This document shows, piece by piece, positions 1-30,378 of a stretch of 30,378 bases of DNA. Position 1 is the stretch's first letter. The number at the start of each line of letters is the position of its first letter. The notes beneath the pieces were generated by a model, which saw only the letters and a list, made by a program, of their open reading frames with translations, was not told where the DNA came from and did not search any database. The position numbers and the translations under genes were made by a program. The stretch covers positions 1 to 30,378 of the IMG/VR virus record IMGVR_UViG_3300032241_001969; one strand, 5' to 3'. Source of the stretch: a virus.

Positions 1-327
1 CACCCTATCAGTGTCAATACCAAAAGAATCGAAATAGGATTGAGGAGTACCAAACTCAGAATCATAGAAAAGCAGTGCAGCATCTTCGTATTTGTCCATG
101 TAAGATTTGGCCATCAAAAGTGAAAAAGCAGTCTTAAAGTGTTTTGATGGGCCTGCCCACATTGTAAGACCTGGTGTTAAACCACCATCCAACTTTCCAG
201 ATAGAGCAATGTTGATTGCAGGTACTGCGGTTGGAATCATGTCCTTCTGTGTGAAGAACTTTGATTTGGATAGAATAGCAGAATCTTTGATGCTACTGTT
301 CTTCTTGATTTTATCTAAAATACTCAT
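1..327 (-). CDS. uvsX: UvsX recombinase, N-terminal part (cut by window edge)
   Basis: RecA-family strand-exchange protein of T4-like phages; it coats ssDNA with UvsY and gp32 to start recombination-dependent replication. Reading the minus strand from the ATG at 327 gives 109 codons with no stop before the window edge. Residues match the UvsX amino-terminus: SKFFTQKD, an IALSGKLDGGL segment, the Walker A region AGPSKHFKT and then LLFYDSEFGTP. AAGGAA lies just upstream of the ATG and the gene follows gene 43 by 8 bases, so the two are probably co-transcribed. The core ATPase and C-terminal regions lie outside the window. UvsY and UvsW are encoded at the other end of the window. Confidence 0.9.
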   Translation of the reverse strand, partial: MSILDKIKKNSSIKDSAILSKSKFFTQKDMIPTAVPAINIALSGKLDGGLTPGLTMWAGPSKHFKTAFSLLMAKSYMDKYEDAALLFYDSEFGTPQSYFDSFGIDTDRV

Positions 328-335
328 ATTGTTCC

Positions 336-2885
336 TTAACTAAAAAAATCATCAAGTGTGCTTTGCTTTTCAGTGGTCCAGCCGATACAGTCTAGGATAA
401 CTTTAATCGGTTCCACAAAAGTCTTGTCGAATTGTATATCATAATCGATAAATTTGGTAATGTCAAATTCTTTTGGCAAACGAGAAGGATAAGAGATAAC
501 GGTATCTTTGAAAGGATTAGGTTTCTTCAGATACGAAAACTTAATCTTCTCACCCTCTTGAATCTTGGGATACTTCTTTGTCAGACCCATCTTTTCCAAA
601 TTGTGATTATAAATGATTGCACCTTTCACATGGATTGGTGTACCCATTTTATATAGCGTGACTGCATCCGCATACTTTGAAAGACCATTGATACCACGAG
701 GGAAAGATACTTCTTCAACAGGCAGATTCTTGAATTCTTCACGGAACTCTTGAATGAACTTGTGCATATCGTGTTCTGATCCGGCAATCATGATGTTGAT
801 AGATTCTTTCATCTTTGTACGAACTGCCGCAGGAGTTGAAGACTTAATCATTTCAAGACCCATGACTTTTAGGTCTGGTTCATTGTAACGAACGCCTTCA
901 TTGTCATACACATTCATGATGTAACGTTTCTTGGCAGTCCAGATACCTTTGTCCGCCAAACACTCACGTTTCATTTGCATCTTTTGTGCATATGCGTTCA
1001 CATAAGTGGCCAATTCTTGATACGACTTGTCAATAAACGGCTGAATCTTCTGTTCACAAACACGGTCCATGAAATCAATCACTTTTGATTTTGGTAGACC
1101 AATAGTACCGTCTGCACCATAAACACTATTCACCAGAGGACCAAGTTTCATGTAGATTGAATCTGTGTCGGACGCAATCACATAATCCACATCAGAAGTC
1201 TTTAGAATCTTATTCATGTACTCATTTAGTTTGTTTTCAATCCAACGAATACTCAATTTCCCAGCAGAAGTAACCCCAAGCGCCATACGCAAATCATAAA
1301 AACGGAAGTACTGACTGCCCAAAGCACCATAAGCACTGTTAAGGGACACTTTTTTAGCCAGTTGCAGATTATTAAATCTAGCGATTCGCTTTTCAATATC
1401 ATACTTCTTAGTAACGTCTTTTTCATTCTCATACTCCTGTTTTGCGGCCAACATCATCTTCTTAAACTTCTTACGGTCTTCATACATTTCTGCCATCATC
1501 TTAGGCAAGAAACCTTGGAAATCCGTACGGAAGAATTGACCATTGGGAGTCATTGTGACTTTATCACCAATATTTGATAGATTAATTGACTTAATCAACA
1601 ATTTATCAACGGTTACACCTTGTGATAGAATCTCACGCATTTCATCCGTGTAGTCTTCTGGTTCAATCAATGTTTCAGGACTGATATTGTATTGCATCAT
1701 CAAGTGAGGATACAAACTGTTCAAGTCAAATGATGCAACCCATTCGTGTAGACCAACTTGTGGGTCTTTAACATATGCCCCTTCAAATGCAGAGTCTTTG
1801 TCTTGAACTTCTCGTGGAGGTACAACGATGTTATCTTGCATCAGACGGTTATAAGTCAATGCATCCCACATACGAGTTTGTGCAAACACATCTTCATAGT
1901 TGCACTTGGTATCATATGCAAGAGTCAAAGCCAATTCAATCAACTTCAACTTGTCTTCCAGTTTGATAATCAACTCAACGTCTTTGATGTTATATTCAAT
2001 AAACTTTTGAAAGTTCAAACGATACAAAGCATGTAGGTTGTCAAATTCTTCATATGACAGTTTACTTTCACCAATTTCAGCATTTGCAATAGCATCCAAA
2101 CGATAAGACTCCTGAGATTTACCGTCGGGAGCATACCATTTGTATAGTTCAATGTAGTCAAGTGATGCAACACCCATGATATCGTAGGCAATCATAGAAC
2201 GACCATTGATAATGGTGTTTCTTTCACCGATGTATTTCCATGGAGATAACAACTTGGCTTCGTCTTGACCAAGAATCTTACGAAAACGGTTAATCAAATA
2301 TGGAATATCGAAAAACTTGGTGTTCCAACCAGTCAATACGTCTGGCGTATCATTGACCCAATGTTGAATGAATTTCTTGCAAAGTGTCCACTCATCTTTA
2401 CATTTGATATAGATTTCTTCACCTTGAACTTGGTAATCACCACAGCCAAAGACGAGTGTCATACCATTTAAATATTTCAAACAGATTGCAGTGATAGGTT
2501 CGTTAGCCAGATATGGATCAGGGAAACCATTCTCAGAACCGACTTCAATATCGATTACGCCGATACGAATGTGATCCTGGTCCCAATCAACCATGTCGGA
2601 ATGCTGTTCACCAATGAAAGCGTATTCATATCGTGTGTTGCCATAAACTTTTGGTGCTCCAGATACGCCATCAAATTTTTTGATGTATTCACGGGCTTCT
2701 TTGATGTCATCAAACTTCTTTTGTAGAAGCGGAGTACCATCTAGAGATTTAAGTTTACCGTTTTTATGTGGAATGTAAAGTGATGGTTGGTAATCGATGC
2801 GTTGCTTAACACGTTTACCATCCATAACGCCTCGGTAAAGGATTGCATTACCGAAACATTGTACATTTGTATAGAAGTTAGTCAT
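336..2885 (-). CDS. 43: Family B replicative DNA polymerase (gp43)
   Basis: Replicative polymerase with 3'-5' proofreading, 849 residues (T4 gp43 has 898). Exo I is DIE at 112-114, Exo II GWNTKFFD at 186-193, and an Exo III-like YNIKDVE lies near 298-304. Polymerase motif A is DLNSLYP near 387-393, motif B KKVSLNSAYG at 511-520 and motif C DTDS at 573-576, followed by KKRY. The C-terminus ends in STLDDFFS, which resembles the clamp-binding tail of T4/RB69 polymerase and would dock on gp45. All catalytic acidic residues expected for both active sites are present. The ATG overlaps the stop of the upstream gene (TAATG). Unlike T4, it is separated from regA by about 12.7 kb holding the tRNA island and a late cassette. 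Confidence 0.97.
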   Translation of the reverse strand: MTNFYTNVQCFGNAILYRGVMDGKRVKQRIDYQPSLYIPHKNGKLKSLDGTPLLQKKFDDIKEAREYIKKFDGVSGAPKVYGNTRYEYAFIGEQHSDMVDWDQDHIRIGVIDIEVGSENGFPDPYLANEPITAICLKYLNGMTLVFGCGDYQVQGEEIYIKCKDEWTLCKKFIQHWVNDTPDVLTGWNTKFFDIPYLINRFRKILGQDEAKLLSPWKYIGERNTIINGRSMIAYDIMGVASLDYIELYKWYAPDGKSQESYRLDAIANAEIGESKLSYEEFDNLHALYRLNFQKFIEYNIKDVELIIKLEDKLKLIELALTLAYDTKCNYEDVFAQTRMWDALTYNRLMQDNIVVPPREVQDKDSAFEGAYVKDPQVGLHEWVASFDLNSLYPHLMMQYNISPETLIEPEDYTDEMREILSQGVTVDKLLIKSINLSNIGDKVTMTPNGQFFRTDFQGFLPKMMAEMYEDRKKFKKMMLAAKQEYENEKDVTKKYDIEKRIARFNNLQLAKKVSLNSAYGALGSQYFRFYDLRMALGVTSAGKLSIRWIENKLNEYMNKILKTSDVDYVIASDTDSIYMKLGPLVNSVYGADGTIGLPKSKVIDFMDRVCEQKIQPFIDKSYQELATYVNAYAQKMQMKRECLADKGIWTAKKRYIMNVYDNEGVRYNEPDLKVMGLEMIKSSTPAAVRTKMKESINIMIAGSEHDMHKFIQEFREEFKNLPVEEVSFPRGINGLSKYADAVTLYKMGTPIHVKGAIIYNHNLEKMGLTKKYPKIQEGEKIKFSYLKKPNPFKDTVISYPSRLPKEFDITKFIDYDIQFDKTFVEPIKVILDCIGWTTEKQSTLDDFFS

Positions 2886-3193
2886 TAACCTGTAATAATT
2901 TGTTTGTTGGGAAGAACGATACCTGAACCAAAAAGTTGGTTATAGTTTGTAATAAAGTCTTCGGCAGGCTCATAATAATACACAATGTGCTTTTTGGCAA
3001 TAGAAATTGTTGCATCTTTAACTTGTGCCGCATGTAACGGGAATGGTGCAAAGCCAACATTTGGTTGTCCGTTTTGGCCACGGACCACAGCAATACCAAC
3101 AGGATTTTCTAAAACAAACTCGGTTTCAGTTTCGGAATCAATTGCGGCCAATACATCTTCGCCGGTAATAAGTTTCATTGCATAAATTGTCAT
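2885..3193 (-). CDS. Small beta-rich conserved phage protein (paralogue A)
   Basis: Function not recognised. The 102-residue product begins MTIYAMKL; the ATG at 3193 is preceded by AAAAGGATTGAC, a good ribosome site, so longer readings of this frame (which run antisense through the Asn-rich gene) are rejected. It resembles the product at 26772-27170 along its length: KL..GEDVL against KL..GSDII, ENPV against TDPM, FAPFPL against FFLPIQL, and KKHIVYYYEPAEDF against SKDILFITKPSDDF. The pattern suggests a small beta-barrel (Sm-like) fold, which is inference. It overlaps the gene 43 start by one base and is probably translationally coupled to it. Confidence 0.8.
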   Translation of the reverse strand: MTIYAMKLITGEDVLAAIDSETETEFVLENPVGIAVVRGQNGQPNVGFAPFPLHAAQVKDATISIAKKHIVYYYEPAEDFITNYNQLFGSGIVLPNKQIITG

Positions 3194-3207
3194 GTCAATC
3201 CTTTTCG

Positions 3208-3215
3208 TATAAATA
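3208..3215 (+). promoter_or_regulatory. T4-type late promoter of the plus-strand cassette
   Basis: Perfect TATAAATA, the T4 late promoter core read by gp55, about 94 bases upstream of the ATG at 3309. It sits in the divergent gap between the minus-strand replication genes and the only plus-strand block in the window, so late transcription would start near 3221. Confidence 0.85.
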
Positions 3216-3308
3216 ATGGAATAAGCGATTATATATGAATTCTTCTGAACAGTCAATCTGTTCGTGTCATTTTTGCCATTATTCCACAAAAATAAAAAAG
3301 GAAATGAG

Positions 3309-4727
3309 ATGAATTTAAAAAAAATCCTTGTGGCTACTTTACTAACAACACTTGGTGTTTTTTCTCTAGCCCAATCTGACCCCACACTAATTAACCAATC
3401 ATCCAGTTTAACTGGTGGTGCATATAGTTCAAGTTCTTTGGTTGACACAAATAGCACTAGCAATAGCTTGTCTACTGTCAACACAAACAACAATAGCACA
3501 TCAACTAGCACCGCTACCAGTGCAAGCACAGTAAATTCTACCAGCACTAGCACAAATAACAACATCAATAGTGGTACAATCACTTATAACAATAACAATA
3601 ATAATGTTCAAAGTGGTTCTGTGACCAATAACAATGTCAATACCAACAATGGTACAATGACATATAATAACAATAACGCAATGAGCGGTAATGTTACATA
3701 TACCAACAACAACGTTCAAAGTGGCACTGTAACTAATAACAATAACAACGTTAATACTAATACAAGTACTGCAACTAACACAAATAACAATAATAATGTT
3801 AGTTCAAGCACCAGCACAAGCAACAACGTTAACACAAACAATAACGTCAACAGCGGTACAATGACTTACAACAATAACAATGTAAGCACAAACAACAATA
3901 TTAATAGTGGCACAATGACATATAATAACAACAATGTCAATACTACTACCAGCAACAACACAAACAATAACAATAATGTGAACACAAGCACAAGTAGTAA
4001 TGTTAATACAAATAACAATATTAACAGTGGTACAATGACTTACAATAATAACAATGTTAGTACAAGCACTAGCAACAACACAAATACTAACTTTAATAAT
4101 AACGTAAGTACCAGTACCAGCAACAATGTTAATCAAAACAACAACGTCAATACAAGTACAAGTACAAGTACAAACGTTAACCAAAATAACAACGTGAATA
4201 CTGGCACAATGACTTACAATAATAACAATGTGAGTGCAAGCACAAGTAATAATAACAATGTTAACCAAAACAACAATACAAATACTAGCACAAGTTCAAA
4301 CAACAATGTCAACCAAAATATCCAAAGCGGTACATTGACTAATAACAATAACAATTTGAACGTGTCAAAGATTGACCAAACAATTCATCAACCTCCACCA
4401 ACCGCAGTTGCTCCTGCAATGATGAGTGTTGGTAGCGACTTGTGCGTTACTGGTGTCAGTGGTGCAACTCAAACACAAATCTTTGGTGTAAGTTTTGGTG
4501 GTACAATGCGTGATGGTAATTGCGAACGATTGAAATTATCTAAAACATTATTTGACATGGGTATGAAAGTGGCCGCAGTTGCTACTATGTGTCAAGACCG
4601 CCGTGTGTTTGATGCTATGTTACAAGCAGGTACACCTTGCCCATACGAAGGTAAAATTGGAGAACAAGCAAGAGAAGAATGGGAAGCACATCCAGAAAAG
4701 GTTCCAACAATTGGTCTAAAGGACTAA
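3309..4727 (+). CDS. Exported Asn-rich repeat protein with Cys-containing C-terminal domain
   Basis: Function unknown. The 472-residue product starts with a Sec signal peptide (MNLKKILVATLL..., ending near SLAQ). Residues of roughly 60-360 are almost only Asn, Thr, Ser, Val and Gly, with several copies of a unit like INSGTMTYNNNNV and related QSGTVTNNN units. A compact C-terminal domain of about 90 residues follows a PPPT linker; it holds four Cys (LCVTGV, NCERLKL, MCQDRRVF, TPCPYEGK), so two disulphides are possible. The start is set by AAGGAAATGAG before the ATG at 3309 and by the signal peptide. First gene behind the late promoter, so probably a late product acting in or beyond the periplasm. 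An adhesin, amyloid-like or envelope-remodelling role is speculation. Confidence 0.88.
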   Translation: MNLKKILVATLLTTLGVFSLAQSDPTLINQSSSLTGGAYSSSSLVDTNSTSNSLSTVNTNNNSTSTSTATSASTVNSTSTSTNNNINSGTITYNNNNNNVQSGSVTNNNVNTNNGTMTYNNNNAMSGNVTYTNNNVQSGTVTNNNNNVNTNTSTATNTNNNNNVSSSTSTSNNVNTNNNVNSGTMTYNNNNVSTNNNINSGTMTYNNNNVNTTTSNNTNNNNNVNTSTSSNVNTNNNINSGTMTYNNNNVSTSTSNNTNTNFNNNVSTSTSNNVNQNNNVNTSTSTSTNVNQNNNVNTGTMTYNNNNVSASTSNNNNVNQNNNTNTSTSSNNNVNQNIQSGTLTNNNNNLNVSKIDQTIHQPPPTAVAPAMMSVGSDLCVTGVSGATQTQIFGVSFGGTMRDGNCERLKLSKTLFDMGMKVAAVATMCQDRRVFDAMLQAGTPCPYEGKIGEQAREEWEAHPEKVPTIGLKD

Positions 4728-4728
4728 A

Positions 4729-7320
4729 ATGAAAAGGTTAGTCCTTTTCGTCTTGATGACGTTGGGTGTTGCTTTTGCCCAAGACGCCACAACCATAAAT
4801 CCATCCACTGGTTCCATTAGTGTAACAACTTCTGGTAATGTGCTTAACTTGGGCGGCGGTTTACCATGGAATAACACTGTTACTGGTGCGGCAGGTGGTT
4901 ATAGTGGTGGTTACACGCCTGCTTATAATCCTAGCACAGGCAATATTATTTTTGGATACAATTACCAAACAGTAAGTCAAACTGTAGCAATCAACCAGGC
5001 CTTGGCCAACGCAGGTACAGGTATTCAACTATCTGGTTATCATTATTCATGGGATATCAATAATGACTTATTGAATGGTGGCGGCAACAGAGGCACCTTA
5101 ACAGGTAATGTTAGTCTTACTGGACCAAGTGGTAATACATTAGAAAGTTATAATTATAATTACAGTCAAACTAACACCGGCGGCAATTTCCAGAATTTTT
5201 CTGGTACTCAAATGTTTTCCAATCAGTATGATTTGAGTCAAGCAAGCAAAATAACTGTTAGTTTTAGTGGTAAGGACCAAAACTTTTGGGCAGGTTATTA
5301 CGGTCCAAGGGTTCACGTTAATGAATTTGATTTGTTGTATGGTGTAAGTCCTTGTGCACAAAATCCAGCATATAGTCCTAGTTGTTCCGGATTTAGTAGC
5401 CTTCTTACCAGCGCCAATTTGGTTCCTAATCCTACTGCGGTTGCCACACCAAATAATCCAGTAAACAATTCTTTTGCTATTTCAACTGCATTATCTAATA
5501 GTGGTTCTGGTTTGTCTTTGTATGGTATCAACTACGGTTTCACATACAATTTACCTACAACTGCATCATCAGGTCTTGTTACTGTGGGAATAGAAGGTGG
5601 TACTACAAGTGGTGTCGGCGGTACAACTTATCAATTAAACGGTCCTTCTCAAGGTGCTCAAATTGCTAGTTATCAATTATTGACACCATCAGCAATCAAT
5701 ACGAATACATTAGGTAATTTTAACTTCAATGCAAGCGTACAAGGCACAGGTTCATCTATTTACAATATGAATGCAAGTTTGATTGTTATGCCTGATGCAT
5801 GTACAACAAATCCATTAAGTAGCACAAGTTGTACTGGTTATGCTGCGGCTTATGCTAAACAGGTGGCACAAAATGCAGTCACCTCAGCACTGTCAAATAA
5901 TACATCAAATACAACTGTTGTGTCCGCAGCTCCTCCTCCGCCATCACCTGCGGCAGCAAGTGCACCACCGCCACCAGCAAGTTCAACTAATGCTGTTAGT
6001 GATAATAATCCAGTTACAACTTCAGCAACAAGTGGTGCACCTATTGGTTCTGTGAGTATTGCAGCCAATGTTGTTTCGGCTCCTGCACCACCGCCGGCGG
6101 CCGCAAATCCTCCACCGCCAGCTTCAAATCCCAATTCATCTAATTCTGGTGGTTCCAATCCACAAAATGCACAACAAAATGGACCAGCGCAAGCATCAGG
6201 ACCAGCACCGGCAGCAGGACCAGTAACTGCATCAGCAGGTCCATCAGGAGGTTCTCCTAAAGAATCTGCTTCTGGTACAAGTATAGGTTTGTCAGTTGTT
6301 GCCAAAAATCAACAACAAAATCAAGCAATAGCAATGACCGCAGTAGCCAATGCAACAGCGGCAGCACAACAAGCAGGCACTCAAGCACAACAAACTGCTT
6401 TGAGTGTTGCATCTACAGCGGCATCTAATGCTGTTGCAGCAAGCCAAGCGGTAATCAAAAGTGGACCAACTTTATCTTCTGGTACATCTGGTTCGTCTGC
6501 AACCAATTCAAATAATTCATATGGCCAAGGTATTGCAGGTGGCGGTGCAGCGATTGCAGCAAATGGACCAACCACAACTACAAGTCAAAAACAAGACCAA
6601 TCTAGTTCATCAAGTTCAACCACACAAACTGTTGCCACACAATCATTTACCAGTTCCACTCAAACGACAGCATCAGTAACAAGCACAACTGTTGCAATGG
6701 TAAATACAAATCAAATTCAATCCGTTGCAACTTCATTACCTGGTGTGATTAACAACCAACAAAATACACAAGTTGTTAACATTCAACAAAATGTCATAAG
6801 CAATATGGTTGAGCAACAAAATACTACCACAAATCCTTTGTATAGTTTATTGCCTCCGGTACAACCGACAGTTCAACCATATACAGCACCAACTGTGTCA
6901 TACGAGGTAGCAGTATCAACACCGGCACCAATAAATTATCAACCACAACAAACTACATCACAAAGTTCTAGCGTGATAGCATTGCTACCGCCAGCACCAG
7001 TGTTGGACAGATTTGGTCCAATTAATCAGATGTTGGAAGCCAAAGTTACTATACCAACAACCAATACTACTACAGAAACCGGACCAGTAGTTAATAAGAA
7101 TGCACAAAATAATGAAGCTGCTGGAAAAGTTGATATTAACAAAATGGCCCAACCGCCAGCAGGTTACGGAACATATTTGGCTCTTGCACTTAAAGATGCT
7201 TCATTCTATGCACCAAAAGAAGTTTATAAGAACCAAAAGAATGTGGATAATGTGAGGGCATTCAGGTCATTGGCCAACGACAACAAACACCGTGAAATGG
7301 TGGATTTACAATACAAATAA
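4729..7320 (+). CDS. Large exported protein with duplicated N-terminal domain and Ala/Pro-rich middle
   Basis: Function unknown, 863 residues. It has a Sec signal peptide (MKRLVLFVLM..., cleavage near AFA/QD). Two related domains follow, about residues 84-221 and 247-369: each has an AI..AL.N.G.G..L.G..Y start and ends with a Cys-x9-Cys loop (C209/C219 and C358/C368) followed by SGF or TGY. The middle (about 400-650) is Pro-, Ala-, Ser- and Gln-rich low complexity. The last ~90 residues look ordered, with PPAGYGTYLALALKDA and FYAPKEVYKNQ. The ATG lies one base after the preceding stop, so translation is probably coupled. A late secreted, surface or virion-fibre protein is possible. Confidence 0.88.
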   Translation: MKRLVLFVLMTLGVAFAQDATTINPSTGSISVTTSGNVLNLGGGLPWNNTVTGAAGGYSGGYTPAYNPSTGNIIFGYNYQTVSQTVAINQALANAGTGIQLSGYHYSWDINNDLLNGGGNRGTLTGNVSLTGPSGNTLESYNYNYSQTNTGGNFQNFSGTQMFSNQYDLSQASKITVSFSGKDQNFWAGYYGPRVHVNEFDLLYGVSPCAQNPAYSPSCSGFSSLLTSANLVPNPTAVATPNNPVNNSFAISTALSNSGSGLSLYGINYGFTYNLPTTASSGLVTVGIEGGTTSGVGGTTYQLNGPSQGAQIASYQLLTPSAINTNTLGNFNFNASVQGTGSSIYNMNASLIVMPDACTTNPLSSTSCTGYAAAYAKQVAQNAVTSALSNNTSNTTVVSAAPPPPSPAAASAPPPPASSTNAVSDNNPVTTSATSGAPIGSVSIAANVVSAPAPPPAAANPPPPASNPNSSNSGGSNPQNAQQNGPAQASGPAPAAGPVTASAGPSGGSPKESASGTSIGLSVVAKNQQQNQAIAMTAVANATAAAQQAGTQAQQTALSVASTAASNAVAASQAVIKSGPTLSSGTSGSSATNSNNSYGQGIAGGGAAIAANGPTTTTSQKQDQSSSSSSTTQTVATQSFTSSTQTTASVTSTTVAMVNTNQIQSVATSLPGVINNQQNTQVVNIQQNVISNMVEQQNTTTNPLYSLLPPVQPTVQPYTAPTVSYEVAVSTPAPINYQPQQTTSQSSSVIALLPPAPVLDRFGPINQMLEAKVTIPTTNTTTETGPVVNKNAQNNEAAGKVDINKMAQPPAGYGTYLALALKDASFYAPKEVYKNQKNVDNVRAFRSLANDNKHREMVDLQYK

Positions 7321-7330
7321 GGAGACTACC

Positions 7331-7951
7331 ATGACAGAAGAAATCAAAAATGTCAATGCAAAAATTGACGAAGCGGAAGCCGCTATCAAAAAATATGCAA
7401 GTAAAGACACCGTTATCAGCATCGGTGGTTATGAATTCACGCCAGCAAAATTGATGGTTGCATTCACACTTGCATCTTCATTGTTAGGCGGTCTATATGG
7501 ATGCTTTGAAGTTTATAAAGACTACCAAAGCATGAAGAAAAAGATTGCGGATTATTCTGCACCTGACCTATCTGGTTTTGATAAACGTCTAGCGGTGATT
7601 GAAGAAACCATTGGAAAAACCAATGACTATACTCGTGATATCAAGAATGACTTGAAGGGTGATATTCGTAGAACAGAATCTGTTACAGAACAAGTTGAAC
7701 GTTATGTTAAAGATGCAAACCGCCAATCTGATTCAGAAATTCGTGATATGCGTAAGGGTGTCCATGAAGACCTAGATAAAGAACGTGCAGAACTTCAAGC
7801 GATGCGCCAAGAAAATGCACAATTGCGTAAAGAAGTTACTAGCGAATTGAATTCTACCAAGAAAGAAATCACTAGAGAAGTAGATACTCTAAAAAGAGAA
7901 GTTGATTCTAAAATTCAAAAGGCCGTGGATAATCCATTAGCGAATAAATGA
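7331..7951 (+). CDS. Membrane-anchored coiled-coil protein
   Basis: No family recognised; 206 residues. The N-terminal ~35 residues are charged; one hydrophobic span follows (KLMVAFTLASSLLGGLYGCF, about residues 37-57). The rest is a long highly charged helix rich in Glu, Lys and Arg, a likely coiled coil (TEQVERYVKD, LDKERAELQAMRQENAQLRK). The start at 7331 is chosen for GGAG seven bases upstream; a longer reading from 7292 would overlap the previous gene. Its topology would suit a spanin-like or envelope-spanning accessory role together with the exported proteins around it, but no lysis function can be shown. Confidence 0.85.
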   Translation: MTEEIKNVNAKIDEAEAAIKKYASKDTVISIGGYEFTPAKLMVAFTLASSLLGGLYGCFEVYKDYQSMKKKIADYSAPDLSGFDKRLAVIEETIGKTNDYTRDIKNDLKGDIRRTESVTEQVERYVKDANRQSDSEIRDMRKGVHEDLDKERAELQAMRQENAQLRKEVTSELNSTKKEITREVDTLKREVDSKIQKAVDNPLANK

Positions 7952-8319
7952 TAAAAAGATTTTTGTTATGTTTATTAATGATTGGTTCTGCTCATGCGGA
8001 ACCTTTTGAAGATTGGACAAATGAGGAGAAAGCCTGGTTTGCTGCTAGTGAAATCACACAAGCGATTGACTATCAGACAACCAGGAATATGTTGTATCAA
8101 CAATCACGTAAAGGTTTCTATGAAACCAATCCTTTATTGGGTCACCACCCCAGTAAAAGTAAAATGAATTTATCTGAAGTGGCAACCTTGGTTGGCAATT
8201 ATTATCTTTCGGATTATCTTGGTCACGATAATCGATTACTTTGGTTAAAAGTGCACACAAGCCTAGAACTTTTAGTAATAGGCCACAATCTTTCTATTGG
8301 TGCAGAATTAAAATTTTAA
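7948..8319 (+). CDS. Small exported phage protein of the WTxEEK type
   Basis: The 123-residue product has a clear Sec signal peptide (MIKRFLLCLLMIGSAHA, cleavage after AHA). The mature part begins EPFEDWTNEEKAWFAASE and continues with DYQTTRNM, a YETNPLLGHHPSK segment and a hydrophobic region around NYYLSDYLGH, ending in HNLSIGAELKF. I recall this arrangement from uncharacterised phage proteins but know no function. ATGA overlap with the preceding stop indicates coupling. It is the last gene of the plus-strand late cassette and converges with the minus-strand gene at 8316-8534, with which it overlaps by four bases. Confidence 0.85.
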   Translation: MIKRFLLCLLMIGSAHAEPFEDWTNEEKAWFAASEITQAIDYQTTRNMLYQQSRKGFYETNPLLGHHPSKSKMNLSEVATLVGNYYLSDYLGHDNRLLWLKVHTSLELLVIGHNLSIGAELKF

Positions 8320-8534
8320 TTTACAGATACGGACAAACTGGCAGGAACATCAATAGAAACAGTTCCTAGTGGATGACGTTCATGTTTATGTGTACCATTT
8401 TCATCAAAGATTCTGCAATGTGCATCTGGATGTTTCTCAATAAATGCAATTGCTTCTTCCAATGAATCAATGAAATGATTTTTTGTTTCTAAAAAACCAT
8501 TAATCACTCTTTGAATTTTTACCATGTGTGCCAT
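8316..8534 (-). CDS. Small protein with VS(I/V)DVPASL C-terminal motif
   Basis: A 72-residue protein of unknown function. An AAAAAGGACAGT ribosome site precedes the ATG at 8534. The N-terminal two thirds (VKIQRVINGF, SLEEAIAFIEKHPDAHCRIFDENG) look like a compact alpha/beta fold. The tail GTVSIDVPASLSVSVN is nearly the same as the tail of the partial gene at 30238-30378 and resembles that of the 33-residue gene at 30120-30221. It is the downstream end of the minus-strand tRNA island and meets the plus-strand cassette tail to tail, sharing four bases with the opposite stop. No terminator was seen here. Confidence 0.75.
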   Translation of the reverse strand: MAHMVKIQRVINGFLETKNHFIDSLEEAIAFIEKHPDAHCRIFDENGTHKHERHPLGTVSIDVPASLSVSVN

Positions 8535-8552
8535 ATACTGTCCTTTTTAACT

Positions 8553-8626
8553 TGGAGCGGGATAGCGGAATCGAACCGCTGACTAAAACTTGGAAGGATC
8601 TCGTTTTACCATTAAACTAATCCCGC
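8553..8626 (-). tRNA. tRNA-Gly(TCC)
   Basis: Acceptor GCGGGAT/ATCCCGC, T-loop TTCGATT, loop CTTCCAA with anticodon TCC, encoded CCA. The anticodon stem has one T-T mismatch. Confidence 0.93.
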
Positions 8627-8634
8627 TTATAAAT

Positions 8635-8708
8635 TGGTTGCGAGACCAGGAATCGAACCTGGACCTGGAGCGTATGAGACTCCTGAGTTACCGTTTCTCT
8701 ATCTCGCT
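8635..8708 (-). tRNA. tRNA-Met(CAT), possibly initiator
   Basis: Loop CTCATAC gives anticodon CAT. Acceptor AGCGAGA against TCTCGCA leaves an A-A mismatch at 1:72, a position unpaired in bacterial initiator tRNAs; the three G-C pairs typical of initiator anticodon stems are not seen. CCA is encoded. One of three CAT tRNAs in the window. Confidence 0.88.
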
Positions 8709-8719
8709 ATGTATATAGG

Positions 8720-8796
8720 TGGTGCGGACGGCGAGACTCGAACTCGCAGATTACAGGGTTTAAGTCTGTTGCCTATACCAATTCGGCTACATCCGC
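8720..8796 (-). tRNA. tRNA-Leu(TAA) with short variable loop
   Basis: Acceptor GCGGATG/CGTCCGC, loop CTTAAAC (anticodon TAA), T-arm GCGAG TTCGAGT CTCGC, CCA encoded. The variable region is five bases (AATCT) instead of the long arm normal for Leu tRNAs. Confidence 0.88.
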
Positions 8797-8817
8797 ATAA
8801 TTAAGTGTATTCTTTAT

Positions 8818-8895
8818 TGGTACCCCTGCTCAGATTCGAACCGAGAGAACTCTTCCTTTTGAGAGAAGTGACTTTACCAATTTGTCAACAGGGGC
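8818..8895 (-). tRNA. tRNA-Leu(CAA) with short variable loop
   Basis: Acceptor GCCCCTG/CAGGGGT, anticodon stem CTTCT/GGAAG with loop CTCAAAA (anticodon CAA), CCA encoded. The variable region is six bases, again without the long arm. Confidence 0.88.
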
Positions 8896-8902
8896 AAAAT
8901 CT

Positions 8903-8978
8903 TGGTGCAACCCACAGGAATCGAACCTGTTTCCATGGTTCTTCAAACCACCGCTATGACCACATCAGCTAGAGTTGC
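8903..8978 (-). tRNA. tRNA-Phe(GAA)
   Basis: Acceptor GCAACTC/GGGTTGC, loop TTGAAGA (anticodon GAA), T-arm ACAGG TTCGATT CCTGT, CCA encoded. Confidence 0.94.
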
Positions 8979-8980
8979 AT

Positions 8981-9054
8981 TGGTGCTCCCACCAGGAAAC
9001 GAGCCTGGTTCTCATCCTTACCAAGGATGTGTAATACCATTATACTATGGGAGC
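8981..9054 (-). tRNA. tRNA-Thr(GGT)
   Basis: Acceptor GCTCCCA/TGGGAGC, anticodon arm CATCC TTGGTAA GGATG, CCA encoded. The T-loop is CTCGTTT rather than the usual TTCRANT. Confidence 0.92.
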
Positions 9055-9102
9055 AGGTGACACACAATTTGTCCTTTTGTACGCCGTGTGTCAAGGCGAA
9101 AT

Positions 9103-9178
9103 TGGTACCTTGTGACGGGTTCGAACCGCCGACATCCTCCTTGTAAGGGAGGCACTCTACCAACTGAGTTAACAAGGC
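9103..9178 (-). tRNA. tRNA-Val(TAC)
   Basis: Acceptor GCCTTGT/ACAAGGT, anticodon arm CCTCC CTTACAA GGAGG, T-loop TTCGAAC, CCA encoded. Confidence 0.95.
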
Positions 9179-9183
9179 ATATA

Positions 9184-9258
9184 TGGGCAGGCGTAAGAGA
9201 ATTGAACTCTTGATATCGGAATCACAATCCGAGGTTTTACCACTAAACTAACACCTGC
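9184..9258 (-). tRNA. tRNA-His(GTG) with encoded G-1
   Basis: Acceptor CAGGTGT/ACGCCTG with an extra 5' G opposite discriminator C73, the His identity pair; loop TTGTGAT (anticodon GTG); T-arm AAGAG TTCAATT CTCTT; CCA encoded. Confidence 0.95.
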
Positions 9259-9264
9259 ATAAAA

Positions 9265-9338
9265 TGGAGCGGGATACCAGAATCGAACTGGTAACTAAAC
9301 CTTGGCAAGGTTTCGTTTTACCACTAAACTAATCCCGC
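9265..9338 (-). tRNA. tRNA-Gly(GCC)
   Basis: Acceptor GCGGGAT/ATCCCGC, anticodon arm AAACC TTGCCAA GGTTT, CCA encoded. Its 5' end overlaps the last codons of the RNase H-like gene, whose stop lies in the D-arm. It resembles the Gly(TCC) gene and is probably its duplicate. Confidence 0.95.
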
Positions 9339-9824
9339 ACTTTCTAAAACTTCTTGTTCTGCCAGAATCCGTTTCAAACGGTCTGCACAGAATGATGCCG
9401 CTGGTGCATCTGGTTTTACCATTGGTGTCATGTTGCAAGTGCCTTTTATATATCCAATTGCCTGTTGGACAACGCAAGAAGAACCATAAATGTCTTCTTT
9501 GTTCAAGTCTAAGTGAACTTCAACATGATGGTCTTCCAGAACGTCCTGGAGACTTTGGAACAATTCTGAAACCTTATATACTTCTGTCATCAGACGCATA
9601 GCAGGTTTAGATTTTTTATGGTCATAATCTAACTCACGTTCGACATAACCAAAGATTTTGCATCCGTGACGGCCATCAATATGAACTACGACAGCCAAAG
9701 CATAATCTGCATACCATACACCATCAACACGAACTCTTTCGGAATCTGCACCAAGATAAACTTTAGTATCTGGTCCTTGTTCTGACAAGAATTCTTTAAC
9801 TTTTTCTATGTCGAAATTTTTCAT
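9324..9824 (-). CDS. RNase H-like protein of the YkuK/DUF458 type
   Basis: A 166-residue protein that I assign to the predicted RNase H-like family around YkuK (DUF458). Conserved acidic positions of an RNase H fold are visible: GADSE at 25-29, HLDLN at 104-108 (Asp106), KPDA at 137-140 and CAD at 146-148. The family usually has the GY(I/V)KG segment also seen here (GYIKG, 124-128). Substrate unknown; RNA processing is a possibility given its place inside a tRNA array. Ribosome site AAGGATTGAT before ATG. The coding end runs into the tRNA-Gly(GCC) gene: the last codons (...AGLV stop) are the tRNA acceptor and D-arm. Both products from one transcript could compete. Confidence 0.75.
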   Translation of the reverse strand: MKNFDIEKVKEFLSEQGPDTKVYLGADSERVRVDGVWYADYALAVVVHIDGRHGCKIFGYVERELDYDHKKSKPAMRLMTEVYKVSELFQSLQDVLEDHHVEVHLDLNKEDIYGSSCVVQQAIGYIKGTCNMTPMVKPDAPAASFCADRLKRILAEQEVLESAGLV

Positions 9825-9838
9825 ATCAATCCTTAAAT

Positions 9839-9913
9839 TGGCATCCCACCGAGGATTCGAACCTCGACTTCAAGGTTTTGGAGACCTGACGACTGCCGTT
9901 ATCTTAGTGAGAT
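9839..9913 (-). tRNA. tRNA-Trp(CCA)
   Basis: Acceptor ATCTCAC/GTGGGAT, loop CTCCAAA (anticodon CCA), T-loop TTCGAAT, discriminator G, encoded CCA end. Confidence 0.93.
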
Positions 9914-9914
9914 A

Positions 9915-10109
9915 TTATTTCTTTACTAATGGATTCTCCACATCATCATAGCGGAGACCCAACTCATCCGAAATTCGAGCCAACTCATCAAGAGCCTTCT
10001 CTTGTTTCGATTTCTTATCCTTACCAAATATTGCATCCCAATTACTAGCGAACTTGTCTTGAGATACACTATATGGTCTAGGACTTGAACCTTTACCACC
10101 ATCACTCAT
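9915..10109 (-). CDS. Small conserved phage protein (MSDGGKGSSPRP type)
   Basis: The 64-residue product begins MSDGGKGSSPRPYSVSQD, followed by FASNWDAIFGK and a charged helical tail ending DDVENPLVKK. I recall proteins with this opening in many myophages but know no function. The ATG at 10109 is chosen because AAAGGAG lies seven bases upstream and because an earlier start would run through tRNA-Arg(ACG). The stop is one base from the 5' end of tRNA-Trp, so the gene is tightly packed between two tRNAs and must lie on a transcript that is cut by tRNA processing. Confidence 0.85.
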   Translation of the reverse strand: MSDGGKGSSPRPYSVSQDKFASNWDAIFGKDKKSKQEKALDELARISDELGLRYDDVENPLVKK

Positions 10110-10125
10110 ATTTAACTCCTTTGTT

Positions 10126-10200
10126 TGGCCGGTCCTGAGAGAATCAAACTCCCACTCCTGCGTTCGTAGCACAGTGTAATATTCATTTTACTAAGGACCG
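10126..10200 (-). tRNA. tRNA-Arg(ACG)
   Basis: Acceptor CGGTCCT/AGGACCG, anticodon arm CTGTG CTACGAA CGCAG (anticodon ACG; A34 would need host deamination to inosine), T-loop TTTGATT, CCA encoded. Confidence 0.92.
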
Positions 10201-10206
10201 ATAAAA

Positions 10207-10274
10207 CATATAGAAACACACTACTCTCTTTATGGTCGAAGCCCCGGACGCTTCTCGTAATGTGTTTTTATATG
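10207..10274 (-). ncRNA. tRNA-spacer hairpin element A
   Basis: An 18-base inverted repeat (10207-10224 and 10257-10274, one A-C mismatch plus a G-T pair) closes a 32-base interior that contains a perfect small hairpin GAAGC GTCCGGG GCTTC. The 5' arm on the minus strand begins within the CCA of tRNA-Met at 10273 and the 3' arm ends six bases before tRNA-Arg. It shares arm sequences CATTA and TAGTGT with elements at 12683-12779 and 12854-12896. Confidence 0.7.
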
Positions 10275-10347
10275 GTGGTGATAGAAGGTAACGATCCTTC
10301 CTATGAGGCTTATGAGACCCCCGCATATCCGTCTATGCTATATCACC
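10273..10347 (-). tRNA. tRNA-Met or Ile2 (CAT)
   Basis: Acceptor GGTGATA/TATCACC, anticodon arm GGGGT CTCATAA GCCTC (anticodon CAT), CCA encoded. T-loop ATCGTTA is unusual. Whether C34 becomes lysidine (Ile) cannot be told. Confidence 0.9.
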
Positions 10348-10352
10348 AGAAT

Positions 10353-10431
10353 TGGCTCCGGACTAGGGAATCGAACCCTACTAGCCATTGATTAACAGTC
10401 AAGCCCATGCACCTTGCTCGGGTTTTCCGGA
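10353..10431 (-). tRNA. tRNA-Asn(GTT)
   Basis: Acceptor TCCGGAA/GTCCGGA (one mismatch at the base of the stem), loop CTGTTAA (anticodon GTT), T-arm TAGGG TTCGATT CCCTA, discriminator G, CCA encoded. Confidence 0.92.
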
Positions 10432-10439
10432 ATAAAATT

Positions 10440-10517
10440 TGGTCTCCCGAGCAGGATTCGAACCTGCGTTATTCTTGCTCCCAAAGCAAGTGCCATGCCG
10501 GACTAGGCGACCGAGAG
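10440..10517 (-). tRNA. tRNA-Pro(TGG)
   Basis: Acceptor CTCTCGG/TCGGGAG, anticodon arm CTTGC TTTGGGA GCAAG (anticodon TGG), T-arm GCAGG TTCGAAT CCTGC, CCA encoded. Its 5' part contains the last codons and stop of the HNH gene. Confidence 0.94.
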
Positions 10518-11075
10518 ATTAAGATTTTCTATGTAATTTTCTATTAATGATAAAACATCATCTTTATATCTACTATGAACATATTGATGATGAGTTGGAC
10601 ATAAAGGTATAAGATTTTCAGGTCTATTATCTTCATGGTCTTCATTCATATGATGAACCGCTACAATTTTATTTTCTTTACATATCACACATTCTTTTTT
10701 GTGATATTTGAAACATATTGTTCTATAATTATTATATGTTTCTGGTTTGTTTCTTAAATGATTGAAATGTGTATTTGAGCAACTATACGAACAAGTTACA
10801 CTTTCAGAAATAAAAAAAGTGTCACAAACGGGACAATTTTTACCTTTTTTTTCAATTACTTTTGGATTACTTTTACAATGGTTTTCGTGTTTTTTAAAAT
10901 TAGTTAAAGAAATACTGATACCACAATATGAACAATCGTATTTTTTATATGCTTTTTCTCTTGCAGCATCTATTTTCGCACTCTGCCTATTTGGATTTGT
11001 TTTACATAATCTTTCGTGGTTACGCAAACTATTATCATTTTTACATTCTCTTTTACAAAAATTGCAGTTTAACAT
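10503..11075 (-). CDS. HNH endonuclease with two C2H2-like fingers (homing type)
   Basis: A 190-residue free-standing endonuclease. Two Cys2-His-Cys finger modules (CNFCKRECKNDNSLRNHERLC-like and CSYCGISISLTNFKKHENHC) are followed by another Cys pair (CPVC) and a C-terminal HNH domain: CVICKE, VHHMNEDHEDNRPENLIPLC and HHQYVHS. Such genes mobilise themselves by cutting near their insertion site. I choose MLNCNFC at 11075 because upstream ATGs at 11105 and 11117 lie in or before the late promoter at 11107-11114. The region upstream of the start can pair with TTTGGTCT at 11118-11125 (see finding). The stop TAG lies in the D-arm of tRNA-Pro. AT-richer than its neighbours, consistent with later arrival. 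Confidence 0.88.
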   Translation of the reverse strand: MLNCNFCKRECKNDNSLRNHERLCKTNPNRQSAKIDAAREKAYKKYDCSYCGISISLTNFKKHENHCKSNPKVIEKKGKNCPVCDTFFISESVTCSYSCSNTHFNHLRNKPETYNNYRTICFKYHKKECVICKENKIVAVHHMNEDHEDNRPENLIPLCPTHHQYVHSRYKDDVLSLIENYIENLNLSVA

Positions 11076-11083
11076 ATTGTTTC

Positions 11084-11125
11084 TTTGGTCTGTGTATTTA
11101 TTCATATATTTATACATAGACCAAA
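11084..11125 (-). promoter_or_regulatory. Late promoter inside an RBS-masking inverted repeat (HNH gene)
   Basis: An 8-base perfect inverted repeat (11084-11091 and 11118-11125, TTTGGTCT/AGACCAAA) flanks a 26-base loop that contains TATAAATA at 11114-11107 on the minus strand. Read-through RNA would pair the segment just upstream of the start codon; RNA from the late promoter would lack the 5' arm. A second weaker AATAAATA lies in the same loop. Confidence 0.7.
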
Positions 11126-11131
11126 TTTAAG

Positions 11132-11197
11132 TGGAGCAGTCATTACGATTCCCACGTAAATGTTAGGTGGACCCCAACACGGTTACTATCCGACTGC
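11132..11197 (-). ncRNA. tRNA-like element without a D-arm, CCA encoded
   Basis: A 66-base element sits in the tRNA array: 7-bp acceptor GCAGTCG/TGACTGC, then T and CCA; a perfect 5-bp T-arm-like hairpin TTACG TGGGAAT CGTAA directly before the acceptor 3' strand; and a central hairpin GTTGG/CTAAC. The 12 bases where the D-arm should be form no stem, and the T-loop lacks TTCRA. The central loop reads GGTCCAC, without T33. Possibly a decayed tRNA or a stable tRNA mimic. Confidence 0.55.
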
Positions 11198-11204
11198 AAA
11201 AAGA

Positions 11205-11278
11205 TGGTGCCCCATGACAGAATCGAACTGCCGTAACCTGACTACAAAACAGGTGTAATGCCATTATACTAATAGGGC
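11205..11278 (-). tRNA. tRNA-Thr(TGT)
   Basis: Acceptor GCCCTAT/ATGGGGC, anticodon stem CCTG/CAGG with loop TTTGTAG (anticodon TGT), T-arm GGCAG TTCGATT CTGTC, CCA encoded. Confidence 0.9.
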
Positions 11279-11295
11279 GTATACTTATATATCTA

Positions 11296-11370
11296 TGGTG
11301 GACCGTGAGAGAATCGAACTCTCAATTTCTGGTTGCAAACCAGATGTGTTCCCATTAGCACTAACAGCCC
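11296..11370 (-). tRNA. tRNA-Ala(TGC)
   Basis: Acceptor GGGCTGT/ACGGTCC, anticodon arm TCTGG TTTGCAA CCAGA (anticodon TGC), T-arm GAGAG TTCGATT CTCTC, CCA encoded. Confidence 0.93.
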
Positions 11371-11378
11371 ATAAAAAT

Positions 11379-11463
11379 TGGTGGAGATGATAGGGATCGA
11401 ACCTATTGTGACTAAAGTCGGAGGATTTACAGTCCCCTGCCATACCATTACGGCGGCATCTCC
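11379..11463 (-). tRNA. tRNA-Tyr(GTA)
   Basis: Acceptor GGAGATG/CATCTCC, anticodon arm GGGGA CTGTAAA TCCTC (anticodon GTA), long variable arm with stem GAC/GTC, CCA encoded. Confidence 0.95.
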
Positions 11464-11656
11464 AAAATTAGGATAAGCTACTTGTTTCCACACAAGCCCT
11501 TAATTGAGCGGTTACTCTGTCCATTCCTTTTATTCTACAGTCTGTGTGCAGAGGAATACTGCCTATCAGATTCTGGATTTCTCCGCTAACGGTCTTCTGC
11601 CACCGGATCTCTCTCGCTAATCAAACGCTACTTTAACGAAAGTAGTAACGGGATTC
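11464..11656 (-). ncRNA. Possible ~190-base structured RNA between tRNA-Ile and tRNA-Tyr
   Basis: No reading frame and no tRNA fits this gap, the longest in the array. On the minus strand it starts with a perfect hairpin CTACTTT CGTT AAAGTAG. CGGT/ACCG follows, flanked by two similar segments (TTAGCGAGAGAGATCC and TTAGCGGAGAAATCC). Then come ATTCC and TCTG, which can pair with downstream GGAAT and CAGA in crossing order (pseudoknot candidate), and a final GCTTGT/ACAAG hairpin. It resembles in position the stable RNAs C and D of the T4 tRNA cluster; no sequence relation is claimed. Confidence 0.5.
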
Positions 11657-11731
11657 TGGTACCGATGGACAATTTCGAAATGTCGGCCTTTCGCTTATCA
11701 AGCGAAAGCTCTTCCTCTGAGCTACATCGGC
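11657..11731 (-). tRNA. tRNA-Ile(GAT)
   Basis: Acceptor GCCGATG/CATCGGT, anticodon arm TTCGC TTGATAA GCGAA (anticodon GAT), T-loop TTCGAAA with one T-stem mismatch, CCA encoded. Confidence 0.92.
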
Positions 11732-11736
11732 AAAAC

Positions 11737-11811
11737 TGGCGGTCTATAGGGGTAACGATCCCCTTCTTTTGGCGTGACAAGCCAACGTGCGTCCATGAAC
11801 ACTTACAGACC
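11737..11811 (-). tRNA. tRNA-Asp(GTC)
   Basis: Acceptor GGTCTGT/ATAGACC, anticodon arm TTGGC TTGTCAC GCCAA (anticodon GTC), discriminator G, CCA encoded. T-loop ATCGTTA is unusual, the same as in tRNA-Met at 10273. Confidence 0.93.
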
Positions 11812-11816
11812 TAAAT

Positions 11817-11899
11817 TGGTGCCCCAACCGAGACTCGAACTCGGATGCCGAAGCAGTGGCTTCTAAGACCACCGTGTCTACCAATTCCACCATCGGGGC
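11817..11899 (-). tRNA. tRNA-Leu(TAG)
   Basis: Acceptor GCCCCGA/TTGGGGC, anticodon arm GTGGT CTTAGAA GCCAC (anticodon TAG), long variable arm (TGCTTCGGCA), CCA encoded. This is the only Leu tRNA here with a class II variable arm. Confidence 0.95.
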
Positions 11900-11908
11900 A
11901 AAAACTTT

Positions 11909-11983
11909 TGGTACGGGTGGAGAATTTCGAAATCTCGACTCTCTGGTTAAAAGCCAGATACTCTGCCTCTGAGTTACACCCGC
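11909..11983 (-). tRNA. tRNA-Lys(TTT)
   Basis: Acceptor GCGGGTG/CACCCGT, loop CTTTTAA (anticodon TTT), T-loop TTCGAAA, CCA encoded. Confidence 0.94.
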
Positions 11984-11988
11984 ATACT

Positions 11989-12113
11989 ACCATTTGTTTT
12001 GCTGACGCACTATTTGCTACGCTCAACGGAATTGGTGGCCACACTACCGTTTATGTACGCAGTTACTCAAGGTTGACGTTTACCTCATGGCTTACATCAG
12101 CAAAACAAATGGT
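11989..12113 (-). ncRNA. tRNA-spacer element B: perfect 17-bp inverted repeat with structured interior
   Basis: ACCATTTGTTTTGCTGA (11989-12005) is repeated in perfect inverted form at 12097-12113 and encloses 91 bases. The interior can form AACGG/CCGTT, AGGT/ACCT and TGTA/TACA stems and contains no reading frame. On the minus strand the 5' arm starts in the CCA of tRNA-Glu and the 3' arm ends five bases before tRNA-Lys, so the element fills the spacer exactly. Confidence 0.7.
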
Positions 12114-12184
12114 ATTCCGTACGAGGATCGAACTCGCCTGCGTAAGTTGAAAGCCTACTGACCTCACCAGAAGTCCAACGGAAT
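12110..12184 (-). tRNA. tRNA-Glu(TTC)
   Basis: Acceptor ATTCCGT/ACGGAAT, anticodon arm GTAGG CTTTCAA CTTAC (anticodon TTC), T-arm GCGAG TTCGATC CTCGT, CCA encoded and shared with the 5' arm of spacer element B. Confidence 0.94.
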
Positions 12185-12199
12185 AAAAATACACTTAAC

Positions 12200-12268
12200 T
12201 TTTTAAAGAACAAGACTGAAGTATATCACACTCCAGAACTTTGTCAACCAGTGTTGTAAAAATACAAC
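12200..12268 (-). promoter_or_regulatory. Sigma-70 promoter with boxA-like leader, internal to the tRNA array
   Basis: Minus strand: -35 TTGACA at 12247-12242, 16-base spacer, -10 TATACT at 12225-12220 with an upstream TGA (extended -10). Right downstream is TTGTTCTTTAAAAA (12213-12200), close to the rrn boxA consensus. Just upstream of the -35 is the palindrome GTTGTATTTTTACAAC (12253-12268). It would transcribe tRNA-Glu and the following genes. Confidence 0.85.
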
Positions 12269-12273
12269 AAACT

Positions 12274-12349
12274 TGGAGTACGTGACAGGAATCGAACCTG
12301 CATAAAACGGATTTGCAATCCGCACCCTAACCGTTCAGGTCACACGTAC
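12274..12349 (-). tRNA. tRNA-Cys(GCA)
   Basis: Acceptor GTACGTG/CACGTAC, anticodon arm GCGGA TTGCAAA TCCGT (anticodon GCA), T-loop TTCGATT, CCA encoded. It is the last tRNA upstream of the internal promoter. Confidence 0.94.
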
Positions 12350-12423
12350 ATGAATATGGCCCCGTTTTTTTGTCATTCTCATTGAGGTGGACGGGAGTTC
12401 CTCAAATCAGTTGCAACACAACT
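12350..12423 (-). ncRNA. Spacer RNA with H-type pseudoknot candidate
   Basis: Minus strand after the CCA of tRNA-Ser(GCT): hairpin AGTTG TGTTG CAACT, then stem TTGAGG/CCTCAA whose loop holds CTCCCGT. Sixteen bases on, after an A-rich run, ACGGGG can pair with CCCGT in that loop. This gives a six-bp stem, a five-bp second stem and an A-rich crossing loop, the layout of compact pseudoknots. No reading frame. Confidence 0.5.
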
Positions 12424-12513
12424 TGGTGGAGAGTCAGGGAGTCGAACCCTGTGACCGTATTACTACGGTCTACGGATTAGCAATCCGCTGCATTACCATC
12501 CTGCCCACTCTCC
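12424..12513 (-). tRNA. tRNA-Ser(GCT)
   Basis: Acceptor GGAGAGT/ACTCTCC, anticodon arm GCGGA TTGCTAA TCCGT (anticodon GCT), long variable arm GACCGTA/TACGGTC, T-arm CAGGG TTCGACT CCCTG, CCA encoded. Confidence 0.95.
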
Positions 12514-12515
12514 AT

Positions 12516-12583
12516 ATCTCAGTTTGGATTCGAACCTTGTTCTAGTATTGTCTATCTGCGCTTCCCACAGTGCTGACTGAGAT
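12516..12583 (-). pseudogene. Degenerate tRNA remnant
   Basis: A perfect 8-bp acceptor-like stem ATCTCAGT/ACTGAGAT closes a 68-base unit that keeps the conserved T-loop core GGTTCGAATCC. The outer T-stem pairs are lost, no clear five-bp anticodon stem forms (only TAG/CTA), and there is no room for CCA because tRNA-Ser(GCT) begins two bases later. Best read as a decayed tRNA gene with its ends preserved. Confidence 0.6.
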
Positions 12584-12586
12584 GAC

Positions 12587-12676
12587 TGGCGGAAACGGTG
12601 AGATTCGAACTCACGGACCCTTTCGGATCGTCTGTTTTCAAGACAGGTGCAATCAACCGGACTCTGCCACGTTTCC
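12587..12676 (-). tRNA. tRNA-Ser(TGA)
   Basis: Acceptor GGAAACG/CGTTTCC, anticodon stem CTGT/ACAG with loop CTTGAAA (anticodon TGA), long variable arm GATCC/GGGTC, T-arm GTGAG TTCGAAT CTCAC, discriminator G, CCA encoded. Confidence 0.95.
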
Positions 12677-12682
12677 AATAAA

Positions 12683-12779
12683 CCATATAGAAATACACTA
12701 CCTTCACCCACTTACGATTGGCGTAACCAGCGGAAGTTAACAACCTGCTCATGTGTTGCTATAATGTATTTTTATATGG
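12683..12779 (-). ncRNA. tRNA-spacer hairpin element C (three-way junction)
   Basis: An 18-base imperfect inverted repeat (12683-12700 and 12762-12779) starts at the CCA of tRNA-Gln and ends six bases before tRNA-Ser(TGA). The interior can form AGCAAC/GTTGTT and a second arm CTTC/GAAG topped by TTACG CCAAT CGTAA. Outer arms nearly match element A at 10207-10274 (CATATAAAAAYACATTA and TAGTGTRTTTCTATATG). Confidence 0.7.
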
Positions 12780-12852
12780 CAGGGGAGATGAGATTCGAAC
12801 TCATGATACTGATTTCAAAGACCAGTGCCTTAGGCCTCTAGGCGACACCCCA
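12777..12852 (-). tRNA. tRNA-Gln(TTG)
   Basis: Acceptor TGGGGTG/CTCCCCT with T-T at 1:72, anticodon arm CTGGT CTTTGAA ATCAG (anticodon TTG), T-arm ATGAG TTCGAAT CTCAT, discriminator G as usual for Gln, CCA encoded. First tRNA after the upstream leader. Confidence 0.93.
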
Positions 12853-12853
12853 A

Positions 12854-12896
12854 CATACTCAAATACACTAAAAAATATCTAATGCGTTTGAGTATG
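12854..12896 (-). ncRNA. Leader hairpin element D, same family as A and C
   Basis: Seventeen-base arms (12854-12870 and 12880-12896; one mismatch, two G-T pairs) with a nine-base loop, ending one base before tRNA-Gln. The inner arm ends CATTA and TAGTGT are those of elements A and C, while the outer part differs on both sides so that pairing is kept (CTC with GAG). This compensatory change supports an RNA structure. Confidence 0.7.
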
Positions 12897-12917
12897 GCCA
12901 CTCCTTGCGGAATGGCC
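12896..12917 (-). ncRNA. Leader hairpin with GNRA tetraloop
   Basis: GGCCATTCC GCAA GGAGTGGCC, nine base pairs (one G-T) capped by GCAA. It lies between the boxA-like motif and element D in the leader of the tRNA transcript. Confidence 0.7.
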
Positions 12918-12935
12918 AAAAAAGAATACACTTAA

Positions 12936-13008
12936 TTTTTAAAGAACAAGGTTGAATTCTAACAGACACGATGGTCTTTGTCAACCGTGTGTTGTTTTTA
13001 CACAACAC
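12936..13008 (-). promoter_or_regulatory. Main tRNA-array promoter, sigma-70 type, with boxA-like leader
   Basis: Minus strand: -35 TTGACA (12984-12979), 17-base spacer, -10 TAGAAT (12961-12956), then TTGTTCTTTAAAAA (12949-12936), matching rrn boxA apart from a few bases. A GTGTTGT/ACAACAC palindrome (about 12989-13008) lies upstream of the -35. It would start the transcript for tRNA-Gln and everything downstream. Confidence 0.85.
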
Positions 13009-13013
13009 CAAAT

Positions 13014-13045
13014 AAAAAAACCTCAGAACTTTCGTTGTGAGGTTT
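13014..13045 (-). terminator. Rho-independent terminator before the tRNA array
   Basis: Stem AAACCTCA/TGAGGTTT followed by a T-rich run on the minus strand. It would end the transcript of the metallopeptidase gene before the main tRNA promoter. Confidence 0.8.
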
Positions 13046-13220
13046 AGTGAAATTTAATTAGATTTTATTCTGTTATGTTCCACCAACCCCAAACCCATGC
13101 GCCCATGACTGATTATCGCTACCAATAAACGGTGTGCGATACTCACATGTTAACAAGGATTTCGATATGAACAACAAAATAATCTCCGAAAAATTTAATC
13201 TATACAACTATATATACAAC
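13046..13220. other. Non-coding stretch, nothing firm recognised
   Basis: Gap between the metallopeptidase stop and the terminator. On the minus strand it holds a 13-residue frame MGAWVWGWWNITE without a ribosome site. On the plus strand, AAGGA precedes an ATG at 13167 that opens a 47-residue frame antisense to the metallopeptidase. Neither is called as a gene. No tRNA or terminator besides the one at 13014-13045. Confidence 0.5.
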
Positions 13221-13739
13221 TTATTCTTTATAAACTGGTTTCTTCCAATTTATTTTTCTCTTTTTAATTGGTTCTTCTGGATTTCTAAAACCAGAAAATA
13301 CTTCCCATAATCTTTCTTGATGAACAAACTTAGTTAATAGACCACTTTCCATACCGTGTGCTTCTATTTCCCAAGGATGGTCCCAATAATCAATATTATC
13401 AGAATCAATTTTTAAATCGTGCCATTTACTTAGTTTCTCATTAGTGTGACCATAAGCAAATTGTTTGATGTGCACCATTTCATGTGCAATTGTTTCTAAA
13501 ATATTTGGAACTCCGATATCTGGATTAACTTCTATTAGAAACTCTCTAGGCATATTCCTAGAATTATAACCTTCAACATATGCGTAACCAAATACATCCA
13601 TATTCTTTTTGAATTTGATTACGATTGAAGTATAATCCTGCATCTGTTTAGTTAATAAACGGTCAGCATAAAACTTTGCAGCCCTATGTACATAAGGAGT
13701 AAAGTTTTTATCGGGACTTCCAACAATCTTAATAGACAT
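13221..13739 (-). CDS. Zinc metallopeptidase-like protein (HExxH)
   Basis: A 172-residue zincin-like protein. HEMVH at 86-90 is the zinc-binding HExxH motif, preceded by the usual ETIA helix; EIEAHGME at 124-131 can give the third ligand. The size and motif spacing recall SprT-like and other small phage metallopeptidases; the substrate is unknown. The start at 13739 (MSIKIVG) is chosen for AAGGAGCATCT just upstream. A consensus sigma-70 promoter lies at 13762-13790 inside the end of the deaminase gene, and a terminator follows at 13014-13045, so it can be transcribed alone and early. Confidence 0.85.
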   Translation of the reverse strand: MSIKIVGSPDKNFTPYVHRAAKFYADRLLTKQMQDYTSIVIKFKKNMDVFGYAYVEGYNSRNMPREFLIEVNPDIGVPNILETIAHEMVHIKQFAYGHTNEKLSKWHDLKIDSDNIDYWDHPWEIEAHGMESGLLTKFVHQERLWEVFSGFRNPEEPIKKRKINWKKPVYKE

Positions 13740-13761
13740 AGATGCTCCTTCAAAAGAAGCC

Positions 13762-13821
13762 ATTATACGCCTATTTAGAGTACTTGTCAACCTCTATTCC
13801 ACACTGTTGTAAAAATACAAC
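13762..13821 (-). promoter_or_regulatory. Consensus sigma-70 promoter with upstream palindrome
   Basis: Minus strand TTGACA (13790-13785), 17 bases, TATAAT (13767-13762): a perfect -35/-10 pair within the last codons of the deaminase gene. GTTGTATTTTTACAAC lies at about 13806-13821, the same palindrome as next to the internal tRNA promoter. It drives the metallopeptidase gene. Confidence 0.88.
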
Positions 13822-14262
13822 ACCATGGTTGGTTTTATAATCGTTCAAATAGAAAACCTTACGGATTCCTGCTGTAAATATTTGTTTTGCACATTCAATA
13901 CATGGAGAATGTGTCAGGAACATAACTGAACCATCTCCAGATTCACTCGACTTGGCCAGTTTAGCAATGGCATTTGCCTCGGCATGAATGACTTCGGATT
14001 TGGTTTTGGTTTTAAACCAGTTACCATTTTCAGATTGTGTATAACCTAAAGATACCATATCGGTACCTATTACTTCCTCATTCAATACAAATATTGTGTT
14101 TTCACATTCATTAGTCCAACCAGGTGGCATACCATTATAACCAATGGAAATGATTCTATCATCTTTGACAATGATAGAACCAACCTGAAGACGTTTTGCC
14201 GAACTTAATTGTGCAGTCCGTTCAGCAATATCCATGAAATAATCAATAAACTTCTGCTTCAT
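13771..14262 (-). CDS. cd: dCMP deaminase
   Basis: Zinc-dependent deaminase that turns dCMP into dUMP, feeding dTMP synthesis for phage DNA; 163 residues. The active site is visible: HAEAN at 93-97 (His93 zinc ligand, Glu95 proton shuttle) and PCIEC at 120-124 (Cys121 and Cys124 zinc ligands). VGSIIVKDDRIISIGYNGMP at 27-46 is typical of the family. The ATG lies six bases after the CCA of tRNA-Met (14269) with no recognisable ribosome site, so maturation of that tRNA would leave a nearly leaderless mRNA. Its last codons overlap the promoter of the metallopeptidase gene. Confidence 0.93.
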   Translation of the reverse strand: MKQKFIDYFMDIAERTAQLSSAKRLQVGSIIVKDDRIISIGYNGMPPGWTNECENTIFVLNEEVIGTDMVSLGYTQSENGNWFKTKTKSEVIHAEANAIAKLAKSSESGDGSVMFLTHSPCIECAKQIFTAGIRKVFYLNDYKTNHGVVFLQQCGIEVDKYSK

Positions 14263-14268
14263 AATATA

Positions 14269-14343
14269 TGGTGCGACCAGTAGGATTCGAACCTACCCCG
14301 TAAGAATTATGAGTTCTTGGCACTACCTCTATGCTATAGTCGC
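14269..14343 (-). tRNA. tRNA-Met (CAT)
   Basis: Acceptor GCGACTA/TGGTCGC, anticodon arm AAGAA CTCATAA TTCTT (anticodon CAT), T-arm GTAGG TTCGAAT CCTAC, CCA encoded. Third CAT tRNA; elongator Met or lysidine-type Ile. Confidence 0.92.
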
Positions 14344-14348
14344 TAATT

Positions 14349-14423
14349 TGGTCCGGCGTACAGGAATCGAACCCATATTCTTGGTGTAGAAGACCAGTGT
14401 ATTCTCCATTATACGAACGCCAG
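14349..14423 (-). tRNA. tRNA-Arg(TCT)
   Basis: Acceptor CTGGCGT/ACGCCGG, loop CTTCTAC (anticodon TCT), T-loop TTCGATT, CCA encoded. It starts five bases after the stop of the gene at 14429. Confidence 0.92.
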
Positions 14424-14428
14424 AGGTT

Positions 14429-14713
14429 TTATTTAGTGTAATCAACAGTATTTACATACTGTAATTTTTGACTTTCGTTCCAATCTTTCAAATAATCATT
14501 GTCTTTATCAAACAAATCTAGATAATCAATTCTTGAAATTTCACGACTTGAACTAATAACTTCATCCAGGTGTTGTTGAGAAAACTCTTTAAGTGTTTCT
14601 CCACCAGTGGCGTGAACGGTTACTTCATCCAATGCATGACCTTCTTCATCACATTCAACAACATAACGCATACGAAACATTGAAATTGTTTCAACAAGAT
14701 ATAATTTAGACAT
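14429..14713 (-). CDS. Conserved hypothetical protein, acidic
   Basis: A 94-residue acidic protein beginning MSKLYLVETISMFRMRYVVE, with a central SQQHLDEVISSSREISRIDY and C-terminal DLFDKDNDYLKDWNESQK. I recall similar short proteins near the replication genes of other T4-like phages from aquatic hosts, always without known function. Overlaps the end of the upstream gene by eight bases, with AAGGTGAG as ribosome site within it, so the two are coupled. Abuts the tRNA-Arg(TCT) gene. Confidence 0.8.
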   Translation of the reverse strand: MSKLYLVETISMFRMRYVVECDEEGHALDEVTVHATGGETLKEFSQQHLDEVISSSREISRIDYLDLFDKDNDYLKDWNESQKLQYVNTVDYTK

Positions 14714-14897
14714 TTCTCACCTTCTCCAAGGAGTCTTTACGCATCCAAAACGGAGTTTCACGAATTGCAATATTACGAAGGACAGCAACAAACTGAACGC
14801 CATCGATTTCTTTGGTTTGCTCAGGCAAAAGCCAGTAGAATTCCGATGGATTCAACTTGTTACGCATTTTGATTGGTTTGTTTTCAACTTTTTTCAT
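14706..14897 (-). CDS. Small conserved hypothetical protein
   Basis: A 63-residue basic protein (MKKVENKPIKMRNKLNPSEF, ending FWMRKDSLEKVRNV). No family is recognised. Start chosen at 14897: a promoter-like pair TTGCCA/TATACT with 17-base spacing ends only a few bases upstream, so the mRNA may be almost leaderless; no Shine-Dalgarno is seen. Longer starts (to 14987) would run through that promoter and the 24-base inverted repeat at 14921-14944. It overlaps and probably couples to the next gene. Confidence 0.65.
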   Translation of the reverse strand: MKKVENKPIKMRNKLNPSEFYWLLPEQTKEIDGVQFVAVLRNIAIRETPFWMRKDSLEKVRNV

Positions 14898-14907
14898 GAT
14901 GTTGAGA

Positions 14908-14944
14908 AGTATAACACAAGAAGGGGACTTTGGCAAGCCCCCTT
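14908..14944 (-). promoter_or_regulatory. Sigma-70-like promoter overlapped by an inverted repeat
   Basis: Minus strand -35 TTGCCA (14936-14931), 17-base spacer, -10 TATACT (14913-14908). An inverted repeat AAGGGG.CTT/AAG.CCCCTT spans 14921-14944 and covers the -35. It could be an operator or a terminator of the upstream transcript, though no T-run follows. Confidence 0.65.
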
Positions 14945-14950
14945 GGTCAA

Positions 14951-15019
14951 TTACTGGAACTTTTCTGGATAATTCAAGCGTTCCCATTCCTCATCGGTAA
15001 TGGGCCACCAATTATTCAT
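14951..15019 (-). CDS. Possible 22-residue peptide
   Basis: Frame MNNWWPITDEEWERLNYPEKFQ, whose ATG overlaps the last codons of hsp20 (…AAAAATGAATAA), a usual arrangement for translational coupling; no separate ribosome site. The composition (three Trp, acidic helix) looks protein-like, but its length forbids a firm call. It ends before the inverted repeat at 14921-14944. Confidence 0.4.
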   Translation of the reverse strand: MNNWWPITDEEWERLNYPEKFQ

Positions 15020-15452
15020 TTTTGGATTTGATACCAATTTTCTTGATAGCATCCTGTGTTTTGACGATGTTTTCCAACCAAACTTTTAACATACCGTTGG
15101 CCATTTCCGCATCTTTAATTTCAACTTTGTCGTTGATTGTGAAGACACGTTCAAAAGCACGGTTTGCAATTCCTTTGTATAGGAAATGTTCATCATCGGA
15201 GTCATCTTTTGCAACACCTTTGATGACAAGTTTGTTGCCGTCCATTGTGATTTCAATATCAGTTTTAGAGAAACCAGCAACTGCCATTTCAATGACGTAC
15301 TTGTTTTCTTTTACTTGTTTGATATTGTATGGGGGATATCCCATTGTTTTGGCTGTATGTTCTGTTGCTCTGCGTAGAGCATCAACAGTTTCTTCAAAGC
15401 CAATGAATTGACCGAACAGGTCTTTACCGAAGACATCTTTTAGATATGTCAT
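15012..15452 (-). CDS. Small heat shock protein (Hsp20/IbpA-like)
   Basis: A 146-residue ATP-independent chaperone of the alpha-crystallin family. YPPYNIKQ..ENKYVIEMAVAGFSKTDIEI is the start of the crystallin domain; LYKGIANRAFERVF and NGMLKVWL close it, very like IbpA. Hsp20 genes are known in T4-like cyanophages, where a role in protecting or assembling virion proteins has been proposed. AGGAG precedes the ATG. Upstream lie a terminator (15474-15504), a putative RNA and a TATAAATA late promoter (15609-15616), so expression may be late and depend on read-through. Confidence 0.93.
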   Translation of the reverse strand: MTYLKDVFGKDLFGQFIGFEETVDALRRATEHTAKTMGYPPYNIKQVKENKYVIEMAVAGFSKTDIEITMDGNKLVIKGVAKDDSDDEHFLYKGIANRAFERVFTINDKVEIKDAEMANGMLKVWLENIVKTQDAIKKIGIKSKNE

Positions 15453-15473
15453 TTTTTTCTCCTAAAAAGCGAG

Positions 15474-15504
15474 TTAATAAAAAGCGATACCCCGAAGGCG
15501 TATC
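15474..15504 (-). terminator. Intrinsic terminator with TTCG loop
   Basis: Minus strand GATACGCC TTCG GGGTATC (one bulged G) followed by a CGCTTTTTATT tail. It lies between the late promoter at 15609-15616 and hsp20, and would define the 3' end of the RNA described here. Confidence 0.75.
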
Positions 15505-15602
15505 TATTTCCAGCTTACTTTATACTGGACCAACTAACGAGTGGTAGTGAAATCTCTCGGACGCCTTTTACCGTGAACGTCAAACAGCCCTAAGGTGGGC
15601 CT
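15505..15602 (-). ncRNA. Possible late-expressed structured RNA
   Basis: About 130 bases from the predicted late start near 15602 to the terminator, with no ATG in any frame. Stems visible on the minus strand: CAGgCCC/GGGCTG at the 5' end, GACG/CGTC next, and CCAG/CTGG before the terminator. It has its own promoter and terminator but no coding potential; it could also be a leader of hsp20. Confidence 0.5.
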
Positions 15603-15608
15603 GTTTTA

Positions 15609-15616
15609 TATTTATA
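15609..15616 (-). promoter_or_regulatory. T4-type late promoter
   Basis: TATAAATA on the minus strand, starting at the stop codon of regA and pointing to the putative RNA and hsp20. Confidence 0.8.
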
Positions 15617-16016
15617 CTTTCTTTTTTGATCCTATATTGTATTTCGGTACTAATTGCCACTCATGTTTTTCTTTGTGAGAAATAATCTTGACTTGGCTAA
15701 TGAAGATTGGTTCAGGAACTTGAATCTGAGATTCATTAATAACTTTCACCAAACCCCAATCTTGTAACAACTTAACAATAGCATTTCTACGAGACAAATC
15801 ATTCTCGGTTAAATCGGTTGGTTTACCATCCAATGCAAACAATTCTTTAAAATGAACGATGTAATACTTACCTTGCTTATGTAAAATGTGGCAAGATTGG
15901 AAAAGTGTTTTATCTTTCTTAGATGCTACGCCGATTCTTGTTAGAGTTTCACGGACCTTTAAAAAATCATCAGCTTCAGTTAGTGTAACTTCAACTAGGT
16001 CTTGTATTCCTATCAT
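15612..16016 (-). CDS. regA: RegA translational repressor
   Basis: RNA-binding protein that represses translation of many early T4 mRNAs by covering their start regions; 134 residues (T4: 122). Aligns by eye with T4 RegA: DDFLKVRETLTRIGVASKKDKTLFQSCHIL, KYYIVHFKELFALDGK, RRNAIVKLLQDWGLV and KHEWQLVPKYNIG. Overlaps the end of gene 62 by 26 bases, with GGAG inside that gene as ribosome site. The order 44-62-regA matches T4 apart from the inserted oxygenase gene. Confidence 0.95.
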   Translation of the reverse strand: MIGIQDLVEVTLTEADDFLKVRETLTRIGVASKKDKTLFQSCHILHKQGKYYIVHFKELFALDGKPTDLTENDLSRRNAIVKLLQDWGLVKVINESQIQVPEPIFISQVKIISHKEKHEWQLVPKYNIGSKKKV

Positions 16017-16401
16017 TATTCACTCCGCCTTTATTTGTTTTTGCTTTTATTTCAGCGATTTGTTCATCATCAAGAATACGCAATGCTTCTTTGGCCTTTT
16101 CGTTGGAGTAACCAAAATACTGCTTGACACATTCTATATCCTTTAAGACCTCGGCTTTTTGCCATGGTTGAAACTTACGTTTCATTGGTCTGATTGTATT
16201 TAGAAGATACTGGTATTGCATATCGGAATCTAAGTCTGGATATAGATTCATTTCGTTTGCATACAATATACAATCCATGTGAAAAGATAAAGCACGATTG
16301 ACCACAAACTTGTTATAGTCTTTGTAATCATCTTCAGTTTCAAATACATTCTTCTTGGTTTGAAGGATAGACGGAATGACTTCTTTAAATAAATCTGGCA
16401 T
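15991..16401 (-). CDS. 62: Clamp loader small subunit (gp62)
   Basis: Partner of gp44 in the complex that loads the gp45 clamp; 136 residues, shorter than T4 gp62 (187), as I recall for relatives from aquatic T4-like phages. Identified by position directly before regA and by VVNRALSFHMDCILYANEMN, YQYLLNTIRPMKRKFQPW and DIECVKQYFGYSNEKAKEAL. Start MPDLFKEVIPS at 16401 lies one base after the stop of the upstream gene; an earlier start at 16452 would overlap it by 50 bases. No strong ribosome site, so coupling is likely. Confidence 0.88.
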   Translation of the reverse strand: MPDLFKEVIPSILQTKKNVFETEDDYKDYNKFVVNRALSFHMDCILYANEMNLYPDLDSDMQYQYLLNTIRPMKRKFQPWQKAEVLKDIECVKQYFGYSNEKAKEALRILDDEQIAEIKAKTNKGGVNNDRNTRPS

Positions 16402-16402
16402 A

Positions 16403-17068
16403 TTACATTGGAATTGGAATGAAGTTTCCTGAAACGGAGATTCTGTAATCATCTGTACCGTAAAAAGGATAGACCATGTGAATCATATGTGCTGGAAACA
16501 AAAGCATAGTGTTCTCATATTTTGAATCAGCTTCAACAGGAAATTGTCTTTGTTGACCCAAAACATCATTATATAATATGTTGAAAACACCAGCTGAAGG
16601 TATGTTAGATTTTACACCGGGAGAAATCTTTTGCAATTCCTTAATATCATAAGGAACTTTAATCCAGATAACAAAACTACAAAGACCACTATGAACATGT
16701 GGTGGGTTAAATTCATGTTTTTCTTGAAAATTAACCCAAATGCTATCAAGATTGGCTCGATGTGTCATTTTGATTTCATCTGGAATCATATGAGGATGTA
16801 ACTTAAAATATTCCATAAAAAATGGATTAAGCAATTCTGCCATATGTTTGTGTGTGGCCGGTGAAACTCCGAACTCTTTTCTTATGTTCCCAGCAAGTTT
16901 TTTATTGAAGACCTCATACTTATTTTTTGCTGTCTCAAAGTCTAATTTCATAGTCTCAATATCGTCAAGCAAAGGACGCAATTCTTCATCAGTAAATTTG
17001 GTTTTAATTAAACCAAAATTAGGAAGAACCAATTCTTCATATTTTTTTCCACTTTTTGTTTTTCTCAT
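16403..17068 (-). CDS. 2OG-Fe(II) oxygenase-like protein inside the clamp-loader operon
   Basis: A 221-residue protein with the double-stranded beta-helix signature of 2-oxoglutarate/iron oxygenases (2OG-FeII_Oxy_5-like). WVNFQEKHEFNPPHVHSG at 111-128 supplies His124/His126; FPAHMIHMVYPF at 191-202 supplies His197; and DDYRISVSGNF puts Arg209 where 2-oxoglutarate is bound. Such enzymes hydroxylate proteins, nucleic acids or small molecules; the substrate here is unknown. The N-terminal ~90 residues are largely helical. The ATG overlaps the gp44 stop (ATGA), and gp62 starts one base after its end, so it is expressed with the clamp loader. T4 has no gene at this place. Confidence 0.82.
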   Translation of the reverse strand: MRKTKSGKKYEELVLPNFGLIKTKFTDEELRPLLDDIETMKLDFETAKNKYEVFNKKLAGNIRKEFGVSPATHKHMAELLNPFFMEYFKLHPHMIPDEIKMTHRANLDSIWVNFQEKHEFNPPHVHSGLCSFVIWIKVPYDIKELQKISPGVKSNIPSAGVFNILYNDVLGQQRQFPVEADSKYENTMLLFPAHMIHMVYPFYGTDDYRISVSGNFIPIPM

Positions 17069-17997
17069 TTGAACTCACAGTCTACCATAATTTCTGTTAA
17101 ACAAGCAATCATATTGATTTCATGATCCGGCACAAATGCAGCCTGATATTGATACTTAGCCAAGTGTAGAACCAATTGAGGAACCGAGTTCGGTTGCAAT
17201 AGTTCATAAAGACCATCATAAATCTTACGATAGATTTTTGCAGGATCATTGTCCAAGTTTTGTGTTACCCATTTACGAGCACCAGCAAAATCTTTAGACT
17301 TCAAAGATTTGATAAGGTCAGTCAGTTGAACATCAGCAACAGAGCCGAGAATACCTTTATCGATACTACCAGAAACACCATATCGTTGAAGTTCATTCAA
17401 AATACGGCGATTGTCTGGAAAGTGTTTGGTGATGATGGCAGCAACTACATCTTTTTCGTATGTGATATTTTCTTGTGTAAGAATACCCTCAACACGCTTG
17501 AAGAAAGCGGTTGCCATCTTGGCTTTAGAACCATTCAACTTGAAGTCAATGCAAGTGCAACGAGAGTGAATAGGATCAATAATCCGATTCTTAAAGTTAC
17601 AGGTGAATATGAACGAACAATTGTTAGAAAATTCTTCAATGGATGCACGTAGGATCGCTTGTGCATTAGGTGTAAGATAGTCTGCCTCATCAAGAATGAT
17701 GACCTTACGGCCACCCATCAAAGAAACGGACGATGCATAATTTTTAATCTTAACACGGATAGTATCAACACCGTTCTCATCAGAACCGTTGATTACGATA
17801 TAGTCACAACCGACTTCTTCACACAAAGCCTTTGCAACTGTGGTTTTACCAACACCGGCAGAACCAGACAACAAGAGATTGGGAATCTCTTTCCTGTTAA
17901 CATATTCCTGAAAAGTTGTTTTCAAAGAATCGGGAAGGATACAGTCTTCAATCTTTTTAGGACGATACTTTTCCACCCACAACATGTGATTCGACAT
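17065..17997 (-). CDS. 44: Clamp loader AAA+ ATPase (gp44)
   Basis: ATPase subunit of the sliding clamp loader, 310 residues (T4: 319). LWVEKYRPKKIEDCILP opens the protein as in all loaders. Walker A is GSAGVGKTT at 45-53, Walker B ILDEAD at 101-106, and the arginine-finger SRC lies at 145-147. A helical collar domain forms the C-terminus. GAGG seven bases before the ATG. All catalytic residues are present. Followed by the oxygenase gene and gene 62. Confidence 0.96.
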   Translation of the reverse strand: MSNHMLWVEKYRPKKIEDCILPDSLKTTFQEYVNRKEIPNLLLSGSAGVGKTTVAKALCEEVGCDYIVINGSDENGVDTIRVKIKNYASSVSLMGGRKVIILDEADYLTPNAQAILRASIEEFSNNCSFIFTCNFKNRIIDPIHSRCTCIDFKLNGSKAKMATAFFKRVEGILTQENITYEKDVVAAIITKHFPDNRRILNELQRYGVSGSIDKGILGSVADVQLTDLIKSLKSKDFAGARKWVTQNLDNDPAKIYRKIYDGLYELLQPNSVPQLVLHLAKYQYQAAFVPDHEINMIACLTEIMVDCEFK

Positions 17998-18029
17998 TCA
18001 ATAACCTCATAATATAAAAATTCATTGTA

Positions 18030-18377
18030 TCAGATTCTACGCCACTGGTCAAGTTCTTTGACGTATAATTTACCATCAGGACCAGGAACAATATTCACCT
18101 GAACTTTTTTCTCTGTACCAGGTTTATATGTTGGTCCTATACCCATAACATACATGTTTGTTCCAAGGTATTTCATTGGCGGCAGTTCTTCACCGTATGT
18201 TGCACTCAATTGCAACACAGGTTTACTATCAATCTGTTTTTGTAGTTCTTCGGAAGGAATCTCGTCTTGTTTATATACAATACGTTCTTTCACTTCCTTG
18301 TAACCTTCAATACCAGCAACAAGTAGGCCAGAAAGGCCTAATGTTTTGGCAAAAGACCTACGAGTTGCTTTTTCCAT
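18030..18377 (-). CDS. Protein with twin-arginine (Tat) signal-like N-terminus
   Basis: A 115-residue protein whose start MEKATRRSFAKTLGLSGLLV fits the Tat motif (S/T)RRxFxK followed by a moderately hydrophobic segment. The rest (KQDEIPSEELQKQ, LSATYGEELPPMKYLGTNMY, VNIVPGPDGKLYVKELDQWRRI) is not recognised. The ATG at 18377 follows AAGG and overlaps the previous gene by 20 bases. It lies between genes 44 and 45, where an exported folded protein is unexpected. Alternatively the segment is a simple membrane anchor, or the match is by chance. Confidence 0.75.
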   Translation of the reverse strand: MEKATRRSFAKTLGLSGLLVAGIEGYKEVKERIVYKQDEIPSEELQKQIDSKPVLQLSATYGEELPPMKYLGTNMYVMGIGPTYKPGTEKKVQVNIVPGPDGKLYVKELDQWRRI

Positions 18378-18744
18378 TTTTAGTGACCTTCTTTGCAGGT
18401 GCTTTTGCAACAGTTTTACGTGGTGTACGTTTCTTTGCAACAGGTTTTACTGTTTCAGTGACTTGTTCAACTTGTGTATCAGTCAAAGCACCATCGTCTT
18501 TTTCATACTTTGGTTCTTCAACAAATTTAATAGTAGCACTACCAATGGTTCCTGGCATAGGAATTGAGTTACCTACCAATTCTTCTTCTTTGAAAGCATC
18601 TTCAATTTGTTGTGATGTTGGAGATTCAATCAATTCATATGCAACAGGGGTTTCTGTCTTTTCAGGACCCAATTGAACCAAAGGTGGTTCTGGTTGTTTT
18701 TCTACAGGTTTTGACTTGAATAGTCCAAATATTTTACTTAACAT
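18358..18744 (-). CDS. Hypothetical protein with basic tail
   Basis: A 128-residue protein of unknown function. MLSKIFGLFKSKPVEKQPEP opens with a short amphipathic helix and a Pro/Glu linker; the middle is acidic (QIEDAFKEEELVG); the last 30 residues are a lysine-rich, histone-like tail (KKRTPRKTVAKAPAKKVTKNGK). The tail suggests nucleic-acid binding. Start at 18744 overlaps the stop region of the upstream DsbA-like gene by 11 bases, and its end overlaps the next gene by 20. Confidence 0.75.
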   Translation of the reverse strand: MLSKIFGLFKSKPVEKQPEPPLVQLGPEKTETPVAYELIESPTSQQIEDAFKEEELVGNSIPMPGTIGSATIKFVEEPKYEKDDGALTDTQVEQVTETVKPVAKKRTPRKTVAKAPAKKVTKNGKSNS

Positions 18745-19012
18745 CTTTAATGCTTTCAAAAAGTGCTTCGAATTCTTTAAATTCAGCAACCTCTTCGGTT
18801 AAGGATTGATTGTACTGAACTTTTGCCATACGCCGAATAATTTTCTTAGGAATCTTGAGTTCATCGTGAGCAAGACTTAAAACATCCGACATAGATTGTG
18901 AAGTGGCCTTGATTCTGGCCATACACACAACAATCTCCTCTATGTATCCTTTGAGGGACTTAAGTTGTTTTTCGTCAAAAGTTCCGTATAGTGTTTGTAC
19001 CTGATTAACCAT
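18734..19012 (-). CDS. DsbA-like late-transcription DNA-binding protein (tentative)
   Basis: A 92-residue helical protein. The C-terminal two thirds resemble T4 DsbA, a small dsDNA-binding protein acting near late promoters: LAHDELKIPKKIIRRMAKVQY and EFKEFEALFESI against T4 RAKDELGVDGKMFNRLLALYH and ETEEVVELYDAVF. The match is by pattern, from memory, not by search. Its place next to gene 45, whose product activates late transcription, fits. It overlaps the gene upstream by eight bases. Confidence 0.55.
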   Translation of the reverse strand: MVNQVQTLYGTFDEKQLKSLKGYIEEIVVCMARIKATSQSMSDVLSLAHDELKIPKKIIRRMAKVQYNQSLTEEVAEFKEFEALFESIKDVK

Positions 19013-19202
19013 TTTTCAATTCTCCTTGAATTTTACCTACAACAGACAACAAATCTTCTGTTGTCGGGATTGGTCCTGTGGCCAATCCAATAAGTGTAAT
19101 GTCATCACCTTCTAGATTTTGGTTACTGACAACAAAAATTACATGTTTAGGATTGAACCAAACAGATTTTTTTGTTTGTGCATCAATTATAGGAATTAAC
19201 AT
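19005..19202 (-). CDS. Small hypothetical protein next to gp45
   Basis: A 65-residue beta-rich protein: LIPIIDAQTKKSVWFNPKHVIFVVS, then DDITLIGLATGPIPTTEDLLSVVGKIQGEL. No family recognised. The ATG lies two bases after the gp45 stop without a clear ribosome site, so it is probably translated by coupling. Co-expression with gp45 suggests a replication or late-transcription accessory role, which is inference only. Confidence 0.75.
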   Translation of the reverse strand: MLIPIIDAQTKKSVWFNPKHVIFVVSNQNLEGDDITLIGLATGPIPTTEDLLSVVGKIQGELKNG

Positions 19203-19204
19203 GA

Positions 19205-19873
19205 TTAGAAAGTACTTTCTTTAGATTCAATTGCAATCCAATATTGAATTGCTTCTTTAGTGTTCTTGAAGTTAGCCAATCCCTTGAAAGAGATTTGTAC
19301 ATCATATGTGCCTTGAATCATCTTCAGGTTTTCGGTCTTAAATACAAGATTGAAAGATTTACCATTACCATCACCAACCTTGATAGAACTGGTGTGCTGT
19401 GAATCGTCCTTGGCATCATATGCAACAAGGTCAACAGTCTCACCATCAGACTTCAATGCAATGTTAGGTGATGATAGGATTGCGGCAGAACGCATGATTT
19501 CGGCATAATCAGCATCAGACAATGTGAAAGAATAATCAATCGCCGCCAATTTGATTTCTTTTTCTGGTGGAACAACGATGGTGTCTTTTGACGCCATACG
19601 ATATTTGGTCTTGCTACGTCCACCCTTGAATGTAATGTTAGATGCATCAAACTCAAGTTCAACATCACCCTTGAACATGGAATGTACCAACAAGAATTGG
19701 TTCAAATCATATACACAAAAGTTTTGTGGGAATTCATCTTTCAAAGTAGCCTGTGCAAGAACAGACTTACCTGAAGAAATTGTTGTCAGTTTATTGCCTT
19801 GTTTGAATTCAAGGTTTTGATTAATCGTAGAGAAGTTCTTCAATACGGTAAGTGTTTCAGTCGATAGTTTCAT
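19205..19873 (-). CDS. 45: Sliding clamp (gp45)
   Basis: DNA polymerase processivity clamp and activator of late transcription, a trimeric ring; 222 residues (T4: 228). MKLSTETLTVLKNFSTIN matches the T4 start (MKLSKDTTALLKNFATIN), YDLNQFLLV matches YDLNGFLGI, and NLVFKTENLKMIQGTYDVQISFKG matches the C-terminal domain. Partners with clamp-binding-like tails in this window are gp43 (LDDFFS) and gp55 (GLENFLE). ATGA overlap with the upstream gene. Confidence 0.95.
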   Translation of the reverse strand: MKLSTETLTVLKNFSTINQNLEFKQGNKLTTISSGKSVLAQATLKDEFPQNFCVYDLNQFLLVHSMFKGDVELEFDASNITFKGGRSKTKYRMASKDTIVVPPEKEIKLAAIDYSFTLSDADYAEIMRSAAILSSPNIALKSDGETVDLVAYDAKDDSQHTSSIKVGDGNGKSFNLVFKTENLKMIQGTYDVQISFKGLANFKNTKEAIQYWIAIESKESTF

Positions 19874-20268
19874 TTGTTTTCCTCATTATGTAAAGTTTCC
19901 TTAGAATAGATTATATCATGTTCATAAAGAAACATCAAGCAGCACATAGCATGTGCCAAGTGATGAATACCAGATTCTGGATCATCTTGTTCACCACGTT
20001 TCCAAGCCCAAATATGTCTTTGTAATGCATCAAAATATCTACGTTTAGAATCTGGTACTTTTTGCCAGTTGTCACGTTCATATTTCTGTGCACCAAAAGT
20101 AAGAACCTTCACAGTTTCTTCTAATGCAAATGGTGGCAGCAAACCATATTCTAGTTTTCCACCATCAAATTTGCGACCAGGTTCTTGAACTTGGGTGGAC
20201 ACCTCAACGGGAATATTGATAGTCGGTTCGACTTCATCATCACTGTTACGATATCCAGTATCAGCCAT
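19870..20268 (-). CDS. dATP/dGTP diphosphohydrolase-like protein (DUF5664 type)
   Basis: A 132-residue all-alpha hydrolase-like protein. RKFDGGKLEYGLLPPFALEE, VLTFGAQKYERDNWQ, RRYFDALQRHIWAWKRGE, DPESGIHHLAHAMCCLMFLYEHD is the layout of the MazG-like phage family annotated as dATP/dGTP diphosphohydrolase N-terminal domain. Members adjust purine dNTP pools; the MazZ branch serves phages with 2-aminoadenine, but no PurZ-like gene is in this window, so DNA modification cannot be claimed. TAATG overlap with the upstream glycosyltransferase gene and ATGA with gp45. Confidence 0.78.
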   Translation of the reverse strand: MADTGYRNSDDEVEPTINIPVEVSTQVQEPGRKFDGGKLEYGLLPPFALEETVKVLTFGAQKYERDNWQKVPDSKRRYFDALQRHIWAWKRGEQDDPESGIHHLAHAMCCLMFLYEHDIIYSKETLHNEENK

Positions 20269-21086
20269 TACATTTCTCCGACAAAGTTAGCAACAGCTGG
20301 CATATCGCCGTGGAAGTGATAGGTACCAATGTGTGCAGTGCGCATCCAAGGACATAAATAAATTTCTCCACCCATCTTACGCCACATCTGACAGAACATA
20401 TAATCTTCTGACAAGTAACGGTCTGAACCACCACCAGTGATAGAATCAGCAGTATCAATCACAGTATCGAAGAAAGCGTGAATGTAACGTGAACCATCAA
20501 AGTGTGCCTGACCAACGTGGTCTGGTTTGTAACGAATCATTGGATATTGTTCTTCCATCTTAGAGAACACTTCACGTTTGACCATCATGAAACCTGTACC
20601 AATTTCCAAAACGGACAAAGGTTCTGTTACATTGAATTGTGCAGTGCCTTTAACCGGATTGAAAACAAAGTCACCAACAACTTTTTCCAGTTGTGATGGA
20701 TCCAAGTTAGGATTCTTTTGCAATGCTTTAACAGCAGAACGCCATTTGATTGCTTTCTTAGGATATGGACCGCCGATAACATCTTTATCCAATGCCAACA
20801 TTGCAATGACATCTTGTGGATTAAAATTGATGTCTGAGTCAATGAACAACAAGTGTGTACATTCAGAGCGGTGAATAAATTCATCGACCAAATAATTACG
20901 AGCACGTGTAATTAGTGATTCATTGAACAAGAAAGAGAATTTGACCTGAATGCCATATTGCATACAGAGTCCTTGCAAGTCCAAGCATGCTTTCATGTAT
21001 AGACCGTGATTCATACCACCATACATCGGGGTGGCAACAAAGATACTATACTTTCTTAGTTCTTCTGTTTTGATTGAAATTTCCAT
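20268..21086 (-). CDS. Glycosyltransferase-like protein (GT-A fold)
   Basis: A 272-residue protein with features of GT-A sugar transferases. The N-terminal IFVATPMYGGMNHGLY and a nucleotide-binding region end in LLFIDSDINF, where Asp83-Ser-Asp85 would hold the metal and nucleotide-sugar. DVIGGPYPKK, LEIGTGFMMVKREVF, YLSEDYMFCQMWRKMGGEIY and a C-terminal TAHIGTYHFHG follow. Proteins like this occur in cyanophages; the acceptor could be phage DNA, a virion protein or host polysaccharide. No terminator separates it from the gp45 cluster, so it is the first gene of that transcript after the terminator at 21102-21130. Confidence 0.8.
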   Translation of the reverse strand: MEISIKTEELRKYSIFVATPMYGGMNHGLYMKACLDLQGLCMQYGIQVKFSFLFNESLITRARNYLVDEFIHRSECTHLLFIDSDINFNPQDVIAMLALDKDVIGGPYPKKAIKWRSAVKALQKNPNLDPSQLEKVVGDFVFNPVKGTAQFNVTEPLSVLEIGTGFMMVKREVFSKMEEQYPMIRYKPDHVGQAHFDGSRYIHAFFDTVIDTADSITGGGSDRYLSEDYMFCQMWRKMGGEIYLCPWMRTAHIGTYHFHGDMPAVANFVGEM

Positions 21087-21101
21087 GTGAACTCCAAGTT
21101 A

Positions 21102-21130
21102 ATAAAAAAATAGGAACCCCGAAGGGTTCC
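21102..21130 (-). terminator. Intrinsic terminator with TTCG loop
   Basis: Minus strand GGAACCC TTCG GGGTTCC then TATTTTTTTATT: a perfect seven-bp stem and T-run right after the winged-helix gene. Confidence 0.9.
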
Positions 21131-21139
21131 GTTGCTCAA

Positions 21140-21406
21140 TTAAGCGGTCAAAGATGCGCCAGTGGACAATGCTGCACGAATTAACGCTTTAGTTGGTCGA
21201 CCAAGACGGTAGAAACTAACTTTCTTTCCGTTAACTTTCTTGGTATTTGTATAGATGCAATAACCTTCTTGGCGAAGTTCATCAATACGGGCTGAAACAT
21301 TTGTAATACCAAAACGGCGTTGTGCTTGTTTGGTGGTGAAAGTATTGTAACCTTCAGTCTTCTTCAATGTGTTCAACATGCGTGTCTTTGCGGATAGATT
21401 GCTCAT
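21140..21406 (-). CDS. Winged-helix DNA-binding protein (HTH_39-like)
   Basis: An 88-residue likely transcription regulator. LNTLKKTEGYNTFTTKQAQRRFGITNVSARIDELRQEGYCIYT is a helix-turn-helix followed by a wing (NGKKVSFYRLGRP), as in the HTH_39 group of phage proteins. AGGAG precedes the ATG. It has its own promoter (TTGACA/TATGAT at 21455-21483), a palindromic 5' leader (21432-21446) and a terminator ten bases after the stop: a complete single-gene unit. Autoregulation through the leader palindrome is plausible but unproven. Confidence 0.85.
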   Translation of the reverse strand: MSNLSAKTRMLNTLKKTEGYNTFTTKQAQRRFGITNVSARIDELRQEGYCIYTNTKKVNGKKVSFYRLGRPTKALIRAALSTGASLTA

Positions 21407-21431
21407 AATATAACTCCTAATAATTTAAAAT

Positions 21432-21446
21432 ACCTACATTGCGTAG
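21432..21446 (-). promoter_or_regulatory. Leader palindrome of the winged-helix gene
   Basis: CCTAC GCAAT GTAGG just downstream of the promoter: five perfect base pairs. It may be an operator or an RNA hairpin. Confidence 0.55.
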
Positions 21447-21454
21447 GACTCAAT

Positions 21455-21483
21455 ATCATACTATTATGTATGTCACTTGTCAA
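21455..21483 (-). promoter_or_regulatory. Sigma-70 promoter of the winged-helix gene
   Basis: Minus strand -35 TTGACA (21483-21478), 17-base spacer, -10 TATGAT (21460-21455). Near-consensus, so strong early expression by host RNA polymerase is expected. Confidence 0.88.
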
Positions 21484-21505
21484 GCATATTTGTGGTATAC
21501 TTGAA

Positions 21506-22768
21506 TTATCTACCAACTTGTGGCAGATATTTTGCCTTGGTTTCTTCCCAAGACAAATAGATTAGGTCATCATAGAATAGTGATTCATATGATACCTGAT
21601 TTTTCTTTTGTAGTTGCCGAATTCTAGGTTTGGCATACTTACTTTTCCAAATGTTGGTGAGTGCTTCCTCGGAAGTATCAAAAGATTTAACCAAAGCTTT
21701 GTCACCAATTTCTTTGCGGAGAAATTCGTTTGTGTTGTTATACAAAGGAGAGAAATAAATTCCACGTTGGTGTTCTGTGCGAATCAACTCCTTTGGAATC
21801 TTTAACTTACCATAAGCAAAGTTCAACGAACGATTCTTGTGGTCACGTTTCAGTGGAAGTCCTTGTGTGTTGGTTGCATCCCACCATTCAAAGTATTTTC
21901 TTGTGTGGTTTTCTTTGATCCACTTGTAGACCATGTTAGCAGTAGAACGCTTAGGCTCAAAAGCAACAGACCCACTAGAGAATCCCATTTTCTGCCAATG
22001 TTCCAGACCATCGTACTGAGAAAGCCCGTTGGCTTTGGTCTTTCCATAGAGTGACGTTGTAGTAACGCCAACAAGAGTGTCTCCATAACGAACTTTCCAA
22101 TCTTTTTGAACTGTGTCAGCAAGACATAACAATGCCAACAACTTACCACCCATGTAATTGTAACCAAGTGGTTGCAACGGCACAATCGTAGAACCAATTG
22201 CTGTATGGTTAATCATACTTTGTTGTGTCTTAACATCTCTAGACCAACCAATTGCATTATCACGAGGTGTCAAATCCAAGAAATCGGATGAAATACAAAT
22301 AACACCAAGATACTTGCCGGAACGACCATCAACAACGGTGTAAAATAGATTACGACCAATGTTAGAGTTGTTCTTCATGGTAGATGAGAATGTGCGAATG
22401 GCATTCCATGTTTCTGCCAATTCACCATTATGAAGTTGCATAATGGGTTCTAACTTTTCATAGTCATCAGGAGAACTAGGAACCCAAAAGTTACTCTTGA
22501 CTTTTTGAATCAATTTCTCTTGTTCTTTGTTAACCATATGAACTTCTTCGCCCCACAATGTGGAGACTTCTTTCACAGGATAACGTTCTTTCACTTCACA
22601 CCATTTCTGGTATAAAGTATATTCTCTAACATCCATTGAGGATGCATAAGTTAAGTCTTCAATAAGTGTTTTCTTTAGTTGTTCTTCATCAATGTGTTCG
22701 TGACTAGGATTGATTTCCTGCCACGAAGCCCACTGTTTCTCAACGAACTCTAGCGGAGTTTTTGCCAT
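21506..22768 (-). CDS. DruA-like protein (DUF4338 type)
   Basis: A 420-residue protein whose centre looks like DUF4338, the family of DruA from the Druantia anti-phage system: YLGVICISSDFLDLTPRDNAIGW (about 153-175), a conserved IVPLQPLGYNYMGGKLLALL stretch (195-214) and DWKVRYGDTLVGVTTTSLYGKT (223-244), then HWQKMGF. The assignment is from memory of the motif order. The biochemical role of DruA is not settled; in a phage it might modify or cut nucleic acid or counter a host system. The N-terminal 100 residues are helical and specific. It overlaps the deformylase gene by 29 bases and has no obvious ribosome site. Confidence 0.65.
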   Translation of the reverse strand: MAKTPLEFVEKQWASWQEINPSHEHIDEEQLKKTLIEDLTYASSMDVREYTLYQKWCEVKERYPVKEVSTLWGEEVHMVNKEQEKLIQKVKSNFWVPSSPDDYEKLEPIMQLHNGELAETWNAIRTFSSTMKNNSNIGRNLFYTVVDGRSGKYLGVICISSDFLDLTPRDNAIGWSRDVKTQQSMINHTAIGSTIVPLQPLGYNYMGGKLLALLCLADTVQKDWKVRYGDTLVGVTTTSLYGKTKANGLSQYDGLEHWQKMGFSSGSVAFEPKRSTANMVYKWIKENHTRKYFEWWDATNTQGLPLKRDHKNRSLNFAYGKLKIPKELIRTEHQRGIYFSPLYNNTNEFLRKEIGDKALVKSFDTSEEALTNIWKSKYAKPRIRQLQKKNQVSYESLFYDDLIYLSWEETKAKYLPQVGR

Positions 22769-23393
22769 TTTTTTGTTTCGCTTGTTTCATCATTAGTGCT
22801 TGGTATTGTGCCATTTTCTTAATAACCTTGTTTCGTTTATCTAAACCAGACTTTAGTGCTAGTGGTTTTACACGGTCAGTGTATACAACACCATTCATGT
22901 GATCCAATTCATGCAAGAAACAACGTGCAGAAATACCGGTATACTTTGTGGTATGTTCAACACCATTGAAGTCTTGGTATTTTACCACAATCTCGGAAGG
23001 ACGAGTAATACGGAAACCCAACAACGGGAATGACAAACAACCTTCTAGCATGTGTGCTTCACCTGAGGTTTCAATCACTTCAGGGTTAAAGTGTGCCACA
23101 TAATTATCACCGGCACCCATAACGAATACACGGTATGGGAAACCACACTGATTTGCAGATAGTCCAACACCATTGTTTTTCTTGCAGGTTTCTACCAAAG
23201 AAGATGCAAAATCGGATGGATTAATAATTGCATTTTCAAAATCAAAGTGTGGCATTACTTCACGTAGAATTGGATCATCTGGTGCAACCAAATCAAACGT
23301 TTCAATAGTTTCTACTGTTGGTTGTACAACAGAAGTTAATGCATCGGCTGTGTCTAATTTAAAGACACCATCAATAGGTTTAATTTCACTCAT
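22740..23393 (-). CDS. def: Peptide deformylase
   Basis: Metalloenzyme that removes the formyl group from new proteins; 217 residues. All three motifs are present: GVGLSANQ at 75-82, EGCLS at 117-121 (Cys119 metal ligand) and HELDH at 161-165 (His161 and His165 ligands, Glu162 catalytic). An extra ~30 residues at the N-terminus and a basic C-terminal tail (KQAKQKNGKNSARVR) distinguish it from short cyanophage enzymes. AGGTGA precedes the ATG, which overlaps the gp46 stop (ATGA). Being between gp46 and the DruA-like gene, it is an early or middle gene. It fits the heavy translation investment of this phage. Confidence 0.94.
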   Translation of the reverse strand: MSEIKPIDGVFKLDTADALTSVVQPTVETIETFDLVAPDDPILREVMPHFDFENAIINPSDFASSLVETCKKNNGVGLSANQCGFPYRVFVMGAGDNYVAHFNPEVIETSGEAHMLEGCLSFPLLGFRITRPSEIVVKYQDFNGVEHTTKYTGISARCFLHELDHMNGVVYTDRVKPLALKSGLDKRNKVIKKMAQYQALMMKQAKQKNGKNSARVR

Positions 23394-25105
23394 TTAGTCA
23401 CCTGTGAGAAGTTGTTTTTCTTTTCAAATTTAATAATGGACCTAAACTTATCAAAAAGTTGGTCACCCTTGTGGCTGATAACAAATATGTTTGTTTCACT
23501 GCCCATGTCATGAATCAATTTTAAGAATTCATCTGTTCCAACACCATCCAAACTGGAATCAAATACTTCATCCAAAATCAACAAGTTGGTATTTGTTGAG
23601 TTTTTCATCTTAGCAATTTGTCGCCATGTAAACAACAAAGCCAAGTCAATACGCATCTTTTCACCTTCTGAAAAATTGGAATAACTAAACTCATCACGGT
23701 GTCGTGACTTGATTGTTTCTTCAAAGTTTTCATTCAAGTTAAAGTTGACAAAGAAGTCCATGGCTTTTAAGTACTTATTCACCAATTTATTGATGATAGG
23801 TAGATACTGCTTGATAATCTTTGTCTTGATACCATTGTCTTTCAACAATGATGCGGCGTATTCATGATAATGTTTTTCAACAGAAAGTTCTTCCTGTTCT
23901 TTAACTAAAGTTGATAATTCTGTTTTCAAGTCTTTCAACTTTTGGTTGTCTTTTGTTAAGGTATCTTTCTGTTTAGACAATGCATCAATTTCAGCATTAA
24001 GTTTTTTAGTGTATTTGTTAATGGCTGTAATAGTTGAGTTATGTTTAACAATTTCATTGTTGTGCTCCGTTATGTGTTTTGAAATTTTCATAATGTCGGA
24101 CAAACGATTTTGTAATTTAGCATACTCAGCACTTAGTTCTTTCAAACCATCTTTCTGCAAGGACACTTTTGAAGTGTTCTCGTTAATTTGGTCTTGTTTG
24201 AAATCATCGGCAAGCGTTTGTTTGCAGGTTGGACAGTTGTCATTGTTCATATAGAAAGCAATGTCTTTCTCAACCTTCTTGATAGAAGTTTCAATTTTGG
24301 CCTCAAGTTGAACCAACTTTTTACTCTTGGTTTCAACAGACGATTTATCTTCTATCTTTTTATTTAGAACATCGATATGCTTTTGAATCAACTCAATGTC
24401 TTTTGATAGCTGTTCAGCCTGTTTCTGATTTGTCTGTATTTCTTCTTTTCTACCTACAATTTCATATTCATTGTTCTTCTTGCTTTCTTCAATGTTTTGC
24501 TTTTGCATCTGAATCTTCTCGGACACAAGTTCCATTGCATACTTGTTTCTTGTAGTTGTATCTTTAATTGCCGACATACGTTCTTTGATAAGACCGTTCA
24601 TTGCAGTAAAGATTTGAATGTCTAGCAATTCTTCAATGATTGTTCTGCGGTCAGCAGGAGTCAACTGCATGAATGGAACAAAGGATGCCGAACCAAGGAT
24701 GACAATTTGCGTGAATGACTTATAGTTAAATTTGAGAATGGATTTCTCTAGAAAGTCTTGGTAGTCTTTCGCCTTGGCATCTTGGTTCAGCAAAGCACCA
24801 TTAAGATAAATTTCAAACGTATTTGGTTTTATACCACGAATAACTTTGTATTGTTTCTTGCCAATAGTAAACTCAATCTCGACTATAGCATCAGATGTGT
24901 TAATTGAGTTTACAAGGTTTGGTTTGTTAATCTTACGAAATGGTTTACCAAACAGGCCAAAGCACAGTGCATCCAGAATTGTGGATTTGCCTGCGCCGTT
25001 ATTACCAATAATCAAAGTGTTGGGAGATTTATCAAGTTTGATTTCAGTAAAAGAGTTACCTGTACTTAATATATTCTTCCAAAGAATAGTCTGAAACTTT
25101 ATCAT
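23390..25105 (-). CDS. 46: Recombination nuclease subunit gp46 (Rad50/SbcC-like)
   Basis: SMC-like ATPase that works with gp47 to resect DNA ends and degrade host DNA; 571 residues (T4: 560). Walker A GNNGAGKST at 34-42; long coiled coils around a zinc hook CPTC at 291-294; ABC signature FSEGEKMR near 480; Walker B LLILDEVFD near 525 and a distal His (VISHKG). Its ATG overlaps the gp47 stop (ATGA), the usual pairing. Confidence 0.95.
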   Translation of the reverse strand: MIKFQTILWKNILSTGNSFTEIKLDKSPNTLIIGNNGAGKSTILDALCFGLFGKPFRKINKPNLVNSINTSDAIVEIEFTIGKKQYKVIRGIKPNTFEIYLNGALLNQDAKAKDYQDFLEKSILKFNYKSFTQIVILGSASFVPFMQLTPADRRTIIEELLDIQIFTAMNGLIKERMSAIKDTTTRNKYAMELVSEKIQMQKQNIEESKKNNEYEIVGRKEEIQTNQKQAEQLSKDIELIQKHIDVLNKKIEDKSSVETKSKKLVQLEAKIETSIKKVEKDIAFYMNNDNCPTCKQTLADDFKQDQINENTSKVSLQKDGLKELSAEYAKLQNRLSDIMKISKHITEHNNEIVKHNSTITAINKYTKKLNAEIDALSKQKDTLTKDNQKLKDLKTELSTLVKEQEELSVEKHYHEYAASLLKDNGIKTKIIKQYLPIINKLVNKYLKAMDFFVNFNLNENFEETIKSRHRDEFSYSNFSEGEKMRIDLALLFTWRQIAKMKNSTNTNLLILDEVFDSSLDGVGTDEFLKLIHDMGSETNIFVISHKGDQLFDKFRSIIKFEKKNNFSQVTK

Positions 25106-26172
25106 GTCTGTTCTAAGTTCAAGGCCTCCACGTATAATTCACGCATCATGGATTTAAGCCTGTTATTATCAATGCCGTCATTTTGGATTGCATCCACATA
25201 TTTGTTAATAATGGTTACAGTATCCTCGGCTTCATCAATTCTATCATCATTATCATCGTCTGTCAAGTCTAATGCATCTTCAACAATGGTAATATCAAGC
25301 GGATTAAGACCATATATCTTATTCATAAACTGGTCAAACAAGTATGGATTAGTTTTGTTGACTACCACAACCTTAACATAAACACCAACACATGCACTTA
25401 GGTCTTTGTTTAGGACTTCTTTAATCTCTTGGTTTTTGTCATCATAGATTATGCGGTGAAACATGACATTAGGATTTTGTATAAAATCCAAATCATAGGA
25501 ATCCAAATCAAAGAAATGAAACCCACGAGGATCCGAATAGTCTTGCCAGGTAAGTTCGTATGGGTTACCAAGATATTGAATGTTCCCATTACTAGACTTA
25601 TGATGATAATGGCCGCTAAAAACATGGTCAAAAGTTCTAAAAACATTTCTATCTAATCCTTCTTCTGATGGCATGCCACGGTGCATGGCGAAACCAGCAA
25701 TTTCAAAATGGCCCATACACACCTTGGCCTTTGTGTTGTTTATTTCATCCATACATTCTTGATAATTGTCTGGACAAATCCAAGGTATCATACAGATATC
25801 ATTACCATCAACATTGATTGTTTGTGGGGTATCAATAACTGTGATGTTATCATACTCACGTAACAACAAGTCTACTGAATTAACGTCATTAGTGTTTTTA
25901 AAATAAGTATCATGATTGCCAGCCAACATGTATACTTGAATATTCTTTTTTGCAAGCACATCGAAGAACATCTCCTTTGTTCGTTTTAGTGAGTAAAAAT
26001 TAACGTACTTCCTACGGTCAAAAGTATCACCAAGTATAAGCAAAGTGGTAATGCCAGAACTATCCAGATTAGTAAAAAAAGTATCTCTATAAAATTTCTC
26101 ATAATAATCTAGGAAATGAACCGAATCATTTCGTGCTCCAAAGTGTTGGTCAGTTATCAATGCAACTTTCAT
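25102..26172 (-). CDS. 47: Recombination nuclease subunit gp47 (Mre11/SbcD-like)
   Basis: Two-metal phosphoesterase nuclease, 356 residues (T4: 339). Conserved metal-binding residues: DQH (Asp8, His10), GDTFDRR (Asp49), GNHD at 85-88, MGHFE, and FSGHYHH. It forms the resection complex with gp46. The start lies two bases after the gp55 stop, with GAATGAG as a weak ribosome site. The order 55-47-46 is that of T4-like genomes. Confidence 0.95.
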   Translation of the reverse strand: MKVALITDQHFGARNDSVHFLDYYEKFYRDTFFTNLDSSGITTLLILGDTFDRRKYVNFYSLKRTKEMFFDVLAKKNIQVYMLAGNHDTYFKNTNDVNSVDLLLREYDNITVIDTPQTINVDGNDICMIPWICPDNYQECMDEINNTKAKVCMGHFEIAGFAMHRGMPSEEGLDRNVFRTFDHVFSGHYHHKSSNGNIQYLGNPYELTWQDYSDPRGFHFFDLDSYDLDFIQNPNVMFHRIIYDDKNQEIKEVLNKDLSACVGVYVKVVVVNKTNPYLFDQFMNKIYGLNPLDITIVEDALDLTDDDNDDRIDEAEDTVTIINKYVDAIQNDGIDNNRLKSMMRELYVEALNLEQT

Positions 26173-26176
26173 AATC

Positions 26177-26701
26177 TCATTCTAAAAAGTTTTCAAGGCC
26201 TTTTGGTTTTTTGGTAGACTTCTTATCGTCTTTCTTTTTCTGTTGAACAACTTCATATGATTCAATGAATTCGGCAATGTTATCATACAGTTCAAACTGT
26301 CTGTGGCCACCACCTTCTGTTTCCAACATCTCAAACTCATCTAGAATACCAAGTTGTTCTGTAGACTTATACTTCACATAGAGTTGTTTTTTCTCTTTCT
26401 GAATCCTACGCAGGAACGCATAATATATGATTTGAGTGAAATAGGCAAATGGATTCTTTGACTTAGTAGGATCAAAGTTCTCAAAATACATGAGACAGTT
26501 TTCAATACCATCTCCTATCATGTCTTCCCGGTGAGGGTAGTTGATGAAGTTTGGCTTGTGGGATAGACCTTCGGCAATCTTCATCCAACATTCACCGATA
26601 TAGTTTGGTATCGGTTCATCCGGATTGGCAAGTTTACGTTCTTTGTACGCAATCAAAGCTTGTAGAAAGTCTGCATTGTTGATGTAATGTTTAGTGCTCA
26701 T
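26177..26701 (-). CDS. 55: Late sigma factor gp55
   Basis: Sigma-70-family factor that directs host RNA polymerase to TATAAATA promoters; 174 residues (T4: 185). REDMIGDGIENCLMYFENFDPTKSKNPFAYFTQIIYYAFLRRIQKEKKQ is the region 2-like core. The C-terminus, after a Lys-rich stretch, ends in KGLENFLE, a hydrophobic/acidic tail fit for clamp (gp45) binding. TATAAATA sites found in this window lie before the plus-strand cassette, both endonuclease genes and hsp20. A sigma-70-like promoter precedes the gene. Confidence 0.94.
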   Translation of the reverse strand: MSTKHYINNADFLQALIAYKERKLANPDEPIPNYIGECWMKIAEGLSHKPNFINYPHREDMIGDGIENCLMYFENFDPTKSKNPFAYFTQIIYYAFLRRIQKEKKQLYVKYKSTEQLGILDEFEMLETEGGGHRQFELYDNIAEFIESYEVVQQKKKDDKKSTKKPKGLENFLE

Positions 26702-26712
26702 TCAAATATACC

Positions 26713-26741
26713 ATAATAATTGTTGACAAATCGCTTGACAA
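26713..26741 (-). promoter_or_regulatory. Sigma-70-like promoter of gene 55
   Basis: Minus strand -35 TTGTCA (26741-26736), 17-base spacer, -10 TATTAT (26718-26713), ending 12 bases before the gp55 ATG. Short leader without a strong ribosome site. Confidence 0.65.
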
Positions 26742-26771
26742 GTGTTAAAGTCTCGGTGTTGACCATTGAGA

Positions 26772-27170
26772 TTAATGAATTGTTTTACCTTCTGGATCAA
26801 CTTCCATATTCTCAAATGCTTGGACAATTAGTCCTTTAATTCTTTCATTAAGTTCTTCTTGAACTTCTTCGTGGAACTCGTTCTCTGCATCCATCTTCTT
26901 GAGATTATCCACAGAGTTTTCATAGTATTCAGCAAAGTCATCACTCGGTTTGGTGATAAACAGAATGTCTTTGCTGGTCAATACCACTTCATTCTTCTCC
27001 ACCAATTGTATTGGCAAGAAAAAACTTAACATGATGTGTGAGGTTGTACCTCTGTTATTTACATCATATACCATTGGATCGGTCAGTAAGTAGTGACCTT
27101 CCATAATTTCTTCAGTAACACTGATGATGTCACTTCCATTTTGTAGTCGGACGAGTTTTACATTGCTCAT
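26772..27170 (-). CDS. Small beta-rich conserved phage protein (paralogue B)
   Basis: A 132-residue protein of unknown function. The first ~90 residues resemble the product at 2885-3193 (see there), suggesting the same small beta-barrel fold. A C-terminal extension of about 45 acidic residues (EFHEEVQEELNERIKGLIVQAFENME) is extra. It starts with an ATGA overlap on uvsW and is followed by the gene 55 promoter. One copy beside gene 43 and one beside uvsW/55 point to a role in replication or RNA metabolism. Confidence 0.82.
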   Translation of the reverse strand: MSNVKLVRLQNGSDIISVTEEIMEGHYLLTDPMVYDVNNRGTTSHIMLSFFLPIQLVEKNEVVLTSKDILFITKPSDDFAEYYENSVDNLKKMDAENEFHEEVQEELNERIKGLIVQAFENMEVDPEGKTIH

Positions 27171-28633
27171 TTTTTTAGTCCTATCTTATAAGTTTTAAAT
27201 GGAAACTTCTCTTCCGTATATATCTTCACTCGTTCCACAAAGTGCCGCAAAGTAAAATTCATGTGTTTGCCGACCCGCATATCGTCTGCAATGTCATAGA
27301 GAGTTGCTTGGTCTTTTCCCGTAGACTGTCGCAATCCTCGTCCAATGCTTTGTAAATTTCTAACACGACTTTTGCTTGGGCTTGCAAAGATAATATTATG
27401 TAAGTTTCTAATATTAATACCAGTACTAAAAGTACCATAAGAAGCGACAACGATTGCATCATTTTCTATCTCCATAATTCTTCTGATTTCTTCTCTGTCC
27501 GCAGTATCTGTTCCGCCGTGAACAAAGAAAACTTTTCGATTACCAATCTTCTCGGTATTCTTGATTATATTATAAAGGTTCTTGCCATGTTTATCAACCA
27601 TTTGATATAATATGAGCGTATTATTACCTAAACTAACTGCTAGATTTTTAATGAATTTGTTTCTAGCTTCACATGCAATTAGGTACTGAATCTCGGCTTG
27701 ATAATCTGCCTTTTTCATTTCTTCACAAACATCATCTGGATGCTTCAATATCAAGCATTTAATTTCAAACGATGAAGCAATCTTCTTATCAATCATCTCC
27801 TTAGTGGTGATTACCTTCTCCACTGGCCCAAATAGACCTTCTAGTACTAACTTGTGTGTTTTAGTGCCGTCAAGTGTTCCTGTGAGTCCTATTCGATATT
27901 TTGTATTTGTGCAGGCCGTGAGTATTGAAGTTAATGATTGTGCTTTGAATAAGTGTGCTTCATCACCAATGATATAATCAAACTGTTCAAAGTATTGTGT
28001 CGGCATCTTATATAACGATTGCCATGTAGAAATTGTTACAGGTAAATCTGTGTGTTTATCTTTACCCTGGTATATTTTGTGTACATTTTTTTCAGAATCC
28101 CAACCATAGTCTTCAAAATCTTTAGAAAGTTGTTCAACCAAAGATGTTGTTGGAACAATAATAAGGCCCTTGAGTTGTTGGTAATCAAATAGTTGTCTCA
28201 CCAGCATATAGATGATTAAAGATTTACCTGACGCTGTTGGTGAAATTAACATTGCACGACGACTTTGCATTGCATGAACAAATGCATTGATTTGGTGTTC
28301 ATGAACCTCAAATGGTAGACCTAAAGTTTCAATAAACTTCTTAGCGTGATATAAAGAGAATTCATCTTCTACAAGATTGTGTGAAAAAGCATAATCTCTT
28401 TCAGTGCAGAATTCTTCAAGGTAACTCAATAGACCAATGTATAATTGGTTTGACCGCAAATCAAACAACCTTATGCGGCCATCCCAGATTCTATTTCTGA
28501 ATGCTGGAACAAATTGGTGACCAGGAACAAAGAATTCAAAAAACTGAGAAAGTTCTTGTAAAATGTGTCTTTGAGCCTTAACCTTTAGATAGACTTCATT
28601 AACTTTTACAATTTCTATGTGTTCTTTTTCCAT
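27167..28633 (-). CDS. uvsW: DNA helicase UvsW
   Basis: Superfamily 2 helicase that unwinds R-loops and branched DNA and switches replication from origin- to recombination-dependent mode; 488 residues (T4: 503). Walker A SPTASGKS at 131-138, motif II GDEAH at 223-227, GLTGTLDG (motif III region), and motif VI QSIGRGLRQ. The ~100-residue N-terminal domain is also present (FVPGHQFVPAFRNRIWDGRIRLFD). It overlaps the endonuclease-like gene upstream by 19 bases. Confidence 0.95.
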   Translation of the reverse strand: MEKEHIEIVKVNEVYLKVKAQRHILQELSQFFEFFVPGHQFVPAFRNRIWDGRIRLFDLRSNQLYIGLLSYLEEFCTERDYAFSHNLVEDEFSLYHAKKFIETLGLPFEVHEHQINAFVHAMQSRRAMLISPTASGKSLIIYMLVRQLFDYQQLKGLIIVPTTSLVEQLSKDFEDYGWDSEKNVHKIYQGKDKHTDLPVTISTWQSLYKMPTQYFEQFDYIIGDEAHLFKAQSLTSILTACTNTKYRIGLTGTLDGTKTHKLVLEGLFGPVEKVITTKEMIDKKIASSFEIKCLILKHPDDVCEEMKKADYQAEIQYLIACEARNKFIKNLAVSLGNNTLILYQMVDKHGKNLYNIIKNTEKIGNRKVFFVHGGTDTADREEIRRIMEIENDAIVVASYGTFSTGINIRNLHNIIFASPSKSRVRNLQSIGRGLRQSTGKDQATLYDIADDMRVGKHMNFTLRHFVERVKIYTEEKFPFKTYKIGLKK

Positions 28634-29052
28634 TTAACATCCCATGGTCTAGTTTTTTTCATTCTTTCACTTCTTTCTTTACTTTGAGTTAAAGCAATTT
28701 TTGAAATTTTTTGTTTAACCTCGTCTGTCATAACAATAGGTGGTTTACCTTTTTTGCTTTCCGTATAACATTTTCTGTTACAATATTTTTTAACATCATA
28801 CAAGAAAGGTTTTATTCCTTGTCTTGGTATTGTGTTGCCACATTGCTCACAGCATCTCAACTTGGTGTCACAATTTTCAAAATGCCAACGCAACATATTC
28901 GGCTCATTTCCTGTAACCGTACAGTGCGGACATTCAATTATAGTTGCATTTCTCTTTAGTGCATCCATAACAAACAAATCTCTTTGTTCTATCATGGATT
29001 CTTCATCTAATACAAATTTTTGTTTTTTTAATCCTTCAAATATGTCTTCCAT
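28615..29052 (-). CDS. Homing-endonuclease-like protein with zinc fingers and NUMOD-like tail
   Basis: A 145-residue protein inserted between uvsY and uvsW. Cys pairs CPHC..HFENC and CCEQCG, then YCNRKC, suggest two or three zinc sites. The segment KKGKPPIVMTDEVKQKISKIA resembles the NUMOD3 DNA-binding motif of homing endonucleases, but no GIY-YIG or complete HNH catalytic domain is visible. It may be a remnant or a separate DNA-binding partner. AAAGGAG lies just before the ATG and is part of a hairpin with the late promoter (29057-29078). Its stop overlaps the start of uvsW. Confidence 0.75.
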   Translation of the reverse strand: MEDIFEGLKKQKFVLDEESMIEQRDLFVMDALKRNATIIECPHCTVTGNEPNMLRWHFENCDTKLRCCEQCGNTIPRQGIKPFLYDVKKYCNRKCYTESKKGKPPIVMTDEVKQKISKIALTQSKERSERMKKTRPWDVKWKKNT

Positions 29053-29056
29053 AAAA

Positions 29057-29078
29057 ACTCCTTTATGGAGTATTTATA
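29057..29078 (-). promoter_or_regulatory. Late promoter abutting an RBS-masking hairpin
   Basis: Minus strand TATAAATA (29078-29071) leads straight into the hairpin ACTCC ATAAA GGAGT (29071-29057), whose 3' arm contains the Shine-Dalgarno of the next gene. A late transcript starting about six bases after TATAAATA would begin in the loop and lack the 5' arm, freeing the ribosome site. Confidence 0.75.
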
Positions 29079-29096
29079 AGAAATCGTATTTGTCCA

Positions 29097-29531
29097 TCAT
29101 TGTCCTCCAATGAATCTCTCCCAATCAATATAAGATTTCAATTCCCATGCACGTTGTTTGATTTCACCCATGATAGATTCAACCACAGTTACCACTTCTT
29201 CATGGTAAATCTTTTTCTCCAGTAGTTTGATTAAGTCTTGGTCAGATTCCAAGTACAATGAAATGTCAGACTTGAGAGTGAAACGAAATGGTTCCCATCC
29301 TTGTTCATCAAGTTCCTCTTGTGACATTTTTCCAGTATAGTATTCCCATTTGAGTTTACGCATACGCAAGTAATCAAAGTTGGCTTTCTTTGCAGCCATC
29401 TTATGTTTGATTAGAACATCAATATATTTGCTGTGTAGTTTTGGAATTTTTAGGAGTTCTTTGCCTGGTTCCGTTTGGTCAATATCGGCGTCAGATTCCC
29501 AGGACTTTAAGATTTCATCAAGTTTATTCAT
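29097..29531 (-). CDS. uvsY: Recombination mediator UvsY
   Basis: Helps UvsX replace gp32 on ssDNA; 144 residues (T4: 137). LHSKYIDVLIKHKMAAKKANFDYLRMRKLKWEYYTGKMSQEEL and YLESDQDLIKLLEKKIYHEEVVTVVESIMGEIKQRAWELKSYIDWERFIGG match the UvsY pattern (charged helices and the final W..F..G). The order uvsY-uvsW is as in T4, apart from the inserted endonuclease-like gene. No clear ribosome site. Confidence 0.9.
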   Translation of the reverse strand: MNKLDEILKSWESDADIDQTEPGKELLKIPKLHSKYIDVLIKHKMAAKKANFDYLRMRKLKWEYYTGKMSQEELDEQGWEPFRFTLKSDISLYLESDQDLIKLLEKKIYHEEVVTVVESIMGEIKQRAWELKSYIDWERFIGGQ

Positions 29532-29546
29532 AATATAATTTAAGTT

Positions 29547-30074
29547 TTAAAGATTTGTTATTTCAAAAAAGTCATACCTAAATGTTGCCGTTGCTGTTAT
29601 AATTGTGTCGGCAGATTGTGTTGTGTCAAATTGTATATCTGACAAAGAGACCGGAAACATTCTATGAAAATCTATTCTGGCCACTGGATTATTTAGGGCG
29701 CTCATAATAGTCAGATTTGAGTCTGAATAATAACTGGCCTTTGTTGTATATTGATTTTGTAGACTGTTTGTTGTGTTTCTATCAGCAAAACTCTTTGGTG
29801 AAGCAATGGCCAAGAACCATTTATAAAGTTCATTCCATGAAGCAATGTCTTCATCAATATAGAATTGAATATTGAATTCATTGTATTCTAATTTGTTTCC
29901 TGCAACAGGAACATCTAACAATGGCGTTGAGTATTGTGCCTGGCCAAGTGATACACCTGGAAGATTTGCTGATTGGCAAAAATACTGAACCGTTGGCAAT
30001 CTGTTAAATGCCAAGATAAACTTTGACGGTTGTAGAAAATTGGTATTAGAGGGTGTTCTGTTTAATGCTGTCAT
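29547..30074 (-). CDS. gp19-like tail tube protein
   Basis: A 175-residue protein of the T4 gp19 tail tube group. Typical parts: an N-terminal FILAFNRLPTVQYFCQSANLPGVSLG, TPLLDVPVAGNKLEYNEFNIQFYIDEDIASWNELYKWF, and a C-terminal strand region DIQFDTTQSADTIITATATFRYDFFEI. It may be the main tube protein or a related tube-initiator protein. AGAGGT just before the ATG is the ribosome site. A terminator separates it from the small gene upstream. A structural gene within a recombination cluster occurs also in T4 (gene 25 next to uvsY). Confidence 0.75.
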   Translation of the reverse strand: MTALNRTPSNTNFLQPSKFILAFNRLPTVQYFCQSANLPGVSLGQAQYSTPLLDVPVAGNKLEYNEFNIQFYIDEDIASWNELYKWFLAIASPKSFADRNTTNSLQNQYTTKASYYSDSNLTIMSALNNPVARIDFHRMFPVSLSDIQFDTTQSADTIITATATFRYDFFEITNL

Positions 30075-30090
30075 ACCTCTATTTAGGACA

Positions 30091-30116
30091 ACAAAAAACC
30101 GCCCGAAGGCGGTTCT
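30091..30116 (-). terminator. Intrinsic terminator with TTCG loop
   Basis: Minus strand GAACCGCC TTCG GGCGGTTTTTTG: a strong GC stem and T-run after the stop of the 33-residue gene and before the tail tube gene. Confidence 0.9.
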
Positions 30117-30119
30117 TAT

Positions 30120-30221
30120 TTACTTAATCTGTGTTGTAAAAGACACAGGAACATCAACCATTACTGGTTTTTTGAAGAACTTGTTTAGCATTTTTGTTAA
30201 TGCTTTTTCGAGTAATTCCAT
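30120..30221 (-). CDS. 33-residue protein ending in a VDVP motif
   Basis: Frame MELLEKALTKMLNKFFKKPV followed by MVDVPVSFTTQIK. The first part is an amphipathic basic helix; the tail resembles the tails of the products at 8316-8534 and 30238-30378. It lies 16 bases after the stop of the latter and is followed directly by a terminator. No good ribosome site is seen, so the call rests on the shared tail and on position. Confidence 0.55.
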   Translation of the reverse strand: MELLEKALTKMLNKFFKKPVMVDVPVSFTTQIK

Positions 30222-30237
30222 AATATATTGTACCATT

Positions 30238-30378
30238 TTATTTAACTTCAACATTTAAAGATGCAGGAACATCAACAGAAACTTCAGGTGCTGGTGCAGG
30301 AGCTGGTGCTGCTGCAACTGCTGCAGCGATTGCTGCTGTGGTTTCTGGTGTTGGTGCAGTACCTGTAGCTGCTGTTAC
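30238..30378 (-). CDS. Ala/Pro-rich protein with VSVDVPASL tail (5' part outside window)
   Basis: C-terminal 46 residues only. An Ala/Pro-rich low-complexity region (TTAAIAAAVAAAPAPAPAPE) ends in VSVDVPASLNVEVK and stop. The tail is almost identical to VSIDVPASLSVSVN at the end of the product at 8316-8534, about 22 kb away. The frame stays open to the window edge. Function unknown. Confidence 0.75.
   Translation of the reverse strand, partial: VTAATGTAPTPETTAAIAAAVAAAPAPAPAPEVSVDVPASLNVEVK

What the first reader, a model, noticed from the sequence alone, without database searches (positions are those of the whole stretch)
11132..11197. tRNA-like RNA with acceptor stem, T-arm and CCA but no D-arm
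A 7-bp acceptor followed by T-CCA, a perfect TTACG/CGTAA T-arm-like hairpin in the right place and a central hairpin give a tRNA outline of only 66 bases. The D-arm is missing, the T-loop lacks TTCRA and T33 is absent. Intact pairing argues against simple decay; it may be a tRNA mimic, a decoy for tRNA nucleases or a substrate for CCA-dependent enzymes.
Basis: partly seen in the sequence, partly recalled or inferred. Interest (0 to 1): 0.72.

Follow-up and report, generated by a model that had tools for sequence, protein, structure and literature searches.

The report
Phage-encoded miniature non-decoding glycine tRNA
Uncultured T4-like phages encode a miniature tRNA that keeps every known feature needed to be loaded with glycine but lacks the parts needed for ordinary protein synthesis, which suggests a new, non-ribosomal use of glycine-loaded tRNA in viruses.

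Summary
The 66-nt element at 11132-11197(-) belongs to an RNA family conserved in about 90 IMG/VR contigs of T4-like phages. Rfam and ARAGORN miss it, and searches of cultured-phage records found no homologue. In 31 distinct close homologues, 98.3% of base-pair cells are paired and 13 of 19 pairs show changes on both sides. All 61 distinct members keep G1-C72, C2-G71, G4-C69, U73 and CCA, and the loop carries C35-C36 while base 34 varies (UCC, ACC, GCC, CCC). This is the complete bacterial glycine identity set. Within the same arrays, the acceptor signature marks 227/227 canonical tRNA-Gly and almost no other tRNA. The D-arm is absent or shrunk, the T-loop has lost its D-loop-docking bases, U33 is usually lost, and pair 51-63 is A-U/U-A (29/31 minis versus 1/79 canonical tRNA-Gly). 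Some copies are autonomous genes with their own promoter and/or terminator, outside tRNA arrays, directly behind a DruA/DUF4338 gene. The window also encodes that protein. Best reading: a glycine-accepting, non-decoding mini-tRNA. Charging, and the use of the glycine (donor or decoy), are inferred and need bench tests.

The parts
11132..11197 (-). mini-tRNA-Gly (D-armless type I), whole element including encoded CCA
   Evidence: family and covariation
11191..11197 (-). acceptor stem, 5' strand GCAGTCG (G1, C2, G4 invariant in 61 of 61 members)
11136..11142 (-). acceptor stem, 3' strand TGACTGC
11181..11190 (-). linker in place of the D-arm (GATAGTAACC; conserved AAC; possible 2-bp vestige GG/CC)
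11160..11180 (-). central hairpin GTGTTGG-GGTCCAC-CTAACAT, 7-8 bp, anticodon-like loop
11169..11171 (-). anticodon position 34-36 = UCC (glycine); C35 and C36 kept throughout the family, base 34 free
11143..11159 (-). T-arm TTACG-TGGGAAT-CGTAA; loop lacks TTC; pair 51-63 is A-U
11132..11135 (-). discriminator U73 and encoded CCA
8553..8626 (-). canonical tRNA-Gly(UCC) in the same array: the mini is an addition, not its replacement
9265..9338 (-). canonical tRNA-Gly(GCC) in the same array
21506..22768 (-). DruA/DUF4338 (PF14236) protein, candidate partner; its homologues lie directly upstream of the standalone minis
   Evidence: functional link inferred, confounded by kinship

Best explanation
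The element is a functional miniature glycine tRNA that does not serve ordinary decoding. It is transcribed in the tRNA array (in some relatives, from its own promoter). The 12-bp acceptor/T-stem stack and the encoded CCA let RNase P and the tRNA maturation enzymes trim it, and the host glycyl-tRNA synthetase loads it with glycine by reading G1-C72, C2-G71, U73, C35 and C36. It has no D/T-loop elbow, has G33 in place of U33 and carries weak EF-Tu T-stem pairs, so the Gly-RNA is not drawn into the ribosome. The glycine is used elsewhere. The single most likely use is as a glycyl donor for a transferase, with the co-encoded DruA/DUF4338 protein as a candidate. Shown: the sequence, the covarying fold, invariance of the glycine identity set, loss of elbow and EF-Tu features, and promoters/terminators beside standalone copies. 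Inferred: transcription, processing, charging, exclusion from translation, and use of the glycine.
For: (1) The structure is under selection. (2) All 61 distinct members keep G1-C72, C2-G71, G4-C69 and U73. These positions are the bacterial glycine determinants (PMC9976931). (3) In the same arrays the acceptor signature marks 227/227 tRNA-Gly and 4 tRNAs of all other kinds together. (4) A strict scan for any mini tRNA, of any identity, found only this class beside tRNA arrays. (5) The T-stem 51-63 pair is A-U/U-A in 29/31 minis and 1/79 canonical tRNA-Gly, and there is no GG D-loop; S. aureus non-proteinogenic tRNA-Gly show the same two kinds of change (PMC4052509). (6) Standalone copies: T4-late-like boxes in L253/L254, a 12-of-12 TTGACA-17-TATAAT promoter ending about 10 nt upstream in L270, and terminators in L251, L253, L254, L260, in contigs with few or no tRNAs. 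(7) DruA link: standalone copies lie directly behind DruA; 11 of 11 mini-bearing records over 100 kb encode PF14236, 0 of 4 scanned mini-free ones do. The missing mini of G025 was predicted from its DruA gene and then found beside it.
Against: No expression or charging data exist. The DruA link is confounded by kinship: on a DNA-polymerase tree the mini-bearing phages fit one clade. The Pelagibacter phages Mosig and HTVC008M have DruA without a mini. Three partial contigs have a mini but no DruA, and one has DruA but no mini. No phage-encoded FemAB-type transferase was found. The fold search for DruA was inconclusive: mostly GNAT folds, none below E 0.05. The loop sequence of type I is conserved beyond what a glycine synthetase is known to need.
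Confidence: 0.5

Rival explanations
1. Decoy or sponge: the mini-tRNA is bait for host defence enzymes that attack tRNA-Gly by its acceptor end (toxSAS such as FaRel2, Gly-tRNA acetylating GNAT toxins such as TacT/AtaT2, or tRNA nucleases), or it ties up the host glycyl-tRNA synthetase. The phage's canonical tRNA-Gly are thereby spared.
For: The invariant acceptor pairs G1-C72, C2-G71, G4-C69, with pair 3 free, match three of the four FaRel2 determinants (PMC11559606). U73 plus G71 is what TacT reads (PMC9976931). Phage tRNAs are known counter-defences (PMC10264068, PMC11555353). Minis sit in arrays beside canonical tRNA-Gly.
Against: FaRel2's fourth determinant, Pu5-Py68, is not kept: pair 5 is mostly U-A. 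Canonical tRNA-Gly also carries G1-C72, C2-G71 and G4-C69, so these may be inherited. A decoy of uncharged acceptor-end enzymes would not need C35-C36 kept across all subtypes. No defence target is known for these uncultured hosts.
Confidence: 0.25
2. A stripped-down but decoding tRNA-Gly: a spare isoacceptor that works on the ribosome and escapes tRNA nucleases which recognise the elbow or the normal anticodon loop.
For: Subtypes III and V have U33 and a 7-nt loop (AUGCCCU, AUUCCCU) with a 3-4-bp mini D-arm. D-armless mitochondrial tRNAs do decode (established knowledge; a D-armless mitochondrial tRNA is cited in PMC9976931).
Against: The window subtype has G33 and a G32-C38 pair in all 31 aligned members. 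Canonical tRNA-Gly(UCC) is present as well. Base 34 includes A and C, which are unusual for these boxes in bacteria. T-stem pairs are weak for EF-Tu. Bacterial ribosomes contact the tRNA elbow (established knowledge).
Confidence: 0.15
3. A conserved small RNA with another job (protein-binding or antisense through the GGGUCCACC loop) that merely borrows tRNA processing for its ends.
For: The loop GGGUCCACC is invariant in nearly all type I members, more than glycine identity requires.
Against: Other subtypes replace the loop (GUACCCC, AUGCCCU, UGUCCAA, UGCCCAA) but never C35-C36 or the acceptor identity. An antisense or loop-binding role does not predict this.
Confidence: 0.07
4. A decayed tRNA gene or a chance fold.
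For: ARAGORN and Rfam do not recognise it; D-arm, TTC and U33 are missing.
Against: Compensatory changes in three helices, homologues in about 90 contigs, higher identity than the flanking tRNAs in a close relative, standalone copies with promoter or terminator.
Confidence: 0.02

Closest known systems
Non-proteinogenic tRNA-Gly of Staphylococcus aureus (peptidoglycan bridge donors)
   Same: Glycine identity kept; G18G19 of the D-loop lost; weak EF-Tu T-stem pair A51-U63; extra to canonical tRNA-Gly genes.
   Different: Those are full-length tRNAs in a bacterium with a D-arm and a known Fem enzyme. Here the RNA is 60-67 nt plus CCA, D-arm absent or 2-4 bp, phage-encoded, and no FemAB gene was found.
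D-armless mitochondrial tRNAs (e.g. tRNA-Ser(GCU))
   Same: Cloverleaf without D-arm, acceptor and T-arm kept.
   Different: Mitochondrial, serine, used for decoding; here bacterial-virus, glycine identity, U33 usually lost, 7-8-bp central stem, no variable loop.
Canonical tRNA genes in phage arrays (anti-defence or codon supply)
   Same: Same arrays, same strand, 5-8-nt spacers, encoded CCA.
   Different: Not recognised by tRNA models; lacks elbow, U33 and TTC; occurs also alone with its own promoter or terminator.
tRNA-like RNAs used as CCA-enzyme substrates (plant virus 3' tRNA-like structures)
   Same: Mimics part of a tRNA to use aminoacylation machinery.
   Different: Those are 3' ends of viral genomic RNAs and not free small RNAs; comparison from established knowledge, not tested.

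Membership tests
Canonical tRNA (RF00005) | scores above the Rfam gathering cut-off or is called by ARAGORN | tested here: not met
Canonical tRNA (RF00005) | D-arm with G18G19 docking on a TTC T-loop | tested here: not met
Canonical tRNA (RF00005) | 7-bp acceptor, 5-bp T-stem with 7-nt loop, CCA end | tested here: met
Bacterial tRNA-Gly identity (acceptor of glycine) | G1-C72, C2-G71, U73 | tested here: met
   61 of 61 members; discriminating power
Bacterial tRNA-Gly identity (acceptor of glycine) | C35 and C36 | tested here: met
   in a few members and the G025 copy the loop register is ambiguous
Bacterial tRNA-Gly identity (acceptor of glycine) | accepts glycine from GlyRS | not testable with these tools
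   needs an aminoacylation assay
Non-proteinogenic tRNA-Gly (Staphylococcus type) | loss of G18G19 and weak EF-Tu T-stem (A51-U63) | tested here: met
   description from PMC4052509
Non-proteinogenic tRNA-Gly (Staphylococcus type) | full-length tRNA with D-arm | tested here: not met
Non-proteinogenic tRNA-Gly (Staphylococcus type) | FemX/A/B-type transferase in the same genome | tested here: not met
   PF02388 and PF13480 absent from 15-17 phage records; the host genome is unknown
D-armless mitochondrial-type tRNA | D-arm replaced by a short linker, other arms intact | tested here: met
   a 2-bp vestige cannot be excluded
D-armless mitochondrial-type tRNA | decoding function (U33, 5-bp anticodon stem) | tested here: not met
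   G33, G32-C38 pair, 7-8-bp stem in type I
Decoy for FaRel2-type toxSAS | G1-C72, C2-G71, G4-C69, Pu5-Py68 | tested here: inconclusive
   three of four kept; pair 5 mostly U-A; determinants from PMC11559606

The most novel reading that the evidence does not exclude
The phage makes its own glycyl carrier: Gly-mini-tRNA is the donor substrate of the co-encoded DruA/DUF4338 protein (a possible Mom-like GNAT), which transfers a glycyl group to phage DNA or another target. This would be a tRNA-dependent, non-ribosomal virus modification pathway.
Probability: 0.15. Interest if true: 0.93.

Novelty: new variant of a known kind. Interest (0 to 1): 0.77.

Why it matters
If charged, this would be the first phage-encoded tRNA family apparently selected for aminoacylation and not for decoding, and a D-armless or near-D-armless tRNA outside mitochondria (judged from the searches made here, which found no earlier report). 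It gives a short natural RNA to test what GlyRS, RNase P, EF-Tu and the ribosome require. It also points to an unknown use of glycyl-tRNA in phage infection: a donor for a modification enzyme, or a decoy for tRNA-Gly-targeting immunity. It shows that standard tRNA finders overlook a class of RNA inside phage arrays.

Tried and rejected
Decayed tRNA: rejected by covariation and by identity exceeding that of adjacent tRNAs.

The mini as a cryptic tRNA-Asn (the one species ARAGORN seemed to miss): rejected, because a normal tRNA-Asn(GTT) lies at 10353-10431(-).

Element as part of the downstream HNH gene (10503-11117): rejected. In L009 and L086 the element is followed directly by tRNA-Pro, so the HNH gene is an insertion beside it.

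Replacement of a missing tRNA-Gly(UCC): rejected, canonical copies are present.

Phage-encoded Fem-type or cyclodipeptide-synthase acceptor: FemAB and Acetyltransf_6 not found. The CDPS search gave nothing but its control also rang nowhere, so it is uninformative.

Cultured relatives: four blastn searches of 50,697 phage records gave no true homologue (hits are to tRNA-Thr or short chance matches). The Pelagibacter phage intergenic regions at the syntenic place hold another hairpin without CCA. The GTDB genome scan with the type I pattern found none.

psbA as a host clue: absent. The host remains unknown.

A single-sequence structure prediction of DruA was worthless (pLDDT 33). The model from seven sequences reached pLDDT 66.7, and its PDB matches were mostly GNATs with E of 0.05 or more, so inconclusive.

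Full report
What is there. The window is a 30-kb fragment of a T4-like myovirus. Its DNA polymerase is about 50% identical to cyanophage polymerases, and it encodes SbcC-, gp44-, gp45- and gp19-like proteins. On the minus strand, 8553-14423, lies an array of 27 ARAGORN tRNAs plus a tRNA-Asn that ARAGORN missed. The element at 11132-11197(-) sits 7 nt after tRNA-Thr, like any tRNA of the array. It reads GCAGTCG GATAGTAACC GTGTTGG GGTCCAC CTAACAT TTACG TGGGAAT CGTAA TGACTGC T CCA. Neither ARAGORN nor the Rfam tRNA model calls it. Taken alone its fold is only modestly better than shuffled sequence (z -2.2).

It is conserved. Loci of related phages were fetched with the dCMP deaminase and a phrog_11311 protein, and blastn then found about 20 homologues. 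Pattern scans of IMG/VR found 47-50 contigs of this type I (two of the 50 look like chance matches), 21 of type IV and 21 of type II. On 31 distinct type I sequences (A2), a structure of a 7-bp acceptor, 7-bp central stem and 5-bp T-stem has 98.3% of cells paired. Thirteen of 19 pairs change on both sides, with 94 double-change cells against 23.5 in shuffles; slid controls give 32-54% paired. RNAalifold finds the same structure without guidance and adds pair 25-31, an 8-bp stem with a GUCCA pentaloop. The members were gathered partly by conserved patterns, so invariance of the patterned bases is biased. The bias was tested by freeing them. With the anticodon and base 73 free, 47 of 48 hits are UCC and the other is ACC. 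With the acceptor free, only chance matches were added besides a contig-end copy.

It is a glycine-type RNA. A covariance model found divergent relatives, and further scans completed eight provisional subtypes: I, D-armless with GGUCCAC loop; II, mini D-stem GTT-ATAG-AAC with UGUCCAA; III, AUGCCCU; IV, GUACCCC; V, AUUCCCU with a 4-bp D-stem; VI and VII, single sequences; VIII, the G025 copy. In 61 distinct sequences G1-C72, C2-G71, G4-C69 and U73 are invariant. The loop carries C35-C36, whereas base 34 is U, A, G or C. For a few sequences the automatic loop finder chose another register, and the G025 copy has a 6-nt loop, so there the assignment is by homology or uncertain. Bacterial glycine identity is exactly G1-C72, C2-G71, U73, C35 and C36 (PMC9976931). 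In the same arrays the G1-C72/C2-G71/U73 signature is on 227 of 227 canonical tRNA-Gly and on only one tRNA-Arg and three tRNA-Cys among all others. A strict scan for a mini tRNA of any identity found only this class beside tRNA arrays: 35 distinct sequences in 71 loci.

It does not look like a decoding tRNA. The window type has G33 and a possible G32-C38 pair, no variable loop, no D-loop, and a T-loop (TGGGAAT and variants) without the bases that dock on G18G19. Pair 51-63 is A-U or U-A in 29 of 31 minis but in 1 of 79 canonical tRNA-Gly of the same phages. Loss of G18G19 and A51-U63 are what mark the non-proteinogenic tRNA-Gly of S. aureus (PMC4052509). Canonical tRNA-Gly(UCC) or (GCC) is present in nearly all arrays, often the immediate neighbour.

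It can be its own gene. Several type II copies lie outside arrays, in contigs with few or no tRNAs. L254, L251, L260 and L253 have a TATATAAAG/TATAAATG-like box 10-14 nt upstream or a related AT-rich element, and an intrinsic terminator directly behind CCA. L253 carries two in tandem, the second with anticodon CCC. In G025 a TTGACA-17-TATAAT promoter ends about 10 nt before the mini. A decayed tRNA would not be maintained like this.

A candidate partner. The gene directly before the standalone copies is DruA/DUF4338, PF14236; one phage homologue is annotated 'methylcarbamoylase mom'. The window encodes the orthologue at 21506-22768(-). Of the records over 100 kb, 11 of 11 with a mini have PF14236 and 0 of 4 fully scanned records without a mini do. 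G025, which had DruA but no array mini, turned out to hold a diverged mini beside DruA. Caveats: the mini-bearing phages are compatible with one clade on the polymerase tree, Pelagibacter phages have DruA without a mini, and partial contigs are discordant (G007, G009, G011, G031). The link is therefore a lead, not a result. Mom enzymes are GNATs proposed to use glycyl-CoA (PMC7824862). Whether DruA is a GNAT could not be settled.

Mechanism. Shown: conserved covarying fold, glycine identity, loss of elbow, U33 and EF-Tu features, promoters or terminators beside standalone copies. Inferred: RNase P trimming, charging by host GlyRS, exclusion from the ribosome, and delivery of glycine to a non-ribosomal acceptor. 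The main rival is a decoy for tRNA-Gly-reading immunity. FaRel2 reads G1-C72, C2-G71, G4-C69 and Pu5-Py68 (PMC11559606), and three of these four are invariant here, but a decoy of uncharged acceptor ends would not need C35-C36.

Novelty. No homologue was found in 50,697 cultured-phage records, none by pattern in GTDB genomes, none in Rfam. Paper searches found no report of such phage RNAs (open-licence literature only). It works like part of a tRNA-Gly but fails the defining tests of a canonical tRNA, so it is filed as a new variant of a known kind.

Noticed in passing
window 10353-10431 (-): A tRNA-Asn(GTT) of about 79 nt that ARAGORN does not call (odd, large D region); the same form recurs in many relatives.
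   Followed up: partly
window 10201-10272 and 12677-12776 (-); three copies in L083 around 650-1250: Repeated modules between tRNAs with conserved ends TATAAAAAnACATTA...TAGTGTnTTTCTATATGG that can pair into a long stem around a variable core; not tRNAs, nature unknown.
   Followed up: no
window 12514-12586 (-): Another tRNA-like segment: ATCTCAGT/ACTGAGAT ends and a TTCGAAT T-loop motif but no CCA and no clear arms; possibly a decayed tRNA.
   Followed up: no
window 11464-11656 and 11984-12109 (-): Long structured gaps in the array; the second is closed by the inverted repeat TTTGTTTTGCTGA...TCAGCAAAACAAA.
   Followed up: no
window 10503-11117 (-): HNH endonuclease gene inserted between the mini and tRNA-Pro, its 3' end overlapping the tRNA-Pro gene; relatives L009 and L086 lack it at this place.
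   Followed up: partly
window 10273-10347 and 11737-11811 (-): tRNA-Met and tRNA-Asp with the T-loop ATCGTTA in place of TTCRANY; this variant T-loop recurs in several tRNA species of related arrays.
   Followed up: no
L262 4117-4252 (HTVC008M) and L261 4697-4831 (Mosig EXVC030M): Intergenic region near DUF4338 and before the peptidase gene of Pelagibacter phages, with a shared hairpin GCTGTGCGAnnTGACGCA and no CCA; possibly an unannotated RNA.
   Followed up: partly
L156, L182: L156 and L182 carry two different mini-tRNA-Gly subtypes; in L182 they differ in base 34 (UCC and GCC).
   Followed up: partly
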